DNA from: Streptomyces seoulensis
Lineage (GTDB): Bacteria > Actinomycetota > Actinomycetes > Streptomycetales > Streptomycetaceae
NCBI RefSeq assembly: GCF_022846655.1
Contig: NZ_AP025667.1
Location: forward strand, 218,501-282,500
DNA: 64,000 nucleotides
Reading direction: 5' to 3'
The notes below the pieces were generated by a model. It made no database searches, was not told the origin of the DNA, and saw only the letters and a list, made by a program, of their open reading frames with translations. Of the stretch, positions 1 to 64,000 are shown piece by piece (position 1 is the stretch's first letter; every line of letters begins with the position of its first letter). The position numbers and the translations under genes were made by a program.

Positions 1-1612
1 GATCGCCGGCGACCCGCACCGCTTCCTGGAGGAGCCCGGCGTCTACCAGCAGATCCGCCTCTCCTGCCCCGAGTTCGACGTCACCGGCCTCGCCGTCCCC
101 GGCGTCCCGGGCATCGCCCACTTCGCCCACACGGGCACGGTCGCCTGGGCCATCACCAACGCCATGGCCGACTACCAGGACCTCTACCGCGAACGCCTCC
201 GGCGGACGGGCGCGGGGGTCGAGGCCCTGTCCCCGGACGGCGGCTGGCACCGGGCCGCCCGCCATGTGGAGGTGGTGGAGGTCGCGGGGGAGGCGGCCGT
301 GGAGATCGAGGTGATCGAGACGGAACGGGGGCCGGTGATAGCGGGCGGCCCGGAGGGTCTTGGGGGCCTGGAGGGCGCGGAGACGTCTTCCGCGGGGGTG
401 CGTGGGCCGGGGGCCGATCCTGGCGACGCATCGTTTCCGGAGCCGTACGGCGAACCCGCCACAGCCGTCGCCCTGCGCTACCCGCCCCGCGTCACGGAAG
501 ACCTCGGCTTCAGCGCCCTGCTCCCCCTCCTGAGAGCCCGCACCGTCGCCGACGTGGACCGGGCCCTGGACGCGTGGGCCGAGCCGGTCAACGTCGTGCA
601 GGCCGCCGACACCGAGGGCGCCGTCCTCCACCGGATCGCCGGCCGCGTCCCCCTCCGCTCCCGCACCAACAGCCTCCGCCTGGCCCCCGCCTGGGAGGCG
701 GGCCACGAATGGCAGGGCTGGCACACACCCCCGTACGCCACCCTGGAGAACGGCGTGGCCGTGATGGCGAACCAGCGCGGTCCCGCCACCCCCCTGGGCG
801 TCGAGTTCGCCCCACCGCACCGGGCCGAGCGCATCCGCACCCTCCTCGGACAGCGCCCCACCTGGTCCGCCGCCGACCTCCCCGCCATCCACACCGACAC
901 CCACCTGGCCTCCGCCGCCCCCCTCCTGGACCACCTCGCCGGACTCGACGCCCTCACCCCCGAAGCGACCCGCCTCCGCGAGAGCCTGCTCTCCTGGGAC
1001 CGCCACATGGACGCCGACAGCACCGGGGCGGCGACGTACGCGGCCCTGCGCACGGCGGTCGTACGCCGCCTCGCCGCCCACCCCGCCTTCGCCGCCCTCA
1101 CCGAACCCCCCGCCTATCCCGAGGTCCTCCTCCCCTGGATGTCCCTCACGGCCCGCATCGGCTTCGCCCTCGAACACCTGCTCAAGGCACAGGAGTTGTA
1201 CGGGATCGACCGCCGCGAGACCGTACGCGCGGCCCTGGAGGAGACCGCGGCCGCGCCCCCCGCCGGCCCCTGGTCCGACTCCCACCGAGTGGCCCCCTGG
1301 CGGGCGCTCCCCGAAGGCCCGTACGCGGAACCGGGCTTGGCCGGCGACCACGACTGCGTGAACTGCACGACCGCGGTCCCCGGCATCACCGACCTGGCCG
1401 CCCGAGGCCCCGCCGCCCGCTACGTCTGGGACCTCGCCGACCGCGCCGACAGCCGCTGGATCGTCCCCTTCGGCGCGGACGGCGTACCCGGCAGCCGCCA
1501 CCATCGCGACCAACTCCCCCTGTGGCTCGCGGGAGAACTCGCCCCGGTGGTCACCGACTGGACCCGGCTCACGCTCGAACACTCCGAGATCTCCGAGGAA
1601 ACACATGTCTGA
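1..1612 (+). CDS. Penicillin acylase family protein (5' end outside window)
   Basis: The reading frame is open from the first base of the window and ends at TGA 1610-1612, giving about 536 C-terminal residues. The first visible residues, including a FDVTGLAVPGVPGIAHFAHT stretch and then TVAWAITNAMADYQDLY, match the part of the beta chain that follows the N-terminal nucleophile serine in Ntn-hydrolase penicillin acylases. The nucleophile and the alpha chain should lie just upstream and cannot be checked here. Family members hydrolyse or form amide bonds between an acyl group and an amine; substrate specificity is not visible. The last 8 bases overlap the next gene, an acyltransferase of siderophore type, so the two are probably translationally coupled. 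I recall pairs like this being linked to desferrioxamine acylation in some streptomycetes, but no other siderophore gene is in view. Confidence 0.85.
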   Translation, partial: IAGDPHRFLEEPGVYQQIRLSCPEFDVTGLAVPGVPGIAHFAHTGTVAWAITNAMADYQDLYRERLRRTGAGVEALSPDGGWHRAARHVEVVEVAGEAAVEIEVIETERGPVIAGGPEGLGGLEGAETSSAGVRGPGADPGDASFPEPYGEPATAVALRYPPRVTEDLGFSALLPLLRARTVADVDRALDAWAEPVNVVQAADTEGAVLHRIAGRVPLRSRTNSLRLAPAWEAGHEWQGWHTPPYATLENGVAVMANQRGPATPLGVEFAPPHRAERIRTLLGQRPTWSAADLPAIHTDTHLASAAPLLDHLAGLDALTPEATRLRESLLSWDRHMDADSTGAATYAALRTAVVRRLAAHPAFAALTEPPAYPEVLLPWMSLTARIGFALEHLLKAQELYGIDRRETVRAALEETAAAPPAGPWSDSHRVAPWRALPEGPYAEPGLAGDHDCVNCTTAVPGITDLAARGPAARYVWDLADRADSRWIVPFGADGVPGSRHHRDQLPLWLAGELAPVVTDWTRLTLEHSEISEETHV

Positions 1613-2225
1613 CGCCATGACCCGACTCCCCGCCCACGAACAGCACATCCCCGACTACGGCACCGTCCGCATCCGCCCCTTGGACCCGGAGACGGACACC
1701 CCGGTGGTCCACGCCTGGGTCAGCGAGGAACGAGCCGTCTTCTGGGGCATGACCGGCCTCACGGAAGCCCAGGTCGGCGAGATCTACACCCACATGGCCA
1801 CCCTCGACACCCACCACGCCCTCCTCGTCACCAAGGACGGCGAACCGGCCGCCCTCCTCCAGACGTACGACCCCGCGGCCGACCGCGTCGGCGAGTGCTA
1901 CGAGGTCCGCCCCGGCGACATGGGCGTCCACCTCCTGCTCGCCCCCGCCGCCCCCGGCGGACACCGCCCCGGCTGGACCTCCGCCCTGCTGACCGCGATG
2001 GCCCAGTACGTCCTGCTGGTGCTGGGCAACAGCCGGATCGTGGTCGACCCGGACGTGCGCAACACCAAGGCCGTCGCCCGCTTCGAGCGCCAGGGTTTCG
2101 CCCCCGGCCCCGAGGTCGTCCTCCCCGAGATCGACCTGCCGGACGTGTACCTGCCCGAGAAGCACGCCCGGCTCGCCTTCCTCACCCGCGAGACCGCCTT
2201 CCCGGAGGCCACCGGTACGGTTTGA
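1605..2225 (+). CDS. GNAT acyltransferase, IucB/RhbD siderophore type
   Basis: A 206-residue protein with the layout of the AlcB/IucB/RhbD acyltransferase branch of the GNAT fold. An N-terminal IRPLDPETD strand leads to a VHAWVSEERAVFWGM segment that is typical of hydroxamate siderophore acyltransferases, and a C-terminal DPDVRNTKAVARFERQGF motif is the acetyl-CoA-binding helix region seen in the family. These enzymes acylate N-hydroxylated diamines or lysine to make hydroxamates. The ATG at 1605 lies inside the end of the upstream acylase gene with an 8-base overlap; an internal ATG at 1617 is the alternative start. The acylase plus acyltransferase pair suggests joint handling of an acyl-amine compound. 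The actual substrate is inference. Confidence 0.8.
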   Translation: MSDAMTRLPAHEQHIPDYGTVRIRPLDPETDTPVVHAWVSEERAVFWGMTGLTEAQVGEIYTHMATLDTHHALLVTKDGEPAALLQTYDPAADRVGECYEVRPGDMGVHLLLAPAAPGGHRPGWTSALLTAMAQYVLLVLGNSRIVVDPDVRNTKAVARFERQGFAPGPEVVLPEIDLPDVYLPEKHARLAFLTRETAFPEATGTV

Positions 2226-2264
2226 GCGCGCGGCCGCGAACATCCGTAACTGCGGGGGACGAGT

Positions 2265-4013
2265 GTGTTCCGAAGACGGAGGCTGGGCGACGTGCGCGAC
2301 CGTGAACGAGTGCTCAGGCGCGTGCTGTTGGCCACCGTGAGCATGGTCCTGCTCGTCCTCGGCAGCGCGTCCCCCGCCTCCGCGCACGCGGCCCTGCGCA
2401 CGACCGACCCGGAAGACGGAACGATCCTCCAGCGGGCCCCGCGCACGCTGACCCTGACGTACACCGAGTCGGTGGGCCTGCTCACCGACTCGTTCCGCGT
2501 CTACGACCCCGAGAACCACCGCCTGAGCACCGGCCAGGCCGACCACGCCCCCGGCCGGTCGGACACGGTCCGTGTGCCGCTTCCGGCGCGGCTGGCGAAG
2601 GGCACGTACGTGGTGGCGTGGCGCGTGGTGTCCGCCGACAGCCACCCCGTCTCCGGCGCGCTCACCTTCTCGGTGGGCGAGCGCACGGTCACGACGGCCA
2701 CCGCGCCCGGCCAGACGGAGAACCGGACCACCACCAGCCTCTACAACATCGCCCGCTACCTCGCGTACCTCGCCGCGACCGTGCTGCTGGGCGCGGCCGC
2801 GTTCCTCGCGTACTGCCGGCCGCCCCGCCGCGCGCCCCTGCGCCCGCTGTTCCTCGCGGGCGGCGCCACCCTGCTCGGCTCGACGCTCGCCCTGCTCCTG
2901 CTGCGCGGCCCGTACGAGGAGGGCACCGCACCGACGTTCGCGTCCCTGGGCCGCACCCTGACCACCCGGCCCGGTGAACTCCTGCTCGCACGGCTGGCGT
3001 TGCTGCTGGTGGCGGCGGTCTGCGCGGTGTGCCTGCGCCGCTGGGGCGGGGCCGTGCCGCGCCCGGCCGCCCTGACCGCCGGCGCGACCCTGGCCCTGGC
3101 CCTCGCCCTGACCTGGTCGGCAGCCGAACACGCCTCCGCCGGCATCCAGGTCCCGCTGGCCATCGCCTCCACCACCCTCCACCTGCTGGCGACGGCTGCC
3201 TGGCTGGGCGGTCTCGCGGCCCTGCTGCTGACCCTGCGCTCCACGGTGCCCCCGCAGGTGATCACCCGCTTCTCCCGCCTCGCCCTCACCTCGGTGATCG
3301 TCCTGGTGGTGACCGGCGTCTACCAGTCCTGGCGTGGCCTGGGCACCTGGCAGGCGCTCACGGAGACGACGTACGGCCGCGTGCTGCTGGCGAAGCTGGC
3401 GGCGGTGGGGCTGCTGCTGGCGGCGGCGGCGTGGTCCCGCCGGTGGACGGCGCGGCTGGCGGTGCCGGCGGCGAAGATCCTGGAGCCGGCGGGCGGCCCG
3501 GCGCTCCCCGCACCCGCGGTGGCCGACGCACCACTCCCCTTCCGCCACCTGCGCCGCTCGGTCCTGGCGGAGGCGGCGGTCGGTGTGGTGGTCCTGGTCC
3601 TGACGACCCTGCTGACCAGCACCCTGCCGGGCCGGGCGGCAGAAGAGGCGGCGACTGCGGAGACGGGCATCCCGGCCGCCTCGGTCACGACGGTCCCGTT
3701 CGCGGTGGGCGACAGCGGCCACGGCAAGGTCCAGATCACCTTCGACCCCGGCCGCGTGGGCCCGAACTCCGTCCAGGCGGTGGTCTACGGCGCGAACGGC
3801 GCCCTGGCGGCCGTCCCCGAACTCCGCATCACCATGACGCTCCCGGCCCAGCGCCTGGGCCCCCTGGACACCGGGCTCACCGACCGCGGCGGCTACTGGG
3901 CCACGAACTCCTTCGACCTGCCGATCCCCGGCACGTGGACGATGAAGGTGACGGTACGGGTGTCGGACCTGGACCAGGTGACGGTCTCGCGCACGGTACG
4001 GGTGGCACGCTGA
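2265..4013 (+). CDS. Copper resistance protein, CopC-CopD fusion with C-terminal YtkA/FixH-like domain
   Basis: A 582-residue membrane protein. Residues 1-40 look like a signal peptide ending ASA before His41, and the mature start HAALRTTDPEDG plus a later DSHPVSG are the conserved copper-binding N-terminus and loop of CopC. The middle section holds about eight hydrophobic segments typical of CopD/YcnJ membrane domains, and the last 110 residues form a beta-rich extracytoplasmic domain resembling YtkA/FixH. The predicted role is copper binding outside the membrane and its transfer across it. The start used is GTG 2265 after a GGGGGA sequence; GTG 2292 in the same frame is possible. It is followed after 5 bases by the next gene, so the two are probably co-transcribed. 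Confidence 0.85.
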   Translation: MFRRRRLGDVRDRERVLRRVLLATVSMVLLVLGSASPASAHAALRTTDPEDGTILQRAPRTLTLTYTESVGLLTDSFRVYDPENHRLSTGQADHAPGRSDTVRVPLPARLAKGTYVVAWRVVSADSHPVSGALTFSVGERTVTTATAPGQTENRTTTSLYNIARYLAYLAATVLLGAAAFLAYCRPPRRAPLRPLFLAGGATLLGSTLALLLLRGPYEEGTAPTFASLGRTLTTRPGELLLARLALLLVAAVCAVCLRRWGGAVPRPAALTAGATLALALALTWSAAEHASAGIQVPLAIASTTLHLLATAAWLGGLAALLLTLRSTVPPQVITRFSRLALTSVIVLVVTGVYQSWRGLGTWQALTETTYGRVLLAKLAAVGLLLAAAAWSRRWTARLAVPAAKILEPAGGPALPAPAVADAPLPFRHLRRSVLAEAAVGVVVLVLTTLLTSTLPGRAAEEAATAETGIPAASVTTVPFAVGDSGHGKVQITFDPGRVGPNSVQAVVYGANGALAAVPELRITMTLPAQRLGPLDTGLTDRGGYWATNSFDLPIPGTWTMKVTVRVSDLDQVTVSRTVRVAR

Positions 4014-4018
4014 GCCGT

Positions 4019-4606
4019 ATGCGGACCGACGTCGTGCGGATCGAGGGCACGGACTTCCTGACCACGCTGACCCTGGGCGCCCCCGTCGGCCTCCTGGCCC
4101 TGCACGGCGGCGTGGAGGGCGGCACGGCGGAACTGGCGACGGAGGTGGCGGCCCGCACAGGAGCCACCCTCCTCACCTTCACCCAGCCGACGGGCCCCCC
4201 GGCCCACATCCCGTCCATCCGCATGTCGGCCTGCGCCCCGCTGCGGACCTTCCTGTCCCACGCGACCCTGACGATCTCCCTCCACGGCCACAACCGCCGG
4301 ACGACCCCCCGCACCATCTACGTAGGCGGCTCGAACCGCCCGGCGGCCCGCGTCCTGGCAGCCGCCCTGGCCGACTCGGCCTTCACCCCGGTCACCTCTC
4401 TCGCCGACATCCCCCCGCCGCTGCGCGGCCTGCACCCCGAGAACCCGGTCAACCAGACCCGACTCGGCGGAGTCCAACTGGAACTCCCGGTCCTGGCCCG
4501 CACGACCCACCCTGCTCCGACCGACCCGGAGATCCCGCCGGAGGAGGTCGTGGAGGGGATCGTGGAGGGGGTGGGGGTGTTGCTGGAGAGGGGCGGCGCT
4601 TGGTGA
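4019..4606 (+). CDS. Poly-gamma-glutamate hydrolase family protein
   Basis: A 195-residue protein resembling the PghP/DUF867 family of phage and bacterial poly-gamma-glutamate hydrolases, which are zinc-dependent and carboxypeptidase-like in fold. The supporting motifs are LLALHGGVEGGTAELA near residue 30, where the His and Glu match the predicted zinc ligands, and TISLHGHN near residue 80. No signal peptide is visible, so it is probably cytoplasmic. The ATG at 4019 is 5 bases after the stop of the copper protein, which suggests co-transcription but not a shared function. The real substrate in an actinobacterium is unknown, since these organisms are not known to make this polymer widely. Confidence 0.7.
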   Translation: MRTDVVRIEGTDFLTTLTLGAPVGLLALHGGVEGGTAELATEVAARTGATLLTFTQPTGPPAHIPSIRMSACAPLRTFLSHATLTISLHGHNRRTTPRTIYVGGSNRPAARVLAAALADSAFTPVTSLADIPPPLRGLHPENPVNQTRLGGVQLELPVLARTTHPAPTDPEIPPEEVVEGIVEGVGVLLERGGAW

Positions 4607-4662
4607 TCTGCCGGGGCGCCCTGACGCGGGCGGAGGCGGAGGAGTACCTGACGAGACACCCG

Positions 4663-5073
4663 CTACGAACCGGGCATCAGCCCGCTCCCGGAGAACTGGA
4701 CGGCGGCCCTGGCGATCATCTTCTCGTCGAGAGGCCGCACGACGGCCCGTAGCTCCCGAGCGCTCCGTTTCGGGAGAGCGTGGAGTACGGCATCCAGATG
4801 CTCACGGAAGCCGACGTCGTAGCAACCGCATTCGCGGATGCCGCAGTCAGACTTCTCCAGCGCGTCCGCGAGCTGCCGGAGCGGCCCGTGGGCCAGTACC
4901 GTCCAGTGCCAGAACGCCGCTTCCGTGGCCTCGGTCCAGCCCCGCTCCCGCTCCAGCCGCCGCAGATCGGCCGTGCAGGAGCCGGAAAGCCGATCGATGA
5001 GCGGAAACCGCCGCCGCACATCCCGACGACCTCGTTGCTCGCCCCGCAGGGCTGACGGGCGCCTACGCGGCAT
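4663..5073 (-). CDS. Hypothetical protein
   Basis: A possible 136-residue protein with an Arg-rich N-terminus and a helical body containing RFPLIDRLSGSCTADLRRLE, WHWTVLAHGPLRQLADALEK and a CGIRECGCYDVGFREHLDAVL section with three cysteines. The residue pattern (charged helices with regular Leu/Ala spacing and a C-terminal LPKRSARELRAVVRPLDE) looks like real protein and resembles small unassigned streptomycete proteins. I do not recognise a named family. The start is uncertain because the Arg-rich N-terminal 20 residues may not be translated. It lies convergent to the hydrolase gene. An overlapping 49-codon frame on the other strand (4603-4752) is less convincing. Confidence 0.5.
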   Translation of the reverse strand: MPRRRPSALRGEQRGRRDVRRRFPLIDRLSGSCTADLRRLERERGWTEATEAAFWHWTVLAHGPLRQLADALEKSDCGIRECGCYDVGFREHLDAVLHALPKRSARELRAVVRPLDEKMIARAAVQFSGSGLMPGS

Positions 5074-5254
5074 TGCCCCTTTGCTCGTCTGTCATGGCGG
5101 GCAAGCTACAGCCGGAGCCGCCGACCGTGCCAACACTTTTCGGGCCACGGCCCACGCGGCCGGCCGTGGAGGGAGCGTGCGCTCCAACAGCCGACGCTGC
5201 CACCGTCGTTCAGGCTGATCCGAGACTTCACGGATCTCCCGCCCGGCCCCCCAG

Positions 5255-5298
5255 AACGTCGAAGGGCCCCGCTGCAAGCAGCGGGGCCCTTCGACGTT
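5255..5298 (-). terminator. Strong hairpin terminator downstream of tRNA-Ser
   Basis: Two perfectly complementary 21-base arms (5255-5275 and 5278-5298) enclose two bases. It sits 17 bases beyond the 3' end of tRNA-Ser on the minus strand. There is no U-run, as is common for streptomycete terminators. Confidence 0.8.
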
Positions 5299-5315
5299 AG
5301 TGCCCGGTGAGGCAC

Positions 5316-5403
5316 TGGCGGAGGATACGAGATTCGAACTCGTGAGGGGTTGCCCCCAACACGCTTTCCAAGCGTGCGCCCTAGGCCACTAGGCGAATCC
5401 TCC
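5316..5403 (-). tRNA. tRNA-Ser (GGA)
   Basis: On the minus strand the RNA starts GGAGGATTCGCC and pairs with the 3' acceptor strand ending TATCCTCC. The anticodon loop CTTGGAAAG places GGA as anticodon. It has the long variable arm expected of class II tRNAs (GTTGGGGGCAACC) and a T-arm with GTTCGAATC. The CCA end is encoded at 5316-5318. Length is 88 bases including CCA. Confidence 0.95.
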
Positions 5404-5526
5404 GGGGCAAACATTACATGACCGCGGGGAGTGCTCGCGAACCTCGTTCCCCGAGCTCGGACGGGTGCTCCTCACCGGTTCGAGCGAGGTATCTCGCGGA
5501 GGTCCGGATCGGGTACTCTTTCCGCA

Positions 5527-5612
5527 GCCCCCCACGCGGTGCTATCTGACTGAACTCCCCCAGGGCCGGAAGGCAGCAAGGGTAGGTCGGCTCTGGCAGG
5601 TGCGTGGGGGGC
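5527..5612 (+). ncRNA. ffs: Signal recognition particle 4.5S RNA
   Basis: A short SRP RNA. The terminal arms GCCCCCCACGC and GCGTGGGGGGC pair, and the apex carries the conserved domain IV: the GGAAGGCAGCAAGGG region and the GGTAGGTC strand that together form the Ffh-binding asymmetric loops, with a GGAA tetraloop. It binds the Ffh protein for co-translational membrane targeting. It sits just upstream of dnaX, an arrangement I recall from other actinobacteria. A T-run follows at 5616-5620. Confidence 0.92.
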
Positions 5613-5722
5613 CCTTGTTTTTCCGGGGGCGGGGGCCGGGGACCCGCCTGTGACCTGCACCGGGCTCGGGCCCGCTTCCGCCGCGCGGCCTGTTGTCCGT
5701 GCTCCCCTATAACCTCGTATGC

Positions 5723-8023
5723 GTGTCGTCTCTCGCCTTGTACCGCCGCTACCGCCCCGAGACCTTCGCCGAGGTCATCGGGCAGGAGCACGTAACCGAC
5801 CCGCTGCAGCAGGCGCTGCGGAACAACCGGGTCAATCACGCGTACCTGTTCAGTGGTCCTCGCGGCTGCGGCAAGACGACCAGCGCCCGCATCCTGGCCC
5901 GCTGTCTGAACTGTGAGCAGGGTCCCACCCCCACCCCCTGCGGCGAGTGCCAGTCGTGCCAGGACCTCGCGCGCAACGGGCCGGGCTCGATCGACGTCAT
6001 CGAGATCGACGCCGCCTCCCACGGTGGTGTGGACGACGCCCGTGAGCTGCGCGAGAAGGCGTTCTTCGGGCCCGCGGGCAGCCGGTACAAGATCTACATC
6101 ATCGACGAGGCCCACATGGTCACGTCGGCCGGCTTCAACGCGCTGCTGAAGGTCGTCGAGGAGCCCCCGGAGCACCTCAAGTTCATCTTCGCCACCACCG
6201 AGCCCGAGAAGGTCATCGGGACCATCCGGTCGCGTACGCACCACTACCCCTTCCGGCTCGTCCCGCCCGGCACCCTCAGGGAGTACCTGGGCGAGGTGTG
6301 CCAGAAGGAGGACATCCCGGTCGCGGAGGGCGTGCTGCCGCTGGTCGTGCGCGCGGGCCAGGGTTCCGTGCGTGACTCCATGTCCGTCATGGACCAGCTC
6401 CTCGCCGGTGCCGGTGCGGACGGTGTGACGTACCCCATGGCCACCTCCCTCCTCGGCTACACCGACGGCTCCCTCCTCGACTCCGTCGTCGAGGCCTTCG
6501 CCACCGGTGACGGCGCCGCCGCCTTCGAGGTCGTGGACCATGTCATCGAGGGCGGCAACGACCCCCGCCGCTTCGTCGCCGACCTGCTGGAGCGGCTGCG
6601 TGACCTGGTGATCCTCGCCGCCGTGCCCGACGCCGCCGAGAAGGGCCTCATCGACGCCCCCGCCGACGTCATCGAGCGCATGCAGGCCCAGGCCGAGATC
6701 TTCGGCGCCGCCGAGCTGAGCCGCGCCGCCGACCTCGTCAACCAGGGCCTCACCGAGATGCGCGGCGCCAACTCGCCCCGCCTCCAGCTCGAACTCATCT
6801 GCGCGCGCGTGATGCTGCCCGCCGCGTACGGCGACGAGCGCTCCGTCATGGCCCGCCTCGACCGCATCGAGCGCGGGGTGAACTTCTCCGCGGGCGCCGC
6901 CGCTCCCGCCATGCAGTACGTCCCCGCTCCCGAGGCCCACCCCGGCGCCGCTCCGGCCGCCGCACCCGCCATGGGGGACGGGCCCGCCGTACCGCCCGGC
7001 GGCGGCCCCGCCGCCGCTCGCGCGGCCGTACGGAATCCCGGCGGGCCGGCCAACGCGGGTCCGTCCCACGCGGGTACGGGCAACGCGGGTACGGCCAACG
7101 CGGGTCCGGGGCCCGTCGCCCCGCAGCCCCCGGCACCGACTCCGGCCCCCGCGCCGACTCCGACTCCGACTCCGGCTCCCGCGCCAACTCCTGCTCCCGC
7201 ACAGGAAGCCGCCCCCGCCCCCGGCGCCTGGCCCACCGCCACGCCCGCCGGTGGCGGCCGGCGTTCCGGTGCCTGGCCCACCGCCGCTCCGGCGGGCGGC
7301 CAGCAGCAGCCGCAGGCCCAGCAGGCCCCGCCGAGCCGACCTCAGGCCCCGGCCCCTGCCTCTGCCCCGAGCCAGAGTCAGCAGTCCCAGCCCTCGGCCC
7401 CCGCTCCGGCCGCCCCCGCCCCCTCCGGCGCCCTCGACCCCCGCATGCTGTGGCCGAACATCCTGGAGGCCGTCAAGAACCGCCGCCGCTTCACCTGGAT
7501 CCTGCTCAGCCAGAACGCCCAGGTGACCGGCTTCGACGGCACCACCCTCCAGCTCGGCTTCGCCAGCGCGGGTGCCCGTGACAACTTCTCCGCCAGCGGC
7601 AGCGAGGACGTGCTGCGCCAGGCGCTGGCCGAGCAGTTCAACGTGCAGTGGAGGATCGAGGCGGTCATCGACCCCTCCGGCGGCGGCTCCGCACTCCCGC
7701 CCTCCGGCGGCACCCCGAGCTTCGGCGGAGGCGGGGGCGGCGGCGCCCACGCGAGCACCGGCGGCTACGGCGCCCCCGCGGCGAGCCCCGGCCCCACGGC
7801 CTCCCAGCCGAGCTCCCCCTCCCAGGGCGGCCCCCAGTCCCAGGACCGGTCGGCCCCCGCCCCCAGACCCCCGGCTCCCGAGCCGCCGTCCCCCGTCTCC
7901 CCCGAGGACGACATCCCCGCGGACGACGATCCCGACCTCGACGAGTCCGCCCTCTCCGGCCGCGACCTGATCGTGCGCGAACTGGGCGCCACGGTGGTCG
8001 ACGAGATCTCCCACGAGCACTGA
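5723..8023 (+). CDS. dnaX: DNA polymerase III subunit gamma/tau
   Basis: This is the clamp-loader ATPase subunit of the replicative polymerase. From the GTG at 5723, residues 45-52 (GPRGCGKT) form Walker A, cysteines at 61, 64, 73, 76 and 79 form the zinc module, and residues 128-131 (DEAH) form Walker B. IRSRTHHY keeps the arginine finger of the SRC motif but has Thr for Cys. After about residue 390 comes a long Pro/Ala/Gly linker with short repeats (PTPTP runs, NAG-containing units, two GAWPTA copies), then a conserved ARRRRF-like domain (RMLWPNILEAVKNRRRFTWI) and an acidic C-terminus. At 766 residues it is tau-like. I see no obvious slippery heptamer followed by a hairpin. The upstream GTG/ATG options at 5693 lack support; the chosen start gives the usual family N-terminus SSLALYRRYRP. 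Confidence 0.95.
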   Translation: MSSLALYRRYRPETFAEVIGQEHVTDPLQQALRNNRVNHAYLFSGPRGCGKTTSARILARCLNCEQGPTPTPCGECQSCQDLARNGPGSIDVIEIDAASHGGVDDARELREKAFFGPAGSRYKIYIIDEAHMVTSAGFNALLKVVEEPPEHLKFIFATTEPEKVIGTIRSRTHHYPFRLVPPGTLREYLGEVCQKEDIPVAEGVLPLVVRAGQGSVRDSMSVMDQLLAGAGADGVTYPMATSLLGYTDGSLLDSVVEAFATGDGAAAFEVVDHVIEGGNDPRRFVADLLERLRDLVILAAVPDAAEKGLIDAPADVIERMQAQAEIFGAAELSRAADLVNQGLTEMRGANSPRLQLELICARVMLPAAYGDERSVMARLDRIERGVNFSAGAAAPAMQYVPAPEAHPGAAPAAAPAMGDGPAVPPGGGPAAARAAVRNPGGPANAGPSHAGTGNAGTANAGPGPVAPQPPAPTPAPAPTPTPTPAPAPTPAPAQEAAPAPGAWPTATPAGGGRRSGAWPTAAPAGGQQQPQAQQAPPSRPQAPAPASAPSQSQQSQPSAPAPAAPAPSGALDPRMLWPNILEAVKNRRRFTWILLSQNAQVTGFDGTTLQLGFASAGARDNFSASGSEDVLRQALAEQFNVQWRIEAVIDPSGGGSALPPSGGTPSFGGGGGGGAHASTGGYGAPAASPGPTASQPSSPSQGGPQSQDRSAPAPRPPAPEPPSPVSPEDDIPADDDPDLDESALSGRDLIVRELGATVVDEISHEH

Positions 8024-8253
8024 GGCCGCCTCGGGCGAGTGAGCGGGCCGACGGCCGAGTGCACCCACATCGGCCGACGGTCGGGTGCACCCCCATCAGG
8101 AGCGCGGCCGACCCCGACCGCCCCGGCACCCCGCCCACGAACCTCAGGCCCCGCCTCACGCGGCGCCCCCGCCCAGGCGCGAGCCTCCCCTCGTAGGAAC
8201 CTCCAACTTCCCCACCCCCCGGTCTTCGGTGACCCGACCGATAGGCTGACCCC

Positions 8254-9522
8254 GTGAAGGTCCTCGTCATCGGCGGCGGCGCCCGCGAACACGCCCTGTG
8301 CCGCTCTCTGTCCCTCGACCCCGACGTCACCGAACTGCACTGCGCCCCCGGCAACGCGGGCATCTCCGAGGTGGCCCAGCAGCACCAGGTCGACGCGCTC
8401 GACGGCAAGGCCGTCGCCGCGCTCGCCGGGGAGCTGGAGGCCGGCCTCGTGGTCATCGGCCCGGAGGCCCCGCTGGTCGCCGGGGTGGCCGATGCCGTGC
8501 GGGAGGCGGGCTTCCCGGTGTTCGGTCCGTCCCGCGAGGCCGCCGTGCTGGAGGGGTCCAAGGCGTTCGCCAAGGACGTCATGGCCACGGCCGGGGTGCC
8601 CACCGCGCGCTCGTACGTCTGCACCACCGCCGAGGAGGTCGCCGAGGCGCTCGCCGCCTTCGGGGCGCCGTACGTCGTCAAGGACGACGGGCTCGCCGCG
8701 GGCAAGGGCGTCGTCGTCACCTCCGACGTCGCGGAGGCCAAGGCGCACGCGGCCGCGTGCGAGCGGGTCGTGATCGAGGAGTTCCTCGACGGCCCCGAGG
8801 TCTCGCTCTTCGCCGTCACCGACGGCGTGACCGTCGTACCCCTCCAGCCCGCGCAGGACTTCAAGCGCGCGCTGGACGGCGACGAGGGCCCCAACACCGG
8901 TGGCATGGGCGCGTACTCCCCGCTGCCCTGGGCCGACCCGGAGCTGGTGGACGACGTGCTGCGCACCGTGCTCCAGCCGACCGTGGACGAGCTGCGCAGG
9001 CGCGGCACCCCGTTCTCCGGGCTGCTGTACGCCGGGCTCGCCATGACCTCGCGCGGTGTGCGGGTGATCGAGTTCAACGCCCGTTTCGGCGACCCCGAGA
9101 CCCAGGTCGTGCTGGCCCGGCTGAAGACCCCGCTGGCCTCCCTCCTGCTCGCCTCCGCCAACGGCACCCTCGCCGACCTGGAGCCGCTGCGCTGGAGCGA
9201 GGACGCGGCCGTCACCGTGGTCGTCGCCTCGCACAACTACCCCGGCACCCCGCGCACCGGCGACCCGATCACGGGCCTGGACGAGGTGGCCGGGCAGGAC
9301 GCCCCCGACGCCTACGTCCTGCACGCCGGGACGAAGCGGGACGGCGACGCCACCGTCAGCGCGGGCGGCCGCGTGCTGTCCGTCACGGCCACCGGCGAGG
9401 ACCTGGCCGAGGCCCGCGAGCGGGCGTACCGCGCGGTCGCCCGCATCGGCCTCGACGGCTCCCACCACCGCACGGACATCGCGGCGAAGGCGGCCGAGGG
9501 AGCCAGGGCCGGCGCGGTGTAG
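8254..9522 (+). CDS. purD: Phosphoribosylamine--glycine ligase (GAR synthetase)
   Basis: This enzyme joins glycine to 5-phosphoribosylamine using ATP, the second step of purine synthesis. The 422 residues cover the whole family length. They open with the strand KVLVIGGGAREHAL, contain the ATP-grasp lid region KDDGLAAGKGVVV near residue 150, the GPNTGGMGAYSP signature near residue 213, and EFNARFGDPETQ with the metal-binding Glu and Asn near residue 275. The GTG start at 8254 follows a 230-base non-coding stretch that contains two copies of a GGCCGACGG-CGGGTGCACCC-like element near 8046-8096. A hairpin terminator follows, so it is probably a single-gene unit. Confidence 0.97.
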   Translation: MKVLVIGGGAREHALCRSLSLDPDVTELHCAPGNAGISEVAQQHQVDALDGKAVAALAGELEAGLVVIGPEAPLVAGVADAVREAGFPVFGPSREAAVLEGSKAFAKDVMATAGVPTARSYVCTTAEEVAEALAAFGAPYVVKDDGLAAGKGVVVTSDVAEAKAHAAACERVVIEEFLDGPEVSLFAVTDGVTVVPLQPAQDFKRALDGDEGPNTGGMGAYSPLPWADPELVDDVLRTVLQPTVDELRRRGTPFSGLLYAGLAMTSRGVRVIEFNARFGDPETQVVLARLKTPLASLLLASANGTLADLEPLRWSEDAAVTVVVASHNYPGTPRTGDPITGLDEVAGQDAPDAYVLHAGTKRDGDATVSAGGRVLSVTATGEDLAEARERAYRAVARIGLDGSHHRTDIAAKAAEGARAGAV

Positions 9523-9561
9523 CGACCCCTGCTAGCCACGCGAAGGCACCCCCGATCCACC

Positions 9562-9592
9562 CCAGGCCCCGGACCCCGAAATCCGGGGCCTG
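9562..9592 (+). terminator. Terminator of purD
   Basis: A 12-base perfect stem (CCAGGCCCCGGA with its complement) and a short loop, 40 bases after the purD stop, followed by CCTTTGCC. Confidence 0.8.
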
Positions 9593-9809
9593 GCCTTTGC
9601 CGTCTGTCACCCAGCTCTGACCAAGGCCATTCCATCGAGTGAGCAATGCGCCATCCGGCTGACGGGGGCCGGGGCCCCAACTATGGTGCGGCGCAAGCGG
9701 TCCGGCACTTGGCCCACCGGCATTGCGATGTCAGTGACGGGTGCCACAGTGGGGGAGTGGGCACCGCCAGGACAGCACGCGATCGGCAGGGAGGGGGTGA
9801 GCGTCGCGC

Positions 9810-11576
9810 ATGACCGGAGACGGTGGAGAGCTCGGCGTGAGGGCCGCGCGTTCGCGCGCGCTGGCAGTGCTGCGCGTGCGCAGCCGGGCGCTGGCCGTGG
9901 CGCTGCTGCCCGCGGCCGCCGAGGTGATCCTGCTGACCGGGGGTGCCACGGGCCAGTTCACCGGTCAGGGATGGGACGCGGCCCGCTGGGCGGTCGGCGT
10001 CCTCGCCGTGCTGGTGCTGCTGGCGGCCGCCGGCATGGCCCTGGTCGTGGCCCGCGCGCGCCCCGCCGCGAGCCCCACGGTCCCGGTGTCGGAGCGGTCC
10101 GCCCCCGACCTGTACCGCATGGTGCGCGACCTGGCCGAGCGCCTCGACGTGCCCGCACCTTCCGCGATAGCGCTCACCCCGGACTGCGACAGTTGGCTGG
10201 AGGACCTCACACACCCGGCCCACGCCCCGCCCATCACGCGCTCCCACGACGAGCCGGTGGTACCCGGCGGCCGCCCCGAGAGGCGGATCGCCGTCCCGGC
10301 GCCGGTGCTCGTCATCGGGTCGCCGTTCCTGTGGTGGATGCGGGTCGCGGAGCTGCGCGCGGTGCTCGCGCCGGTCGTCGCCGGTACGGGACCGTCCGCG
10401 GAGCCGGACATAGCCGCCGCCCGCCGCTTCGTACGCGGGCTCGACGCCGCGGTGGCCGTCGCCGACGCGCCGGGCCGCGGCCCGCTGACCCGGGGCGTGT
10501 ACGCGGCTCTCGGCCGATTGGCCCGGCTGCTGCTGCGCGGCTGCCGGGAGCATGCCGCGCTGATGGAGCGCGGGGTCGCCACGGCCGCCGCCGAGCGCGC
10601 CAGGTCGGTGGACTACGGCCCCCGGATCGCCGCCCAGGAGCAGGTCGGGCTGGCGTACGCGGGCTGGGACCGGCTGCTGACCAAGGTGGCGCTGCCCGCC
10701 TGGCGGATGGGCCGCTGGCCCTCCCGGCTGGACGTCGGCGTGGCCGCCGCGCTGACCGAGCTGTCCCGGCGCGACCGGCTGGCCGACGGTTTCGCCGCCC
10801 GGCTCGGCGAGCGTCCCGCGTGCGATCTGCTGGAGGAGCCCGGCGCGGTGGACGAGGCCGTGTCGCTGCTCACCGCCCGCCTCTTCCACGGCGGCCCCGC
10901 CGAGCCGGGCCCCCGCTGGGCGCCGGTGGACTGGCAGGCGTACCCCGAGGAGGTCGTGGACCGCACCTGGCGCGCGGAGGCGGCCCGGCTGCACCGGGTC
11001 CTGGACTCCCTGGGCGTCAGCCCCAGCCTCGACCCCGCCACCCCCGACCCCGGCGGACCCACCCTGGCCCGCGTCCTGGACCACCTCACCGACCACAGCG
11101 CCGAGCCCGTCCCCACGGTCCCGGCCCCCGCCCCACCCCTGGACAGCGCCGACCCGGACCACGATCCGGACCCCGATCCCGCCACCGAGCGCAGCGCGCT
11201 CCTCGCGGCCGGGCTCAGCGCCGCGCTGGCCCGTGAGGAGGGGGCCGCGCCGCAGGGCGCGCGGGCGCAGGGCCCGGACAGCGCGCTGTGGGAGGACGGC
11301 GACCTGCCGCTGTTCCCGCTGCAACCGCCGCGCACGGGACGGGAACTGCTCGCCGCGCACATCACCGCGATGATCTGCTGCGCCGCCGTCGACACCGCCG
11401 GAGCCGCCCCCGGCCTGGACTGGCTGGACGGCCCCACCCTGCTGCTGGACGGCGAGCGCGCCGTCGATCTCGCGCCGAAGGTGCTCAGCCTGATCGAGGA
11501 GGGCGATCCGGGCCCGCTGCGCGCCTGGCTGGCGGAGGCCGGGATACGACCGGAGAAGCCGGTCCGGCTGATCTGA
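9810..11576 (+). CDS. Membrane protein with degenerate M48-peptidase-like region
   Basis: A 588-residue protein of unknown function. Two hydrophobic segments near residues 27-45 and 58-80 anchor it in the membrane. The stretch APVLVIGSPFLWWMRVAELRAVLAPVVAGTG near residue 165 aligns by eye with the M48 metallopeptidase core (ELRAVLAHELGH), but the HExxH zinc motif is replaced by PVVAG, so it should be inactive as a zinc protease. The C-terminal half is helical with a Pro/Asp-rich linker and ends with a conserved-looking MICCAAVDTAG section. The ATG at 9810 follows GGAGGGGG with a somewhat long gap. It lies between purD and purC on the same strand but has its own upstream region. The M48 resemblance is inference from motif spacing. 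Confidence 0.75.
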   Translation: MTGDGGELGVRAARSRALAVLRVRSRALAVALLPAAAEVILLTGGATGQFTGQGWDAARWAVGVLAVLVLLAAAGMALVVARARPAASPTVPVSERSAPDLYRMVRDLAERLDVPAPSAIALTPDCDSWLEDLTHPAHAPPITRSHDEPVVPGGRPERRIAVPAPVLVIGSPFLWWMRVAELRAVLAPVVAGTGPSAEPDIAAARRFVRGLDAAVAVADAPGRGPLTRGVYAALGRLARLLLRGCREHAALMERGVATAAAERARSVDYGPRIAAQEQVGLAYAGWDRLLTKVALPAWRMGRWPSRLDVGVAAALTELSRRDRLADGFAARLGERPACDLLEEPGAVDEAVSLLTARLFHGGPAEPGPRWAPVDWQAYPEEVVDRTWRAEAARLHRVLDSLGVSPSLDPATPDPGGPTLARVLDHLTDHSAEPVPTVPAPAPPLDSADPDHDPDPDPATERSALLAAGLSAALAREEGAAPQGARAQGPDSALWEDGDLPLFPLQPPRTGRELLAAHITAMICCAAVDTAGAAPGLDWLDGPTLLLDGERAVDLAPKVLSLIEEGDPGPLRAWLAEAGIRPEKPVRLI

Positions 11577-11867
11577 GGCCACCCCCACGAGTGGCCACCG
11601 GACGCCAGGGGTCCCACCCGTGCCCCGGTGTAACGGAGCAGGGTCTTCCACTTCAGGCCAATTCGCAACGAACAGTGACCGGAGTCGTGCGTTATGTGAT
11701 GTGCTGGGACCGGCACGCACATGGCACGGGCATACGACACACGCCCGCACGGCCGAGCGATCCGGCGCACCGAGCACACCCGAGACGGCACGCGACGGCA
11801 CCGGGCCCGGTCCTGGCACCACAGACAACGCCATAAAGGCAACGGGGGCACGAGGGAGGGGGCGTCC

Positions 11868-13376
11868 ATGACCTCGGATCACATCCGCCGCTGGGAGTCG
11901 GGAGCGCTCGCGCACGCCGTCACCGATCCCTTCGGCCAGGGCCCGGTCCCCTGGCTGCGCGGCAGCGAGACCTACTTCGACGACACCGGCCAGGTGGTCC
12001 CCTGGTACGTCGACACCACCCAGCCGGCCACCACCCGGCCCGGCCGTCCCGGCGCACCGCGCGTCCCGGCCCCGCGCTCGGCCGGCCCCGGCCCGCGCTC
12101 GGCCGACGACGTGGGCCGCCAGATCAAGGGGTTCGCGTCCACCGGCGCGGTCGCGCCCGGCGAGGCGATCGACTTCCACATCACGGTCGACCCGCCGCAG
12201 GAGTTCAGCGTCGACATCTACCGGATCGGCCATTACGCCGGTCACGGCGCCGCCAAGATCACCACCAGCCCCCGGCTCTCCGGCATCGTCCAGACCCCGC
12301 CGCTGGCCGCCGACCGCACCGTCTCCTGCCACCACTGGTGGCTGTCCTGGCGCCTGCAGGTGCCCGCGGAGTGGCGTGTCGGGGCGTACGTGGCCGTCCT
12401 CACCACCGCCGACGGCTACCGCTCCCACGTGCCCTTCACGGTCCGCGACGACGAGCCCGCCGACCTGCTCCTGCTGCTCCCCGACATCACCTGGCAGGCG
12501 TACAACCTGTACCCGGAGGACGGCCGTACGGGCGCCAGCCTCTACCACGCCTGGGACGAGAAGGGGGCTCTCCTCGGCGAGGCCGACGCCGCCACCACCG
12601 TCTCCTTCGACCGCCCGTACGCCGGCGCGGGCCTGCCCCTGCACGTCGGCCACGCCTACGACTTCATCCGCTGGGCCGAGCGCTACGGCTACGACCTCGC
12701 CTACGCCGACGCCCGCGATCTGCACGCGGGCCGTGTCGACCCCACCCGGTACCGGGGCCTGGTCTTCCCCGGCCACGACGAGTACTGGTCGGTCCCGATG
12801 CGCCGGGCGGTGGAGGAGGCCCGCGACCGGGGCACCTCGCTGGTCTTCCTGTCGGCCAACACCATGTACTGGCAGGTGGAGTTGTCGCCCTCCGCGTCCG
12901 GGGTGCCGGACCGGCTGCTGACCTGCCGCAAGCGCAAGGGCCCCGGAAAGCCGGTGCTGTGGCGGGAGATCGACCGCCCCGAGCAGCAGTTGATCGGCAT
13001 CCAGTACGCGGGCCGGGTGCCCGAGCCGCATCCGCTGATCGTCCGCAACGCCGACCACTGGCTCTGGGACGCCACCGGTGCCCGCGAGGGCGACGAGATC
13101 CCGGGCCTGGTCGCGGGCGAGGCGGACCGGTACTTCCCGCGCACCGCCCTGCCCGAGCACGAGGAGCGGGTACTGCTCGCGCACTCCCCGTACACCGACG
13201 GCGAGGGCGTCCGGCGCCACCAGGAGACCTCCCTGTACCGCGCCCCGTCCGGCGCCTGGGTCTTCGCCTCCGGCACCTTCGCCTGGTCCCCGTCGCTGGA
13301 CCGGCCCGGCCATGTGGACGCCCGTGTCCAGCGGGCCACCGCCAACCTGCTGGACCGCATCTGCAAGCGGGACTGA
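11868..13376 (+). CDS. N,N-dimethylformamidase beta-subunit-like protein
   Basis: A 502-residue protein resembling the large subunit domain of dimethylformamidase, an iron-dependent amidohydrolase. It opens with an Ig-like part ([29 protein letters not shown]), followed by the core [24 protein letters not shown] and [36 protein letters not shown]. The section [44 protein letters not shown] is the hallmark of the family. No signal peptide is seen. Genome annotations often give such proteins as N,N-dimethylformamidase beta subunit family; the real substrate is not known. The start ATG 11868 follows GGGAGGGGG. It sits between the M48-like gene and purC, and 70 bases separate it from purC, so it may be co-transcribed with it. 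Confidence 0.8.
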
Positions 13377-13446
13377 CCCTGCCACCAGCCCGATCACCGG
13401 CATACGGGAGAATCGAGGCAGTTGGACAGAACCACGGGGAGGAACC

Positions 13447-14346
13447 GTGTCCGGATTCGTAGAAAAGCCCGAGCCGATCCAGGTTCCGGGGCTGGTGCAC
13501 CTGCACACCGGCAAGGTGCGCGAGCTGTACCGCGACGCGGCGGGCGACCTCGTGATGGTCGCCAGCGACCGCATCTCCGCGTACGACTGGGTGCTGCCCA
13601 CCGAGATCCCCGACAAGGGCCGGGTGCTCACCCAGTTGTCGCTGTGGTGGTTCGACCAGCTCCGCGACCTGGCGCCCAACCACGTCATCAGCACCGAGCT
13701 GCCCGAGGGCGCCCCCGCCGACTGGGCCGGCCGCACCCTGGTCTGCAAGTCGCTGGACATGGTCCCGGTGGAGTGCGTGGCCCGCGGCTACCTGACCGGC
13801 TCCGGCCTCGCGGAGTACCGGGAGTCCCGTACGGTCTGCGGGCTCGCGCTGCCCGAGGGCCTGGTCGACGGCTCGGAGCTGCCCGGCCCGATCTTCACCC
13901 CGGCCACCAAGGCCGAGGTCGGCGAGCACGACGAGAACGTCTCCTACGAGGAGGTGGCCCGCCAGGTCGGCCCCGAGACCGCCGCCCAGCTCCGCCAGGC
14001 CACCCTCGCGGTGTACGCCCGCGCCCGTGACATCGCCCGTGACCGGGGGATCGTGCTCGCGGACACCAAGTTCGAGTTCGGCTTCGACGGCAGCGACCTG
14101 GTCCTCGCCGACGAGGTGCTCACCCCGGACTCGTCCCGCTTCTGGCCCGCCGAGACCTATGAGCCGGGCCACGCCCAGCCGTCGTACGACAAGCAGTTCG
14201 TGCGGGACTGGCTGACCGGCCCCGAGTCCGGCTGGGACCGCAAGAGCGAGCAGCCCCCGCCCGCGCTGCCCGAGGAGGTCGTGGCGGCGACCCGCGCCAA
14301 GTACATCGAGGCGTACGAGCGGCTGACCGGCACCCGCTGGTCCTAG
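13447..14346 (+). CDS. purC: Phosphoribosylaminoimidazole-succinocarboxamide synthase
   Basis: SAICAR synthetase joins CAIR and aspartate using ATP. The 299-residue protein has the family motifs in order: HTGKVRELY near residue 21, [15 protein letters not shown], the [22 protein letters not shown] segment near residue 100, and [10 protein letters not shown] followed by [15 protein letters not shown] near residue 210-235, which hold catalytic and metal-binding residues. The GTG start at 13447 follows a GGGGAGGAACC ribosome site. It is transcribed separately from purD and from the purSQL operon, and ends at a shared hairpin terminator facing a tRNA-Gly gene. Confidence 0.97.
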
Positions 14347-14354
14347 GACGAGAA

Positions 14355-14383
14355 AAGCCCCCCGGTGAGAACCGGGGGGCTTC
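14355..14383. terminator. Bidirectional terminator between purC and tRNA-Gly
   Basis: The hairpin AAGCCCCCCGGT/ACCGGGGGGCTT with loop GAGA lies 8 bases after the purC stop and 4 bases beyond the tRNA-Gly CCA end, so it can serve both convergent units. Confidence 0.85.
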
Positions 14384-14387
14384 TTCA

Positions 14388-14463
14388 TGGAGCGGACGAC
14401 GAGGCTCGAACTCGCGACCTCAACCTTGGCAAGGTTGCGCTCTACCAACTGAGCTACGTCCGC
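14388..14463 (-). tRNA. tRNA-Gly (GCC), first copy
   Basis: Minus-strand RNA beginning GCGGACGTAGCTCAGTTGG, with anticodon loop TTGCCAA giving GCC, and T-arm with GTTCGAGCC. The CCA end is encoded at 14388-14390. The 73 bases before CCA are identical to the copy at 18198-18270. Confidence 0.96.
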
Positions 14464-14486
14464 AGTGCGCCGTGGCGCGGAGCCAA

Positions 14487-15101
14487 CTATACCCAACCCC
14501 GGTCCCGTGCGAGACGCACCGCGGTGTGCCGGTTCTCCGCGCCCAGCTTGGTGACGGCCGAGGAGAGATAGTTCCGTACCGTCCCCGGCGACAGCGCGGC
14601 CCGCTCGGCGATCTCCGTGACCGGTGCCCCGTCGGCCGCCAGTTCCAGCACCTCGGCCTCCCGCGCGGTCAGCGGGGAGTCGCCGGCGGAGATCGCGTCG
14701 GCGGCCAACTCGGGGTCGACGTACCGGCTTCCGGCGTGCACGGTCCGGATGATCTCGGCGAGCCGCTCGGCGCTGACCGTCTTCGGGACGAACCCGCGCA
14801 CACCCGCCGCCAGCGCCCGCTTCAGATGCCCGGGGCGCCCGTGCCCGGTCACGATCAGCACCTGGCAACCGGGCAGTTCGGCCCGCAGGGATGTGGCCAC
14901 CCTCACACCGTCGGCACCCGGCATCTGGAGATCCAGCACGGCCACGTCGGGCTCGTGCGCCCGTGCCATCGCCAGCGCTTCGGGCCCGCTCGCCGCCTCC
15001 GCGACGACCAGCAGGTCGTCCTCCAGCGAGAGCAGCGCGGCCAGCGCGCCCCGGATCAGATGCTCGTCGTCGGCCAGCAGCAGCCGCACCGGCCCGCTCA
15101 T
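14487..15101 (-). CDS. Two-component response regulator, NarL/LuxR family
   Basis: A 204-residue regulator. The receiver domain spans residues 1-120 with the acidic pair Asp11-Asp12, the phosphorylatable Asp57 in VAVLDLQMPGADG, and Lys107 in GFVPKTVS. The C-terminal LuxR helix-turn-helix reads LTAREAEVLELAADGAPVTEIAERAALSPGTVRNYLSSAVTKLG. It shares an ATGA overlap (15098-15101) with the upstream histidine kinase, and is last in the order ABC ATPase, permease, kinase, regulator. The set matches DesKR-like systems that control adjacent drug- or lipid-export type ABC transporters; the signal is unknown. Confidence 0.95.
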   Translation of the reverse strand: MSGPVRLLLADDEHLIRGALAALLSLEDDLLVVAEAASGPEALAMARAHEPDVAVLDLQMPGADGVRVATSLRAELPGCQVLIVTGHGRPGHLKRALAAGVRGFVPKTVSAERLAEIIRTVHAGSRYVDPELAADAISAGDSPLTAREAEVLELAADGAPVTEIAERAALSPGTVRNYLSSAVTKLGAENRHTAVRLARDRGWV

Positions 15102-16330
15102 GCGGACACCCGGCCCATCGGCACCCGCGCCTCGAGCCGGAACCGGCCCTCGCCGACGAGCCCCGCCGTCAGCGTGCCCTCGACGGCGGCCAGCCGCTCC
15201 CGCAGCCCGACCAGACCGGAGCCGCCGGCCTTCTCCGGTTCTCCGGCGCCGTCGTTCTCCACCGTCAGCACCACATGTCCCTTCCGTGTCACCAGTTCCA
15301 CCGCGCAGTGCCCCGCGTCCCCGTGCCGCAGCACGTTGGTGGCCGCCTCACGCACCACCCAGGCCAGCGCGGACTGCACCGGGACCGGCAACGCCGCGTT
15401 CTCGGCGGTCACCTCGCACACGATCCCCGCAGCACCCAACACACCCTTGGCTCCCGCGAGTTCGGCCACGAGGTCGGCCTCCCGGTAGCCGCGTACGACC
15501 TCCCGCACCTCGCGCTGCGACTCCTGCGCGATGCGCTGGACCTCGATCATCTGCTCCACCGCCTCCGGCCGCCCGCGCCGGGCCAACTGGACGGCCAGCT
15601 CGCTCTTCAGAGAGATCACCGAGAGGTTCCGGCCCAGCACGTCGTGCAGGTCCCGCCCGAACCGCAGCCGCTCCTCCGCCACGGCGAGCCGTGCCTCCAC
15701 CTCCCGGGCCCGCTCGGCTTCCCAGAGCACGGAGAGGGTCCAAGCGCCGCTGCGGCCGGCACCCAGGGCCAGCAGGAAGCCGAAGGCGGCCACGAGACCG
15801 GCGCCCAGGATCCTGCCGCCGCTGTCAGGCTGGACGAGCGCGGTCGCGGTGACCACCACGCCGGCGAGCACGACCACCTTGCGCAGGTAGTCCCGGACCG
15901 GCACCACCAGCGCGTACGGCAGGCCGAACGGCGTCAGCACCGCCCCCAAGGCGAGCCTGGCCGTCACCGCTTCGACACCGTCCACCGCCGCCAGCGCCAC
16001 GATCAGCGCGAGGGCGGCGCCGAGCAGCACCCACGAGCCCCACAGCACCGGACCGGGCTGCCCGGTGCGCCCGAGGTAGCGGCCGAGCGCGGGCCGGATG
16101 AGGCGGTTGGCCTCCACGCACTGCAGCACGGCCACGACGACCAGGGACGCGCCGAGCACGAGCGGCACCGGCCGGTGATGCAGACCGCCGATCAGGGGCA
16201 TCAGCAGCCAGCTCACCGAGAGCAGCCACGGCGTCAGATGCCACATGCCGAGGGTGGTCAGCTCCACCCGCTCCGCCTTGCTCCGCGCCCGCCAGTGCCG
16301 CTCGCGCAGCCCCCGCATCCGGCCCAGCAT
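15098..16330 (-). CDS. Sensor histidine kinase, DesK-like (HisKA_3)
   Basis: A 410-residue membrane kinase. The N-terminal half has about five hydrophobic segments (residues 30-165) and little extracytoplasmic loop, so it likely senses something within the membrane. The dimerisation motif FGRDLHDVLGRNLSVISLKSELAV near residue 200 holds the phospho-acceptor His. The ATPase domain follows with VVREAATNVLRH (N box) and GLVGLRERLAAVEG (G box). Its stop overlaps the response-regulator start by 4 bases, and it begins 17 bases after the ABC permease, so all four genes form one minus-strand operon. Confidence 0.94.
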   Translation of the reverse strand: MLGRMRGLRERHWRARSKAERVELTTLGMWHLTPWLLSVSWLLMPLIGGLHHRPVPLVLGASLVVVAVLQCVEANRLIRPALGRYLGRTGQPGPVLWGSWVLLGAALALIVALAAVDGVEAVTARLALGAVLTPFGLPYALVVPVRDYLRKVVVLAGVVVTATALVQPDSGGRILGAGLVAAFGFLLALGAGRSGAWTLSVLWEAERAREVEARLAVAEERLRFGRDLHDVLGRNLSVISLKSELAVQLARRGRPEAVEQMIEVQRIAQESQREVREVVRGYREADLVAELAGAKGVLGAAGIVCEVTAENAALPVPVQSALAWVVREAATNVLRHGDAGHCAVELVTRKGHVVLTVENDGAGEPEKAGGSGLVGLRERLAAVEGTLTAGLVGEGRFRLEARVPMGRVSA

Positions 16331-16347
16331 CCCGTCTCCCCCCGGTG

Positions 16348-17136
16348 TCAGCGGCGCGGTTCCCAGCGGAACCAGCGCCTCGCGGCGAACACTGCCACGA
16401 CCGCCCAGGCCAGCGCGGTCGCCGTGGCGCCCAGTGCCTCGTACGCGCTCAGGTGCCCGGTCCAGCCGCCGCGGACCAGGCGGATCGCCGGGGAGAGCGG
16501 GAGGAGTTCACAGATGTCGGCGAGCCGGTCGGGCATGGCCTCGGTCGGGAACATGATGCCGGAGCCGAGCATGGAGGCGAACACCACCGGCAGCGCGGTC
16601 ACCTGGGCGCTCTCCGCGCTGCGGGTGAAGGAGGCGGTCAGCGCGGCCAGGGCGGCGCTGGTGACCAGCCCGGCCACCAGCCCGAGCAGCGCCAGGTGCG
16701 GTGCCTTCGGCGGGCCGAGACGCAGCAGTGCCGTGCAGCCGGCGCAGAGCAGCAGCGCCTGGGCGAGCCCGAGGGCCAGGGCGGGCAGGGCGGTCCCGGT
16801 GAGGATCTCGGGGTCGGAGAGTTCGCCGGTGCGCAGCCGCTTGAGGACGAGTTCCTCGCGGCGGGCGACGTAGGCGTTGACCAGGGAGGCGTAGACCGCG
16901 AAGAGGAAGGTGAAGCCGACGGCGGCGGGCAGCATGACCGTGCCGACGCTGAGCCCGAGCTTCTCCAGTTCCAGTCGGTCGATGGCCTGCCGTGCGGTGA
17001 AGGGCAGGGTGAGCGGCACGACCAGCGCGGTGAGCACCACACCCTTGTTGCGGCCGAGCAGGGTGAGTTCGGCGCGGGCCAGCGCGCCCAGCCGCCGGGC
17101 CGCTCCGTTTCCGATGGACAGTGCCGTGCCGCTCAT
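16348..17136 (-). CDS. ABC-2 type transporter permease
   Basis: A 262-residue protein with six predicted transmembrane segments, starting MSGTALSIGNGAARRLGALARAELTLLGRNK, an N-terminal amphipathic section typical of ABC-2 permeases. The hydrophobic segments cluster at residues 33-50, 60-85, 110-135, 140-165, 175-195 and 235-255. The ATG start at 17136 overlaps the stop of the ATPase gene as ATGA. Together they form a two-component exporter of the drug- or lipid-export class. The substrate cannot be told from sequence. Confidence 0.9.
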   Translation of the reverse strand: MSGTALSIGNGAARRLGALARAELTLLGRNKGVVLTALVVPLTLPFTARQAIDRLELEKLGLSVGTVMLPAAVGFTFLFAVYASLVNAYVARREELVLKRLRTGELSDPEILTGTALPALALGLAQALLLCAGCTALLRLGPPKAPHLALLGLVAGLVTSAALAALTASFTRSAESAQVTALPVVFASMLGSGIMFPTEAMPDRLADICELLPLSPAIRLVRGGWTGHLSAYEALGATATALAWAVVAVFAARRWFRWEPRR

Positions 17137-18071
17137 GCCGCCGCCTCCCGCTCTCCGGCGATCCCGAGGAACGCCTCCTCCAGTGACGCCGACCGCATGT
17201 CCAGGCCGTGCAGCCGCACCCCGGCCCCCTGTGCCCAGGCCAGCACGCCGGTGGCCGACCGCTGGAGCTCGCGGGTGCTGAGCCGGACGGCACGCCCCCT
17301 GATCTTGTGGGCGCAGACGCCGAGTTCGGCCAGCGGAGGCAGGTCGCCGGGGAAGTACCCCTCGGGCAGCCGGAAGGAGATGCTGGCCGGGCGGTCCGCG
17401 GTGACCTCGGCCGGGGTGCCGGAGACGGCGATACGGCCCTCGTGCAGGATCGCCAGCCGGTCGGCCAGGCCCTCCGCTTCTTCCAGATAGTGCGTGGTGA
17501 GCAGCACGGTCGTGCCGGTGTCGCGCAGCGAGCGCACCAACTCCCAGGTGTCCCGGCGGCCTTCGGCGTCCAGTCCGGTGGTGGGCTCGTCCAGGAACAG
17601 CACCTCGGGGTCGCCGAGCAGGGCGAGCGCCAGGTCGAGGCGCCGCCGCTCCCCGCCGGACAACTGCTTGATCCGTACGCGGGTCCGCCCGGTGAGGCCG
17701 ACCCGGTCCAGTGCCTCCGCCCCGGAACGGGCGCCGCTGGTGCAGCCCGCCCACATGCGGACGGTCTCGGCGACGGTGAGGTCGGAGGGGAAGCCGCCCT
17801 CCTGGAGCATCACGCCGGTGCGCGGGCGTACGGCGGCCCGCTCGGCGTAGGGGTCGTGGCCGAGGACCTTCACCCGGCCCCCGGCGGGTTCCGCGAGGCC
17901 CTCCAGCAGTTCGACGGTGGAGGTCTTGCCCGCGCCGTTGGTGCCGAGCAGGGCGAAGATCTCGGCGCGGGCCACGGAGAAGGTGATGCCGCGCACGGCC
18001 TCGAACCCGTCGCCGTAGACCCGCCGCAGATCGGTGACCTCGATCACAGGGGAGTGTGGGGTGCTGTCCAT
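17133..18071 (-). CDS. ABC transporter ATP-binding protein
   Basis: A 312-residue ATPase of the drug/antibiotic export type. It has Walker A GTNGAGKTST near residue 43, a Q-loop at VMLQEGGFP, signature LSGGERRRLDLALALLGDP near residue 140, Walker B VLFLDEPTTGLD, and the switch His in LLTTHYLEEAE. The C-terminal 80 residues form the extra domain common in DrrA-like exporters. It is the first gene of the four-gene operon; its ATG at 18071 follows a GGAGCC site. The partner permease starts within its stop codon. Confidence 0.94.
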   Translation of the reverse strand: MDSTPHSPVIEVTDLRRVYGDGFEAVRGITFSVARAEIFALLGTNGAGKTSTVELLEGLAEPAGGRVKVLGHDPYAERAAVRPRTGVMLQEGGFPSDLTVAETVRMWAGCTSGARSGAEALDRVGLTGRTRVRIKQLSGGERRRLDLALALLGDPEVLFLDEPTTGLDAEGRRDTWELVRSLRDTGTTVLLTTHYLEEAEGLADRLAILHEGRIAVSGTPAEVTADRPASISFRLPEGYFPGDLPPLAELGVCAHKIRGRAVRLSTRELQRSATGVLAWAQGAGVRLHGLDMRSASLEEAFLGIAGEREAAA

Positions 18072-18162
18072 GGCTCCAGCGTCCCGGCGGTCCGGCCCGG
18101 CCGGCAGTGCGCGGTGTCATCGGCTGCCATGACAAATGTCAGAGCGGGCGGGGGGCATACAA

Positions 18163-18192
18163 AAAAGCCCCGGTCCGAAGACCGGGGCTTTT
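18163..18192. terminator. Hairpin terminator beside tRNA-Gly copy 2
   Basis: The stem AAAAGCCCCGGTC pairs with GACCGGGGCTTTT around a CGAA loop. On the minus strand it ends the tRNA-Gly unit with a U-run. Confidence 0.85.
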
Positions 18193-18197
18193 CGCTG

Positions 18198-18270
18198 AGC
18201 GGACGACGAGGCTCGAACTCGCGACCTCAACCTTGGCAAGGTTGCGCTCTACCAACTGAGCTACGTCCGC
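18198..18270 (-). tRNA. tRNA-Gly (GCC), second copy
   Basis: Same 73-base sequence as the gene at 14391-14463, anticodon GCC. Unlike the first copy, CCA is not encoded: after the discriminator U the gene continues CAG. CCA addition by nucleotidyltransferase would be needed. Confidence 0.95.
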
Positions 18271-18349
18271 ACTGCTCCCGACCGGCTCCCACCGATCGGT
18301 GCGAGCACCAGCCTACCTGATCCAAAAGGATGGTCATGACCGGTGCCAG

Positions 18350-18421
18350 AGCGGGTGACAGGAATCGCACACTGCGCCTCCCCCCTGGAAGGGGGGTGTT
18401 CTACTACTGAACTACACCCGC
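18350..18421 (-). tRNA. tRNA-Gly (UCC)
   Basis: Minus-strand RNA beginning GCGGGTGTAGTTCAGTAG. A five-base C/G anticodon stem encloses CTTCCAG, so the anticodon is UCC. The acceptor pairs GCGGGTG with CACCCGC-type 3' strand, and the T-arm reads GCGATTCC. CCA is not encoded. It is 79 bases upstream of the GCC gene and likely co-transcribed with it. Confidence 0.93.
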
Positions 18422-18578
18422 ACGCTCCGTGGGTTTCGGCCTTCCGGCCTCGCCCCTCGGCGTGTCCCAGACATTAGCCGATCAGCAGGGGGGTTGCGCA
18501 AGTCGGTTCCCCCCGAGGTCAGGTGAACGAGTCTCAGGGCCCGGCGTGCGGAGCCCTGAGGGGTCGTCCCGTACGGGC

Positions 18579-18896
18579 TCAGCGGGCGGCGCTGAACGCC
18601 TCGTAGACCTTCTTGGGGATGCGGCCGCGCGCGGGCACGTCCATCTTGTTCGCCTGGGCCCAGGCGCGGATGGCCGACGGGTCGGGGGCGACCTCGGTCT
18701 GCTTGTACGCCTTGCCGGACCGGGCGCGCTTGCGGCCGGCCTCCACGTAGGGCGCGAGCGCCTTGCGCAGTTTCTTGGCGTTGGTTTCGTTCAGGTCGAT
18801 CTCGTACGACTTGCCGTCGAGTCCGAAGGCGATCGTTTCCGCCGCTTCCGAGCCGTCGATGTCGTCGAAGAGCGTGACCACGACCTTTTGCGCCAC
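18579..18896 (-). CDS. lsrL: Lsr2-family nucleoid-associated protein (LsrL type)
   Basis: A 105-residue small chromatin protein. The N-terminal half, starting MAQKVVVTLFDDIDGSEAAETIAFGLDGKSYEIDLNE (residues 1-40), is the dimerisation domain, and the C-terminal RAWAQANKMDVPARGRIPKKVYEAFSAA contains the RGR AT-hook-like grip that inserts into the minor groove of AT-rich DNA. Lsr2 proteins silence AT-rich and often horizontally acquired DNA. Streptomycetes carry two copies; the location next to purS fits the one called LsrL, as I recall, rather than Lsr2 itself. Its upstream region is unusually AT-rich for this genome, which allows self-regulation. Confidence 0.92.
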   Translation of the reverse strand: MAQKVVVTLFDDIDGSEAAETIAFGLDGKSYEIDLNETNAKKLRKALAPYVEAGRKRARSGKAYKQTEVAPDPSAIRAWAQANKMDVPARGRIPKKVYEAFSAAR

Positions 18897-19215
18897 GGAT
18901 ATCGGTCCCTTCGTGCGGCACGTCGATACGGTTCACCGGCTTCACCGGCAATGACGTGCCGAGTATCGGCTATTGCCAATTCATTTGTACAGTGCGCGGC
19001 AATGAAATGGGAAGCCCCACTGAATACGTCCGCGTGTCCGGACTCAATAGGCATCACGGACGGCCCGCAGAACTTTCCCAGAAATTTCCACCAAGGCCCG
19101 TGTTCGACACCCGATCGTGATGCGGGTCACGTAGAAACCTCCAACTCTACCCGCGTAGAAATTTTGTACGGGTAGTCTGAAGGAACCTGCTCAGCACCAC
19201 ACACCGGGAGTGCCA
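18897..19215. promoter_or_regulatory. Divergent AT-rich control region between lsrL and purS
   Basis: These 319 bases hold no gene. Near lsrL, 18977-19020 contains the imperfect inverted repeat CCAATTCATT and AATGAAATGG around a 15-base centre. Near purS there is a GTAGAAA direct repeat (about 19130 and 19154) and an inverted pair CTACCCG (19147-19153) and CGGGTAG (19169-19175), with TAGTCT at 19173 as a likely -10 about 40 bases before the purS start. These are candidate operators; no regulator is identified. Confidence 0.55.
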
Positions 19216-19479
19216 GTGGCACGCGTCGTAGTCGACGTCATGCTCAAGCCGGAGATCCTCGACCCCCAGGGCCAGGCGGTCCAGCGTGCGCTGCCGCGCC
19301 TGGGTTTCACGGGGATCTCGGACGTCCGTCAGGGAAAGCGATTCGAGCTGGAAGTAGAGGGGCCGGTCGACGAGGCCGCGCTCGCCCGCATCCACGATCT
19401 GGCGGAATCCTTCCTCGCCAACACGGTGATCGAGGACTTCACCGTGAAGGTGGAGGAAGTGGCGGGGGCCGCCGAGTGA
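19216..19479 (+). CDS. purS: Phosphoribosylformylglycinamidine synthase subunit PurS
   Basis: An 87-residue protein that bridges PurQ and PurL in the three-subunit FGAM synthetase. The sequence [29 protein letters not shown] and [13 protein letters not shown] followed by [15 protein letters not shown] is the complete PurS fold. Two GTG codons are in frame; GTG 19216 is preferred because GGGAG at 19206-19210 is 5 bases ahead of it, while it directly abuts GTG 19210. The stop overlaps the purQ start as GTGA, giving a tightly coupled purS-purQ-purL operon. Confidence 0.95.
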
Positions 19480-20156
19480 CCGCTCGTATTGGCGTCGTCA
19501 CATTTCCGGGAAGCCTGGACGACCGTGACACCCGGCGCGCCATCACCCTCGCCGGCGCCGAACCCGTCGCGCTGTGGCACAAGGACAAGGACCTGAAGCA
19601 GGTCGACGCCGTCGTGCTGCCCGGCGGTTTCTCCTACGGCGACTATCTGCGCGCCGGAGCCATCTCCCGCTTCTCGCCGGTGATGGAGACCGTCATCGAG
19701 CAGGCGAAGGCCGGCCTTCCGGTCCTCGGAATCTGCAACGGCTTCCAGGTCCTCACCGAGGCGCACCTGCTGCCCGGCGGGATGCTCGGCAACGACCACC
19801 TCCACTTCATCTGCCGCGACCAGAAGCTGCGGGTGGAGAACGCGGAGACCTCCTGGACCGGCGACTACCGCCAGGGCCAGGAGATCCACATCCCGCTGAA
19901 GAACATGGACGGCCGGTACGTCGCCGACGCGTACACGCTCGACGAGCTGGAGGCGGAGGGCCGGGTCGTCTTCCGCTACCTGGACATGAACCCCAACGGC
20001 TCGCTCAACGACATCGCCGGCATCACCAACGAGGCCGGGAACGTCGTCGGTCTCATGCCGCACCCCGAGCACGCCGTCGAGCCGCTGATCGGAACGGGCC
20101 GCACCGACGGCCTCCCCTTCTTCACCTCGATCCTCAAGAAGCTGGTCAACGCATGA
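19476..20156 (+). CDS. purQ: Phosphoribosylformylglycinamidine synthase subunit PurQ (glutaminase)
   Basis: A 226-residue class I glutamine amidotransferase that releases ammonia for PurL. It opens with [21 protein letters not shown]; the nucleophile Cys sits in [11 protein letters not shown] near residue 87, and the catalytic His and Glu in [10 protein letters not shown] near residue 195. It overlaps purS by 4 bases at the start and purL by 4 bases at the stop. Confidence 0.97.
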
Positions 20157-22411
20157 GCCGGACGCCTCTGGACACGGTCGAAAACGCGGCCGCGACCCCC
20201 GACGTCGAGCTGCCCTGGGCCGAACTCGGCCTGAAGAAGGACGAGTACGAGCGGGTCGTCGAGATCCTCGGCCGCCGCCCGACCGGCGCCGAACTCGCCA
20301 TGTACTCGGTCATGTGGTCCGAGCACTGCTCGTACAAGTCCTCCAAGGTCCACCTGCGCCAGTTCGGCGAGAAGGCGCCGCAGTCCGACGCCATGCTCGT
20401 CGGCATCGGCGAGAACGCGGGCGTGGTCGACGTCGGCCAGGGCTACGCGGTCACCTTCAAGGTCGAGTCGCACAACCACCCCTCCTACGTCGAGCCCTAC
20501 CAGGGCGCGGCCACGGGCGTGGGCGGCATCGTGCGCGACATCATCGCCATGGGCGCCCGCCCCGTCGCGGTCGTGGACCCGCTGCGCTTCGGCGCCGCCG
20601 ACCACCCCGACACCAAGCGCGTGCTGCCCGGCGTCGTCGCGGGCATCGGCGGCTACGGCAACTGCCTGGGCCTGCCCAACATCGGCGGCGAGGTCGTCTT
20701 CGACGCCTGCTACCAGGGCAACCCGCTGGTCAACGCCGGTGCCATCGGCGTCATGCGGCATGAGGACATCCACCTCGCCAAGGCGTCCGGCGCCGGCAAC
20801 AAGGTCATCCTCTACGGTGCCCGGACCGGCGGCGACGGCATCGGCGGCGCCTCGATCCTCGCCTCCGAGACCTTCGACGACGCCAAGCCCTCCAAGCGCC
20901 CGGCCGTCCAGGTCGGTGACCCCTTCCAGGAGAAGCTCCTCATCGAGTGCACCCTGGAGGCGTTCAAGGAGAAGCTGGTCGTCGGCATCCAGGACCTCGG
21001 CGCCGCCGGGCTGTCCTGCGCCACCAGTGAGCTGGCCTCCAACGGCTCCGGCGGCATGACCGTCACCCTGGACGACGTTCCGCTGCGCGACTCCACGCTC
21101 TCGCCCGAGGAGATCCTCATGAGCGAGTCGCAGGAACGCATGTGCGCGGTGGTCGAGCCGGAGAAGGTCGACCGCTTCATGGAGATCTGCGAGAAGTGGG
21201 ACGTCATCGCCACCGTCATCGGTGAGGTGACCGACGGCGACCGCCTGGAGATCTACTGGCACGGCGGCAAGATCGTCGACGTCGACCCGCGCACCGTCGC
21301 CCACGACGGCCCGGTCTACGAGCGCCCCTACGCCCGCCCCGACTGGCAGGACGCCCTCCAGGCCGACGACGCGAACAAGCTGCCGCGTCCCGCGACCTCC
21401 GAGGAACTGCGCGAGCAGGTCATGAAGCTGGTCGCGTCGCCCAACCAGGCGTCGAAGAAGTGGATCACCTCGCAGTACGACCACTTCGTGCAGGGCAACA
21501 CCGTCCTCGCCCAGCCGGAGGACTCCGGCATGATCCGCGTGGACGAGGAGACCGGCCTCGGCGTCGCCATCGCCACCGACGGCAACGGTCGCTACGCCAA
21601 GCTCGACCCGTACACGGGTGCGCAGCTCGCGCTGGCGGAGGCGTACCGGAACGTGGCGACGACCGGCGCGAAGCCGCTCGCCGTCTCCGACTGCCTGAAC
21701 TTCGGTTCGCCCGAGGACCCGGCCGTGATGTGGCAGTTCGCGGAGGCCGTGCGCGGTCTGGCGGACGGCTGCCTCCAGCTCGGCACCCCGGTGACCGGCG
21801 GCAACGTCTCGCTGTACAACCAGACCGGCGAGGCCGCCATCCACCCGACCCCGGTGGTCGCGGTGCTCGGCGTCATCGACGACGTGGCCCGGCGCACCCC
21901 GGTCGCCTTCCAGGAGGAGGGGCAGCTCCTCTACCTCCTGGGTGACACCTCCGAGGAGTTCGGCGGCTCGGCCTGGTCCCAGGTCGTCCACGACCACCTC
22001 GGCGGCCTGCCCCCGAAGGTCGACCTGGAGCGGGAGCGGCTGCTGGCCGAGATCCTCATCTCCGCCTCCCGCGACGGCATGGTCGACTCCGCGCACGACC
22101 TCTCCGACGGCGGTCTGATCCAGGCCGTGGTCGAGTCGGCGCTGCTCGGGGAGAAGGGCGCGCGACTGATCGTCCCGGACGGTCTGGACGCGTTCACCTT
22201 CCTGCTGTCGGAGTCGGCGGGCCGCGCGCTCGTCGCCGTGCCGCGCTCGGAGGAGCTGCGCTTCACCGACATGTGCGGCGCGCGGGGCCTTCCGGCCACC
22301 CGCATCGGTGTCGTGGACGGTGACTCGGTCGAGATCCAGGGCGAGTTCGGCCTCTCCCTGGCCGAGCTGCGCGAGGCGCACGAGAACACCATCCCGGCCC
22401 TGCTGGCGTGA
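20153..22411 (+). CDS. purL: Phosphoribosylformylglycinamidine synthase subunit PurL
   Basis: The 752-residue synthetase subunit of small-PurL type, which uses PurQ ammonia to convert FGAR to FGAM. Family motifs include [16 protein letters not shown] near residue 45, [27 protein letters not shown] near residue 103, a [21 protein letters not shown] segment near residue 280, and [15 protein letters not shown] with [24 protein letters not shown] in the second half. ATG 20153 overlaps the purQ stop as ATGA. The gene ends 60 bases before the next, unrelated gene, with a GC-rich inverted repeat at about 22421-22450 (GGCTCCCGCC and GGCGGGGGCC-like) that may end the operon. Confidence 0.97.
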
Positions 22412-22470
22412 TGACCGCGGACGGCTCCCGCCCCACCCGGGCGGGGGCCGTCCCGGCATAGGGTCGCCCC

Positions 22471-23226
22471 ATGCCCCCGGCGAAGAAGCGTGCCCGCAAG
22501 TACGACCCCCTGAGGACCCGCACGGCCGTGCTCGCACAGCTCGGCGCGGTACGGGAGGCCGTCGCCGGCCTCGGCCCCGATCAACTCGCCCTGCCCACAC
22601 GGCGGGACGGGATGACCGTCGGGGAGCTGGCCGCGCAGGTGACCGCCTGCGTCGCGGCCGTACGGCAGGCGCTGGAGCGGCCGGCGCAGTTGAAGCAGAC
22701 GCTGCCGCTCACCCGGTGGCCGCTGCGTGCGCCCGTCGCCTTCACCCCGGCCCCGGCCGACCTGGCCGCCGCCGAAGCCGATCTGCGCGCCCTGCTGGCC
22801 GACCACCCCGGCAGTCCGCTCGTGGACACCGGCGCGGGTGTGCTGCCGCTCAACGAGTACCTGGTCACCCGTGCCGTCGAGCTGGTCCTCGCCGCGGACG
22901 ACCTGTCCGACGCCGTACCCGGACTCGACGTGCCCCAGGACCGGCACGCCCTCGCCGCCGCGACCCGGCTGCTCGCCGACGCCCTCGCCGACAAGGCGCC
23001 CGGCGGCTCCACCGAGGTGCGGGTGCCGCCGTACGCGGTGGTGCAGTGCGTCGAGGGCCTGAGGCACACCCGGGGCACCCCGCCCAACGTGGTCGAGACC
23101 GATCCGCTCACCTGGGTCCGCCTCGCCACCGGCCGCCTGACCTGGGCGGACGCCCTCGCCCGCGCAGAGGTGTCGGCCAGCGGGGAGCGCGCCGACCTCT
23201 CCGGCCTGCTGCCGCTGCGGTCGTAG
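22471..23226 (+). CDS. Maleylpyruvate isomerase/DinB-like protein with bacterial SCP domain
   Basis: A 251-residue protein. Residues 1-150 have the four-helix layout of mycothiol-dependent maleylpyruvate isomerase/DinB enzymes, and the last 70 residues (PPYAVVQCVEGLRHTRGTPPNVVETDPLTWVRLATGRLTWADAL) form the bacterial sterol-carrier-protein-like domain found fused to them. The positions that normally supply the metal histidines are changed: DGMTVGELAAQVTAC has Gln for His, and TRAVELVLAADDL has Ala for His. The metal site is therefore probably lost and the protein may bind rather than catalyse. ATG 22471 follows a CATAGGG-type leader and no clear ribosome site. It is downstream of purL but not coupled to it. 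Confidence 0.8.
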   Translation: MPPAKKRARKYDPLRTRTAVLAQLGAVREAVAGLGPDQLALPTRRDGMTVGELAAQVTACVAAVRQALERPAQLKQTLPLTRWPLRAPVAFTPAPADLAAAEADLRALLADHPGSPLVDTGAGVLPLNEYLVTRAVELVLAADDLSDAVPGLDVPQDRHALAAATRLLADALADKAPGGSTEVRVPPYAVVQCVEGLRHTRGTPPNVVETDPLTWVRLATGRLTWADALARAEVSASGERADLSGLLPLRS

Positions 23227-23262
23227 CCGGAACCCCGGCGGCTCCCCGTACGTCGAACCGGC

Positions 23263-23724
23263 ATGGACCGGCACACGCAGCGCATGACACTGACCGTGGC
23301 CGCCGCGCTCGTACCGCTCGCGGTGGCCTGTGGGAACGACACCGCCGACACCGGCAGCGGCTCGGTGGCCCCACCGCCGAAGCTCACCGGCACCGACTGG
23401 CGGGTGGACAGCGTCACCGAGGGCGGCACCACGCACCGCGCCCCCGCGGCCGCCCGCATCCGCATCGACGACGAGGGCCGCGCGACCGGCAACCTCGGCT
23501 GCAACACCTTCTCCGCGCCCACCACCGTCGACGGCGGCCGGATCGACTTCGGCACCCTGCGCACGACCCGGATGGCGTGCGACGAACCCCGGATGACCTT
23601 CGAACGCGCGCTGACCCGCGCCCTCGACTCCGGGGCGCTGACCGCGCGTACCGACGACGGGGCGCTGACCCTCACCACGGGCGAGGGAGGGCGCGTCCAG
23701 CTCACGCCGAGCGCGTCCGAATGA
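23263..23724 (+). CDS. META-domain lipoprotein
   Basis: A 153-residue secreted lipoprotein. The signal peptide (residues 1-22) ends with the lipobox LAVAC, so the mature protein begins at Cys23. The remainder is one META domain: LTGTDWRVDSVTEGG, the ATGNLGCNTFSAPTTVDGG core with the GCNTF motif, TTRMACDEPRMTFERAL, and a final TTGEGGRVQLTPS. META domains are found in heat-shock and stress proteins (HslJ); the molecular role is unclear. ATG 23263 or ATG 23284 could start it; both keep a workable signal peptide. Confidence 0.85.
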   Translation: MDRHTQRMTLTVAAALVPLAVACGNDTADTGSGSVAPPPKLTGTDWRVDSVTEGGTTHRAPAAARIRIDDEGRATGNLGCNTFSAPTTVDGGRIDFGTLRTTRMACDEPRMTFERALTRALDSGALTARTDDGALTLTTGEGGRVQLTPSASE

Positions 23725-23924
23725 TGTGCGACACCTCACTCAGGACAGGGCCCCACAGGCCCCAGGAGCGCTCACCTGAGCCCCACCTGTCCGTGACCGC
23801 CTCGCACGCACCTCTCTGACCTGCGTAAACGCAGAATCAACCAAGGTGATCGCAAGCTCAGGTTCGGCGAGGGCTACGTATCCCCAATTCGGCCCAGCGG
23901 TCGGCCTCGCCTACACTCGGAGGC

Positions 23925-25454
23925 GTGCCACGTGGTGACGGTCGACTCAATCACGATCTGCTTCCCGGCGAAAAAGGCCCCCAGGACGCTTGCGGCGTCT
24001 TCGGTGTCTGGGCGCCGGGTGAAGAGGTCGCAAAGCTCACGTACTTCGGGCTCTACGCCCTCCAGCACCGGGGTCAGGAATCCGCGGGAATCGCGGTCAG
24101 TAATGGCTCCCAGATCCTCGTATTCAAGGACATGGGCCTGGTTTCCCAGGTCTTCGACGAAACCTCGCTCGGTTCGCTCCAGGGTCATATCGCGGTCGGA
24201 CACGCCCGCTACTCGACCACCGGAGCCTCCGTGTGGGAGAACGCCCAGCCGACGTTCCGCGCCACCGCGCACGGTTCGATCGCGCTCGGCCACAACGGCA
24301 ACCTGGTCAACACCGCCCAGTTGGCGGAGATGGTCGCCGACCTGCCCAAGGACACCAACGGCCGCTCCACCCGTGTCGCGGCCACCAACGACACCGACCT
24401 GCTGACCGCGCTGCTCGCCGCGCAGGTCGACGAGGACGGCAAGCCGATGACCATCGAGGAGGCCGCCCACGCGGTGCTCCCGAAGGTCAAGGGCGCCTTC
24501 AGCCTCGTCTTCATGGACGAGCACACCCTTTACGCCGCCCGTGACCCGCAGGGCATCCGCCCGCTGGTCCTCGGCCGGCTGGAGCGCGGCTGGGTGGTGG
24601 CCTCCGAGTCCGCCGCCCTCGACATCTGCGGCGCCTCCTACGTCCGCGAGATCGAGCCGGGCGAGTTCATCGCCATCGACGAGAACGGTCTGCGCAGCTC
24701 CCGGTTCGCGGAAGCGAAGCCCAAGGGCTGTGTCTTCGAGTACGTGTACCTGGCCCGCCCGGACACCGACATCGCCGGCCGGAACGTGTATCTGTCCCGC
24801 GTCGAGATGGGCCGCCGCCTGGCCAAGGAGGCGCCCGCCGAGGCCGACCTGGTCATAGCGACCCCGGAGTCCGGGACCCCGGCCGCGATCGGTTACGCCG
24901 AGGCGTCCGGCATCCCCTTCGGCAACGGCCTGGTGAAGAACGCCTACGTCGGCCGGACCTTCATCCAGCCCTCGCAGACCATCCGCCAGCTCGGCATCCG
25001 GCTGAAGCTGAACCCGCTCAAGGAAGTCATCAAGGGCAAGCGCCTGGTCGTCGTGGACGACTCCATCGTGCGCGGCAACACCCAGCGGGCCCTGGTCCGC
25101 ATGCTGCGCGAGGCGGGCGCCGCCGAGGTCCACATCCGGATCTCCTCGCCCCCGGTGAAGTGGCCCTGCTTCTTCGGCATCGACTTCGCCACCCGCGCGG
25201 AGCTGATCGCCAACGGCATGACGATCGAGGAGATCGGCACCAGCCTGGGCGCCGACTCGCTCGCCTACATCTCCATCGACGGGATGATCGACGCGACCAC
25301 CATCGCCAAGCCGGACCTGTGCCGCGCCTGCTTCGACGGTGAGTACCCGATGGACCTGCCCGACCCGGAACTGCTCGGCAAGCAGTTGCTGGAGACCGAG
25401 CTGGCGGCCGGAACCGCCACCACCGCCGCGGCCGACGCCATCCGGCGTCCCTGA
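23925..25454 (+). CDS. purF: Amidophosphoribosyltransferase
   Basis: The first enzyme of purine synthesis, making phosphoribosylamine from PRPP and glutamine. In 509 residues the propeptide ends before Cys23 in DACGVFGVWAPG, which becomes the N-terminal nucleophile. The glutaminase core has LQHRGQESAGIAV and GHNGNLVNT; the PRPP-binding loop is KRLVVVDDSIVRGNTQR near residue 370. Cysteines in GCVFEYVY, WPCFFGID and LCRACFDGEYP fit the four ligands of the structural iron-sulfur cluster of the Bacillus type. GTG 23925 follows GGAGG. The 200 bases upstream are its control region and hold no gene. Confidence 0.97.
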   Translation: MPRGDGRLNHDLLPGEKGPQDACGVFGVWAPGEEVAKLTYFGLYALQHRGQESAGIAVSNGSQILVFKDMGLVSQVFDETSLGSLQGHIAVGHARYSTTGASVWENAQPTFRATAHGSIALGHNGNLVNTAQLAEMVADLPKDTNGRSTRVAATNDTDLLTALLAAQVDEDGKPMTIEEAAHAVLPKVKGAFSLVFMDEHTLYAARDPQGIRPLVLGRLERGWVVASESAALDICGASYVREIEPGEFIAIDENGLRSSRFAEAKPKGCVFEYVYLARPDTDIAGRNVYLSRVEMGRRLAKEAPAEADLVIATPESGTPAAIGYAEASGIPFGNGLVKNAYVGRTFIQPSQTIRQLGIRLKLNPLKEVIKGKRLVVVDDSIVRGNTQRALVRMLREAGAAEVHIRISSPPVKWPCFFGIDFATRAELIANGMTIEEIGTSLGADSLAYISIDGMIDATTIAKPDLCRACFDGEYPMDLPDPELLGKQLLETELAAGTATTAAADAIRRP

Positions 25455-25497
25455 GCCGCGCCGTCCGAGCCGTACGACAGGAAAGTTCTCTCACGTC

Positions 25498-26568
25498 ATG
25501 TCCTCTGAGACCACGGGTGCCAGCTATGCCAGCGCGGGCGTCGACATCGAGGCGGGCGACCGCGCGGTCGAGCTGATGAAGGAGTGGGTGAAGAAGACCC
25601 GTCGCCCCGAGGTCCTCGGCGGCATCGGCGGCTTCGCCGGCCTCTTCGACGCCTCCGCCCTCAAGCGCTACGAGCGCCCGCTGCTCGCCTCCGCCACGGA
25701 CGGCGTCGGCACGAAGGTCGACATCGCGCGCCGCCTCGGCGTGTACGACACGATCGGCCACGACCTGGTCGCCATGGTCATGGACGACATCGTGGTGTGC
25801 GGCGCGGAGCCGCTGTTCATGACCGACTACATCTGTGTCGGCAAGGTCCACCCCGAGCGGGTCGCCGCGATCGTCAAGGGCATCGCGGAGGGCTGTGTGC
25901 TCGCCGGGTGCGCCCTGGTGGGCGGCGAGACCGCCGAGCACCCCGGTCTGCTCGGCCCGGACGACTTCGACGTGGCCGGCGCCGGCACCGGCGTGGTGGA
26001 GGCCGACCGGCTGCTGGGCCCCGACCGCATCCGCTCGGGCGACGTGGTGATCGCCATGGCGTCCTCCGGGCTTCACTCCAACGGGTACTCCCTGGTCCGC
26101 CACGTCCTGCTGGACCGGGCCGGGCTGGCGCTGGAGAGCGAGGTCGCCGAGTTCGGCCGCACGCTCGGCGAGGAGCTCCTGGAGCCCACCAAGATCTACT
26201 CGCTGGACTGCCTGGCGCTGACCCGCACCACCGAGGTGCACGCCTTCTCGCACATCACCGGCGGCGGCCTCGCGGCCAACCTGGCCCGGGTGATCCCGGA
26301 CGGGCTGTACGCCACCGTGGACCGCTCGAGCTGGACGCCGGGCCCGGTCTTCGACCTGGTCGGCCGCAGCGGCGACGTGGAGCGGCTGGAGCTGGAGAAG
26401 ACCCTCAACATGGGCGTCGGCATGATGGCCGTCGTCCCGGCGGAGTCCGCCGACGCCGCGCTGACCACGCTGGCCGACCGGGGCGTCGAAGCCTGGGTGG
26501 CCGGCTCGATCGCCGAGCGCGGCGAGCAGGAGAGCGCCGCCGGACTCGTCGGCGACTACGCGGTCTAG
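25498..26568 (+). CDS. purM: Phosphoribosylformylglycinamidine cyclo-ligase (AIR synthetase)
   Basis: AIR synthetase closes the imidazole ring using ATP. The 356 residues include YASAGVDIEAGDRAVELMK at the start, a glycine-rich SATDGVGTKVDIAR near residue 64, MVMDDIVVCGAEPLFMTDYI, ALVGGETAEHPG, and FSHITGGGLAANLARVIPDGLYA. ATG 25498 lies 43 bases after the purF stop with GACAGGAAAG as ribosome site, so purF and purM form an operon. A perfect hairpin follows 35 bases downstream. Confidence 0.97.
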   Translation: MSSETTGASYASAGVDIEAGDRAVELMKEWVKKTRRPEVLGGIGGFAGLFDASALKRYERPLLASATDGVGTKVDIARRLGVYDTIGHDLVAMVMDDIVVCGAEPLFMTDYICVGKVHPERVAAIVKGIAEGCVLAGCALVGGETAEHPGLLGPDDFDVAGAGTGVVEADRLLGPDRIRSGDVVIAMASSGLHSNGYSLVRHVLLDRAGLALESEVAEFGRTLGEELLEPTKIYSLDCLALTRTTEVHAFSHITGGGLAANLARVIPDGLYATVDRSSWTPGPVFDLVGRSGDVERLELEKTLNMGVGMMAVVPAESADAALTTLADRGVEAWVAGSIAERGEQESAAGLVGDYAV

Positions 26569-26603
26569 CCCGGCCGCCGGCCGGCTTCCGGACAGCACAG
26601 AAG

Positions 26604-26630
26604 CCGGTCGGTGGCAGTGCCACCGACCGG
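26604..26630. terminator. Terminator between purM and the DUF3073 gene
   Basis: The inverted repeat CCGGTCGGTGGCA/TGCCACCGACCGG has arms of 13 bases around a single central G. It lies between the convergent purM and DUF3073 genes and can act on both. Confidence 0.8.
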
Positions 26631-26666
26631 TCTTCCGCTGCTCGTTGCAGGATGCTCAGTGCAAGG

Positions 26667-26918
26667 TCAAGCGCCGCGACGGTGCTGTGAGGGACCGTCG
26701 TCCTCGTCCTCGTCGTCGTCCTCATAGAGGTCGGCGTAACGGGAGTAGAGGTCTTCCTCGTCGTCCTCATCCTCTTCGAACGGCTCGCTGTTCGGCGGCT
26801 GGTTCGAAGTTGATGCGCCCAGTTCACTGGCCAGACGCGACAGATCAGTCCCACCGCTGTTGTACTTCAGCTGGCGGGCGACCTTCGTCTGCTTGGCCTT
26901 GGCCCGGCCGCGCCCCAT
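26667..26918 (-). CDS. DUF3073 family protein
   Basis: An 83-residue small protein typical of actinobacteria. The first 35 residues, starting MGRGRAKAKQTKVARQLKYNS and then GGTDLSRLASELG, are basic and strongly conserved in the family. The C-terminal half is very acidic, with EEDEDDEEDLYSRYADLYEDDDEDEDD. The split charge suggests nucleic acid or ribosome contact with an acidic regulator tail, but no function is known to me. The start CAT at 26916-26918 is used since the conserved MGRGR N-terminus begins there. Confidence 0.88.
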   Translation of the reverse strand: MGRGRAKAKQTKVARQLKYNSGGTDLSRLASELGASTSNQPPNSEPFEEDEDDEEDLYSRYADLYEDDDEDEDDGPSQHRRGA

Positions 26919-27275
26919 GGCTCGACCCCCTCGGTGACGGGGCTCAACGGCCCCAGAGTCTGACACGCGTTCATGATCCGAAACGGACTCCCCGTAGAGA
27001 GGCCGGTCCGTAGGGCTTCCACGGTACCTGAGCCCGCGCCCATACGGTACGTCGCCCGCAGCACGCGCGTGTGCACAGGACCCACGAGGAGCCCTGTCCT
27101 CGCTGGTCAATGGCGATTTTAACCACTTATCGGGGTACGACCCGCCGACGGAAGTGACAGTTCTCTCCAAGTTGCCCCCGACGGGTACCGCCGGGGGCGG
27201 CGAGCGCCCAGCCGGACGCGGCCCGGACGCACTGCCGGGACCGCCTCCGGGTGACTGCTTCCCCCGGCGTGTCGG

Positions 27276-28370
27276 TCAGTGTGCCGCGCGGGCCTCGGCC
27301 ATCCGCTGCTCGGCGATCCGGTCGGCCGCGGCGGCGGGCGGAACCCCGTCCGCCTTCGCACGTGCGAAGATCGCCAGCGTGGTGTCGAAGATCTTCGCGG
27401 CCTTCGCCCGGCACCGCTCGAAGTCGAAGCCGTGCAGCTCGTCGGCGACCTGGATCACCCCGCCCGCGTTCACCACGTAGTCCGGCGCGTAGAGGACGCC
27501 CCGGTCCTGGAGGTCCTTCTCGACACCGGGGTGGGCGAGCTGGTTGTTGGCCGCGCCGCACACCACGGAGGCGGTGAGCACCGGCACCGTGTGGTCGTCC
27601 AGCGCCCCGCCGAGCGCGCAGGGGGCGTAGATGTCGAGCCCCTCCAGCCGGATGAGGGCGTCGGTGTCGGCGACCCGGCGCACACCGGGGTGGGCCTCGG
27701 TGATCCGGTCCACGGCCTCCGCGCGCACATCGGTCACCACGACCTCGGCACCCTCCGCCAGGAGATGCCCGACCAGATGCCGGCCGACCTTGCCGACGCC
27801 CGCGATGCCGATCACGCGGTCCCGCAGCGAGGGGTCGCCCCACAGGTGCTGGGCCGAGGCGCGCATGCCCTGGTAGACGCCGAACGCGGTGAGCACCGAG
27901 GAGTCGCCCGCGCCGCCCTGCTCGGGCGAGCGTCCGGTGGTCCAGCGGCACTCGCGGGCCACCACGTCCATGTCGGCCACGTAGGTGCCCACGTCGCACG
28001 CGGTGACGTAGCGGCCGCCCAGCGAGGCGACCATGCGCCCGTAGGCGAGCAGCAGCTCCTCCGTGCGGTCCCGCTCGGGGTCACCGATGATCACGGCCTT
28101 GCCGCCGCCGTGGTCGAGACCGGCCATGGCGTTCTTGTACGACATCCCGCGCGCGAGCTGGAGGGCGTCGGCCACGGCCTCGGCCTCGCTCGGGTACGGG
28201 TGGAAGCGCGTGCCGCCGAGCGCGGGGCCCAGCGCGGTGGAGTGGATGGCGATGACGGCCCTCAGGCCGGTGGCGCGGTCCTGGCAGAGCACGACCTGCT
28301 CGTGGCCGCCCTGGTCCGAGCGGAACAGGGTGTGCAGGACATCTGCGGTGACGCCGGTTACCTCGGTCAC
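27276..28370 (-). CDS. vdh: Valine dehydrogenase (Glu/Leu/Phe/Val dehydrogenase family)
   Basis: A 364-residue NAD-dependent enzyme that oxidatively deaminates branched-chain amino acids, supplying precursors for fatty acids and polyketides. It shows [35 protein letters not shown] with the catalytic Lys, [15 protein letters not shown], the nucleotide-binding [16 protein letters not shown] near residue 182, and [23 protein letters not shown] start at 28370 gives the conserved N-terminus [15 protein letters not shown]. In the GLDxGGGK motif the x is His where Leu is usual. The gene is monocistronic and divergent from the next gene. Confidence 0.93.
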
Positions 28371-28619
28371 TGTGGTGACTCCTGTGTAAGAAGCGGCGGG
28401 CGGGGCCGGAGCCCCTGGGGGTTCCCCCCACACTTTTGGTGGCGGGGGATGCTGGCGGGGTGCTGCCACGCGGCCGTTGGGCCGCAAGGCTGAGCGTAGG
28501 GCCTGGGCCGGGCCCGCGACCGGCACCCGCCGAGGATCACCCGCAGGTGCGACGCGCGGGCGCTGCCGTGGCACGATTCGCAGTGGTTGCGAGGTGGCCC
28601 CGACGGGGAGGGAGCAGGC

Positions 28620-29462
28620 GTGCCCGAGGTGTCCTCCATGGTCGTCCCCTATGCCGCCTACCTGCGCGTCTACGAGCCGCTGGCCGCCTTCCCGGAGCCG
28701 GAGCGCGACCACTGGACGCGCTACGCCCGCCGCCCGGACCGCCCCACCTACCAGGACGAGCTGCGCCGGGCGCTGGCCGACCTGCTGCCCACCCCGCCCG
28801 TGCCGGTACCGGTGCACGAGAGCGCCGACGCGTTCGTGCTGGAGCGGGACGGCGTGGTGTGCGTCTGCCCCTGGCGGACCCGGCTGCGCGGCTGGCAGGC
28901 GCTGGCCGGGCTCGGCGAGGAACTGCCCCCGCCGGTGCTGGACGCGGCGCTGCCGCCCCTGGTGCGCGACCAGGCCGCCCAGGACTACGAGCGCTGGCTC
29001 GCCCGCAACCCCGACGCCCGCCCCTGGATCCGCGGCGCGAGCTGGCAGATCCCGCTGGCCTGGTTCGTGCTGGTCGCCGACGAGGAGCGCCGCTTCGAGC
29101 CGCGCAGCGGCGAGATCCCGCCGATGCTCCGCTACCGCACGCAGATGGTGCAGGCCCGGCGCCGGGTGGCGCGGTCGCTGCGCACCCTCAGGGACACGGT
29201 CGGGGAGAGCCCGCTGATCGACGGCGTGCTGGACGTCGGCCGCTGGCTGGAGGAGTTCCACCCGCGCTCGGTGGTCGAGCTGGACTACGGCGGCCTGGTG
29301 CACGCGGTGCCGGCCGGGACGCTGCGGGAGGACCACTCCGCGGCGGACGTGGCCGAGGGCATCGACGCGCTGCGCCGGGGCGACGAGAGCGCCGCGAGCC
29401 GTGTCTACGGACGTCTGGCGGCCCGCTGGCGGTCGGTGCGGGACCTGCGCTCGGCGAACTGA
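28620..29462 (+). CDS. Conserved hypothetical protein
   Basis: A 280-residue soluble protein without a recognised family. It begins [28 protein letters not shown] from GTG 28620, which follows GGGGAGGGA. The middle part has [24 protein letters not shown] and then [24 protein letters not shown] with [31 protein letters not shown]; the final third reads [56 protein letters not shown]. It sits divergent from valine dehydrogenase and upstream of bldC, an arrangement I recall as conserved among streptomycetes. Function is unknown. Confidence 0.8.
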
Positions 29463-29993
29463 GCCCTCCCGAAGTGACGTACGTCACGGTCGAAATGGCT
29501 TCGAACAGCGTACGGTCTACGGAACTTGGACCGTTTGACGGGGCGTTGGCCTCGAACCGGGCTTTTGCCTCATTGGGTGATGGACGGCACTTACACGGCC
29601 CTTGCGTCTCTTGCCACTCCTCGTGCCAAAATAGGACAAGGAGTCCGGGGAGGACTCTGTCTGCCCATCTGTGCTCCACTATGGGCGGATTCTCCGCATT
29701 GCACGCTTTGGGGGGCCTTGCGGCTCCCGATCGCCATGTGACTGATCGTCACGTCGGCGTGACTGTCCGCTATGGCATGGTCCATCGGCTTCCGTCGTGG
29801 ATGAACACCTGGGAGGGCAATTCCATCGGTTTGGCCGACGCGGCTGGACAGATGGTGTAGTTGTAGTGCCGAGGACAAGCCGTTCGTCCTATAACCGACT
29901 CGACTCGCGTCCGCCATTTCGGGCAACGCGGGTCAAGGTGCAGAATTTAGAGGAAAGAACCGAGAAGGTTCGGTTCTCCCGAGGAGGCCGCTC
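29463..29993 (+). promoter_or_regulatory. Long leader and control region of bldC
   Basis: These 531 bases hold no convincing gene and are richer in A and T than the flanks. Position 29474-29487 is a perfect 14-base palindrome described separately. TATAAC at 29890-29895 is a reasonable -10 about 92 bases before the bldC ATG. A 7-base-pair hairpin, GAACCGA/TCGGTTC (29957-29976), lies just ahead of the GAGGAGG ribosome site (29981-29987). Short overlapping frames in this region have poor codon use and are not called. Confidence 0.5.
29474..29487. promoter_or_regulatory. 14-base palindrome GTGACGTACGTCAC, possible Crp site
   Basis: A perfect palindrome 12 bases after the stop of the upstream gene. 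It fits the GTG-N6-GNCAC pattern I recall for Streptomyces Crp binding. It is about 520 bases before bldC, so its target could also be a separate transcript. Confidence 0.4.
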
Positions 29994-30200
29994 ATGACCG
30001 CTCGCACCCCTGATGCCGAGCCGCTGCTGACCCCGGCTGAGGTCGCCACCATGTTCCGTGTCGACCCCAAGACGGTCACGCGGTGGGCGAAGGCCGGCAA
30101 GCTCACGTCGATCCGCACGCTCGGCGGGCATCGCCGCTACCGCGAGGCGGAGGTCCGCGCTCTGCTCGCGGGCATCCCGCAGCAGCGCAGCGAGGCCTGA
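29994..30200 (+). CDS. bldC: Developmental transcriptional regulator BldC
   Basis: A 68-residue protein made of a single MerR-like winged helix DNA-binding domain without an effector domain: LLTPAEVATMFRVDPKTVTRWAKAGKLTSIRTLGGHRRYREAEVRALLAG. BldC delays entry into sporulation by binding cooperatively to AT-rich direct repeats. Length and sequence agree with the family throughout. ATG 29994 follows GAGGAGG with a spacing of 6. It has its own long leader and is followed by a hairpin about 150 bases downstream. Confidence 0.97.
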   Translation: MTARTPDAEPLLTPAEVATMFRVDPKTVTRWAKAGKLTSIRTLGGHRRYREAEVRALLAGIPQQRSEA

Positions 30201-30645
30201 ACAACTGAATAACAGGGCAAAACGACCGGCCCCCCAACCGGCCGAAGCGCCCGAACCCTAGCTCCACACGACGCGGGACCTGCCCCAACAGGCCCCATGC
30301 CCACGCCGGACGAAGTCCGAAAGCACGTGGCACCGGGTGCGTCGTCGATCGCGCTGGACTCCGCCGGGTCCAGCGCGATCTTTTTTGTGCGCTCACGGGC
30401 GCCTGCCGGCCCCCGCGTGAGCGGCCTTGTCGGAGTCTGGGGAGGGCCGCGGGAAGTCCCGCGCGCCGCCTCGCCCGCAGCCCCCGCGCTTGTCTCACGA
30501 GCCCCGTGGGGCACCTCGGGGGCGGGTGCAATTGCACATATTAAATTGACCTGTTGTAGGGCAGTGGTAAGAACCCGGGTTTCGAAAACTCATGCCGTGA
30601 CTCCCGTCACACGCCAGGGTCCTTGTTGTTCCGCCCACCGGTGGG
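30201..30645. other. Intergenic region after bldC with promoter-like island
   Basis: No gene is seen in these 445 bases. They contain the hairpin at 30348-30381 and an unusually AT-rich patch at about 30526-30590. That patch has the palindrome GTGCAATTGCAC (30526-30537), a TTGACC (30546-30551) 16 bases from TAAGAA (30568-30573), and then an anticodon-arm-like hairpin GGGTTTCGAAAACTC. The -35/-10 pair would read rightward, antisense to the small gene at 30646-30825. Confidence 0.4.
30348..30388 (+). terminator. Intrinsic terminator downstream of bldC
   Basis: GATCGCGCTGGAC pairs with GTCCAGCGCGATC around TCCGCCG, followed by TTTTTT. It is a classical terminator with U-run, rare in this genome, 148 bases past the bldC stop. 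Confidence 0.88.
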
Positions 30646-30825
30646 TTATTGGCGCTCGTCCGCCCCATCGTCCGCCGTACGAACGGGTGTTGGGGTGGCG
30701 TCCATGGCCAGCCGCAGCAGGCGGTGGCAGACGGGGCAGTGGCGGGTGCGGTGCCGGTAGGACGAGGCGGCCGCCAGATGCGCCCTCAGGAGCGCCCGTG
30801 TCTCGTGCCGGGCCGATGCCGCCAT
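30646..30825 (-). CDS. DUF6274-like small zinc-knuckle protein
   Basis: A 59-residue frame: ATG 30823-30825 to TAA 30646-30648. It reads MAASARHETRALLRAHLAAA, then SSYRHRTRHCPVCHRLLRLA, then a loose tail. The HCPVCH section is a likely half zinc site or dimer zinc knuckle. I recognise it as the short streptomycete family listed as DUF6274, from memory. It lies between bldC and hrpA on the hrpA strand; no function is known. The TAA stop is uncommon for this genome. Confidence 0.75.
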   Translation of the reverse strand: MAASARHETRALLRAHLAAASSYRHRTRHCPVCHRLLRLAMDATPTPVRTADDGADERQ

Positions 30826-30927
30826 ACGCCACCTCCGCAGGCCGCACAGGGGAAGCGGGGCCTGTCTTCTGGGTACCGGCGGGACGTGACCCCGTCAAGG
30901 GCGCGGGTGGGCAGCCCAGGAACGGCG

Positions 30928-30955
30928 GAAGGGCCCCCGGAATCCGGGGGCCCTT
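30928..30955. terminator. Terminator beside tRNA-Asp copy 1
   Basis: The hairpin GAAGGGCCCCCGGA/TCCGGGGGCCCTTC lies 10 bases past the tRNA-Asp 3' end on the minus strand and faces the region upstream of the small DUF6274-like gene. Confidence 0.85.
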
Positions 30956-30964
30956 CTCTTACTG

Positions 30965-31039
30965 CGGTCCTGACGGGATTTGAACCCGCGGCCTCCACCT
31001 TGACAGGGTGGCGAGCACTCCAAACTGCTCCACAGGACC
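30965..31039 (-). tRNA. tRNA-Asp (GUC), first copy
   Basis: Minus-strand RNA starting GGTCCTGTGGAGCAG, with anticodon stem CCACC/GGTGG around CTGTCAA, anticodon GUC, and T-arm with GTTCAAATC. CCA is not encoded. It is identical over 75 bases to the gene at 35744-35818. Confidence 0.96.
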
Positions 31040-31135
31040 ATCTGGTGCCTCGCTCCGCTTTCCGCGTTGCGCTGCGAGAAGGACTGTACAGGAGTCTGGG
31101 GGCGCAGGTCGAACTCACCCAGCGCAGCGGCTCCG

Positions 31136-34100
31136 CTACGGTACGGCGGCGTCGATCGCCTTCACGATCCGCTTGTCGGAGACCGGGTGAGCGGTGCCCA
31201 GCGCGTGGGCGAAATAGCTGACCCGCAGCTCCTCGATCATCCAGCGGATGTCCAGCACCTGCCGGGGTACCGGGCGCCCCTTGGGGAGCTGCTCCAGCAG
31301 CCAGGCGTACTCGTCCCGCATCTCGTGGACCTTCTGCATCCGGGTGGTGTCCCGCTGGACGTTCGTCGGCATCTGCTGGAGGCGCCGGTCGGCGGCCACC
31401 AGGTAGCGCATCAGATGCGGCAGCCGCGCGATGCCCGCCCAGGTCACGAAGCCGGGCTTGACCAGCGCGTCCAACTGCTGCCGTACGTCCGCCAGGTTGG
31501 CCAGCAGGGTCGGGCTGTTCACCGACTTCAGCCGCCGCTCGCACGCCTGCCAGGCGGCCAGCACCTGCTGCACCTGGCCCACCGCACGCACGGTGGTGTC
31601 CACGATCTCGGCCCGCACCTTGTCGTAGAGCTTCCGGTACGACTCCTCGTCCCACACCGGGCCGCCGAAGTCCGCGATCAGCTTGTCGGCCGCCGCCATC
31701 GCGCAGTCGTCGAACAGCGCCTGCACCGAACCGTGCGGGTTGGCGGAGAGCGCGAGCTTCTGCGCGTTGGTCAGCTTGTCGGACGCGAACTTCGCCGGGT
31801 TCACCGGGATGTTGCGCAGGATCAGCCGGCGTACGCCCTTCCACATCGCCTCGGCCTGCTCCTCCTCGGTGTCGAAGAGGCGGACCGAGACGGTGTCGCC
31901 GTCGTCCACCAGCGCCGGGTACGCCTTCACCGGCTGGCCGGCCCGCCGGGTCTCGAAGACCCGGCTGAGGGTGCCGATCGTCCAGTCGGTCAGGCCCGAG
32001 CGCTCCAGCGAGGGACCGCCCTGCCGGGACGCGGTGGCCGCGGCGGCCTGCGAGATGGCCTGGCGGGCCTTCGGGCGCAACTGGAGCTTGAGCGCCTCCA
32101 GGTCCTTGTCCTCGGCCAGGTTGCGGCGCCGCTCGTCCACGATCCGGAAGGTGACCTTCAGATGGTCCGGGACCTTCGACCAGTCGAAGTCCTCGGCCTC
32201 GAAGGGCACGCCCACCATGCGCTTCAGCTCGCGCGCCATGGTCGTCGCCAGCGGCTCCTGCAGGGGAACCGCCCGCTGGAGGAACTTCTTGGCGTAGTTC
32301 GGCGCCGGGACGTAGTTGCGGCGGACCGGCTTGGGCAGGGAGCGGATCAGCTCGGTGACGACGTCCTCGCGCAGGCCGGGGATCTGCCAGTCGAAGCCCT
32401 CGTCGGTGACCTGGTTGAGCACCTGGAGCGGGATGTGCACGGTCACACCGTCGGCGTCCGCGCCCGGCTCGAACTGGTAGGTCACCCGGAACTTCAGCTC
32501 GCCCTGGCGCCAGGTGTCGGGGTAGTCGGCCTTGGTGACCGCCTCCGCCGACTCCCGGATGAGCATCTCCCGCTCGAAGTCCAGGTACTCGGGCTGCTCG
32601 TGCCGCTTGTGCTTCCACCAGGAGTCGAAGTGGGCGCCGGAGACGACGTGTTCGGGCACCCGCTGGTCGTAGAAGTCGAACAGCGTCTCGTCGTCCACGA
32701 CGATGTCCCGGCGCCGCGCCCGGTGCTCCAGCTCCTCGACCTCGCTGAGCAGCTTGCGGTTGTCGGCGAAGAACTTGTGGTGGGTGCGCCAGTCGCCCTC
32801 GACCAGGGCGTTGCGGATGAACAGCTCACGGGAGATCTCGGGGTCGATCCGGCCGTAGTTCACCTTGCGCTGGGCGACGATCGGGACGCCGTACAGCGTC
32901 ACCTTCTCGTACGCCATCACGGCCGCCTGGTCCTTCTCCCAGTGCGGCTCGCTGTACGTGCGCTTGAGCAGGTGCTCCGCGAGCGGCTCGACCCACTCGG
33001 GCTCGATCCTGGCGTTGACGCGGGCCCAGAGCCGGGAGGTCTCCACCAGCTCGGCCGACATCAGGAACTTCGGCTGCTTCTTGAACAGCGAGGAACCGGG
33101 GAACACCGCGAACTTGGCGTTGCGGGCGCCCAGGTACTCGTTCTTGTTGCCGTCCTTCACGTCCTTCATCCCGACGTGGGAGAGCAGGCCCGCGAGGAGG
33201 GAGACGTGGACGCGGTCGGCGGGGGCGTCCTCCTCGTTGAGGTGGATGTCCATCTGCTTGGCGACCGTGCGGAGCTGGAGGTAGATGTCCTGCCACTCGC
33301 GCACCCGCAGGAAGTTGAGGTACTCCTGCTTGCACATCCGGCGGAACGAGGAGGAGCCGCGCTCCTTCTGCTGCTCGCGCAGGTACCGCCAGAGGTTGAG
33401 GTAGGCGAGGAAGTCGCTGGTCTCGTCGCGGAAGCGGGCGTGGCTCTGGTCGGCCTGGGTCTGCTTGTCGGCGGGGCGCTCGCGCGGGTCCTGGATGGAC
33501 AGGGCGGCGGCGATGACCATGACCTCGCGGACGCAGCCGTTCTTCGCGGCCTCCAGCACCATCCGCGCCAGGCGCGGGTCGACCGGCAACTGGGCGAGCT
33601 TGCGGCCGGTGTCGGTGATCCGCTTGCGCGGGTCCTTCTGCGCGGGGTCGAACGCGTGCAGTTCCTGGAGCAACTGGACGCCGTCGCGGATGTTGCGGTG
33701 GTCCGGCGGGTCGATGAAGGGGAACTTCTCGATGTCGCCGAGGCCGGCCGCGGTCATCTGCAGGATGACGGAGGCGAGGTTGGTGCGCAGGATCTCGGCG
33801 TCCGTGAACTCCGGCCGGGCGAGGAAGTCGTCCTCGCTGTACAGCCGGATGCAGATGCCGTCGGAGGTACGGCCGCAGCGGCCCTTGCGCTGGTTGGCGC
33901 TGGCCTGCGAGACCGGTTCGATGGGCAGCCGCTGGACCTTGGTGCGGTGGCTGTAGCGGCTGATCCGGGCGAAGCCGGGGTCGATCACGTACTTGATGCC
34001 GGGCACGGTCAGCGAGGTCTCGGCGACGTTGGTCGCCAGCACGATCCGGCGCCCGGTGTGCTGCTGGAACACCCGGTGCTGCTCGGCGTGCGAGAGGCGG

Positions 34101-35080
34101 GCGTACAGCGGCAGCACCTCGGTCGAGCGGTACTTCTTCTTCTCCAGCGCGTCCGCGGTGTCCCGGATCTCCCGCTCGCCGGAGAGGAAGACGAGGATGT
34201 CGCCGGGGCCCTCGGCCACCAGTTCCTCGACGGCGTCGGTGATCGCGGTGATCTGGTCCCGGTCGGCGTCGGCGGAGTCCTCCTCCAGCAGCGGCCGGTA
34301 GCGCACCTCCACCGGGTACGTCCGTCCGCTGACCTCGATGATCGGGGCATCGCCGAAGTGCCGGGAGAAGCGCTCCGGGTCGATGGTCGCCGAGGTGATG
34401 ACGACCTTCAGGTCAGGGCGCTTCGGCAGCAACTGGGCGAGGTAGCCGAGCAGGAAGTCGATGTTGAGCGACCGCTCGTGGGCCTCGTCGATGATGATCG
34501 TGTCGTAGGCGCGCAGCTCGCGGTCGTTCTGGATCTCCGCGAGCAGGATGCCGTCGGTCATCAGCTTGATGAAGGTGGCGTCCGGGTTCACCTGGTCGGT
34601 GAAGCGGACCTTCCAGCCGACGGTCTCGCCGAGCGGGGTGTGCAGCTCGTCGGCGACGCGCTCCGCGACGGTCCGGGCGGCGATCCGGCGGGGCTGGGTG
34701 TGCCCGATCATCCCGCGCAGGCCCCGGCCCAGCTCCACGCAGATCTTGGGGATCTGGGTGGTCTTTCCGGAGCCTGTCTCACCGGCCACGATGACGACCT
34801 GATGATCGCGGATGGCGGCCGCGATCTCGTCCTTCTTCTGGCTGACCGGGAGCTGCTGGGGATAGCTGACCGAGGGCACCCGGGAGCGCCGCTCGGTCAT
34901 CCGGGACGCGGCCTTGTCGACCTCGCCCTCCAGCTCGGCCAGGACGGCGGCACGCGCCTCCGGCTTACGGATCTTGCGTGCGCCTTCGAGCCTGCGCCCG
35001 AGCCGGTGCGCGTCACGCAGCGACAGCTCGGTCAGACGGGAGGCGAGAGACCCCAAGGCGGGGGCGGGATGCGTAGACAT
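31136..35080 (-). CDS. hrpA: ATP-dependent RNA helicase HrpA
   Basis: A 1314-residue DEAH-box helicase of the usual HrpA length. Motif I is VAGETGSGKTTQIP near residue 100, motif Ia TQPRRIAA, motif II DEAH in IIIDEAHERSLN near residue 195, motif III SATID, motif V LATNVAETSLTVPGIKYVIDPG near residue 345, and motif VI QRKGRCGRTSDGICIRLY near residue 395. The long C-terminal part holds the HA2/OB-fold and the DUF3418 section typical of HrpA. HrpA proteins remodel stalled ribosomes and process mRNA in E. coli; the streptomycete role is inferred. The gene is flanked on both sides by identical tRNA-Asp genes. Confidence 0.95.
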   Translation of the reverse strand: MSTHPAPALGSLASRLTELSLRDAHRLGRRLEGARKIRKPEARAAVLAELEGEVDKAASRMTERRSRVPSVSYPQQLPVSQKKDEIAAAIRDHQVVIVAGETGSGKTTQIPKICVELGRGLRGMIGHTQPRRIAARTVAERVADELHTPLGETVGWKVRFTDQVNPDATFIKLMTDGILLAEIQNDRELRAYDTIIIDEAHERSLNIDFLLGYLAQLLPKRPDLKVVITSATIDPERFSRHFGDAPIIEVSGRTYPVEVRYRPLLEEDSADADRDQITAITDAVEELVAEGPGDILVFLSGEREIRDTADALEKKKYRSTEVLPLYARLSHAEQHRVFQQHTGRRIVLATNVAETSLTVPGIKYVIDPGFARISRYSHRTKVQRLPIEPVSQASANQRKGRCGRTSDGICIRLYSEDDFLARPEFTDAEILRTNLASVILQMTAAGLGDIEKFPFIDPPDHRNIRDGVQLLQELHAFDPAQKDPRKRITDTGRKLAQLPVDPRLARMVLEAAKNGCVREVMVIAAALSIQDPRERPADKQTQADQSHARFRDETSDFLAYLNLWRYLREQQKERGSSSFRRMCKQEYLNFLRVREWQDIYLQLRTVAKQMDIHLNEEDAPADRVHVSLLAGLLSHVGMKDVKDGNKNEYLGARNAKFAVFPGSSLFKKQPKFLMSAELVETSRLWARVNARIEPEWVEPLAEHLLKRTYSEPHWEKDQAAVMAYEKVTLYGVPIVAQRKVNYGRIDPEISRELFIRNALVEGDWRTHHKFFADNRKLLSEVEELEHRARRRDIVVDDETLFDFYDQRVPEHVVSGAHFDSWWKHKRHEQPEYLDFEREMLIRESAEAVTKADYPDTWRQGELKFRVTYQFEPGADADGVTVHIPLQVLNQVTDEGFDWQIPGLREDVVTELIRSLPKPVRRNYVPAPNYAKKFLQRAVPLQEPLATTMARELKRMVGVPFEAEDFDWSKVPDHLKVTFRIVDERRRNLAEDKDLEALKLQLRPKARQAISQAAAATASRQGGPSLERSGLTDWTIGTLSRVFETRRAGQPVKAYPALVDDGDTVSVRLFDTEEEQAEAMWKGVRRLILRNIPVNPAKFASDKLTNAQKLALSANPHGSVQALFDDCAMAAADKLIADFGGPVWDEESYRKLYDKVRAEIVDTTVRAVGQVQQVLAAWQACERRLKSVNSPTLLANLADVRQQLDALVKPGFVTWAGIARLPHLMRYLVAADRRLQQMPTNVQRDTTRMQKVHEMRDEYAWLLEQLPKGRPVPRQVLDIRWMIEELRVSYFAHALGTAHPVSDKRIVKAIDAAVP

Positions 35081-35146
35081 ACGCGATCCAGGATCTCACC
35101 TCGGGGAAATGGTGCGCGAATGAATTGACGCTCGGGACGCCGGGCG

Positions 35147-35485
35147 TCAGCAGGAGTTCCGGCCGAGCCGGAAGCCCGACTTGTAGCCGTTCTTGAATCC
35201 CTGCTGGTAGTCGCGCTTCGGGTCCTTCAGCGAGAGGCCCTTCCCGTCGCGGTGGTCGCCGTTGTGGTGATGGCAGTGGCGGCCGTCGCGGTACCCGGAC
35301 CTGAAGCCGTCCCGGAACCCCTTCTTGTAGTCCCCGGGAGAGGCGGGTGCCGTCGTCGTGGTGCCGGCGTGGGCCTGGGCGGGCGCCGCTGACGCCTGCT
35401 GGATGCCGATCGGAGTGAGGACGATGCCGGCGGCCATGAAGACCGAACACAGGGCAGCCGTCCGTTTTCTGTTCGTGGCGGGCAT
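35147..35485 (-). CDS. Small secreted protein with Gly-aromatic repeats
   Basis: A 112-residue secreted protein from ATG 35485 after AAGGGGG. A signal peptide (TAALCSVFMAAGIVLTPIGI then QQASAAP) is followed by a Thr/Ala-rich linker. The mature part has two related blocks, YKKGFRDGFRSGYRDG and YQQGFKNGYKSGFRLG, with a repeated G-[FY]-x-x-G pattern, separated by a His-rich HCHHHNGDH stretch. It ends with a Cys. The repeats recall glycine/aromatic cell-wall or spore-coat proteins and the His patch could bind metal. No family name is recognised. A longer frame starting at 35530 is possible but lacks a better ribosome site. Confidence 0.78.
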   Translation of the reverse strand: MPATNRKRTAALCSVFMAAGIVLTPIGIQQASAAPAQAHAGTTTTAPASPGDYKKGFRDGFRSGYRDGRHCHHHNGDHRDGKGLSLKDPKRDYQQGFKNGYKSGFRLGRNSC

Positions 35486-35598
35486 GAAACGCCCCCTTGA
35501 GTGATTTCCCCACGAATGGATGCTTTTCACTCTAGTACCGCGCCGATCGCCTGCAACCGCGCTCCAGCGGCACCGAATCCGCCGGCCCCGAACGAAAG

Positions 35599-35625
35599 AA
35601 CCCCCTCCAGAAACTGGAGGGGGTT
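35599..35625 (-). terminator. Terminator of tRNA-Phe unit
   Basis: AACCCCCTCCAG pairs with CTGGAGGGGGTT around AAA, 20 bases past the tRNA-Phe 3' end on the minus strand. Confidence 0.85.
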
Positions 35626-35645
35626 CGGCCCGTATCGGGCTTTTG

Positions 35646-35719
35646 TGGCTGGGGCCGGGGTCGAACCGGCGACCTATCGCTTTTCAGGCGATCGCTCGTA
35701 CCAACTGAGCTACCCAGCC
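35646..35719 (-). tRNA. tRNA-Phe (GAA)
   Basis: Minus-strand RNA GGCTGGGTAGCTCAGTTGG, anticodon stem ATCGC/GCGAT around CTGAAAA, anticodon GAA, T-arm with GTTCGACCC. CCA is not encoded. Confidence 0.95.
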
Positions 35720-35724
35720 ACGAG

Positions 35725-35738
35725 GTTTCACGTGAAAC
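35725..35738. other. parS centromere site GTTTCACGTGAAAC
   Basis: An exact 14-base palindrome that matches the Streptomyces parS consensus bound by ParB. It is extended to 18 bases of perfect symmetry (35723-35740). It sits in the 24 bases between tRNA-Phe and tRNA-Asp. No second copy was noticed in the window. Confidence 0.88.
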
Positions 35739-35743
35739 CTCAG

Positions 35744-35818
35744 CGGTCCTGACGGGATTTGAACCCGCGGCCTCCACCTTGACAGGGTGGCGAGCACTCC
35801 AAACTGCTCCACAGGACC
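35744..35818 (-). tRNA. tRNA-Asp (GUC), second copy
   Basis: Identical over 75 bases to the gene at 30965-31039, same orientation, anticodon GUC, no encoded CCA. Likely co-transcribed with the downstream tRNA-Phe, with parS in between. Confidence 0.96.
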
Positions 35819-35988
35819 AGGCGCTGTACGACAGTGTCGCACAAGGTTGCGGGTCCTCCCAACGCGATTCTCACCGGGGGTGAGGTGCGCATCTGTTGGG
35901 CTGACGTCGCTCGAGAAGCGTATCAGAGCAGGGGCGGTGCTCCGTACCGAGCTTTCGGGGGGTGGCCGGGGCCCGGCGGCGGGAAACA

Positions 35989-36021
35989 CGAAGGCCCGCC
36001 CTGGATCAGGGCGGGCCTTCG
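35989..36021 (-). terminator. Terminator beyond tRNA-Glu
   Basis: CGAAGGCCCGCCCTG pairs with CAGGGCGGGCCTTCG around GAT, 15 bases past the tRNA-Glu 3' end. Confidence 0.85.
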
Positions 36022-36035
36022 TGACAAGTCTGTTG

Positions 36036-36111
36036 TGGTGCCCCCAACGGGATTCGAACCCGTGCTACCGCCTTGAAAGGGCGGCGTCCTAGGCCGCTAG
36101 ACGATGAGGGC
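36036..36111 (-). tRNA. tRNA-Glu (UUC)
   Basis: Minus-strand RNA GCCCTCATCGTCTAGCGG, anticodon stem CCGCC/GGCGG around CTTTCAA, anticodon UUC, T-arm with GTTCGAATC. CCA is encoded at 36036-36038. Confidence 0.95.
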
Positions 36112-36221
36112 TATCGGCCCGCCTGGGCGCTTCGCAGCGCGTCGGGGACGTGTGAAGCATAGGGGATCGCGAGCGGTATGGGCAAAACCCTTCGCCGTCG
36201 AGATGGCGTGGAGCCGCCCAC

Positions 36222-37691
36222 TCACTTCTCCACCAGATGCCTGCTGACCTCCGCCGTGGTGCGCCCGAGCCCGCCCAGCCTGATCGCGTCCCATGCCTGC
36301 AGATGCCGGGTGTCCCGGTCCAGGTAGAGCACCGACGCCTCGATCGGCGCCGGGTACTGGCCCTCCACCGCGCGCAGCCCGCTGCCGCCGGTCGAGCCCT
36401 CGCGGCGCAGCCGGGTGCCCAGCGGGAGGAGCTTCGTGCCCTGGGTGTGCAGATGTCCGCAGAGCGCGAGCGGCACCGTGCCGTCGGTCCCGGCGGCGGC
36501 CACCGGCTCGTGCGCCACCGCGATGTCCACCGGGGTGCCCTTCGCCCTCTGGTCGCGCAGCGCCGAGGCGAGCCGGGCGCCCGCGAGCCGCTCCGCCGCG
36601 TCGCCGCCGGTCGCCTGGGAGCGGTCGGGGGTGAACTGGGGGTCACCGGTGCCGGCGAAGCGCACCCCGGCGATCGTCTCGGCCCGGCCCTCGTCCAGCA
36701 CGTGCGCGTTCTCGATGCCTTCGAGATAGCGCTGGGTGGAGCGCGAGTCGTGGTTACCCCGGACCCACACGTAGGGCACGCCGAGGTCCTTCACCGGATC
36801 GAGGAAGCCGTTCTCCGCCGAGGTGCCGTGGTCCATGGTGTCGCCGGAGTCGACGATCACATCGACCTTGTACTGGTCCACCAGCGAGCCGATGATCTTC
36901 CAGGCGGCGGGGTTGAGGTGGATGTCCGACACGTGCAGGACCCGGATCGTGGACGGGTCGGGCTGGTAGGCGGGGAGCGTGGAGGCGACGTCGTACAGCT
37001 TGGTCACGTTGGTCACCAGGCGGGCGAGTTCCCGCTGGTAGACATCGAAGTCGGTGACGATGCTGCGGGCGTTGCCCACGACGGACGGCGCCGAGGAGAG
37101 CAGTCCGGAGAACTTCGGCTCCAGCACGGACTTCGGGTTCCACGTGGCGTACGCCGACACCCCGCAGGCCGCGAGCAGCGCGAGCGCGAGGCCGCCGGCC
37201 GCCAGGGCGCGGCTCGGGCGGCGGTAGACGGCGAGGCCGAGCGCGGTCGCGCCGGTGACGACGGCGACGCTCGAGCGCACCGCGAGGTCGAGCGTGCCGC
37301 GCTCCACGTCACGGGCCACCTCGTCCTGGAGTCCGGAGAGCCGCTCGGGGTGGTCGACCAGCGCCTGGGCGCGCGCGGGGTCGAGCCGGTCCACGTCGAC
37401 GTCCAGCCGGACGGGGGCGACATGGCTGTCCAGGGTCAGTGCGCCGAGCGGGGAGACGTCGACCTTGGTGCCGCCGCTGAGGGAGGGCCGCAGCGTCATC
37501 GTGGTGTCCATCGGCCCGACGGGTGTCCGGACGCTGCCGACGACCAGCAGTCCCAGCCAGGCCCCGACGAGCACGACGCCCGTCAGGCCGAACGCCTTGA
37601 GCCAGCGCCCGCCCCCTGACCTGGGCGGCGGTCGCCGGCGCCGCGGGTCGCGGGGCGGGTCCGGGACGGAGGCGGCGGGGACATCCGGCAT
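36222..37691 (-). CDS. Membrane-anchored metallophosphoesterase
   Basis: A 489-residue protein with an N-terminal Pro/Arg-rich section, a membrane segment near residues 33-53, an extracytoplasmic region, and another pair of segments near residues 140-185. The C-terminal phosphoesterase domain carries all metal motifs in order: VSDIHLN, VDSGDTMDHG, RGNHDSR, AHEPVAAAG and CGHLHTQG. The active site is probably outside the cell, by the predicted topology. The substrate (phospholipid, nucleotide or teichoic-acid type phosphate) is not predictable. It lies alone between tRNA-Glu and the next gene, 46 bases from the neighbouring metallopeptidase. Confidence 0.88.
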   Translation of the reverse strand: MPDVPAASVPDPPRDPRRRRPPPRSGGGRWLKAFGLTGVVLVGAWLGLLVVGSVRTPVGPMDTTMTLRPSLSGGTKVDVSPLGALTLDSHVAPVRLDVDVDRLDPARAQALVDHPERLSGLQDEVARDVERGTLDLAVRSSVAVVTGATALGLAVYRRPSRALAAGGLALALLAACGVSAYATWNPKSVLEPKFSGLLSSAPSVVGNARSIVTDFDVYQRELARLVTNVTKLYDVASTLPAYQPDPSTIRVLHVSDIHLNPAAWKIIGSLVDQYKVDVIVDSGDTMDHGTSAENGFLDPVKDLGVPYVWVRGNHDSRSTQRYLEGIENAHVLDEGRAETIAGVRFAGTGDPQFTPDRSQATGGDAAERLAGARLASALRDQRAKGTPVDIAVAHEPVAAAGTDGTVPLALCGHLHTQGTKLLPLGTRLRREGSTGGSGLRAVEGQYPAPIEASVLYLDRDTRHLQAWDAIRLGGLGRTTAEVSRHLVEK

Positions 37692-37737
37692 TGGAGCGGT
37701 ATGCCCTCGCGCGCGCCCGGATATGCGGGGCTTCCGC

Positions 37738-38088
37738 TCAGCCCCAGCCCAGTTCGTGCAGACGGGTGTCCTCGATGCCGAAGTGGTGGGCGACCTCGTG
37801 GACGACGGTGACGGCCACCTCGTGGACCACCTCGTCGGCGGTCTCGCAGTACCGCAGGGTGGGGCCCATGTAGATGCTGATGCGGTCCGGGAGGACCCCG
37901 GCGTACCACTCGCCGCGCTCGGTGAGCGGGGTGCCCTCGTACAGGCCGAGCAGTTCGGGGTCGTCGGCGGAGGGCTCGTCCTCCACGAAGACGGCCACGT
38001 TGTCCATGACCCGCGTCAACTCCGGCGGGATCCGGTCCAGGGCCTCGCTCACCAGCTCTTCGAACCTGTCGCGTGTCATCTCCAGCAC
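37738..38088 (-). CDS. Minimal zinc metallopeptidase (DUF1025 family)
   Basis: A 116-residue protein. FEELVSEALDRIPPELTRVMDNVAVFVEDEP leads to LLGLYEGTPLTERGEWYAGVLPDRISIYMGP and the zinc motif VVHEVAHHFGI (HExxH), followed by DTRLHELG. The family is called minimal metallopeptidases with unknown substrate. GTG 38088 gives the N-terminus VLEMTRDRFEEL seen in relatives; ATG 38079 is the alternative, and its GGAG lies too close to help. It probably follows in the same unit as the phosphoesterase. Confidence 0.88.
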   Translation of the reverse strand: MLEMTRDRFEELVSEALDRIPPELTRVMDNVAVFVEDEPSADDPELLGLYEGTPLTERGEWYAGVLPDRISIYMGPTLRYCETADEVVHEVAVTVVHEVAHHFGIEDTRLHELGWG

Positions 38089-38235
38089 AGGGCCATTGTC
38101 GGGGACCCGCGCCCGGCGCGGGGGGTGTACGCGCGGGCCGCCGCGCACCGGCGGGCTCGGACAGCGGCGTGTCCTCCTGCGGGCGGGGGGAGTTGGGCAG
38201 GGCGTTCCCGTTCCCCGCTGTCGGAGGTGGCCGTC

Positions 38236-38751
38236 GTGCGCCGCTTGTACGTACCCGTCCGTCTGGTCGTCGCGGTGCTGGCCGCGGCCGCCGCCTCCGG
38301 CTGTGTGCACGTCGGCGACGACGCGGGTCCCGCCCGTACCCCGCACTCCGCCGCCCAGCGGGAGGGCGAGGCGCCGGGAGGCGGGCCGGTGCCCGGTGGC
38401 GGCGGGGCCGAGGCGGACGACGAGGGCAAGGGCGACGGCAAGCACGGGCACGGCGGCAAGAAGAAGCGGCACGGGGAGTCGGCCTCCGCCTCGGCGGACG
38501 AACGCGAGCCGCGCAAGGGTTCGGCGGCGCCGTCGAAGCCGGGGCAGACCGTGCGGCCCGGCGAACCGGTGCCGACCGGGGAGCCGACGCCGCCCCCGGC
38601 GACCTCCGCGCCGCCCGAGCCGCCGGCCTCGACCCCGCCGCCGCCGGACACCGAGCCGCCGTCGGCCGAGCCGTCGTCGTCGGCCCACGAGGAGCCCGGC
38701 ACACAGCTCGGCGCGCGGGTCCCGGTGCCCTCCGTGGGGGTCGCGGTGTGA
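38236..38751 (+). CDS. Pro-rich low-complexity lipoprotein
   Basis: A 171-residue protein from GTG 38236, which follows GGAGG by 8 bases. The signal peptide ends with AAAASGC, a lipobox, giving Cys23 as the anchor. The mature protein is disordered: Gly/Lys/His-rich (KGDGKHGHGGKKKRHGE) then Pro/Thr/Ser/Glu-rich to the end. No folded domain is seen. It probably extends through the cell wall as a spacer or cation-binding tail. It is divergent from the metallopeptidase gene. Function unknown. Confidence 0.75.
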   Translation: MRRLYVPVRLVVAVLAAAAASGCVHVGDDAGPARTPHSAAQREGEAPGGGPVPGGGGAEADDEGKGDGKHGHGGKKKRHGESASASADEREPRKGSAAPSKPGQTVRPGEPVPTGEPTPPPATSAPPEPPASTPPPPDTEPPSAEPSSSAHEEPGTQLGARVPVPSVGVAV

Positions 38752-38978
38752 GCGCTGCGGGCCGCCGCACCGGGGCTGACGAGCTGGTTTGCCTTCAGGG
38801 GTGGGGGGTGCGTATGGTGGTAGATCGTTTGATCCCATTTGCCCGGCGCCATCGCAGAGCGCGCCGTGTGGCGCGTACTCTCCTTTGCCGTGACGGACCG
38901 CATTGAGGCGGTTGTGTTGAGCGAATCACGGAGTTGACGGGCGCGTGCCGAAGAGACTCCGGAAGGTTTCGCATTCGC

Positions 38979-41144
<2,166 letters not shown>

Positions 41145-41159
41145 CAGCAGGTGAGCTGA

Positions 41160-41197
41160 CGAAGGGCCCGTACGGCGTTGTCCGTACGGGCCCTTCG
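41160..41197 (+). terminator. Terminator of the helicase gene
   Basis: CGAAGGGCCCGTACGG pairs with CCGTACGGGCCCTTCG around CGTTGT, 15 bases after the stop. Confidence 0.85.
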
Positions 41198-41265
41198 CGT
41201 TGCCCGGCGCTCTTCGGCCGCCGAGTGGCGCATGTCACCTCCACCCCCAGGGAATTGCTGGGGTC

Positions 41266-42747
41266 ATGACAGACGACACGCAAGCGGGCACCGAGTCGGC
41301 CCTGTCCGACGAGGAGCGGCTCGCCCAGCTCGGCTACACCCAGGTCCTGGCCCGCCGCATGTCGGCGTTCTCCAACTACGCCGTCTCCTTCACGATCATC
41401 TCGGTGCTGTCCGGCTGCCTCACCCTGTACCTCTTCGGCATGGTCACCGGCGGCCCCGCGGTGATCACCTGGGGCTGGGTGGTCGTCGGCCTGATGACGC
41501 TGCTGGTCGGCCTGTCGATGGCCGAGATCTGCTCCGCCTACCCGACCTCGGCGGGCCTGTACTTCTGGGCGCACCGGCTCGCGCCCCCGCGCTCGGCGGC
41601 GGCCTGGGCGTGGTTCACGGGGTGGTTCAACGTGCTCGGCCAGGTGGCGGTGACGGCGGGCATCGACTTCGGCGCGGCGTCCTTCCTCGGCGCCTGGCTG
41701 AACCTCCAGTTCGGCTTCGGGGTGACGCGCGGCCGTACGGTCCTGCTCTTCGCCGCGATCCTGCTGCTGCACGGCCTGCTGAACACCTTCGGCGTGCGCA
41801 TCGTCGCGCTGCTGAACAGCGTGAGCGTGTGGTGGCACGTGGTCGGTGTCGCGGTCATCGTCGGCGCGCTCACCTTCCTGCCCGACCACCACCAGCCGGC
41901 GTCCTTCGTGTTCACGAAGTTCGTCAACCAAACGGGCTGGGGCAGCGGCTTCTACGTCGTGCTGCTCGGGCTGCTCATGGCGCAGTACACCTTCACCGGC
42001 TACGACGCCTCCGCCCACATGACCGAGGAGACCCACGACGCGTCGACCGCCGGCCCCAAGGGCATCGTCCGCTCCATCTGGACCTCCTGGATCGCGGGCT
42101 TCGTCCTGCTGCTGGGCTTCACCTTCGCCATCCAGTCCTACGACGGCGCGCTCCGGTCACCGACGGGCGCGCCCCCGGCCCAGATCCTCCTGGACGCGCT
42201 CGGCGCCACGACCGGCAAGCTGCTGCTCCTGGTGGTGATCGGCGCCCAGCTCTTCTGCGGGATGGCGTCCGTTACGGCCAACAGCCGCATGATCTACGCC
42301 TTCTCGCGCGACGGGGCGCTCCCCTTCTCCCGCGTCTGGCACACGGTCAGCCCGCGTACCCGGACCCCGGTCGCGGCGGTCTGGCTGGCCGCCCTCGGCG
42401 CGCTCGCCCTCGGCCTGCCGTACCTCATCAACTCCACGGCGTACGCGGCCGTCACGTCCATCGCGGTGATCGGCCTCTACATCGCCTACGTCATCCCGAC
42501 CCTGCTGCGCGTCCGCAAGGGCGCCGCCTTCGAGCGGGGCCCGTGGCACCTCGGCCGCTGGTCGGTCCCGGTCGGCGTGGTCTCGGTCTGCTGGGTCGTC
42601 CTGATCACGGTCCTCTTCATGCTTCCCCAGGTCTCCCCGGTCACCTGGGAGACCTTCAACTACGCCCCGGTCGCCGTCCTCGTCGTCCTCGGCTCCGCCG
42701 CCACCTGGTGGCTCGCCTCCGCCCGCCACTGGTTCCTCGCCGACTGA
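41266..42747 (+). CDS. APC-family amino acid permease
   Basis: A 493-residue transporter with 12 hydrophobic segments. It has the family pattern LGYTQVLARRMSAFSNYAVSFTIISVLSG at the start (first helix with the substrate-binding bend), AEICSAYPTSAGLYFWAHRLAP in the third, and YDASAHMTEETHDASTAGPKGIVRSIW before helix 7. The sequence is close to eukaryotic and bacterial GABA/bidirectional amino acid permeases, and the substrate may be GABA or another amino acid. ATG 41266 is preceded by GCTGGGGTC. The gene ends just before tRNA-Lys on the same strand. Confidence 0.92.
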   Translation: MTDDTQAGTESALSDEERLAQLGYTQVLARRMSAFSNYAVSFTIISVLSGCLTLYLFGMVTGGPAVITWGWVVVGLMTLLVGLSMAEICSAYPTSAGLYFWAHRLAPPRSAAAWAWFTGWFNVLGQVAVTAGIDFGAASFLGAWLNLQFGFGVTRGRTVLLFAAILLLHGLLNTFGVRIVALLNSVSVWWHVVGVAVIVGALTFLPDHHQPASFVFTKFVNQTGWGSGFYVVLLGLLMAQYTFTGYDASAHMTEETHDASTAGPKGIVRSIWTSWIAGFVLLLGFTFAIQSYDGALRSPTGAPPAQILLDALGATTGKLLLLVVIGAQLFCGMASVTANSRMIYAFSRDGALPFSRVWHTVSPRTRTPVAAVWLAALGALALGLPYLINSTAYAAVTSIAVIGLYIAYVIPTLLRVRKGAAFERGPWHLGRWSVPVGVVSVCWVVLITVLFMLPQVSPVTWETFNYAPVAVLVVLGSAATWWLASARHWFLAD

Positions 42748-42824
42748 ACCGACGCGGCCGTGTCCCCGATACCCGATCGGAGACACGGCCACGTCCAGCT
42801 ATGCTCGGACAGGCAACACCGCCA

Positions 42825-42900
42825 GGGCCCTTAGCTCAATTGGCAGAGCAGTGGACTTTTAATCCATTGGTTGTGGGTTCGAGTCCCACAGGGCCTACCA
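42825..42900 (+). tRNA. tRNA-Lys (UUU)
   Basis: GGGCCCTTAGCTCAATTGG start, anticodon stem GTGGA/TCCAT around CTTTTAA, anticodon UUU, T-arm with GTTCGAGTC. The acceptor closes with a G1-U72 wobble pair. CCA is encoded at 42898-42900. Confidence 0.95.
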
Positions 42901-42903
42901 GAA

Positions 42904-42938
42904 CGCCCCCAGCTCAGAGAGGTATTGAGCTGGGGGCG
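42904..42938 (+). terminator. Terminator of tRNA-Lys
   Basis: CGCCCCCAGCTCA pairs with TGAGCTGGGGGCG around GAGAGGTAT, 3 bases after the CCA. Confidence 0.88.
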
Positions 42939-42973
42939 CTTCCGTTCCCGGGGCGGACACTCCGCCGTGGGTC

Positions 42974-43603
42974 TCAGCCCCGCAGGGAGCGGGCGAGGCG
43001 GCCGAGCAGCACGGCGTTGACGAGGGCGGCCAGGGTGGTGCCGACGGTGAAGACCGCCGAGCTCAGCCAGGCGGGGGTGGCGTTCTCCAGGGGTGCGGAC
43101 GCCGCGAGGGCCACGACGCTGAGCGGCGCCGTGGTGATGAGCGGCCAGATCCCGGCGAATCCGGGGTCCGGCGACAGGTACACGGCGTAGAGGAAGGACC
43201 CCACCGCCGCCGCGGCCAGTGCGAGGTACCCGCGCGAGAGCCAGTTGTCCACCGCGGGCGTGAGAAGGGACCGCCCCCGGCGCACAGGTCTCGCCCCAGG
43301 TCTCGTGGCGAGCGCGCCGAGCACGGCGGCGTTCACGAGGGCGCACAGCAGGAGCCAGAGGACCCAGGACCCGGTGGCCAGCGCCTCGGTCGCCCAGCCG
43401 CCCTCGGTACCCGGACCGAAGGGCAGGGCCATGGTCAGGAAGGAGAAGGGTGCCGTGAGCACCATCGGGACCAGGGCGAGCCCGCTCTCCGGGAAGGTGA
43501 ACATGGCCAGGGTGGAGGCGGCGAAGACCGCGAGGTAGGTCCGGGCGGCCCGGTTACCGGTGGCGAGTGAGATCAGGCGGCGCGGGCGGGAGAGGTTCGG
43601 CAT
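42974..43603 (-). CDS. Integral membrane protein with internal duplication
   Basis: A 209-residue protein with about six hydrophobic segments. Two halves look related: RTYLAVFAASTLAMFTF with LVPMVLTAPFSFLTMALPFG and LLLCALVNAAVLGALATRPG match RGYLALAAAAVGSFLYAVYL with LITTAPLSVVALAAS and TLAALVNAVLLGRLARS. It resembles the family named after SCO4225 in streptomycete annotations, from memory. Function unknown. ATG 43603 is chosen; it follows GGGAATCCG. It is convergent with tRNA-Lys. Confidence 0.75.
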   Translation of the reverse strand: MPNLSRPRRLISLATGNRAARTYLAVFAASTLAMFTFPESGLALVPMVLTAPFSFLTMALPFGPGTEGGWATEALATGSWVLWLLLCALVNAAVLGALATRPGARPVRRGRSLLTPAVDNWLSRGYLALAAAAVGSFLYAVYLSPDPGFAGIWPLITTAPLSVVALAASAPLENATPAWLSSAVFTVGTTLAALVNAVLLGRLARSLRG

Positions 43604-43773
43604 CGGATTCCCTCGGGTCGGTCGGGCTCGGTGGTCTCCAGAGTGGGCCGGGCGCGCGGGGGAGGGATGAGTGCGCGTACTCATCCCCGGCTGGGCACTT
43701 CGTACGCCGGTTCGCCGGCGCGGAGTAGAAAGGGAGCACGCCCGTCCAGCCCAGAGTCCGGAGAAGTGCGCCG

Positions 43774-44907
43774 ATGCCCTACCCCCACGTCCTGCTGTCC
43801 GCCGCCGTCTCGCTCGACGGCTACCTGGACAACACCGGCCCCGAGCGGCTGCTGCTGTCCAGCCCCGCCGACTTCGACCGGGTCGACGAGGTGCGGGCAT
43901 CGGTGGACGCGATCCTCGTGGGGGCCGGGACGATCCGGGCCGACAACCCTCGCCTCCTGGTCAACTCGGCCGAGCGGCGGGCCGCGCGGGTGGCCGAGGG
44001 ACGGGCGGAGTACCCGCTGAAGGTGACCGTGACCGGGTCCGGTGACCTCGATCCGGCCGCCAACTTCTGGCACACCGGCGGGGAGAAGCTCGTCTACTCG
44101 ACGGACGAGGGGGCCGAGCGGGCAGCGCGCCTCCTCGGGGACACCGCCGACGTGGTCCCGCTCGGCTCCGGGCTCGACTGGCGGGCGCTGCTGGAGCATC
44201 TGCACGACGTGCGCGGGGTACGGAGGCTGATGGTCGAGGGGGGCGGCACCGTGCACACCCAGCTCCTGCAGCAGGGCCTCGCCGACGAACTCCAGTTGGT
44301 CCTCGCCCCGCTCTTCGTCGGCGACCCGGCAGCCCCCCGCCTGTTCGGGCCCGGCGCGTACCAGGGGGGCCGGCTGCGGCTGACCGGGAGCCGGCGGATC
44401 GAGGACGTCGTCCTCATGCACTACGAGCCCACCGCCCCCGGCGCCGGCCCGCTGCCCACCGCCGCCGACCGGCACTGGCTGCGCACCGCCTGTGAGCTGG
44501 CCGCGCTCTGCCCGCCCTCGGACACCGCCTTCAGCGTCGGCGCGGTGGTCGTCGCGGCGGACGGCACCGAGCTGGCGCGCGGACACTCGCGCGAGGGCGG
44601 CGACCCGGTGGTCCACGCCGAGGAGGCCGCCCTCGCCGGGCTGGACCCCGCCGACCCGCGCCTGCCCGGCGCCACCGTCTACTCCAGCCTGGAGCCCTGC
44701 GCGCACCGCTCCTCCCGCCCCACCCCCTGCGCCGAGCTGATCCTGCGGGCCGGGGTGCGCCGGGTGGTCACGGCCTGGCGCGAGCCGGACACCTTCGTCA
44801 CCGCGGCCGACGGCGCCGGAGTGCTCGGCAGCGGAGGCGTCACGGTGGTGACGGTGCCCGAGTACGCCCCTCTCGCACAGCGGCCGAACGCTCACCTTCC
44901 GCACTGA
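43774..44907 (+). CDS. RibD-like bifunctional protein with reversed domain order
   Basis: A 377-residue protein. Residues 1-225 are a RibD-reductase/dihydrofolate-reductase-like domain (VLLSAAVSLDGYLDN, AILVGAGTIRADNPRLLV, MVEGGGTVHTQLL, LADELQLVLAPLFVGDP). Residues 240-377 form a zinc-dependent deaminase with VVHAEEAALAG (HAE) and LEPCAHRSSRPTPCAELIL (PC...PC). In canonical RibD the deaminase comes first, so the order here is reversed. Both active-site motifs are intact, so it should perform deamination and reduction of a pyrimidine. It may belong to riboflavin synthesis or to modified nucleoside or deazapurine synthesis. ATG 43774 follows GGAGAAGTGCGCCG. No riboflavin genes lie nearby. Confidence 0.85.
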   Translation: MPYPHVLLSAAVSLDGYLDNTGPERLLLSSPADFDRVDEVRASVDAILVGAGTIRADNPRLLVNSAERRAARVAEGRAEYPLKVTVTGSGDLDPAANFWHTGGEKLVYSTDEGAERAARLLGDTADVVPLGSGLDWRALLEHLHDVRGVRRLMVEGGGTVHTQLLQQGLADELQLVLAPLFVGDPAAPRLFGPGAYQGGRLRLTGSRRIEDVVLMHYEPTAPGAGPLPTAADRHWLRTACELAALCPPSDTAFSVGAVVVAADGTELARGHSREGGDPVVHAEEAALAGLDPADPRLPGATVYSSLEPCAHRSSRPTPCAELILRAGVRRVVTAWREPDTFVTAADGAGVLGSGGVTVVTVPEYAPLAQRPNAHLPH

Positions 44908-44972
44908 GGCCCACGTCACCGCGGGGTGTGTGCGCGGCACCCCGCGGATGACGTATGCTTGAGACACAACGA

Positions 44973-45046
44973 CGCGGGGTGGAGCAGCTCGGTAGCTCGC
45001 TGGGCTCATAACCCAGAGGTCGCAGGTTCAAATCCTGTCCCCGCTA
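44973..45046 (+). tRNA. Initiator tRNA-fMet (CAU)
   Basis: CGCGGGGTGGAGCAG start with an unpaired C1-U72, three G-C pairs in the anticodon stem (TGGG/CCCA around CTCATAA), anticodon CAU, T-arm with GTTCAAATC. These are the initiator features. CCA is not encoded. Confidence 0.96.
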
Positions 45047-45052
45047 CTGAAG

Positions 45053-45100
45053 ACTCAGGGCCGGAATCCAGTAAAACGGATTCCGGCCCTGAGTGTTTTC
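45053..45100 (+). terminator. Terminator of initiator tRNA
   Basis: A 17-base-pair perfect stem (45053-45069 with 45078-45094) with loop AGTAAAAC, followed by GTTTTC. Confidence 0.92.
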
Positions 45101-45349
45101 CCGGAGCCTTCACAACGGGAACTACCCAAAGTGACGCAATGGCCGCTCAGTGCAGCGCTTCTGAGTCACCATCAAAACCGCTGTGACTCCTGAAGCGCGG
45201 TCAACTCGCCCCGTTCGCGCCGTTCCTGGTGCGTACGTCCCCGTCGGGAACGTTAACGATCAAGCCGAACGGGCTTGGAATCCGGTGTGCGTGTCTATTA
45301 ACGTTCGATAACGCAGTGCGGTCGTTACAGCCGTCAGCAGAGACGGCGC

Positions 45350-45510
45350 CGTGCGCACACGCCGAATCCCGCAAGGGAACCGGGGACCCACCAACTTGGG
45401 GTGAATCGCGCCCAGTCCGCCGTGCACCGCTCTCGGAGCACGCCGGGTTTACGCGCGTAGGAGACCTTCCTGCTCCGAACCCGTCAGCTAACCCGGTAGG
45501 CGGAGGAGGA
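45350..45510 (+). promoter_or_regulatory. c-di-AMP riboswitch (ydaO/yuaA type) upstream of M23 peptidase
   Basis: The leader contains the conserved ydaO segments in order: CGCCGAATCCCGCAAGGGAAC, GGGGACCCACC, TTGGGGTGAATC, GTAGGAGACCTTCCTGCTCCGAACCCG, and TCAGCTAACCCGGTAGGC just before the ribosome site. This class binds c-di-AMP and turns off cell-wall hydrolase genes in streptomycetes. It ends about 16 bases ahead of the GTG start, so the switch could act by early termination or by the adjacent GGAGGAGGA. Boundaries are approximate. Confidence 0.88.
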
Positions 45511-45525
45511 GAGGAGTGCGCCCGC

Positions 45526-46545
45526 GTGGCGTCCAACCGGCCTGCCCCACAAGCCCCGTTCGCGCCGGACGCGAGTGAGCCCTTCGCCTACGGCGCCCCC
45601 CGCGCGGAAGGCGACGCGTGGGAGGAGTGGAATCCCACCGAGGAGTCCCTGCCCCCCGTACGCGGCCGCCACCGGGTGGCCAAGCAGCGCGGCGGCGGAC
45701 TCGCCCGCAGCTCCACCGTCCTCGGCGTCGGCGTCATAGCCGCCGTCGGCGCGGGTGGCATGGCGAGCGCCAACACCGGCAAGCCGCCCGTGTCCATCGC
45801 CATGCCCGACCTGCCCTCCGTGGACTCCCTGATCGACGGGCACCACACGGACGCGCCCGCCGCCTCCCTCGCCACGGCCACGGCGACCGCCGCCAGTGAC
45901 GACTCCGCCTCCGACGCGGGCGAGGCGCTGCGCAGCCGGATCATGGCCCAGGCCGAGCGGCAGCAGAGCAAGGCCGACAGCCGGGCTACCGCCGCGGCCG
46001 TCGCCAAGGCCGACCAGCAGGCCGCCGACGCCGCCGCCAAGGCCGCGAAGGAAGCCGCCGCGAAGGCCGCCGACGCCAAGGAGCGGGCGGAGGCCGACGC
46101 CGAGAAGAAGGCCGAGGCGGCACGCCTGGCCACGCTGGCCAAGCAGTACACGCTGCCGACCTCCTCGTACACGATCACCTCGACCTTCGGGCAGGCCGGG
46201 GCGCTGTGGTCCTCCGGCTACCACACCGGTCTCGACTTCGCCGCGCCCACGGGCACGCTGATCAAGGCCGTGCACAGCGGCACGATCACCGAGGCGGGCT
46301 GGGCCGGCGCCTACGGCTACCGCACGATCCTCACCCTCGACGACGGCACCGAGCTCTGGTTCTGCCACCAGTCCTCGATCAACGTCAGCACCGGTCAGAA
46401 GGTCTCCACCGGCGAGGTCATCGGCCGCGTCGGCGCCACCGGCAACGTCACCGGCGCGCACCTCCACCTGGAGGTCCACCCCGGCGGCCAGCCCACCGGC
46501 ATCGACCCCGGCGCCTGGCTGCGCGGCAAGGGACTCACCCCCTGA
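45526..46545 (+). CDS. M23-family cell-wall endopeptidase
   Basis: A 339-residue protein. The N-terminal 60 residues are cytoplasmic or disordered; a membrane or signal segment follows (STVLGVGVIAAVGAGGMASANTG near residue 73). Then comes an Ala/Lys/Glu-rich helical part (residues 140-205, AAAVAKADQQAADAAAKAAKEAAAKAADAKE) that looks like a coiled coil, and the M23 domain with YHTGLDFAAPTGT (HxxxD) and GAHLHLEVHPGG (HxH). It cleaves peptidoglycan cross-bridges. The upstream c-di-AMP riboswitch makes it one of the SwlA/B/C-like hydrolases, an inference. GTG 45526 follows GGAGGAGGAGAGGAG. Confidence 0.93.
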   Translation: MASNRPAPQAPFAPDASEPFAYGAPRAEGDAWEEWNPTEESLPPVRGRHRVAKQRGGGLARSSTVLGVGVIAAVGAGGMASANTGKPPVSIAMPDLPSVDSLIDGHHTDAPAASLATATATAASDDSASDAGEALRSRIMAQAERQQSKADSRATAAAVAKADQQAADAAAKAAKEAAAKAADAKERAEADAEKKAEAARLATLAKQYTLPTSSYTITSTFGQAGALWSSGYHTGLDFAAPTGTLIKAVHSGTITEAGWAGAYGYRTILTLDDGTELWFCHQSSINVSTGQKVSTGEVIGRVGATGNVTGAHLHLEVHPGGQPTGIDPGAWLRGKGLTP

Positions 46546-46622
46546 GGTACCCGGCCGGAGTTTGACCGGGTCCTTGCCCGGAACCGGAATGGGCGGGACC
46601 CGAGTGATCGTTGAGAAGAGAC

Positions 46623-47570
46623 ATGACTGCTTCTCTGCGCAAACTCGGTTCCTCCTCCCTCGAGGTCTTCCCGCTCGCCCTCGGCGGCAACGTCTTCGGC
46701 TGGACCGCCGACCGGGACACGTCCTTCGCCGTCCTGGACGCCTACGCCGCGGCGGGCGGCAACTTCGTCGACACCGCCGACTCCTACTCGGCCTGGGCCG
46801 AGGGCAACAAGGGCGGCGAGTCGGAGACGATCATCGGCGAGTGGGTGCGGGCGCGGGGCAACCGCGACCAGGTCGTCATCGCCACCAAGGTCAGCCAGCA
46901 CCCCGACTACCAGGGCCTGACCGCCGCCAACATCAAGGCCGCCGCCGACGCCTCCCTGCGCCGCCTCGGCACCGACCACATCGACCTGTACTACACCCAC
47001 TTCGACCAGCCCGACGTGCCGGTCGAGGAGATCATCGGCGCGCTGGACGAGCTGGTGCGGGCGGGCAAGGTCCGCTACATCGGCGCCTCCAACATCAGCG
47101 CCGAGCGGCTGAAGGAGTCCCTGGACTTCTCCGACCGCGCGGGCCTGGCCCGGTACGTCGCCCTCCAGCCCCACTACAACCTGGTCTCCCGCGACACCTA
47201 CGAGGGCCCGCTCCAGGACGTCGCCGCCCGCGAGGGACTGTCGGCCGTCCCGTACTTCGCGCTCGCCTCCGGCTTCCTCACCGGCAAGTACCGCCCCGGC
47301 GCGACGGTCGACAGCGCCCGCGCAGGTTCGGCCGCCAAGCACCTGGACTCCGAGCGCGGCCAGAAGGTCCTGACGGCGCTGGACGAGGTCGCGGCCGCCC
47401 ACGACACCGCTGCCGCCACGGTCGCCCTCGCCTGGCTCGCCGCCCAGCCCACGGTCGCCGCCCCCATCGCCTCGGCCCGCACGGTCGACCAGCTCCCGGC
47501 CCTGCTGGACGTGGCGGAGCTGACGCTCACCACGGCGGAGCTGGACCGCCTCACGGAGGCTTCGGCCTGA
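46623..47570 (+). CDS. Aldo/keto reductase
   Basis: A 315-residue NADPH-dependent TIM-barrel reductase. It has GGNVFGWTADRDTSFAVLDAYAAAGGNFVDTADSYS with the catalytic Asp and Tyr, ATKVSQHP with the catalytic Lys, IDLYYTHFDQPDVPVEEIIGALDELVRAGKVRYIGASN, and VALQPHYNLVSRD. Cofactor residues SARTVDQL occur near residue 285. It belongs to the AKR11/12-like group of YghZ/YajO relatives. ATG 46623 follows GAGAAGAG. TTG 46611 in frame is less likely. It is convergent with prsW, 8 bases away. Confidence 0.92.
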   Translation: MTASLRKLGSSSLEVFPLALGGNVFGWTADRDTSFAVLDAYAAAGGNFVDTADSYSAWAEGNKGGESETIIGEWVRARGNRDQVVIATKVSQHPDYQGLTAANIKAAADASLRRLGTDHIDLYYTHFDQPDVPVEEIIGALDELVRAGKVRYIGASNISAERLKESLDFSDRAGLARYVALQPHYNLVSRDTYEGPLQDVAAREGLSAVPYFALASGFLTGKYRPGATVDSARAGSAAKHLDSERGQKVLTALDEVAAAHDTAAATVALAWLAAQPTVAAPIASARTVDQLPALLDVAELTLTTAELDRLTEASA

Positions 47571-47578
47571 CCCGGTCC

Positions 47579-48868
47579 CTATGAGCGGTACGGGTTGTAC
47601 CCGGCGTACGGGGGTGCCGGGTGCCCGTACCGCTGCCAGTACGGGACCGGCCTGGGCGGCGGGGCCGTCACACGGGCCGCGTACTCCAGGGCGGGGCGCG
47701 AGGAGTCCCGGCGCTGCCACAGGGCGGCCAGGAGTTCCCGTTCCCGGGCGGCGAAGTCGGTGCCGACGCGGCCGGCCCGGGCGCGGTGGCGCAGCAGGGC
47801 CAGTTCGGTGGCGTCGCTCTCGTAGCGGACCACCGCGCGGGCGGCCGGGCGGCCGCCGAAGAAGCGGCGGGCGTGGTCGCGGGCCAGGCGGCGGGCGCGC
47901 AGCGAACCGAGGGCGAAGGGTTCGGCGGGGCCGAGCCAGCCGGCGTGGACGTAGACGGGCAGTTCCTCACGGGCCACGCGCAGTTCACGCTGCCGCGAGC
48001 GGATCAGCAGCCAGGTCAGCAGCCCGAACGCGGGGACCATGAAGCCGCCGTAGACGACGAGGAAGCCGAACTGGCCGAAGGCGGCCGAGCCGTTCCACAG
48101 GGCGTGCATGCCCATCGCGAGCAGCAGCCCGCCCACCGGGAAGAGCACCCGCAGCACCGGCCGCCGCCTGCGGGGGAGCGCGGCCAGGCCGAAGCCGATG
48201 CCGGTGAGCACGGTGAACAGGGGGTGCGCGAACGGCGACATCACCGCGCGCACGAAGAAGGTCGCGGCGGTCACGGAGACGAGGCCCGTGGTGCCGATGG
48301 ACTGGTCGGTGCCGAAGGCGTTGCCCAGGTAGAGGATGTTCTCGGTGAACGCGAAGCCGGTCGCGGTCACCCCGGCTATCGCCGCGCCGCCGACCGGTCC
48401 GGTGAAGTCCCGTCTGCGGAAGACGAACACCAGCAGTACGGCGGCGGCCTTGGCCGACTCCTCCACCACCGGCGCTATCACCGTCGCGCCGAGCGTGTCC
48501 GCGCCGGAGGGGTCCGCGGTCGCGGTGGCGATCCAGTGGGTGGCGAAGCTGTTGGCGACGATGGCGATCAGCGCCGCCGCGCAGGCCCCCCACGCGAACG
48601 CGAACAGCAGGTTCCGCCAGGGTCCGGGCCGTACCCGGTCCAGCCAGCGGAACGCCGCGGTCAGCCAGGGCACCGGCACCACGGCCAGCCCCAGTCCGAC
48701 GAGGAAGCCCTCCGTGCCGGTCTGCCGGCGCACCAGCGCCAGGATCACGAGCCCCGAGAGCGCCAGCAGCGCGGCCAGCGCCCCGTGACGCACCCACTCC
48801 CGCCGCCACCAGGGCGGCCGGGGTCCGTCGCCGGAGGTGTGGGACGGGTACGGGGAACTGATGGCCAC
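47579..48868 (-). CDS. prsW: PrsW family intramembrane metalloprotease
   Basis: A 429-residue membrane protease that cleaves anti-sigma factors or other membrane proteins in related bacteria. It has about eight hydrophobic segments. The motifs are APVVEESAKAAAVLL (EExxK) near residue 135, GFAFTENILYLG, SPFAHPLFTVLTG, and GMHALWNGSA near residue 245, the likely zinc-binding and catalytic set. The cytoplasmic C-terminal 150 residues (RHRARAGRVGTDFAARERELLAALWQRR) are Arg-rich. GTG 48868 starts MAISSPYPSHTSGD. It lies 59 bases downstream of trmB. Confidence 0.9.
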   Translation of the reverse strand: MAISSPYPSHTSGDGPRPPWWRREWVRHGALAALLALSGLVILALVRRQTGTEGFLVGLGLAVVPVPWLTAAFRWLDRVRPGPWRNLLFAFAWGACAAALIAIVANSFATHWIATATADPSGADTLGATVIAPVVEESAKAAAVLLVFVFRRRDFTGPVGGAAIAGVTATGFAFTENILYLGNAFGTDQSIGTTGLVSVTAATFFVRAVMSPFAHPLFTVLTGIGFGLAALPRRRRPVLRVLFPVGGLLLAMGMHALWNGSAAFGQFGFLVVYGGFMVPAFGLLTWLLIRSRQRELRVAREELPVYVHAGWLGPAEPFALGSLRARRLARDHARRFFGGRPAARAVVRYESDATELALLRHRARAGRVGTDFAARERELLAALWQRRDSSRPALEYAARVTAPPPRPVPYWQRYGHPAPPYAGYNPYRS

Positions 48869-48927
48869 AGCATCGACCCTAACGGTGACCGGGCCGTACG
48901 GCCTCGGGCTTCGCGGCCCGCGACGAG

Positions 48928-49776
48928 TTACGGGTTCTGGTGCGGTACGCGGCGGAACAGCAGGTCGTTCACGACATGGCCCTTGTCCAGACCCTGGCCC
49001 TCGAACCGGGTCAGCGGCCGGAACGCGGGGCGCGGCGCGTACCCGCCGTCCGCCCGGGTGTTCTCGAAGTCCGGGTGCGCGGTGAGCACCTCCAGCATCT
49101 GCTCGGCGTACGGCTCCCAGTCCGTCGCGCAGTGCACGATCGCGCCGGGCGCCAGCCGGGTCGCGGCCAGGCTCAGGAACTCGGGCTGGATCAACCGCCG
49201 CTTGTGGTGCCGCTTCTTCGGCCAGGGGTCGGGGAAGTAGACGCGGAGCCCGTCGAGGGAGTCGGGGGTGAGCATCTCCCGCAGCAGGATGATCGCGTCG
49301 CCGTTGCCGACCCGGACGTTGGTCAGCCCGCCCTGCTCGGCCAGGTTCAGCAGATTGCCCTGGCCGGGGGTGTGCACGTCCACGGCGAGGATGTGGGTGT
49401 CCGGGGCGGCCGCCGCCATCTGCGCGGTGGCCTCGCCCATGCCGAAGCCGATCTCCAGCACGACCGGGTTCGCGTTGCCGAACAGCTCCGCGAGGTCGAT
49501 GACCCGCTGCCCGTCGATGTCCAGCCCCCACTGCGGCCACAGCCGGGCCAGTGCCTCGCCCTGGCCGGTGGTGACCCGGCTGCGCCGGGGCTGGAAGCTG
49601 CGGATGCGCCGCTCGAAGTGCGATCCGGCGGGGTCGGGCTGCGGCCCGTCGGGGAACCGGGGCTCGCCCTTGCTCCGGGAGGTCCGGGCGGACGGTCCGG
49701 GCTCCGCGGGCCGCGCGGTGCGCGGCTCGGCGTCGGCGGGCCGGGTGGCTTCGGGGGTGTTCACGGAGTCAGACAC
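48928..49776 (-). CDS. trmB: tRNA (guanine-N7-)-methyltransferase
   Basis: A 282-residue enzyme that makes m7G46 in tRNA. The SAM-binding core begins near residue 117 (VVLEIGFGMGEATAQMA), then DTHILAVDVHTPGQGNLL, LTNVRVGNGDAI, the catalytic VYFPDPWPKKRHHKRRLIQPEFL and, at the C-terminus, ALT-type HVVNDLLFRRVP. The first 70 residues are a Pro/Ala/Arg-rich extension that is long for the family. GTG 49776 or GTG 49764 could start it. It precedes prsW on the same strand. Confidence 0.94.
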   Translation of the reverse strand: MSDSVNTPEATRPADAEPRTARPAEPGPSARTSRSKGEPRFPDGPQPDPAGSHFERRIRSFQPRRSRVTTGQGEALARLWPQWGLDIDGQRVIDLAELFGNANPVVLEIGFGMGEATAQMAAAAPDTHILAVDVHTPGQGNLLNLAEQGGLTNVRVGNGDAIILLREMLTPDSLDGLRVYFPDPWPKKRHHKRRLIQPEFLSLAATRLAPGAIVHCATDWEPYAEQMLEVLTAHPDFENTRADGGYAPRPAFRPLTRFEGQGLDKGHVVNDLLFRRVPHQNP

Positions 49777-49891
49777 AGTGGGTCCGATTTTAGGCGCTCC
49801 ACCGGGCCGGCCCCGGCCGCTGGGGGCCGTGCGGTCGGTCACGGGGGCTCCGCGGCGGCGGAGGCGCGCCCCGCCGGACGGAAGCGCCACG

Positions 49892-51100
49892 TCAAAGGTC
49901 CCGCAGCATCCCGAGCGTCCGGCGGGACACCTCGCGGCCGATGGGCAGGGACGCGGTGGCCGCCGGGGACGGGGCGTTCAGGACGTGCACCGCGCGGGGG
50001 CCCTCGCGGATGAGGAAGTCGTCGACCAGCGTCCCGTCCCGCGTCACCGCCTGCGCGCGCACCCCGGCGGGCGCCCGCACCAGGTCCCGTTCCTCCACAC
50101 CGGGCACCAGACGGCGCACCGCGTCCAGGAAGGCCCCCTTGGACACCGACCGGTACAGCTCGCCCGCGCCGTACCGCCAGTGCCGCCGGGCCAGCGCCCA
50201 CGTGCCGGGCCAGCTCGCGGTGCCCGCCAGCTCGCGCGGGCGGACCACGCCCCAGCCGTACCCCTCGCGGGCCAGCGCCGGGACCGCGTTGGGGCCCACG
50301 TGCACGCCCCCGTCGAGCCCCTTGGTCAGATGGACGCCGAGGAACGGGAACGCCGGGTCGGGCACCGGGTACACCAGGCCGCGCACCAGCTCCGGCCGCG
50401 CCAGCTCGTAGTACTCCCCCCGGAACGGCACGATCCGCACGCCCGGCTCGTCCCCGGTGAGGCGGGCCAGCTCGTCGCAGTACAGCCCCGCGCAGTTCAC
50501 CAGCACGCGTGCGCGGACCACCTGGCCGGCCGAGGTCAGCACCGCCACGCCCCGGTCGGGGCGCCGGTCCACCCGGACGACCCGTGAGCCGTAGCGGATC
50601 TCGGCGCCGGAGGCACGGGCCAGTTGGCGGGCGACGGCCGTGAAGTCGCACACGCCGGTCGTGCCGACGTGGATCGCGGCCAGGCCGCGCACCTCCGGCT
50701 CGTACTCGGCGATCTGGGCGGCGCCCAGCTCCCGGACCGGGATGCCGTTCTCCCGGCCGCGCTGCACCAGGGCGTGCAGCCGGGGCAGCTCGGCGCGGTC
50801 GGTGGCGACGATCAGCTTGCCGGTGACGGAGTGGTCGATGCCGTACTCCGCGCAGAACTTGATCATCTCGGCGGCGCCGCGCACCGCGTACCGCGCCTTG
50901 AGCGAGTCCGGCCGGTAGTAGATCCCGCTGTGGACCACCCCGCTGTTGCGGCCCGTCTGATGGCGGGCCGGGCCGGGCTCCTTCTCCAGCACGGTGACCC
51001 GCGTACCGGGAGCGGCGCGCGTCAGGGCGTACGCCGTCGACAGCCCGACGATGCCGCCACCGACCACCAGCACATCGCAGTCGTACGCGTCCGCCCGCAC
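49892..51100 (-). CDS. lhgO: L-2-hydroxyglutarate oxidase
   Basis: A 402-residue FAD enzyme. It opens with YDCDVLVVGGGIVGLSTAYAL, the FAD dinucleotide-binding motif, followed by ARHQTGRNSGVVHSGIYYRPDSLKARYAVRG, the hallmark of LhgO/YgaF proteins. CDFTAVARQLARA and the LVNCAGLYCDELARLTGDEPGVRIVPFRGEYYEL segment agree with family order. It oxidises L-2-hydroxyglutarate to 2-oxoglutarate, passing electrons to the membrane quinone pool. The start GTG 51100 is 8 bases after GGGAGG; upstream GTGs at 51106 and 51109 are closer to the ribosome site. It is 77 bases downstream of the NsdA-like gene. Confidence 0.92.
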   Translation of the reverse strand: MRADAYDCDVLVVGGGIVGLSTAYALTRAAPGTRVTVLEKEPGPARHQTGRNSGVVHSGIYYRPDSLKARYAVRGAAEMIKFCAEYGIDHSVTGKLIVATDRAELPRLHALVQRGRENGIPVRELGAAQIAEYEPEVRGLAAIHVGTTGVCDFTAVARQLARASGAEIRYGSRVVRVDRRPDRGVAVLTSAGQVVRARVLVNCAGLYCDELARLTGDEPGVRIVPFRGEYYELARPELVRGLVYPVPDPAFPFLGVHLTKGLDGGVHVGPNAVPALAREGYGWGVVRPRELAGTASWPGTWALARRHWRYGAGELYRSVSKGAFLDAVRRLVPGVEERDLVRAPAGVRAQAVTRDGTLVDDFLIREGPRAVHVLNAPSPAATASLPIGREVSRRTLGMLRDL

Positions 51101-51177
51101 CTGCACCACCTCCCGGCCTCGATAGTGCACTGCGCCACTGACAACGCCTTCAAACCGCGCGGCAGCGGGCTTGTGCC

Positions 51178-52602
51178 CTAGGCGGGTGCCATCAGCAGCG
51201 GGCGGGCCCGTTCGCGCAGTTCCACGACCCGGGGCTCGTCCCCGTAGGGCTCCAGGCGGTGCAGGAGGTCCTTGACGTACTCGGTGGTGCGCGCGGAGGA
51301 GATACGGCCGGCCACCTCGACCGCCCGTACGCCCTGCTCGCAGGCCGCGTCCAGGTTTCCCGACTCCAGCTCGGCCACCGCCGAGACCACCAGCCGCAGC
51401 CCGTGCGAACGCACGAACTCCTCCGTCGGCTGGGACAGCGCCTGCTCGGTGAAGCGGCGCACCTGGCGGGGTGCCTTGAGGTCGCGGTAGCACTCGGCGG
51501 CATCGGCGGCGAAGCGGTCGTAGCCGTAGAAGCCGAGCCAGGTGGGGTCGCTGTCGCCCTCCCTGGACCGCTCCAGCCAGCCCTCGGACGACTTCAGGGC
51601 GGCGCCGGCCGCGTGCGCGTCGCCCGCGCGTGCGTGCGCTCTCGCCTCGACCAGCCGGAAGAAGCTCATCGTGCGCGCGGTGGCCAGCCCCCGGTTGCGC
51701 TCCAGGGCGGCCTGGGCGAGGTCGACGCCCTCGTCGCCGAAGCCCCGGTAGGTCGCCTGGAGCGACATGGAGGCGAGTACGTAGCCGCCGAGCGGGACGT
51801 CGGCCGCCGCGCGGGCCAGCCGGAGCGCCTGGATGTAGTACCGCTGGGCCGCCTCCTGCTGGCCGGTGTCGAAGGCCATCCACCCCGCGAGCCGGGTCAG
51901 CTCCGCGCCCGCGCCGAACAGGGCGCGGCCCACCTCGTCGGAGTAGGAGCCCAGCAGCAGCGGGGCCGCCTCCACCCTGAGGCACTCCGGCACCATGGAC
52001 GAACGCCAGTCACCGCCCCCGTACTTGGAGTCCCAGCGCCGGGCGTCCTCGGCGGCCTCCCGGAGCTTCTGCACATCGCTGTGGCCGACTTTGATCGGTG
52101 CGGCGGCGCCCTCGGCGGAGTTCGCCTCCCGCTCGACCGAACTGTCGGCGGGGGTTATCAGCCACCGGGAGGCGGGCGTCGCGTAGGCGCTCACCGCGAA
52201 CGACCCCGCCAGCGACTGCCAGATGCCACCGGTCCCGGCACGGCGTCCGGCCAGGTCGAGGCGGTACAGGTCGGTCGCCGAACGCACCGCCTGCCCCACG
52301 TCCCGGGGGAAGGCGAGGCCCACCTCGGGCGCGGGGTCGGCGTCGGCGAGGCCGATCTCGTGCAGCGGCACCGGCCGGCCGAGCTTCTGCCCGATCGCGG
52401 CCGCGATCAGATGCGGCGCCGCACCCTGCGGCACCATCCCCTTCGACACCCAGCGCGCGACCGAGGTCTTGTCGTACCGAAGCGTCAGCCCTCGCTGCGC
52501 GCCCAGGTCGTTGACACGGCGCGCGAGGCCCGCGTTGCTGATTCCCGCGAGGGCGAGAACGGCGCCGAGTTTCTCGTTCGGCCCGCGTTGCTCCCTGGAC
52601 AT
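51178..52602 (-). CDS. NsdA/SCO4114-like sporulation-associated regulator
   Basis: A 474-residue protein. Residues 10-80 hold a helix-turn-helix region: [57 protein letters not shown], with the second helix SVARWVSKG typical of XRE-like regulators in streptomycetes. The rest is rich in TPR-like helices ([43 protein letters not shown]). It belongs to the group that includes NsdA, a negative regulator of differentiation, and the paralogue I recall as SCO4114 (sporulation-associated). The start ATG 52602 follows GAGGGGTGGCGC. The regulator is divergent from the asparagine synthetase-like gene across a 746-base gap. Confidence 0.83.
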
Positions 52603-53348
52603 GCGCCACCCCTCGACACAGACGGCTGCCCCGCTGGCATAACCACGCGGCATTCGTAAACACAGCGTAGTTCGCCGGATCCCAAGCGTTAAGGGGCATT
52701 GTTCCGGATGGCGTGATTGCGGTCCGTACGGGAGTACGGCCCTGTACGCACCGTGCACGGACTGTCGCGGCGTGCCCCCGCGCGTGTGGCCGTGCGCCTG
52801 TCCGTGCGCTCTACTCCGGCCACCGGGGGAGCGGTTCCATGGCATTGCGTGGGTCGGCCCGCTGTACTTGAGTCCAGTGGGCTGGGGGACGCCGCCACCT
52901 ACATCCCCGCGGGTGGCGGACCGGTCCGGGAGGCGTCGCCCGCCTCCCGGGCCGTGCGCGCTCACCGGACCGCCGTGCGCTCCGCAGGGCCTGTACGGAG
53001 CGTGCTCAAATCCCTTGCCCTGTCGCCAATTTGGCCGAAAACAGCCGCCGTTCCGGTTCCGTCATTCCCGTTCCCACCATGGCACTTGAGGGCGCGAAGG
53101 TGGTTCCAGGGGAGTGAAGCGGGGCGCATTCGCATCGCTCCCGCTGCTCATCCTCCCGAGGCAGCGCGGGAGTTCATCCTGCCCGCCGCGCCCTGTCGTA
53201 TCCCGGCGGCGCGTCGGGTCCTGCCGTGTTTCCTGCTGATTTCCCTCGATCGAAGGCGGCGCCACCACCCTTCCCCGGCGCGTTCTTCATGGCAGCATGG
53301 GTCCGGTTCGTGCGGTGCTCTGGTGGTCCACAGCCTGTGGAGGCGTCG
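52603..53348. promoter_or_regulatory. 746-base gap between the NsdA-like and asparagine-synthetase-like genes
   Basis: No gene is supported here: the only long frames lack codon bias or domain sense. It has repeated GTACGG/CCGTAC-type elements around 52730-52750 (GTCCGTACGGGAGTACGGCC), an inverted repeat at 52928-52950 (GGGAGGC/GCCTCCC), and a possible AT-rich start zone near 53010-53045. A ribosome site TGTGGAGGC at 53338-53345 serves the downstream gene. The unusual length for two developmental genes suggests multiple regulators. Confidence 0.45.
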
Positions 53349-55433
53349 ATGCGGTGGTTGGTGGGTTGGAGCAGCACCGCCGCGCGCGCCCTGGGCGCCG
53401 CAGACTCCGCGGGCGCCACCGGGTACGAGGGCGAGACGCTGCGCCCCGTCGGCTCCCAACTCCTGTGGGGTGACCCCGATCCGCTGTGGGCCGTGGGCGA
53501 CTGGCGCCCCGACGAGGTCCGCGTGGTCCACGCCGACGCGCAGAACCGCATCGCCGTCCTCGGCATCTGCGGCGCCTCCGACGAGGAGCTGCGGCGCGGC
53601 CTGTTCACCGCCCGCGGCGGCGCCCTGCGCCATCTGACCGCCTGGCCCGGCAGCTACACCGCCGTCGTCCAGGCCGGCCGCCGCATCACCGTCTGCGGCG
53701 ACCTCGCCGGCGCCCGCCCGGTCTTCCACGCCCCCTGGGACGGCGGCACCGCCTACGCCACCGCCGCCCTCCCGCTCGCCGACCTCACCGAGGCCAACCT
53801 CGACTTCGGTCATCTCGCCGCCCTCCTCGCCGCCCCCGAGGTCCCGGCCGCGCTGCGCGACACCACCCCCTACGAGGGCGTACGCCGCGTCGCGCCCGGC
53901 CACGCGCTGGTGCTGCGCGCCGGGGCGCGCGAGATCGTCGGCTACGAGCCGGTCGCCTCCCTCGCCGTCGCCGCGCCCCCCGCCGACCCCGACCGCGCGG
54001 TGGACGCCGTACGGGACGCCCTGGTGGAAGCCGTACGAGTCCGGCTCGCAGCGCCCCGGCACGTCCCCGGACTCGACCCCGGCCCGGTGCCCGGCATGGG
54101 CCCGGCCGAACGGCGGGCGGCGCGCGGCATGCCGGTGCCCGGCATCGGCGCCGACCTCTCCGGCGGCCCCGCCTCCGGCACCCTGGCGCTGCTCGCCGCA
54201 GGGCTGCCCGGCAGACCCGGCACCCTTCTCGGGCACGGCACCGGCGCGGGCGAGCGACTGCTCGCCGTCACCTTCAACGACCTCGCCGTCGGCGGCCGCG
54301 AGGCCGAGGTGGAACGCGCGGGCGCCCTCGCGGCCAACCCGCGCCTGCACCACGTGGTGGTCACCGGCGCCGAGGACACGCTGCCCTACGCCGACCTCGA
54401 AGGACCCCTCACCGACGAGCCCGGCCCCTCCCTGGTCACCGCTGCCCGGCACCGCGCCCGGCTCGCGGCGGGCAGCGCCGACCACTTCACCGGCCACGGC
54501 GCCCGCCAGGTACTGGACGCCCACCCCGCCCGCCTGGCCGACCTGCTGCTGGACCGTCAGCGGCGCCATCTGGTCCGCCCGGTCGCCGCCCTCACCCGCG
54601 CCGACGGCTCGGTCCTGGTCCCCGCGCGCGTGTACGGCGCCGCCCGGCGACTGTCCCGTACCCCGTACCGCACCGGGCTCGAGGCGCTGGCCGAGCGGCT
54701 GATGCGGCGCCGGTTCGACGAGCCCAAGGGGCCGGTCGGCGCCTCGCTCGCCGCGCTGACCTGGGCGAGACCCGGACCGGCCGCCCGGTGGCTCACGGGG
54801 GAAGCACTGGCCGAAGTATCGGTTCTGCTCCAGACCGGCGCCGACCGGGCGGCCGGCGGCCCCGGACAGAGACCCGGCGAGTTCCGCGCCCGTACCGTCC
54901 TCGCCCGGCACGCGGCCGACCTCCGCGTCCTCGAACAGGCAGCCGAGGTCCGCTCCCAGCGGCTGCACGCCCCCTTCCTCGACAACCAGGTCGTCCGCGC
55001 CTGCCGCGACCTCCCCGAGGCGCTGCGCGTCCGACCCGGCGCCCGCGCCGCCGTACTGCGCACGGTGCTGGAGGGCGCCGGGGTCACCGACCTCCCGCCC
55101 GGCTGGGGCACCCCGTCCCACGCCTCCTCGGCCGCAGCGGCGAGAGCCGGGCTGCGCCTGGCCGCCGACTCCCTGGTCGACCTCTTCGACACCCCGCTGC
55201 TCGCCGACGCCGGCCTGGTCGAGGCCCGCGTGGTCCGCAAGGCCGTCCGGGAGGCCGCGGCCGGCGAACCCCTCCCGCTGGACGGCCTGGCCGACCTCGT
55301 CTCCCTGGAACTCTGGCTCGGCCGCCTCCTGGCCCGCCGCGGCACCTGCTGGACCGGCACCCCGGCCCGCGCCCGCGCCGTCCCGGCGGGCATCGCCCCG
55401 CAGCGGGGGGCCCTGCGGGCGGGCAGGCCCTAA
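53349..55433 (+). CDS. Asparagine-synthetase-like protein with altered active sites
   Basis: A 694-residue protein with the AsnB two-domain layout, but degraded at both key points. It begins MRWLVGWSSTAARALG, so the Cys2 nucleophile of class II glutaminases is absent. In the synthetase half the PP-loop SGGxDS reads SGGPASG at residues 271-277, so the Asp and second Ser are lost. The later RSQRLHAPFLDNQVVRACRDLPEALRV section is kept. An inserted Pro/Gly-rich section (residues 237-266) precedes the loop. Candidates are lasso-type amide former, unknown amide ligase, or pseudo-enzyme. The start ATG 53349 follows GGAGG by 5. The gene is convergent with the sigma factor gene, 10 bases apart. Confidence 0.82.
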   Translation: MRWLVGWSSTAARALGAADSAGATGYEGETLRPVGSQLLWGDPDPLWAVGDWRPDEVRVVHADAQNRIAVLGICGASDEELRRGLFTARGGALRHLTAWPGSYTAVVQAGRRITVCGDLAGARPVFHAPWDGGTAYATAALPLADLTEANLDFGHLAALLAAPEVPAALRDTTPYEGVRRVAPGHALVLRAGAREIVGYEPVASLAVAAPPADPDRAVDAVRDALVEAVRVRLAAPRHVPGLDPGPVPGMGPAERRAARGMPVPGIGADLSGGPASGTLALLAAGLPGRPGTLLGHGTGAGERLLAVTFNDLAVGGREAEVERAGALAANPRLHHVVVTGAEDTLPYADLEGPLTDEPGPSLVTAARHRARLAAGSADHFTGHGARQVLDAHPARLADLLLDRQRRHLVRPVAALTRADGSVLVPARVYGAARRLSRTPYRTGLEALAERLMRRRFDEPKGPVGASLAALTWARPGPAARWLTGEALAEVSVLLQTGADRAAGGPGQRPGEFRARTVLARHAADLRVLEQAAEVRSQRLHAPFLDNQVVRACRDLPEALRVRPGARAAVLRTVLEGAGVTDLPPGWGTPSHASSAAAARAGLRLAADSLVDLFDTPLLADAGLVEARVVRKAVREAAAGEPLPLDGLADLVSLELWLGRLLARRGTCWTGTPARARAVPAGIAPQRGALRAGRP

Positions 55434-55443
55434 CGCCGCCGCC

Positions 55444-57378
55444 CTAAGCGCAGGAGAAGCGGGACCTCGCCCAGTCCGCCAGGGCCGCCTGGTCGAAGGC
55501 CCCGCCCCTGGACTCCGCCACCAGCCGCACCGTCTTCCGGCCGGTCAGGTTCACATGGACCGGGACCGCCGGGTCGCCGCCCGAGACGGTGCCGGACTGC
55601 CAGAGCCGCGCACCGTCCCCGTACACCGCGAAGGCGACCTTGCCGAGGCCCAGCGTCATGTCGTCCACGCCGACCGACGCGTCGTAGGCGGTGCACTCGC
55701 GGTTGAGGTCGACGGTCACGGAGGAGTCCCCGTGCACCGTGACACCGGTGGAGTAGCGCTCGCCGCCGATCGACATGCCGTAGCGCTGCCACACCCAACT
55801 GCTCTCGCCGAGCCGCACCTCCGGGTCGCTGCCGTCACCCAGCACGTCGTAGCTCAGCTCGCTCATATCGTAGACCTCGGGAGCGGGCGGAGGCGGCGGC
55901 GGAGGGGTGGGGGTCGGAGTGGGGGTCGGCTTCGGCTTCGGGGGTGCCGGGGTGGGCGTCGGGGTGGGAGTGGGTGCCGGTTTCGGGGGCGGGGTGGGCT
56001 TGGGCGTCGGCTTCGGCGTGGGCTTCGGCTCGGGCGCCGGCTTCTCCGCCGGGGCGGCGGGGGCGGGCGGGGCGGCCGGGGGCGCGGGCTCGGGCTTCCG
56101 CCCGGACGGCGGGGGCTCGGGCGCCGGGGTCTGCCGGATCACCGGCGCGGACGGCGACGGCTCGGCGATCTCCTTGGCGGGCCGGCTGTCGTTCACCAGC
56201 GCCAGCGCGACGACCGCCGCGGCCACCGCCACCACACCCGTGGCGATCCCCGCCTTCACGGGCGCGCCCAGCCCCTCCGAGGCCGCGCCACCGCCCGCCG
56301 CGCCGCCCGTGGACCCGGTCGCGGCAGCGGCGGCACCCGCCGCGCCCACGCCCGCGCCACCGGCGATGACACCGAGCGCCTTGGCGTACCCGGCGGCGCC
56401 GAACCAGCCGATGACCGCGATCGGGACGACGGCCGGAATCCCGCCGGCCACCTCCTCGATCTGGGCGGCCGCCAGACGGCACTTGGCGCACTCCTCCAGG
56501 TGCTTGCGCAGCCCGCGCTCGGCCCGGACACGCAGCTTGCGACGCGCGTAGCCACCGAGCTGGTCGGCGTAGCGCGCGCACTCCTCGTCGTTCACCAGCG
56601 TCGCGCTGACGTGCGCCTGGAGGTACGCCTGCTTCAGCCCCTCACGGGCCCGACTTGCCAGCACGCGCGTGCCGTTGGCGTCGAGCCCGAACAGCACGGC
56701 CACCTCGCTGGGCGACTCGTCCTCCACCTCGGTGTGCCAGAGCACGGCCTGCCAGCGCTCGGGCAGCGAGCGGAACGCCTGCATGGCCAGGGTCTGTTCG
56801 GCCTCGTGCATCGCGCGCACGTCGGCACCCAGATCGGCGCCGAAGGCTCCCAGGGACCCGGTGTCGTCGGCCACCTCGGCGGCCCGGGACGCCGCCTGCG
56901 CGAACACCGCGAAGTCGTCCACGAGATGCTCGCGCTTGGCGGACTGCGTCCAGTGCGCGGCGACCCGGCGCACCGAGGTCAGCAGATAGGCGCGCACCGC
57001 GTACTCGGGACCCGAACCGCCGCGCACCGCCTGGAGCATGCGCGCGAAGACCTCGGCCGTCAGGTCGTCGGCGGTGTGCCCGTCCCGGCAGCAGGTACGC
57101 GCGTAGCGTCGCACCGCGTCCGCGTGGCGCCGGTACAACTCCTCGTACGCCGAGTCGTCCCCGGCGCGCATCCGCTCGATCAACTCGCCGTCGGCCGGAG
57201 CCGCGTCACGCGGGGGCGGAAGGACGCTGCCCTCGCGCTGGGCCGGCAGGCTCCTCGCGGTCCGGTCCCCGCCCGAGGCGGCCCGGCCGCCCTGGCTCGG
57301 CACCTGAGGCGAGGTCAGTTCCCCGGCCTCCGCGTCACCACCGTCGGCGCGCGCGCCGTCCCACCCGTCAACGCCCAT
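55444..57378 (-). CDS. ECF-type sigma factor fused to zinc-finger, membrane segment and NPCBM domain
   Basis: A 644-residue single chain. Residues 1-64 are disordered. Residues 65-130 are sigma region 2 (LIERMRAGDDSAYEELYRRHADAVRRYARTCC), and 194-255 are region 4 (LAMQAFRSLPERWQAVLWHTEVEDESPSEVAVLFGLDANGTRVLASRAREGLKQAY). Residues 262-310 hold an anti-sigma-like zinc motif, RGLRKHLEECAKC (HxxxCxxC). A hydrophobic segment follows at 376-396 (GIATGVVAVAAAVVALALV), then a Pro/Thr/Lys linker to residue 500, and a C-terminal NPCBM-type carbohydrate-binding domain (503-644; SYDVLGDGSDPEVRLGESSWVWQRYGMSIGGERYSTGVTVHGDSS). The sigma part is cytoplasmic and the NPCBM part outside. The stop is 10 bases from the facing asparagine-synthetase-like gene. 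Confidence 0.88.
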   Translation of the reverse strand: MGVDGWDGARADGGDAEAGELTSPQVPSQGGRAASGGDRTARSLPAQREGSVLPPPRDAAPADGELIERMRAGDDSAYEELYRRHADAVRRYARTCCRDGHTADDLTAEVFARMLQAVRGGSGPEYAVRAYLLTSVRRVAAHWTQSAKREHLVDDFAVFAQAASRAAEVADDTGSLGAFGADLGADVRAMHEAEQTLAMQAFRSLPERWQAVLWHTEVEDESPSEVAVLFGLDANGTRVLASRAREGLKQAYLQAHVSATLVNDEECARYADQLGGYARRKLRVRAERGLRKHLEECAKCRLAAAQIEEVAGGIPAVVPIAVIGWFGAAGYAKALGVIAGGAGVGAAGAAAAATGSTGGAAGGGAASEGLGAPVKAGIATGVVAVAAAVVALALVNDSRPAKEIAEPSPSAPVIRQTPAPEPPPSGRKPEPAPPAAPPAPAAPAEKPAPEPKPTPKPTPKPTPPPKPAPTPTPTPTPAPPKPKPTPTPTPTPPPPPPPAPEVYDMSELSYDVLGDGSDPEVRLGESSWVWQRYGMSIGGERYSTGVTVHGDSSVTVDLNRECTAYDASVGVDDMTLGLGKVAFAVYGDGARLWQSGTVSGGDPAVPVHVNLTGRKTVRLVAESRGGAFDQAALADWARSRFSCA

Positions 57379-57565
57379 CGCGTAAAGCCCCCGACACCGG
57401 CACAGCCCAATCCTTTACGGGCTCAGCGTGCCATACCCACTTTCGCCGCCGGTCCGCTCGTCGGACCCGTCACTCATCCGGGCGGAAGTTTCACCATCCG
57501 CTCGCAACAGATCCGAACAAGCGGGCCTCGTACCGGCGTTCAGCGTGCCGAGGGCCGCGCGCGCA

Positions 57566-58291
57566 CTACGCGGGCCGGGACCGCAGCCCCTCCAGCAGGA
57601 TGTCCAGCAGCCGGGTGGAGGCGGCCGCCTGCTGTGCCGCGTCGGGCAGCGAGGGAGCCGCCGTGGCGATCACCAGCAGCACGTCGGAGACGGACACGTC
57701 GGCCCGCAGCTCCCCGGCCGCACGGGCCCGCTCCACCAGTTGTCCGACCACGTCCAGCAGCGCCGCCGTACCGACCTCGCCGCCCGCGCGGTCCCCGTCC
57801 ACCAGCCGCAGCTCCCCGGCACCGGCCTGGGACCGCTGCTGCGGCACCCGCGCCTCCTCGGCCACCGTGCCGGCACCGTCTTCCGCGACCCCCACCCGCA
57901 GCACCTGCGGCGGCAGCAGCCGGCCCGCGCCGGACGCCACCGAGGTGCGCAGGAAGCGGGACAGGGCCGACCAGGGCTCGTCCTCCTGCCCGAGCGCGGC
58001 CCGCGCCTGCTCGGTCAGCCGCGCGGTCTCCTCCTCGGCGATCCGCCGCACCAGCACGTCCTTGCTGGGAAAGCGCCGGTACACCGTGCCGACCCCGACC
58101 CGCGCCCGCCGCGCCACGTCCTCCATCGGCGCGCCGTACCCCAGCTCGCCGAACACCTCACGCGCCGCCCTCAGCACGTGCTCCAGATTGCGCTGCGCGT
58201 CCACCCGCAGCGGCGCCGGACGAGAACCGCCCGACCGTCCGCCGCCGGACGCGAGAGCCGCCGTCGACCAGTGCGTGTCCTGAACATGCAT
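57566..58291 (-). CDS. TetR-family transcriptional regulator
   Basis: A 241-residue regulator with an N-terminal DNA-binding domain (residues 31-78: NLEHVLRAAREVFGELGYGAPMEDVARRARVGVGTVYRRFPSKDVLVRRI) and a helical ligand domain with an inserted Gly/Arg-rich loop (LRVGVAEDGAGTVAEEARVPQQRSQAGAGELRL). The N-terminal 30 residues are a flexible tail. ATG 58291 follows GGGGGAACAC. It lies divergent from the NADH dehydrogenase gene (310 bases away), which is a likely target. The ligand is unknown. Confidence 0.9.
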   Translation of the reverse strand: MHVQDTHWSTAALASGGGRSGGSRPAPLRVDAQRNLEHVLRAAREVFGELGYGAPMEDVARRARVGVGTVYRRFPSKDVLVRRIAEEETARLTEQARAALGQEDEPWSALSRFLRTSVASGAGRLLPPQVLRVGVAEDGAGTVAEEARVPQQRSQAGAGELRLVDGDRAGGEVGTAALLDVVGQLVERARAAGELRADVSVSDVLLVIATAAPSLPDAAQQAAASTRLLDILLEGLRSRPA

Positions 58292-58601
58292 GTGTTCCCC
58301 CGGTAATGACGTCTCCCCCCGGAGACTCTCCCCGCCACTGATTCCGGAGCGCGCGGAAAACTGGCGCCGGTCCCTGAGCGGGCCCGCACCCGGCGACCCC
58401 CTCGACGACCCTCCCGCACCCCGTCGACACACGAACATAGTTGAGCGGGAGTCAATTCAGAAGGGGTAGGTTCCGCACAGTGCGCCCCTCGATCGGAGTA
58501 CGAGCCATTTATGTCCGGATTCCGTGCCCCCGCGCATCCGGCCGCCGGTCACACAAATTGCCGAGGCTGTGGACAAACACCAGCGCCGGGTGCGTCATGG
58601 G
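58292..58601. promoter_or_regulatory. Intergenic control region between TetR and NADH dehydrogenase
   Basis: About 310 bases, no gene supported. AT-rich patch 58432-58470 (AACATAGTTGAGCGGGAGTCAATTCAGAAGGGGTAGG) could hold promoters for both directions. In-frame GTG codons at 58524 and 58569 may start the dehydrogenase earlier. Confidence 0.4.
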
Positions 58602-59981
58602 ATGGTGAAGGAACGCGCGCGCATTCTGGTCGTCGGCGGGGGACACGTCGGCATGTACACCGCCCTGCGTCTCCAGCGGAAACTGAAACGGCAGGTCAGA
58701 CGGGGTGACGTCGAGATCATCCTGGTCAGCCCCGACCCCTATATGACCTACCAGCCGTTCCTCCCCGAGGCGGCCGCCGGCTCGCTCTCCCCGCGCCATG
58801 TCGTCGTCCCCCTGCGCCGCGTCCTGCCCGGGTGCCGCGTCGTCATCGGCGAGGTCACCGCCGTCGACCACGCCGTACGCACCGCGGCCGTCACCACCCT
58901 CGCCACCGAACAGCAGGGCCGCGCCGCCGAGCTCCTCCACTACGACGAACTCGTCCTCGCCCCCGGCTCCGTCTCCCGCACCCTGCCGGTGCCGGGCCTC
59001 GCCGAGCACGGCATCGGGTTCAAGACCGTCGAGGAGGCCATCGGGCTGCGCAACCACGTCATCGAACAGATGGACATCGCCTCCTCCACCCGCGACCCCG
59101 CCCTGCGCGACGCCGCCCTCACCTTCGTCTTCGTCGGCGGCGGCTACGCCGGGGTCGAGGCCCTCGGCGAGCTGGAGGACATGGCCCGCTACGCCGCCCG
59201 CTACTACCCCAACCTCCGCCCCGAGGACATGAAGTGGGTCCTGGTGGAGGCCACCGACCGGGTCCTGCCCGAGGTCGGCCCCGAACTGGGCCGCCACACC
59301 GTCACCCAGTTGCGCCGCCGCAACATCCAGGTGCTGCTGAACACCCGCCTCGACTCCTGCGCCGACCGTGTCGCCGTACTCAGCGACGGCCGCCGGTTCC
59401 CCACCCGCACCGTCGTCTGGACCGCCGGCGTCAAACCCCACCCGCTGCTCGCCGCCACCGACCTGCCCCTCGACCCGCGGGGCCGGCTGCGCTGCACCGC
59501 CCAGCTCGCCGTCGAGGGCACCGAGCACGCCTGGGCCGCGGGCGACGCCGCCGCCGTACCCGACGTCACCGCCACCGCACCCGGCGCCACCACCGCGCCC
59601 AACGCCCAGCACGCCCTGCGCCAGGCCAGGGTCGTCGGCGACAACATCGTGCACACCCTGCGCGGCGAGCCCCTGCGCACCTACTCCCACCGGCAGCTCG
59701 GCTCGGTCGCCTCCCTCGGCCTGCACAAGGGCGTCGCCCAGGTGTACGGGCGCAGGCTCAAGGGCCGCCCCGCCTGGCTCCTCCACCGCGCCTACCACCT
59801 CAGCCGCGTGCCCACCTTCAACCGCAAGGCCCGCGTGCTCGCCGAATGGACCCTCGCCGGACTCTTCAAACGGGAGATCGTCTCCCTCGGCTCACTCGAA
59901 CACCCGCGGGCGGAGTTCGAACTCGCGGCCGGTGGAAAACCCCCACGGCGGCACCCGGACCCCCCGAAGGGGTCGTCCTGA
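58602..59981 (+). CDS. Type II NADH dehydrogenase (FAD-dependent pyridine nucleotide oxidoreductase)
   Basis: A 459-residue enzyme that passes electrons from NADH to menaquinone without proton pumping. It starts VKERARILVVGGGHVGMYTALRLQRKL (FAD-binding), has SPDPYMTYQPFLPEAAAGSLSPRHVVVPLR, the NAD-binding TFVFVGGGYAGVEALGELEDMARYAARYY near residue 170, and VVWTAGVKPHPLLAATDLPLDPRGRLR plus HAWAAGDAAAVPD. The C-terminal amphipathic helix region (KARVLAEWTLAGLFKREIVSLGSLEHPRAEFELAAG) matches the membrane-binding end of the family. ATG 58602 is chosen because the family N-terminus begins there; GTG 58569 and GTG 58524 are in frame, none with a good ribosome site. It lies divergent from the TetR gene and close to the phosphatase gene. 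Confidence 0.9.
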   Translation: MVKERARILVVGGGHVGMYTALRLQRKLKRQVRRGDVEIILVSPDPYMTYQPFLPEAAAGSLSPRHVVVPLRRVLPGCRVVIGEVTAVDHAVRTAAVTTLATEQQGRAAELLHYDELVLAPGSVSRTLPVPGLAEHGIGFKTVEEAIGLRNHVIEQMDIASSTRDPALRDAALTFVFVGGGYAGVEALGELEDMARYAARYYPNLRPEDMKWVLVEATDRVLPEVGPELGRHTVTQLRRRNIQVLLNTRLDSCADRVAVLSDGRRFPTRTVVWTAGVKPHPLLAATDLPLDPRGRLRCTAQLAVEGTEHAWAAGDAAAVPDVTATAPGATTAPNAQHALRQARVVGDNIVHTLRGEPLRTYSHRQLGSVASLGLHKGVAQVYGRRLKGRPAWLLHRAYHLSRVPTFNRKARVLAEWTLAGLFKREIVSLGSLEHPRAEFELAAGGKPPRRHPDPPKGSS

Positions 59982-60111
59982 CCGGAGCCGGGAACTCCCC
60001 GGACGGCAGGGGCGTCTGACGGATGTCGCCGCGGACGGCCACCTGCCAGACTGCTCCACATCCTCGGACGGGCAACAGCCCGCCCTCAGCACACACGAGG
60101 CTTTCCCCACT

Positions 60112-61740
60112 GTGAACTTCACGCGCTGGAGCGCCCGGCTCCCCGGAACGCAGCGCCGCGCCGCAGCGCGGACCGAGCAGACGGTCCCCCCGGACCGGCG
60201 GAGCGAGAGCCCCGTGCCCGCCGCCCGCGCCGGACACCCCGCCTCCGCCGTCGACGAACTGCCCACGCGCGAGGTCCTCGACCACGTCCCGGCCCTCGTC
60301 GCCCTCGTCCACGGCCCCGACCACCGCGTCGCCCACGTCAACGACGCCTACGTCACCGCCTTCGGCCCCCGCCCGCCCGGCGCCCCGGCCCGCGACACCC
60401 TCCCCGAACTCGCCGAGCTGGGCCTCCTCCCCCTGCTCGACCAGGTGCTGCGCAGCGGCAGACCCCGCACGCTGAAGTCCCGCAAGGCCGTCGACGGCCG
60501 CTCCTACACGTTCACCTGCACCCCGGTCACCGGACACGGTGACCGCGACGCGGGCGTACTCGTCTTCGCCACCGACGTCACCGACCACGCCGAGGCCGCC
60601 GAACGCCTGCGCGCCAGCGAGCGCACCCAGCGCGAGACCGCCGTCACCCTCCAGCGCTCCCTGCTCCCCCAGGACCTCGAGGAACCCGACGACCTGCGCG
60701 TGGCCGCGACCTACCAGCCCGGCGGCACCGAGGCCGCGGTCGGCGGCGACTGGTACGACGTCATCACCCTCGGCGGCGGACGAACCGCCCTCGTCATCGG
60801 CGACGTCATGGGCCGGGGCGTCCGCGCCGCCGCCGTCATGGGCCAGCTCCGCACCGCCGTCCGCGCCTACGCCCGCCTCGACCTCCCCCCGCACGAGGTC
60901 CTCCAGCTCCTCGACGGCCTGGCCGTGGAGATCGACGCCAACCAGATCGCCACCTGCGTCTACGCCGTCCACGACCCCAACGAGGGCCGCCTGGTCTACG
61001 CCTCGGCCGGTCACCTGCCGATCCTCGTCCGCGACGAGAACGGCGAGGTCCTGCGCGCCGACGAACCCACCGGACCCCCGCTGGGCACCGGCGGCTGGGT
61101 GCACTCCTCCGGCTCCGTCCCCCTCGGCCCCGGCGCCACGGCCGTCCTCTATACGGACGGCCTGGTCGAACGGCGCGACCAGGACCTCGACGAGGGCATC
61201 GCCGCCCTGGCACGCGCCCTCTCCGGCGCCACCGGCACCCCCCAGGTCGTCTGCGACCGCCTGGTCCGCTCGGCCGGCGTCACCGCCGACCACGACGACG
61301 ACGTGGCCGTCCTCGTCCTCCAGCACCCGGCCCGCACCGGCCCCGCGGCCGACCTCTTCCGCAACGCGGCCCTGGACCTCCTCGGCGGAGTCGAGGCCGC
61401 CCCGCGCGCCCGCGCCTTCGCCTCCGGCGTGCTCACGAGCTGGCGCTTCCCCACCGAACTGCACGACCTCGGCGTCCTGGCCACCAGCGAACTGGTCGCC
61501 AACTCCCTCCAGCACGGCACCCCGCCCATGCGGCTGAGACTGCGCCGCACCGACCGCCGCCTGCTCATCGAGGTCACCGACGGGGACGACCACCTCCCGC
61601 GCCGCCGCCGCGCGGAACCGGCCGACGAGTCCGGCCGTGGCATCGACATCGTCGCCACCATCGCCTCGGGCTGGGGCTCCCGCCGGACACCGGGCGGCGG
61701 CAAGGCGGTCTGGTGCGAGTTCCTGCTCCCGAAGCGCTAG
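60112..61740 (+). CDS. PAS-PP2C (SpoIIE-type) phosphatase with HATPase domain
   Basis: A 542-residue regulator. After a basic N-terminus there is a PAS domain (residues 45-160: ILDHVPALVALVHGPDHRVAHVNDAYVTAFG-like), then a SpoIIE/PP2C phosphatase domain with VGGDWYDVITLGGGRTALVIGDVMGRGVRAAAVMGQLR and the final Asp set in TADHDDDVAVLVLQHP, and finally a HATPase_c anti-sigma-like kinase domain (residues 420-542: ELVANSLQHGTPPMRLRL and SGRGIDIVATIASGWGSRRTPGGGKAVW). Such proteins control alternative sigma factor SigB/F pathways by dephosphorylating anti-anti-sigma factors. GTG 60112 gives MNFTRWSARLPGTQRR, though its GAGG is 11 bases away. A hairpin ends the unit. Confidence 0.92.
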   Translation: MNFTRWSARLPGTQRRAAARTEQTVPPDRRSESPVPAARAGHPASAVDELPTREVLDHVPALVALVHGPDHRVAHVNDAYVTAFGPRPPGAPARDTLPELAELGLLPLLDQVLRSGRPRTLKSRKAVDGRSYTFTCTPVTGHGDRDAGVLVFATDVTDHAEAAERLRASERTQRETAVTLQRSLLPQDLEEPDDLRVAATYQPGGTEAAVGGDWYDVITLGGGRTALVIGDVMGRGVRAAAVMGQLRTAVRAYARLDLPPHEVLQLLDGLAVEIDANQIATCVYAVHDPNEGRLVYASAGHLPILVRDENGEVLRADEPTGPPLGTGGWVHSSGSVPLGPGATAVLYTDGLVERRDQDLDEGIAALARALSGATGTPQVVCDRLVRSAGVTADHDDDVAVLVLQHPARTGPAADLFRNAALDLLGGVEAAPRARAFASGVLTSWRFPTELHDLGVLATSELVANSLQHGTPPMRLRLRRTDRRLLIEVTDGDDHLPRRRRAEPADESGRGIDIVATIASGWGSRRTPGGGKAVWCEFLLPKR

Positions 61741-61769
61741 CCCTGAACATGGCGCGGGCCCTGTACATG

Positions 61770-61810
61770 CGGAAGGGCCGGAAGCACGCGATGTGCTCCC
61801 GGCCCTTCCG
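61770..61810. terminator. Terminator between phosphatase and MFS genes
   Basis: CGGAAGGGCCGG pairs with CCGGCCCTTCCG around a 17-base loop that itself can pair, GAAGCACGCGATGTGCT. It lies between two convergent genes. Confidence 0.8.
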
Positions 61811-61828
61811 CTTCTCACCTCTTACTCC

Positions 61829-63115
61829 CTATGCGCTGACCGACTCCGCCGGAGTACCGCCCCGCGCCACGACCCGGCTCTTGGCCGCCGCGGCCCACGG
61901 GTGGTCCTGCGCGGGCGTGAGCCGACGGCCCAGCCGCAGCGCCAGCACGCTGATCGCCACCGAGAACAGCAGGAACGTCACGATGTACGGGCCGTGCAGC
62001 GAGGCCCCCAGCGGTCCGCCGACGGCCGGCCCGACCGCCATCGCCAACTGCTTGACCAGTGCGAAAGCGGAGTTGTACTGCCCGGCCATGCCCTCCGGCG
62101 CCAGATCGGCGACGAGCGGGGCCACGGTCGGCGACAGCATCGCCTCACCCAGCCCGAACAGCGCGTACGTGGAGACGAACGCGGCCGTGGCCATCTCCTG
62201 GCTGCCGTGTCCGAGACCCGCGTACCCCGCCGCCAGCCAGGCCACGGTCCAGATCAGACCGACCACCGCGATCACCCGCGAGCGGCGCCGCCGCTCGACC
62301 AGCTTCAGCACGGCGAACTGCGCCACGACGATCATCATCGTGTTGGCGGCGAGCGCGGTGCCCAGCGTGGACGTGGATATCCCGGCGGCCTCCACGCCGT
62401 AGGCGCTCAGGCCGGACTCGAACTGGCCGTAGCAGGCGAAGAACAGCACGAAGCCCAGCAGGCACAACTGCACCATCGCCCGGTTTCCCAGCAACTGCCG
62501 CCAGCCACCCCTGGCCGAGCCGGACGGCAGGTCGGTGATGCGCGGGGCACGCGGCATCCGCACCGTCGCCATCAGCACGGCGAGCAGCAGGAAGATCGTG
62601 GCCTCGATGGTGAACAGCACGGTGAAGGAGGAGGCGCGGCTCGCGTCGACCAGGTGGCCGCCTATGAGACCGCCCACGCCCAGGCCCAGGTTCTGCAGGA
62701 AGAACTGCATGGCGAACGCCCGCGACCGGGTCGCGGTGGTCGAGCAGTCCACGATCATCGTCGCCAGCGCGGGCTGCATCACGGCCTGCCCGGCACCGAG
62801 CGCGGCCGCCGTCAGCAGTACGGGGACCGAGCTGCCCGCCAGTCCCAGGCCCAGGGCGCCGAGCGCGGACAGGACCAGGGCGGCGAGCAGGACGGGCAAC
62901 GGACCGCGCCGCACGATCGCCCTACCGGCGAACGGCAGCGCGATCAGCGCCGCCACGGCGAAGACGGCGAGCACGAGTCCCGCCGTCATGGCCCCCAGCC
63001 CTCGCACCTGCGCCACGTAGACGTACAGATACGGGACCGTGAAGCCGAGTCCGAACGCGCTGAGCGCGTTGCCCACGTGGATGCGGGGCATCGCCGCCCC
63101 CATCGCCCTGGTCAC
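61829..63115 (-). CDS. MFS transporter, drug efflux type
   Basis: A 428-residue transporter with 12 hydrophobic segments. Conserved residues include FGLGFTVPYLYVYVAQVRGLGAMTAGLVLAVFAVAALIALPFAGRAIVRRGPLPVL (segments 1-2 and the loop 2-3 region) and QAVMQPALATMIVDCSTTATRSRAFAMQFFLQNLGLGVGGLIGG. The start GTG 63115 is 5 bases after GAGG; GTG 63130 and internal ATGs are alternatives. It is divergent from marR with a control region between them, so MarR probably represses it. The substrate is unknown; typical cargo is a drug or toxic acid. Confidence 0.9.
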   Translation of the reverse strand: MTRAMGAAMPRIHVGNALSAFGLGFTVPYLYVYVAQVRGLGAMTAGLVLAVFAVAALIALPFAGRAIVRRGPLPVLLAALVLSALGALGLGLAGSSVPVLLTAAALGAGQAVMQPALATMIVDCSTTATRSRAFAMQFFLQNLGLGVGGLIGGHLVDASRASSFTVLFTIEATIFLLLAVLMATVRMPRAPRITDLPSGSARGGWRQLLGNRAMVQLCLLGFVLFFACYGQFESGLSAYGVEAAGISTSTLGTALAANTMMIVVAQFAVLKLVERRRRSRVIAVVGLIWTVAWLAAGYAGLGHGSQEMATAAFVSTYALFGLGEAMLSPTVAPLVADLAPEGMAGQYNSAFALVKQLAMAVGPAVGGPLGASLHGPYIVTFLLFSVAISVLALRLGRRLTPAQDHPWAAAAKSRVVARGGTPAESVSA

Positions 63116-63226
63116 GTTCACCTCTTCCACAAGTTAGGAGTGAAGACTTCAAAGCTAAAGTTCGAAGCTAAAGAGTACATGTCGAAGGACTTCAAAGCAA
63201 AGACTCCCCGTGCCATACTCCTTGCC
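63116..63226. promoter_or_regulatory. MFS/MarR divergent operator region with repeats
   Basis: An AT-rich stretch with related copies of CTTCAAAGCTAAAG: GACTTCAAAGCTAAAG (about 63146-63161), TTCGAAGCTAAAG (63162-63174) and GACTTCAAAGCAAAG (63190-63204). The copies are arranged as direct and partly inverted repeats, typical of MarR operators. CATACT at about 63216 is a possible -10 just 9-11 bases before the marR ATG, so the marR transcript may be leaderless. An in-frame ATG at 63179 would begin within the repeats. Confidence 0.6.
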
Positions 63227-63775
63227 ATGGCCGACAACGCCGGCGTCCCGGAGCCGACACTCGAAGAACAGATCGCCGCCTACCAGCGCGAGTTCCAGGA
63301 CCTCGACCCCCAGGTCGAGGAGATCGTGTCGGCGCTGTCCCGGCTGAACCGCCGGATGAACGTGGCGTACGGCCGCCAGACCGCAGAGCTGGGCATCAGC
63401 AACGCGGAGTGGGAGGTGCTGAAGGCCCTGGTGCTCTCCGGCGCCCCCTACCGGATGGGTCCCGGCGAGCTGGCCAAGCGGCTCGGCCTCACCCCGGCCG
63501 CCATGACCCACCGGATCGACCGCATGGTCACCGAGGGCCTGGTCACCCGCGAGCGCGACGAGTCCAACCGCGTCCGTGTCATCGTGGAGCTGACCCCCGA
63601 GGGGCGCGAGAAGTGGCTCGAGGCGATGCGTATGGCGACCGTCTTCGAGGAGGACCTGCTCCAGGACCTCACCTTCGGGGAGCGCTCGGTACTGGGGGAG
63701 GTCCTCACCAGGCTCCTCCGCCGCGTGGAGCACGCCCAGCCCGACGCCGAGGGCCGGCTCTCCGACCTGGACTGA
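63227..63775 (+). CDS. MarR-family transcriptional regulator
   Basis: A 182-residue regulator. The winged-helix core is residues 60-135: SNAEWEVLKALVLSGAPYRMGPGELAKRLGLTPAAMTHRIDRMVTEGLVTRERDESNRVRVIVELTPEGREKW, with the recognition helix TPAAMTHRIDRM. Long helices at both ends (residues 10-55 and 140-175) form the dimer interface. ATG 63227 is used; ATG 63179 is an in-frame option that would place its N-terminus over the operator repeats. It lies divergent from the MFS exporter that it probably controls. Confidence 0.92.
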   Translation: MADNAGVPEPTLEEQIAAYQREFQDLDPQVEEIVSALSRLNRRMNVAYGRQTAELGISNAEWEVLKALVLSGAPYRMGPGELAKRLGLTPAAMTHRIDRMVTEGLVTRERDESNRVRVIVELTPEGREKWLEAMRMATVFEEDLLQDLTFGERSVLGEVLTRLLRRVEHAQPDAEGRLSDLD

Positions 63776-63793
63776 CGGGCCGCGGAAAAAATC

Positions 63794-64000
63794 TTGACAG
63801 GGGGGCTTGACCCACCCCTGCCGAGTCCGTAAAGTTCTTCGGGTTGCACGGAGCCGTAACGGTTCTCCCGCAACACCTCGCCGCCTGGAGCGGCACCTCA
63901 AACCACCAGTACGACCATCCCCCTGGGATTGGCTTCGGCGCGTCCGAATTCAATTCGAATGGGAGCCGGCAGCTCGATTAGGAACTGCCGGGGATGATCC
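63794..64000 (+). promoter_or_regulatory. Strong sigma-70-like promoter and leader, resembling an rRNA operon promoter
   Basis: TTGACC (63807-63812) is 17 bases from TAAAGT (63830-63835), a near-consensus promoter for the housekeeping sigma factor, with an additional TTGACA at 63794-63799. No reading frame follows in the rest of the window; instead there is a conserved-looking leader (GGGTTGCACGGAGCCGTAACGG and, near the end, GAATTCAATTCGAATGGGAG, and an inverted repeat GCCGGCAG/CTGCCGGG). The pattern is like streptomycete rRNA operon leaders as I recall them. A 16S gene should begin beyond the window. Confidence 0.55.

Follow-up and report, generated by a model that had tools for sequence, protein, structure and literature searches.

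A one-chain ECF52 sigma factor with zinc, membrane and CBM51 modules in Streptomyces seoulensis, taken as the orthologue of SCO4117, and its lectin-headed relatives

How does a sigma factor work when it shares one polypeptide with a zinc-type anti-sigma motif, a membrane anchor and a sugar-binding domain? The question is raised by a gene in a 64,000-nucleotide stretch of the Streptomyces seoulensis genome (the window). A previous, sequence-only reading of the window had singled out this architecture as unusual. It is in fact known: group ECF52 is described as a sigma factor followed by a zinc finger, a membrane region, a Pro-rich extension and a carbohydrate-binding domain, and its first characterised member, SCO4117, was studied in 2018 (excerpts of PMC5826349). 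The window protein has a sigma domain, a zinc finger, at least one transmembrane helix and a Pro-rich end with a carbohydrate-binding module (CBM), and thus repeats the described plan; what is gained is a well-supported orthologue. The earlier literature on ECF groups is taken here via excerpts of PMC5826349, PMC8999054 and PMC10766802; the SCO4117 paper is cited by PMC6295645 and PMC10771440.

Modules, neighbourhood and conservation

The frame begins with ATG and runs through 644 codons without an internal stop, inside a single 6.54 Mb contig of a genome with 99.96% completeness. Its modules and the upstream genes are as follows.

55444..57378 (−): whole gene, ECF52 sigma/anti-sigma/CBM51 fusion of 644 aa, presumptive orthologue of SCO4117
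56932..57138 (−): sigma region 2, residues 81–149; Pfam Sigma70_r2, E 5e-12
56641..56784 (−): sigma region 4, residues 199–246; Pfam Sigma70_r4_2, E 3e-4, below cut-off
56479..56580 (−): zinc anti-sigma motif C267/H293/C297/C300; ligand conservation
56374..56445 (−): conserved hydrophobic stretch, residues 312–335; read as probable anti-sigma helix 4
56191..56253 (−): transmembrane helix, residues 376–396; hydropathy (KD 2.42–2.55) and model helix
55879..56187 (−): Pro-rich stalk, residues 398–500; from the sequence
55447..55872 (−): NPCBM/CBM51 sugar-binding domain, residues 503–644; Cys562 and Cys643 conserved
57566..58285 (−): upstream TetR-family gene, taken as atrA (SCO4118); Pfam TetR_N, start chosen
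58524..59981 (+): oxidoreductase gene in divergent orientation, presumed counterpart of the NADH dehydrogenase gene SCO4119; family by sequence reading

The order along the chain is therefore sigma regions 2 and 4, CHCC zinc motif, membrane helix, Pro-rich stalk and NPCBM/CBM51 domain. Pfam, NCBIfam, hydropathy and a structure model together confirm that sigma factor, anti-sigma part, anchor and sugar binder occupy one chain, as had been proposed, and the residue coordinates and domain calls given then are correct. The NCBIfam sigma70-ECF model spans residues 77–251 above its cut-off (E 2.4e-16); region 4 is also supported by the structure model, in which the blocks of region 2 mostly have pLDDT values of 81–97. 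The Pfam zf-HC2 match (residues 267–301, E 0.019) is below cut-off. The HxxxCxxC pattern noticed earlier is indeed of the anti-sigma type but incomplete; the full ligand set is C267-x25-H293-x3-C297-x2-C300. The C-terminal domain belongs to the CBM51/NPCBM family by both profile (Pfam NPCBM, residues 533–641, E 7.6e-30) and fold. Known CBM51 domains, mostly from Clostridium perfringens and Streptococcus pneumoniae, share 14–24% identity with it; they sit on enzymes, whereas this one is carried by a sigma factor chain. The full-chain model (pTM 0.50) does not show how the zinc domain sits relative to the sigma domain.

The S. coelicolor gene SCO4117 has atrA (SCO4118) upstream of it (PMC5826349), and atrA is in turn divergent from SCO4119, an NADH dehydrogenase gene (PMC3511530). 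The same arrangement is found in the window, and a same-strand TetR gene with a divergent oxidoreductase stands upstream in 79 of 80 related loci; the exceptional one (L035) starts 187 bases before the match. Because domain order and neighbourhood agree, the window gene is taken as the orthologue of SCO4117, within ECF52, and the TetR-family gene as presumptive atrA. The comparison with SCO4117, made by description and neighbourhood, revealed no difference in plan. In S. avermitilis, the counterparts of SCO4117 and atrA are reported to stand apart (PMC5826349). On its other side, the sigma gene is adjoined by a convergent asparagine-synthase-like gene (Pfam; 53271–55433, +). This is present in 62 of the 80 loci, invariably on the opposite strand, and 16 of the others end within the sigma gene.

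The 80 loci are the best of 312 relatives found in 343 candidate stretches in a scan of genome contigs; 79 are named Streptomyces and one ‘Actinobacteria bacterium’. ECF52 has been described as exclusive to Actinobacteria (PMC5826349). Sigma domain and CBM share one open frame in 64 of the 80. The other 16 contigs stop before the frame has reached the CBM, a possible effect of assembly breaks at the Pro-rich repeats. That the fusion might be a sequencing artefact or a chance joining of two genes is suggested by S. clavuligerus, annotated as two frames with a stop between the halves, where the authors themselves suspect a sequencing error (PMC5826349). With no internal break in any of the 80 loci, this explanation has next to no probability. 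The intact frame in all 64 loci that are readable to the end adds a detail to the published plan.

None of the four zinc ligands varies across the 64 complete orthologues; Cys562 is likewise invariant and Cys643 is present in 63. Mean identity to the window protein across these orthologues is highest in the sigma domain (0.91 for residues 65–149, 0.95 for 196–255), followed by the zinc part (262–305, 0.85), the hydrophobic stretch (312–345, 0.83), the membrane segment (374–396, 0.78), the CBM (506–643, 0.69) and the stalk (398–500, 0.50). Two further alignments (A1, A2) hold 38 and 103 relatives chosen from 120 and 360 listed. Wider comparisons below use protein lists made up of the best 120 of 2792 hits (NPCBM group), 1031 hits (L090, intact ricin group) and 1357 hits (L005 family), so that their counts are biased towards close relatives of each query.

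Membrane topology and the upstream region

The membrane calls are based on hydropathy and the structure model. Hydropathy peaks at residues 376–394 (KD 2.42) and 377–395 (2.55), and the model has a helix at residues 379–398. A weaker hydrophobic stretch at about 310–353 (KD 1.82 and 1.61), absent from the earlier description, raises the possibility of a second span. The model joins residues 298–334 with the zinc helix as one helix, over which block pLDDT declines from 88 to 53, and the stretch at 312–335 also occurs in other lectin groups. Most probably it forms helix 4 of the anti-sigma fold and does not span the membrane, the second detail added to the known plan; with such an assignment the sugar-binding end would stay outside.

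A two-span topology, with the C-terminus inside, would be at odds with that single modelled helix, with the single strong segment in 105 of 119 and 118 of 120 members of related groups, and with the two conserved cysteines in the CBM, and is considered less likely. Opposed to a single span is the NPCBM group itself, in which the same hydropathy threshold yields two or three segments in 112 of 120 proteins (best 120 of 2792). Exactly two cysteines occur in the last 150 residues of all 120 of these listed relatives, which fits a disulphide in the oxidising space outside. According to the positive-inside rule, an Arg/Lys-rich flank of a membrane helix faces the cytoplasm. Such a stretch precedes the helix in P0241 and P0303, two proteins of a sister group with a decayed sigma domain (see below), which places their C-termini outside; it is missing from the two examples of the intact ricin group that were looked at.

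Upstream, one difference from SCO4117 was found. The published putative SCO4117 motif, CSGYN-17-SRHA, is missing from the 260 bp before the window gene. Among 62 sequences (the window and 61 loci; 19 of the 80 loci, without upstream sequence by the start pattern, were left out) it occurs in 19 or 9, depending on which of two spacings is used. Blocks within window positions 57379–57480, one extending to the ATG, are conserved in most of the 61 loci; none of these blocks matches the published motif.

Release, tethered action and candidate proteases

Published work on SCO4117 frames the question of how the sigma domain is switched. Knockout delays aerial growth and sporulation; a mutant with the sigma domain alone sporulates and produces antibiotic late, yet sporulates faster than the knockout, and its own transcript is up 1.3-fold (PMC5826349). 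A proposal cited there has the sugar module set off either a proteolytic cascade or a conformational change that frees the sigma factor. Release and tethered action, the two options put forward from the sequence, are thus the right ones, and both are already in print. ECF48, ECF52 and ECF53 have been grouped with IutY of Pseudomonas putida (ECF243) under proteolytic activation (PMC8999054). ECF48 and ECF53 are separate groups that likewise combine a sigma factor with C-terminal zinc and membrane extensions. IutY likewise holds sigma and anti-sigma in one chain and is freed by cleavage by Prc and RseP, the only sigma/anti-sigma fusion whose activation by proteolysis has been worked out experimentally in that source; it serves iron-siderophore signalling, and the available part of its description mentions no sugar-binding module (PMC8999054).

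We give somewhat better than even weight to a locked chain from which sigma is released by proteolysis upon glycan binding; the ligand, the intramolecular lock, the protease and the release step are what we infer. In the resting state, the zinc anti-sigma part in the cytoplasm would be folded against sigma regions 2 and 4 of its own chain, with the single helix keeping the chain in the membrane and CBM51 held outside on the Pro-rich stalk. When CBM51 binds a glycan, of the wall or extracellular, the signal would pass along the stalk and lead to proteolysis outside or within the membrane, after which the anti-sigma part would be trimmed. The freed sigma domain would then direct RNA polymerase to genes for development and antibiotic production. 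Zinc ligands fixed in every complete orthologue are as expected for a working lock. Release in its simplest form, with the extension acting purely as an inhibitor, predicts early or excess activity of the sigma domain alone; among published results, the delay of the sigma-only mutant weighs most heavily against it. The missing upstream motif and the several candidate membrane segments of the NPCBM group also count against the proposed reading.

That same mutant, less than fully active in S. coelicolor (PMC5826349), suggests that the active form may depend on the extension. The sigma domain might accordingly work within the membrane-bound chain, sugar binding loosening the zinc lock without a cut. 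The 26-residue Gly/Ala-rich stretch (346–371) that separates lock from anchor would suit such an arrangement, and conformational change is the alternative named in print (PMC5826349); the one worked-out precedent, IutY, is nevertheless cut (PMC8999054), and we rank the uncut switch second, well below release. More doubtful still is the suggestion that the chief role of the extension is to position the sigma factor, for instance where the wall grows, or to make it more stable, with control left to a different mechanism, of which Ser/Thr phosphorylation would be one. Phosphorylation of SCO4117 has been reported at Ser15 and Thr231, and the delay of the sigma-only mutant would also fit (PMC5826349); the invariance of the zinc ligands in 64 of 64 orthologues speaks against it.

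A PrsW-family gene had been pointed out as a possible partner.

about 47579–48841 (−): PrsW; PF13367, E 3.4e-54; start chosen

It encodes the only PrsW-family intramembrane protease in the genome. The gap to the sigma gene is 6.6 kb (about 8.5 kb from start to start) and contains the asparagine-synthase-like gene (Pfam) as well as an HTH gene, an oxidoreductase and a trmB-like gene (sequence reading), the last adjoining PrsW. PrsW was detected in 9 of the 80 loci, each time in this position; the flanks are about 8 kb, and most loci end before reaching it. With other genes in between, the kept place looks like common gene order rather than operon structure. The genome also has three M50 site-2 protease genes (five matches in three places), which are rival candidates for the role. 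Sole-member status and shared gene order are what favours PrsW, and the proposed link is not supported.

Lectin-headed relatives with intact and decayed sigma domains

A search of the same genome with the window protein gave 11 matches, three of which are further chains of the same plan.

L002:814-2724 (−), near 3.668 Mb: paralogue with ricin-B lectin; 33% identity, tblastn E 4e-26
L003:1195-2760 (−), near 4.482 Mb: paralogue with CBM2; 27% identity, tblastn E 6e-20
L005:1033-2766 (−), near 3.659 Mb: paralogue with ricin-B lectin; 31% identity, tblastn E 4e-19

All three keep the zinc pattern and the membrane helix, and none has a Pfam Sigma70_r2 match at E 0.05. L002 gives weak sigma matches, Pfam region 4 among them, all below cut-offs. 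Family-level counts of replaced residues were made for L005; L002 and L003 were judged by Pfam, NCBIfam and tblastn.

Among the best 120 of 1357 L005 relatives, the zinc pattern is kept in all 120 and the sigma profile PF04542 is listed for none. A profile built from intact sigma domains (149 sequences, 30 of the 120 NPCBM proteins and 119 of the intact ricin group) does match all 120, with E values, calculated for this small set, from 1e-26 to 1.2e-20, and the L005 family aligns with intact sigma at a profile–profile probability of 99.4. One protein of the intact ricin group (P0153, 1 of 120) is without the zinc pattern and was excluded, leaving 119 for the later counts; the consensus used in comparing zinc patterns comes from samples of 20, 24 and 24 out of 120 each.

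The replacements in these 120 are consistent: Asp105 to Met (117), Glu109 to Thr or Ala (117), Tyr131 to Arg (120), Arg138 to Asp (118), Trp209 to Glu or Ala (113) and Arg243 mostly to Gln (95). Phe111, Trp143 and Trp214 are kept in all 120. The replaced positions, which we take to be polymerase or DNA contacts, are fixed or nearly fixed in the intact groups; position 138 in the intact ricin group is Arg in 67 and His in 44 of 119 (best 120 of 1031, P0153 left out). Among the listed relatives of L005, those with names are annotated as RICIN-domain or ricin-lectin protein, hydrolase or hypothetical.

A tentative reading, to which we give a little under even weight, groups these proteins into a lectin-headed set in which the window protein is competent as a sigma factor and its three paralogues are pseudo-sigma receptors, serving as surface sugar sensors. 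Such proteins would not start transcription; binding or titration of the sigma/anti-sigma machinery is a possible role, as is signalling by another route. This set was not found in the literature searched and may be described elsewhere. If real, it would give Streptomyces a family of sugar receptors made in one piece, their former transcription-factor domain now serving as a signalling scaffold, and would supply natural separation-of-function variants with which to ask what switches ECF52 proteins.

Relatives are also encoded on plasmids.

L090:2977-4638 (+), plasmid NZ_CP108010.1: intact sigma with ricin-B lectin; Pfam
L089:2953-4467 (+), Arthrobacter plasmid NZ_AP024649.1: sigma, zinc pattern and Pro-rich part; about 40% identity over residues 62–324

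PF04542 is found in all of the best 120 of 1031 proteins related to L090, one of them identical to the query, and 8 of the 120 are without a ricin domain. An intact sigma domain is thus seen whichever of the two lectins the chain bears, and the type of lectin does not by itself predict sigma decay. Partial plasmid matches come from 44 records, other phyla among them, and none covers 80% of the query. L089 carries no annotation in the record table. The plasmid bearing L090 is typed as conjugative, and L090 adjoins a gene for a sortase-dependent surface protein.
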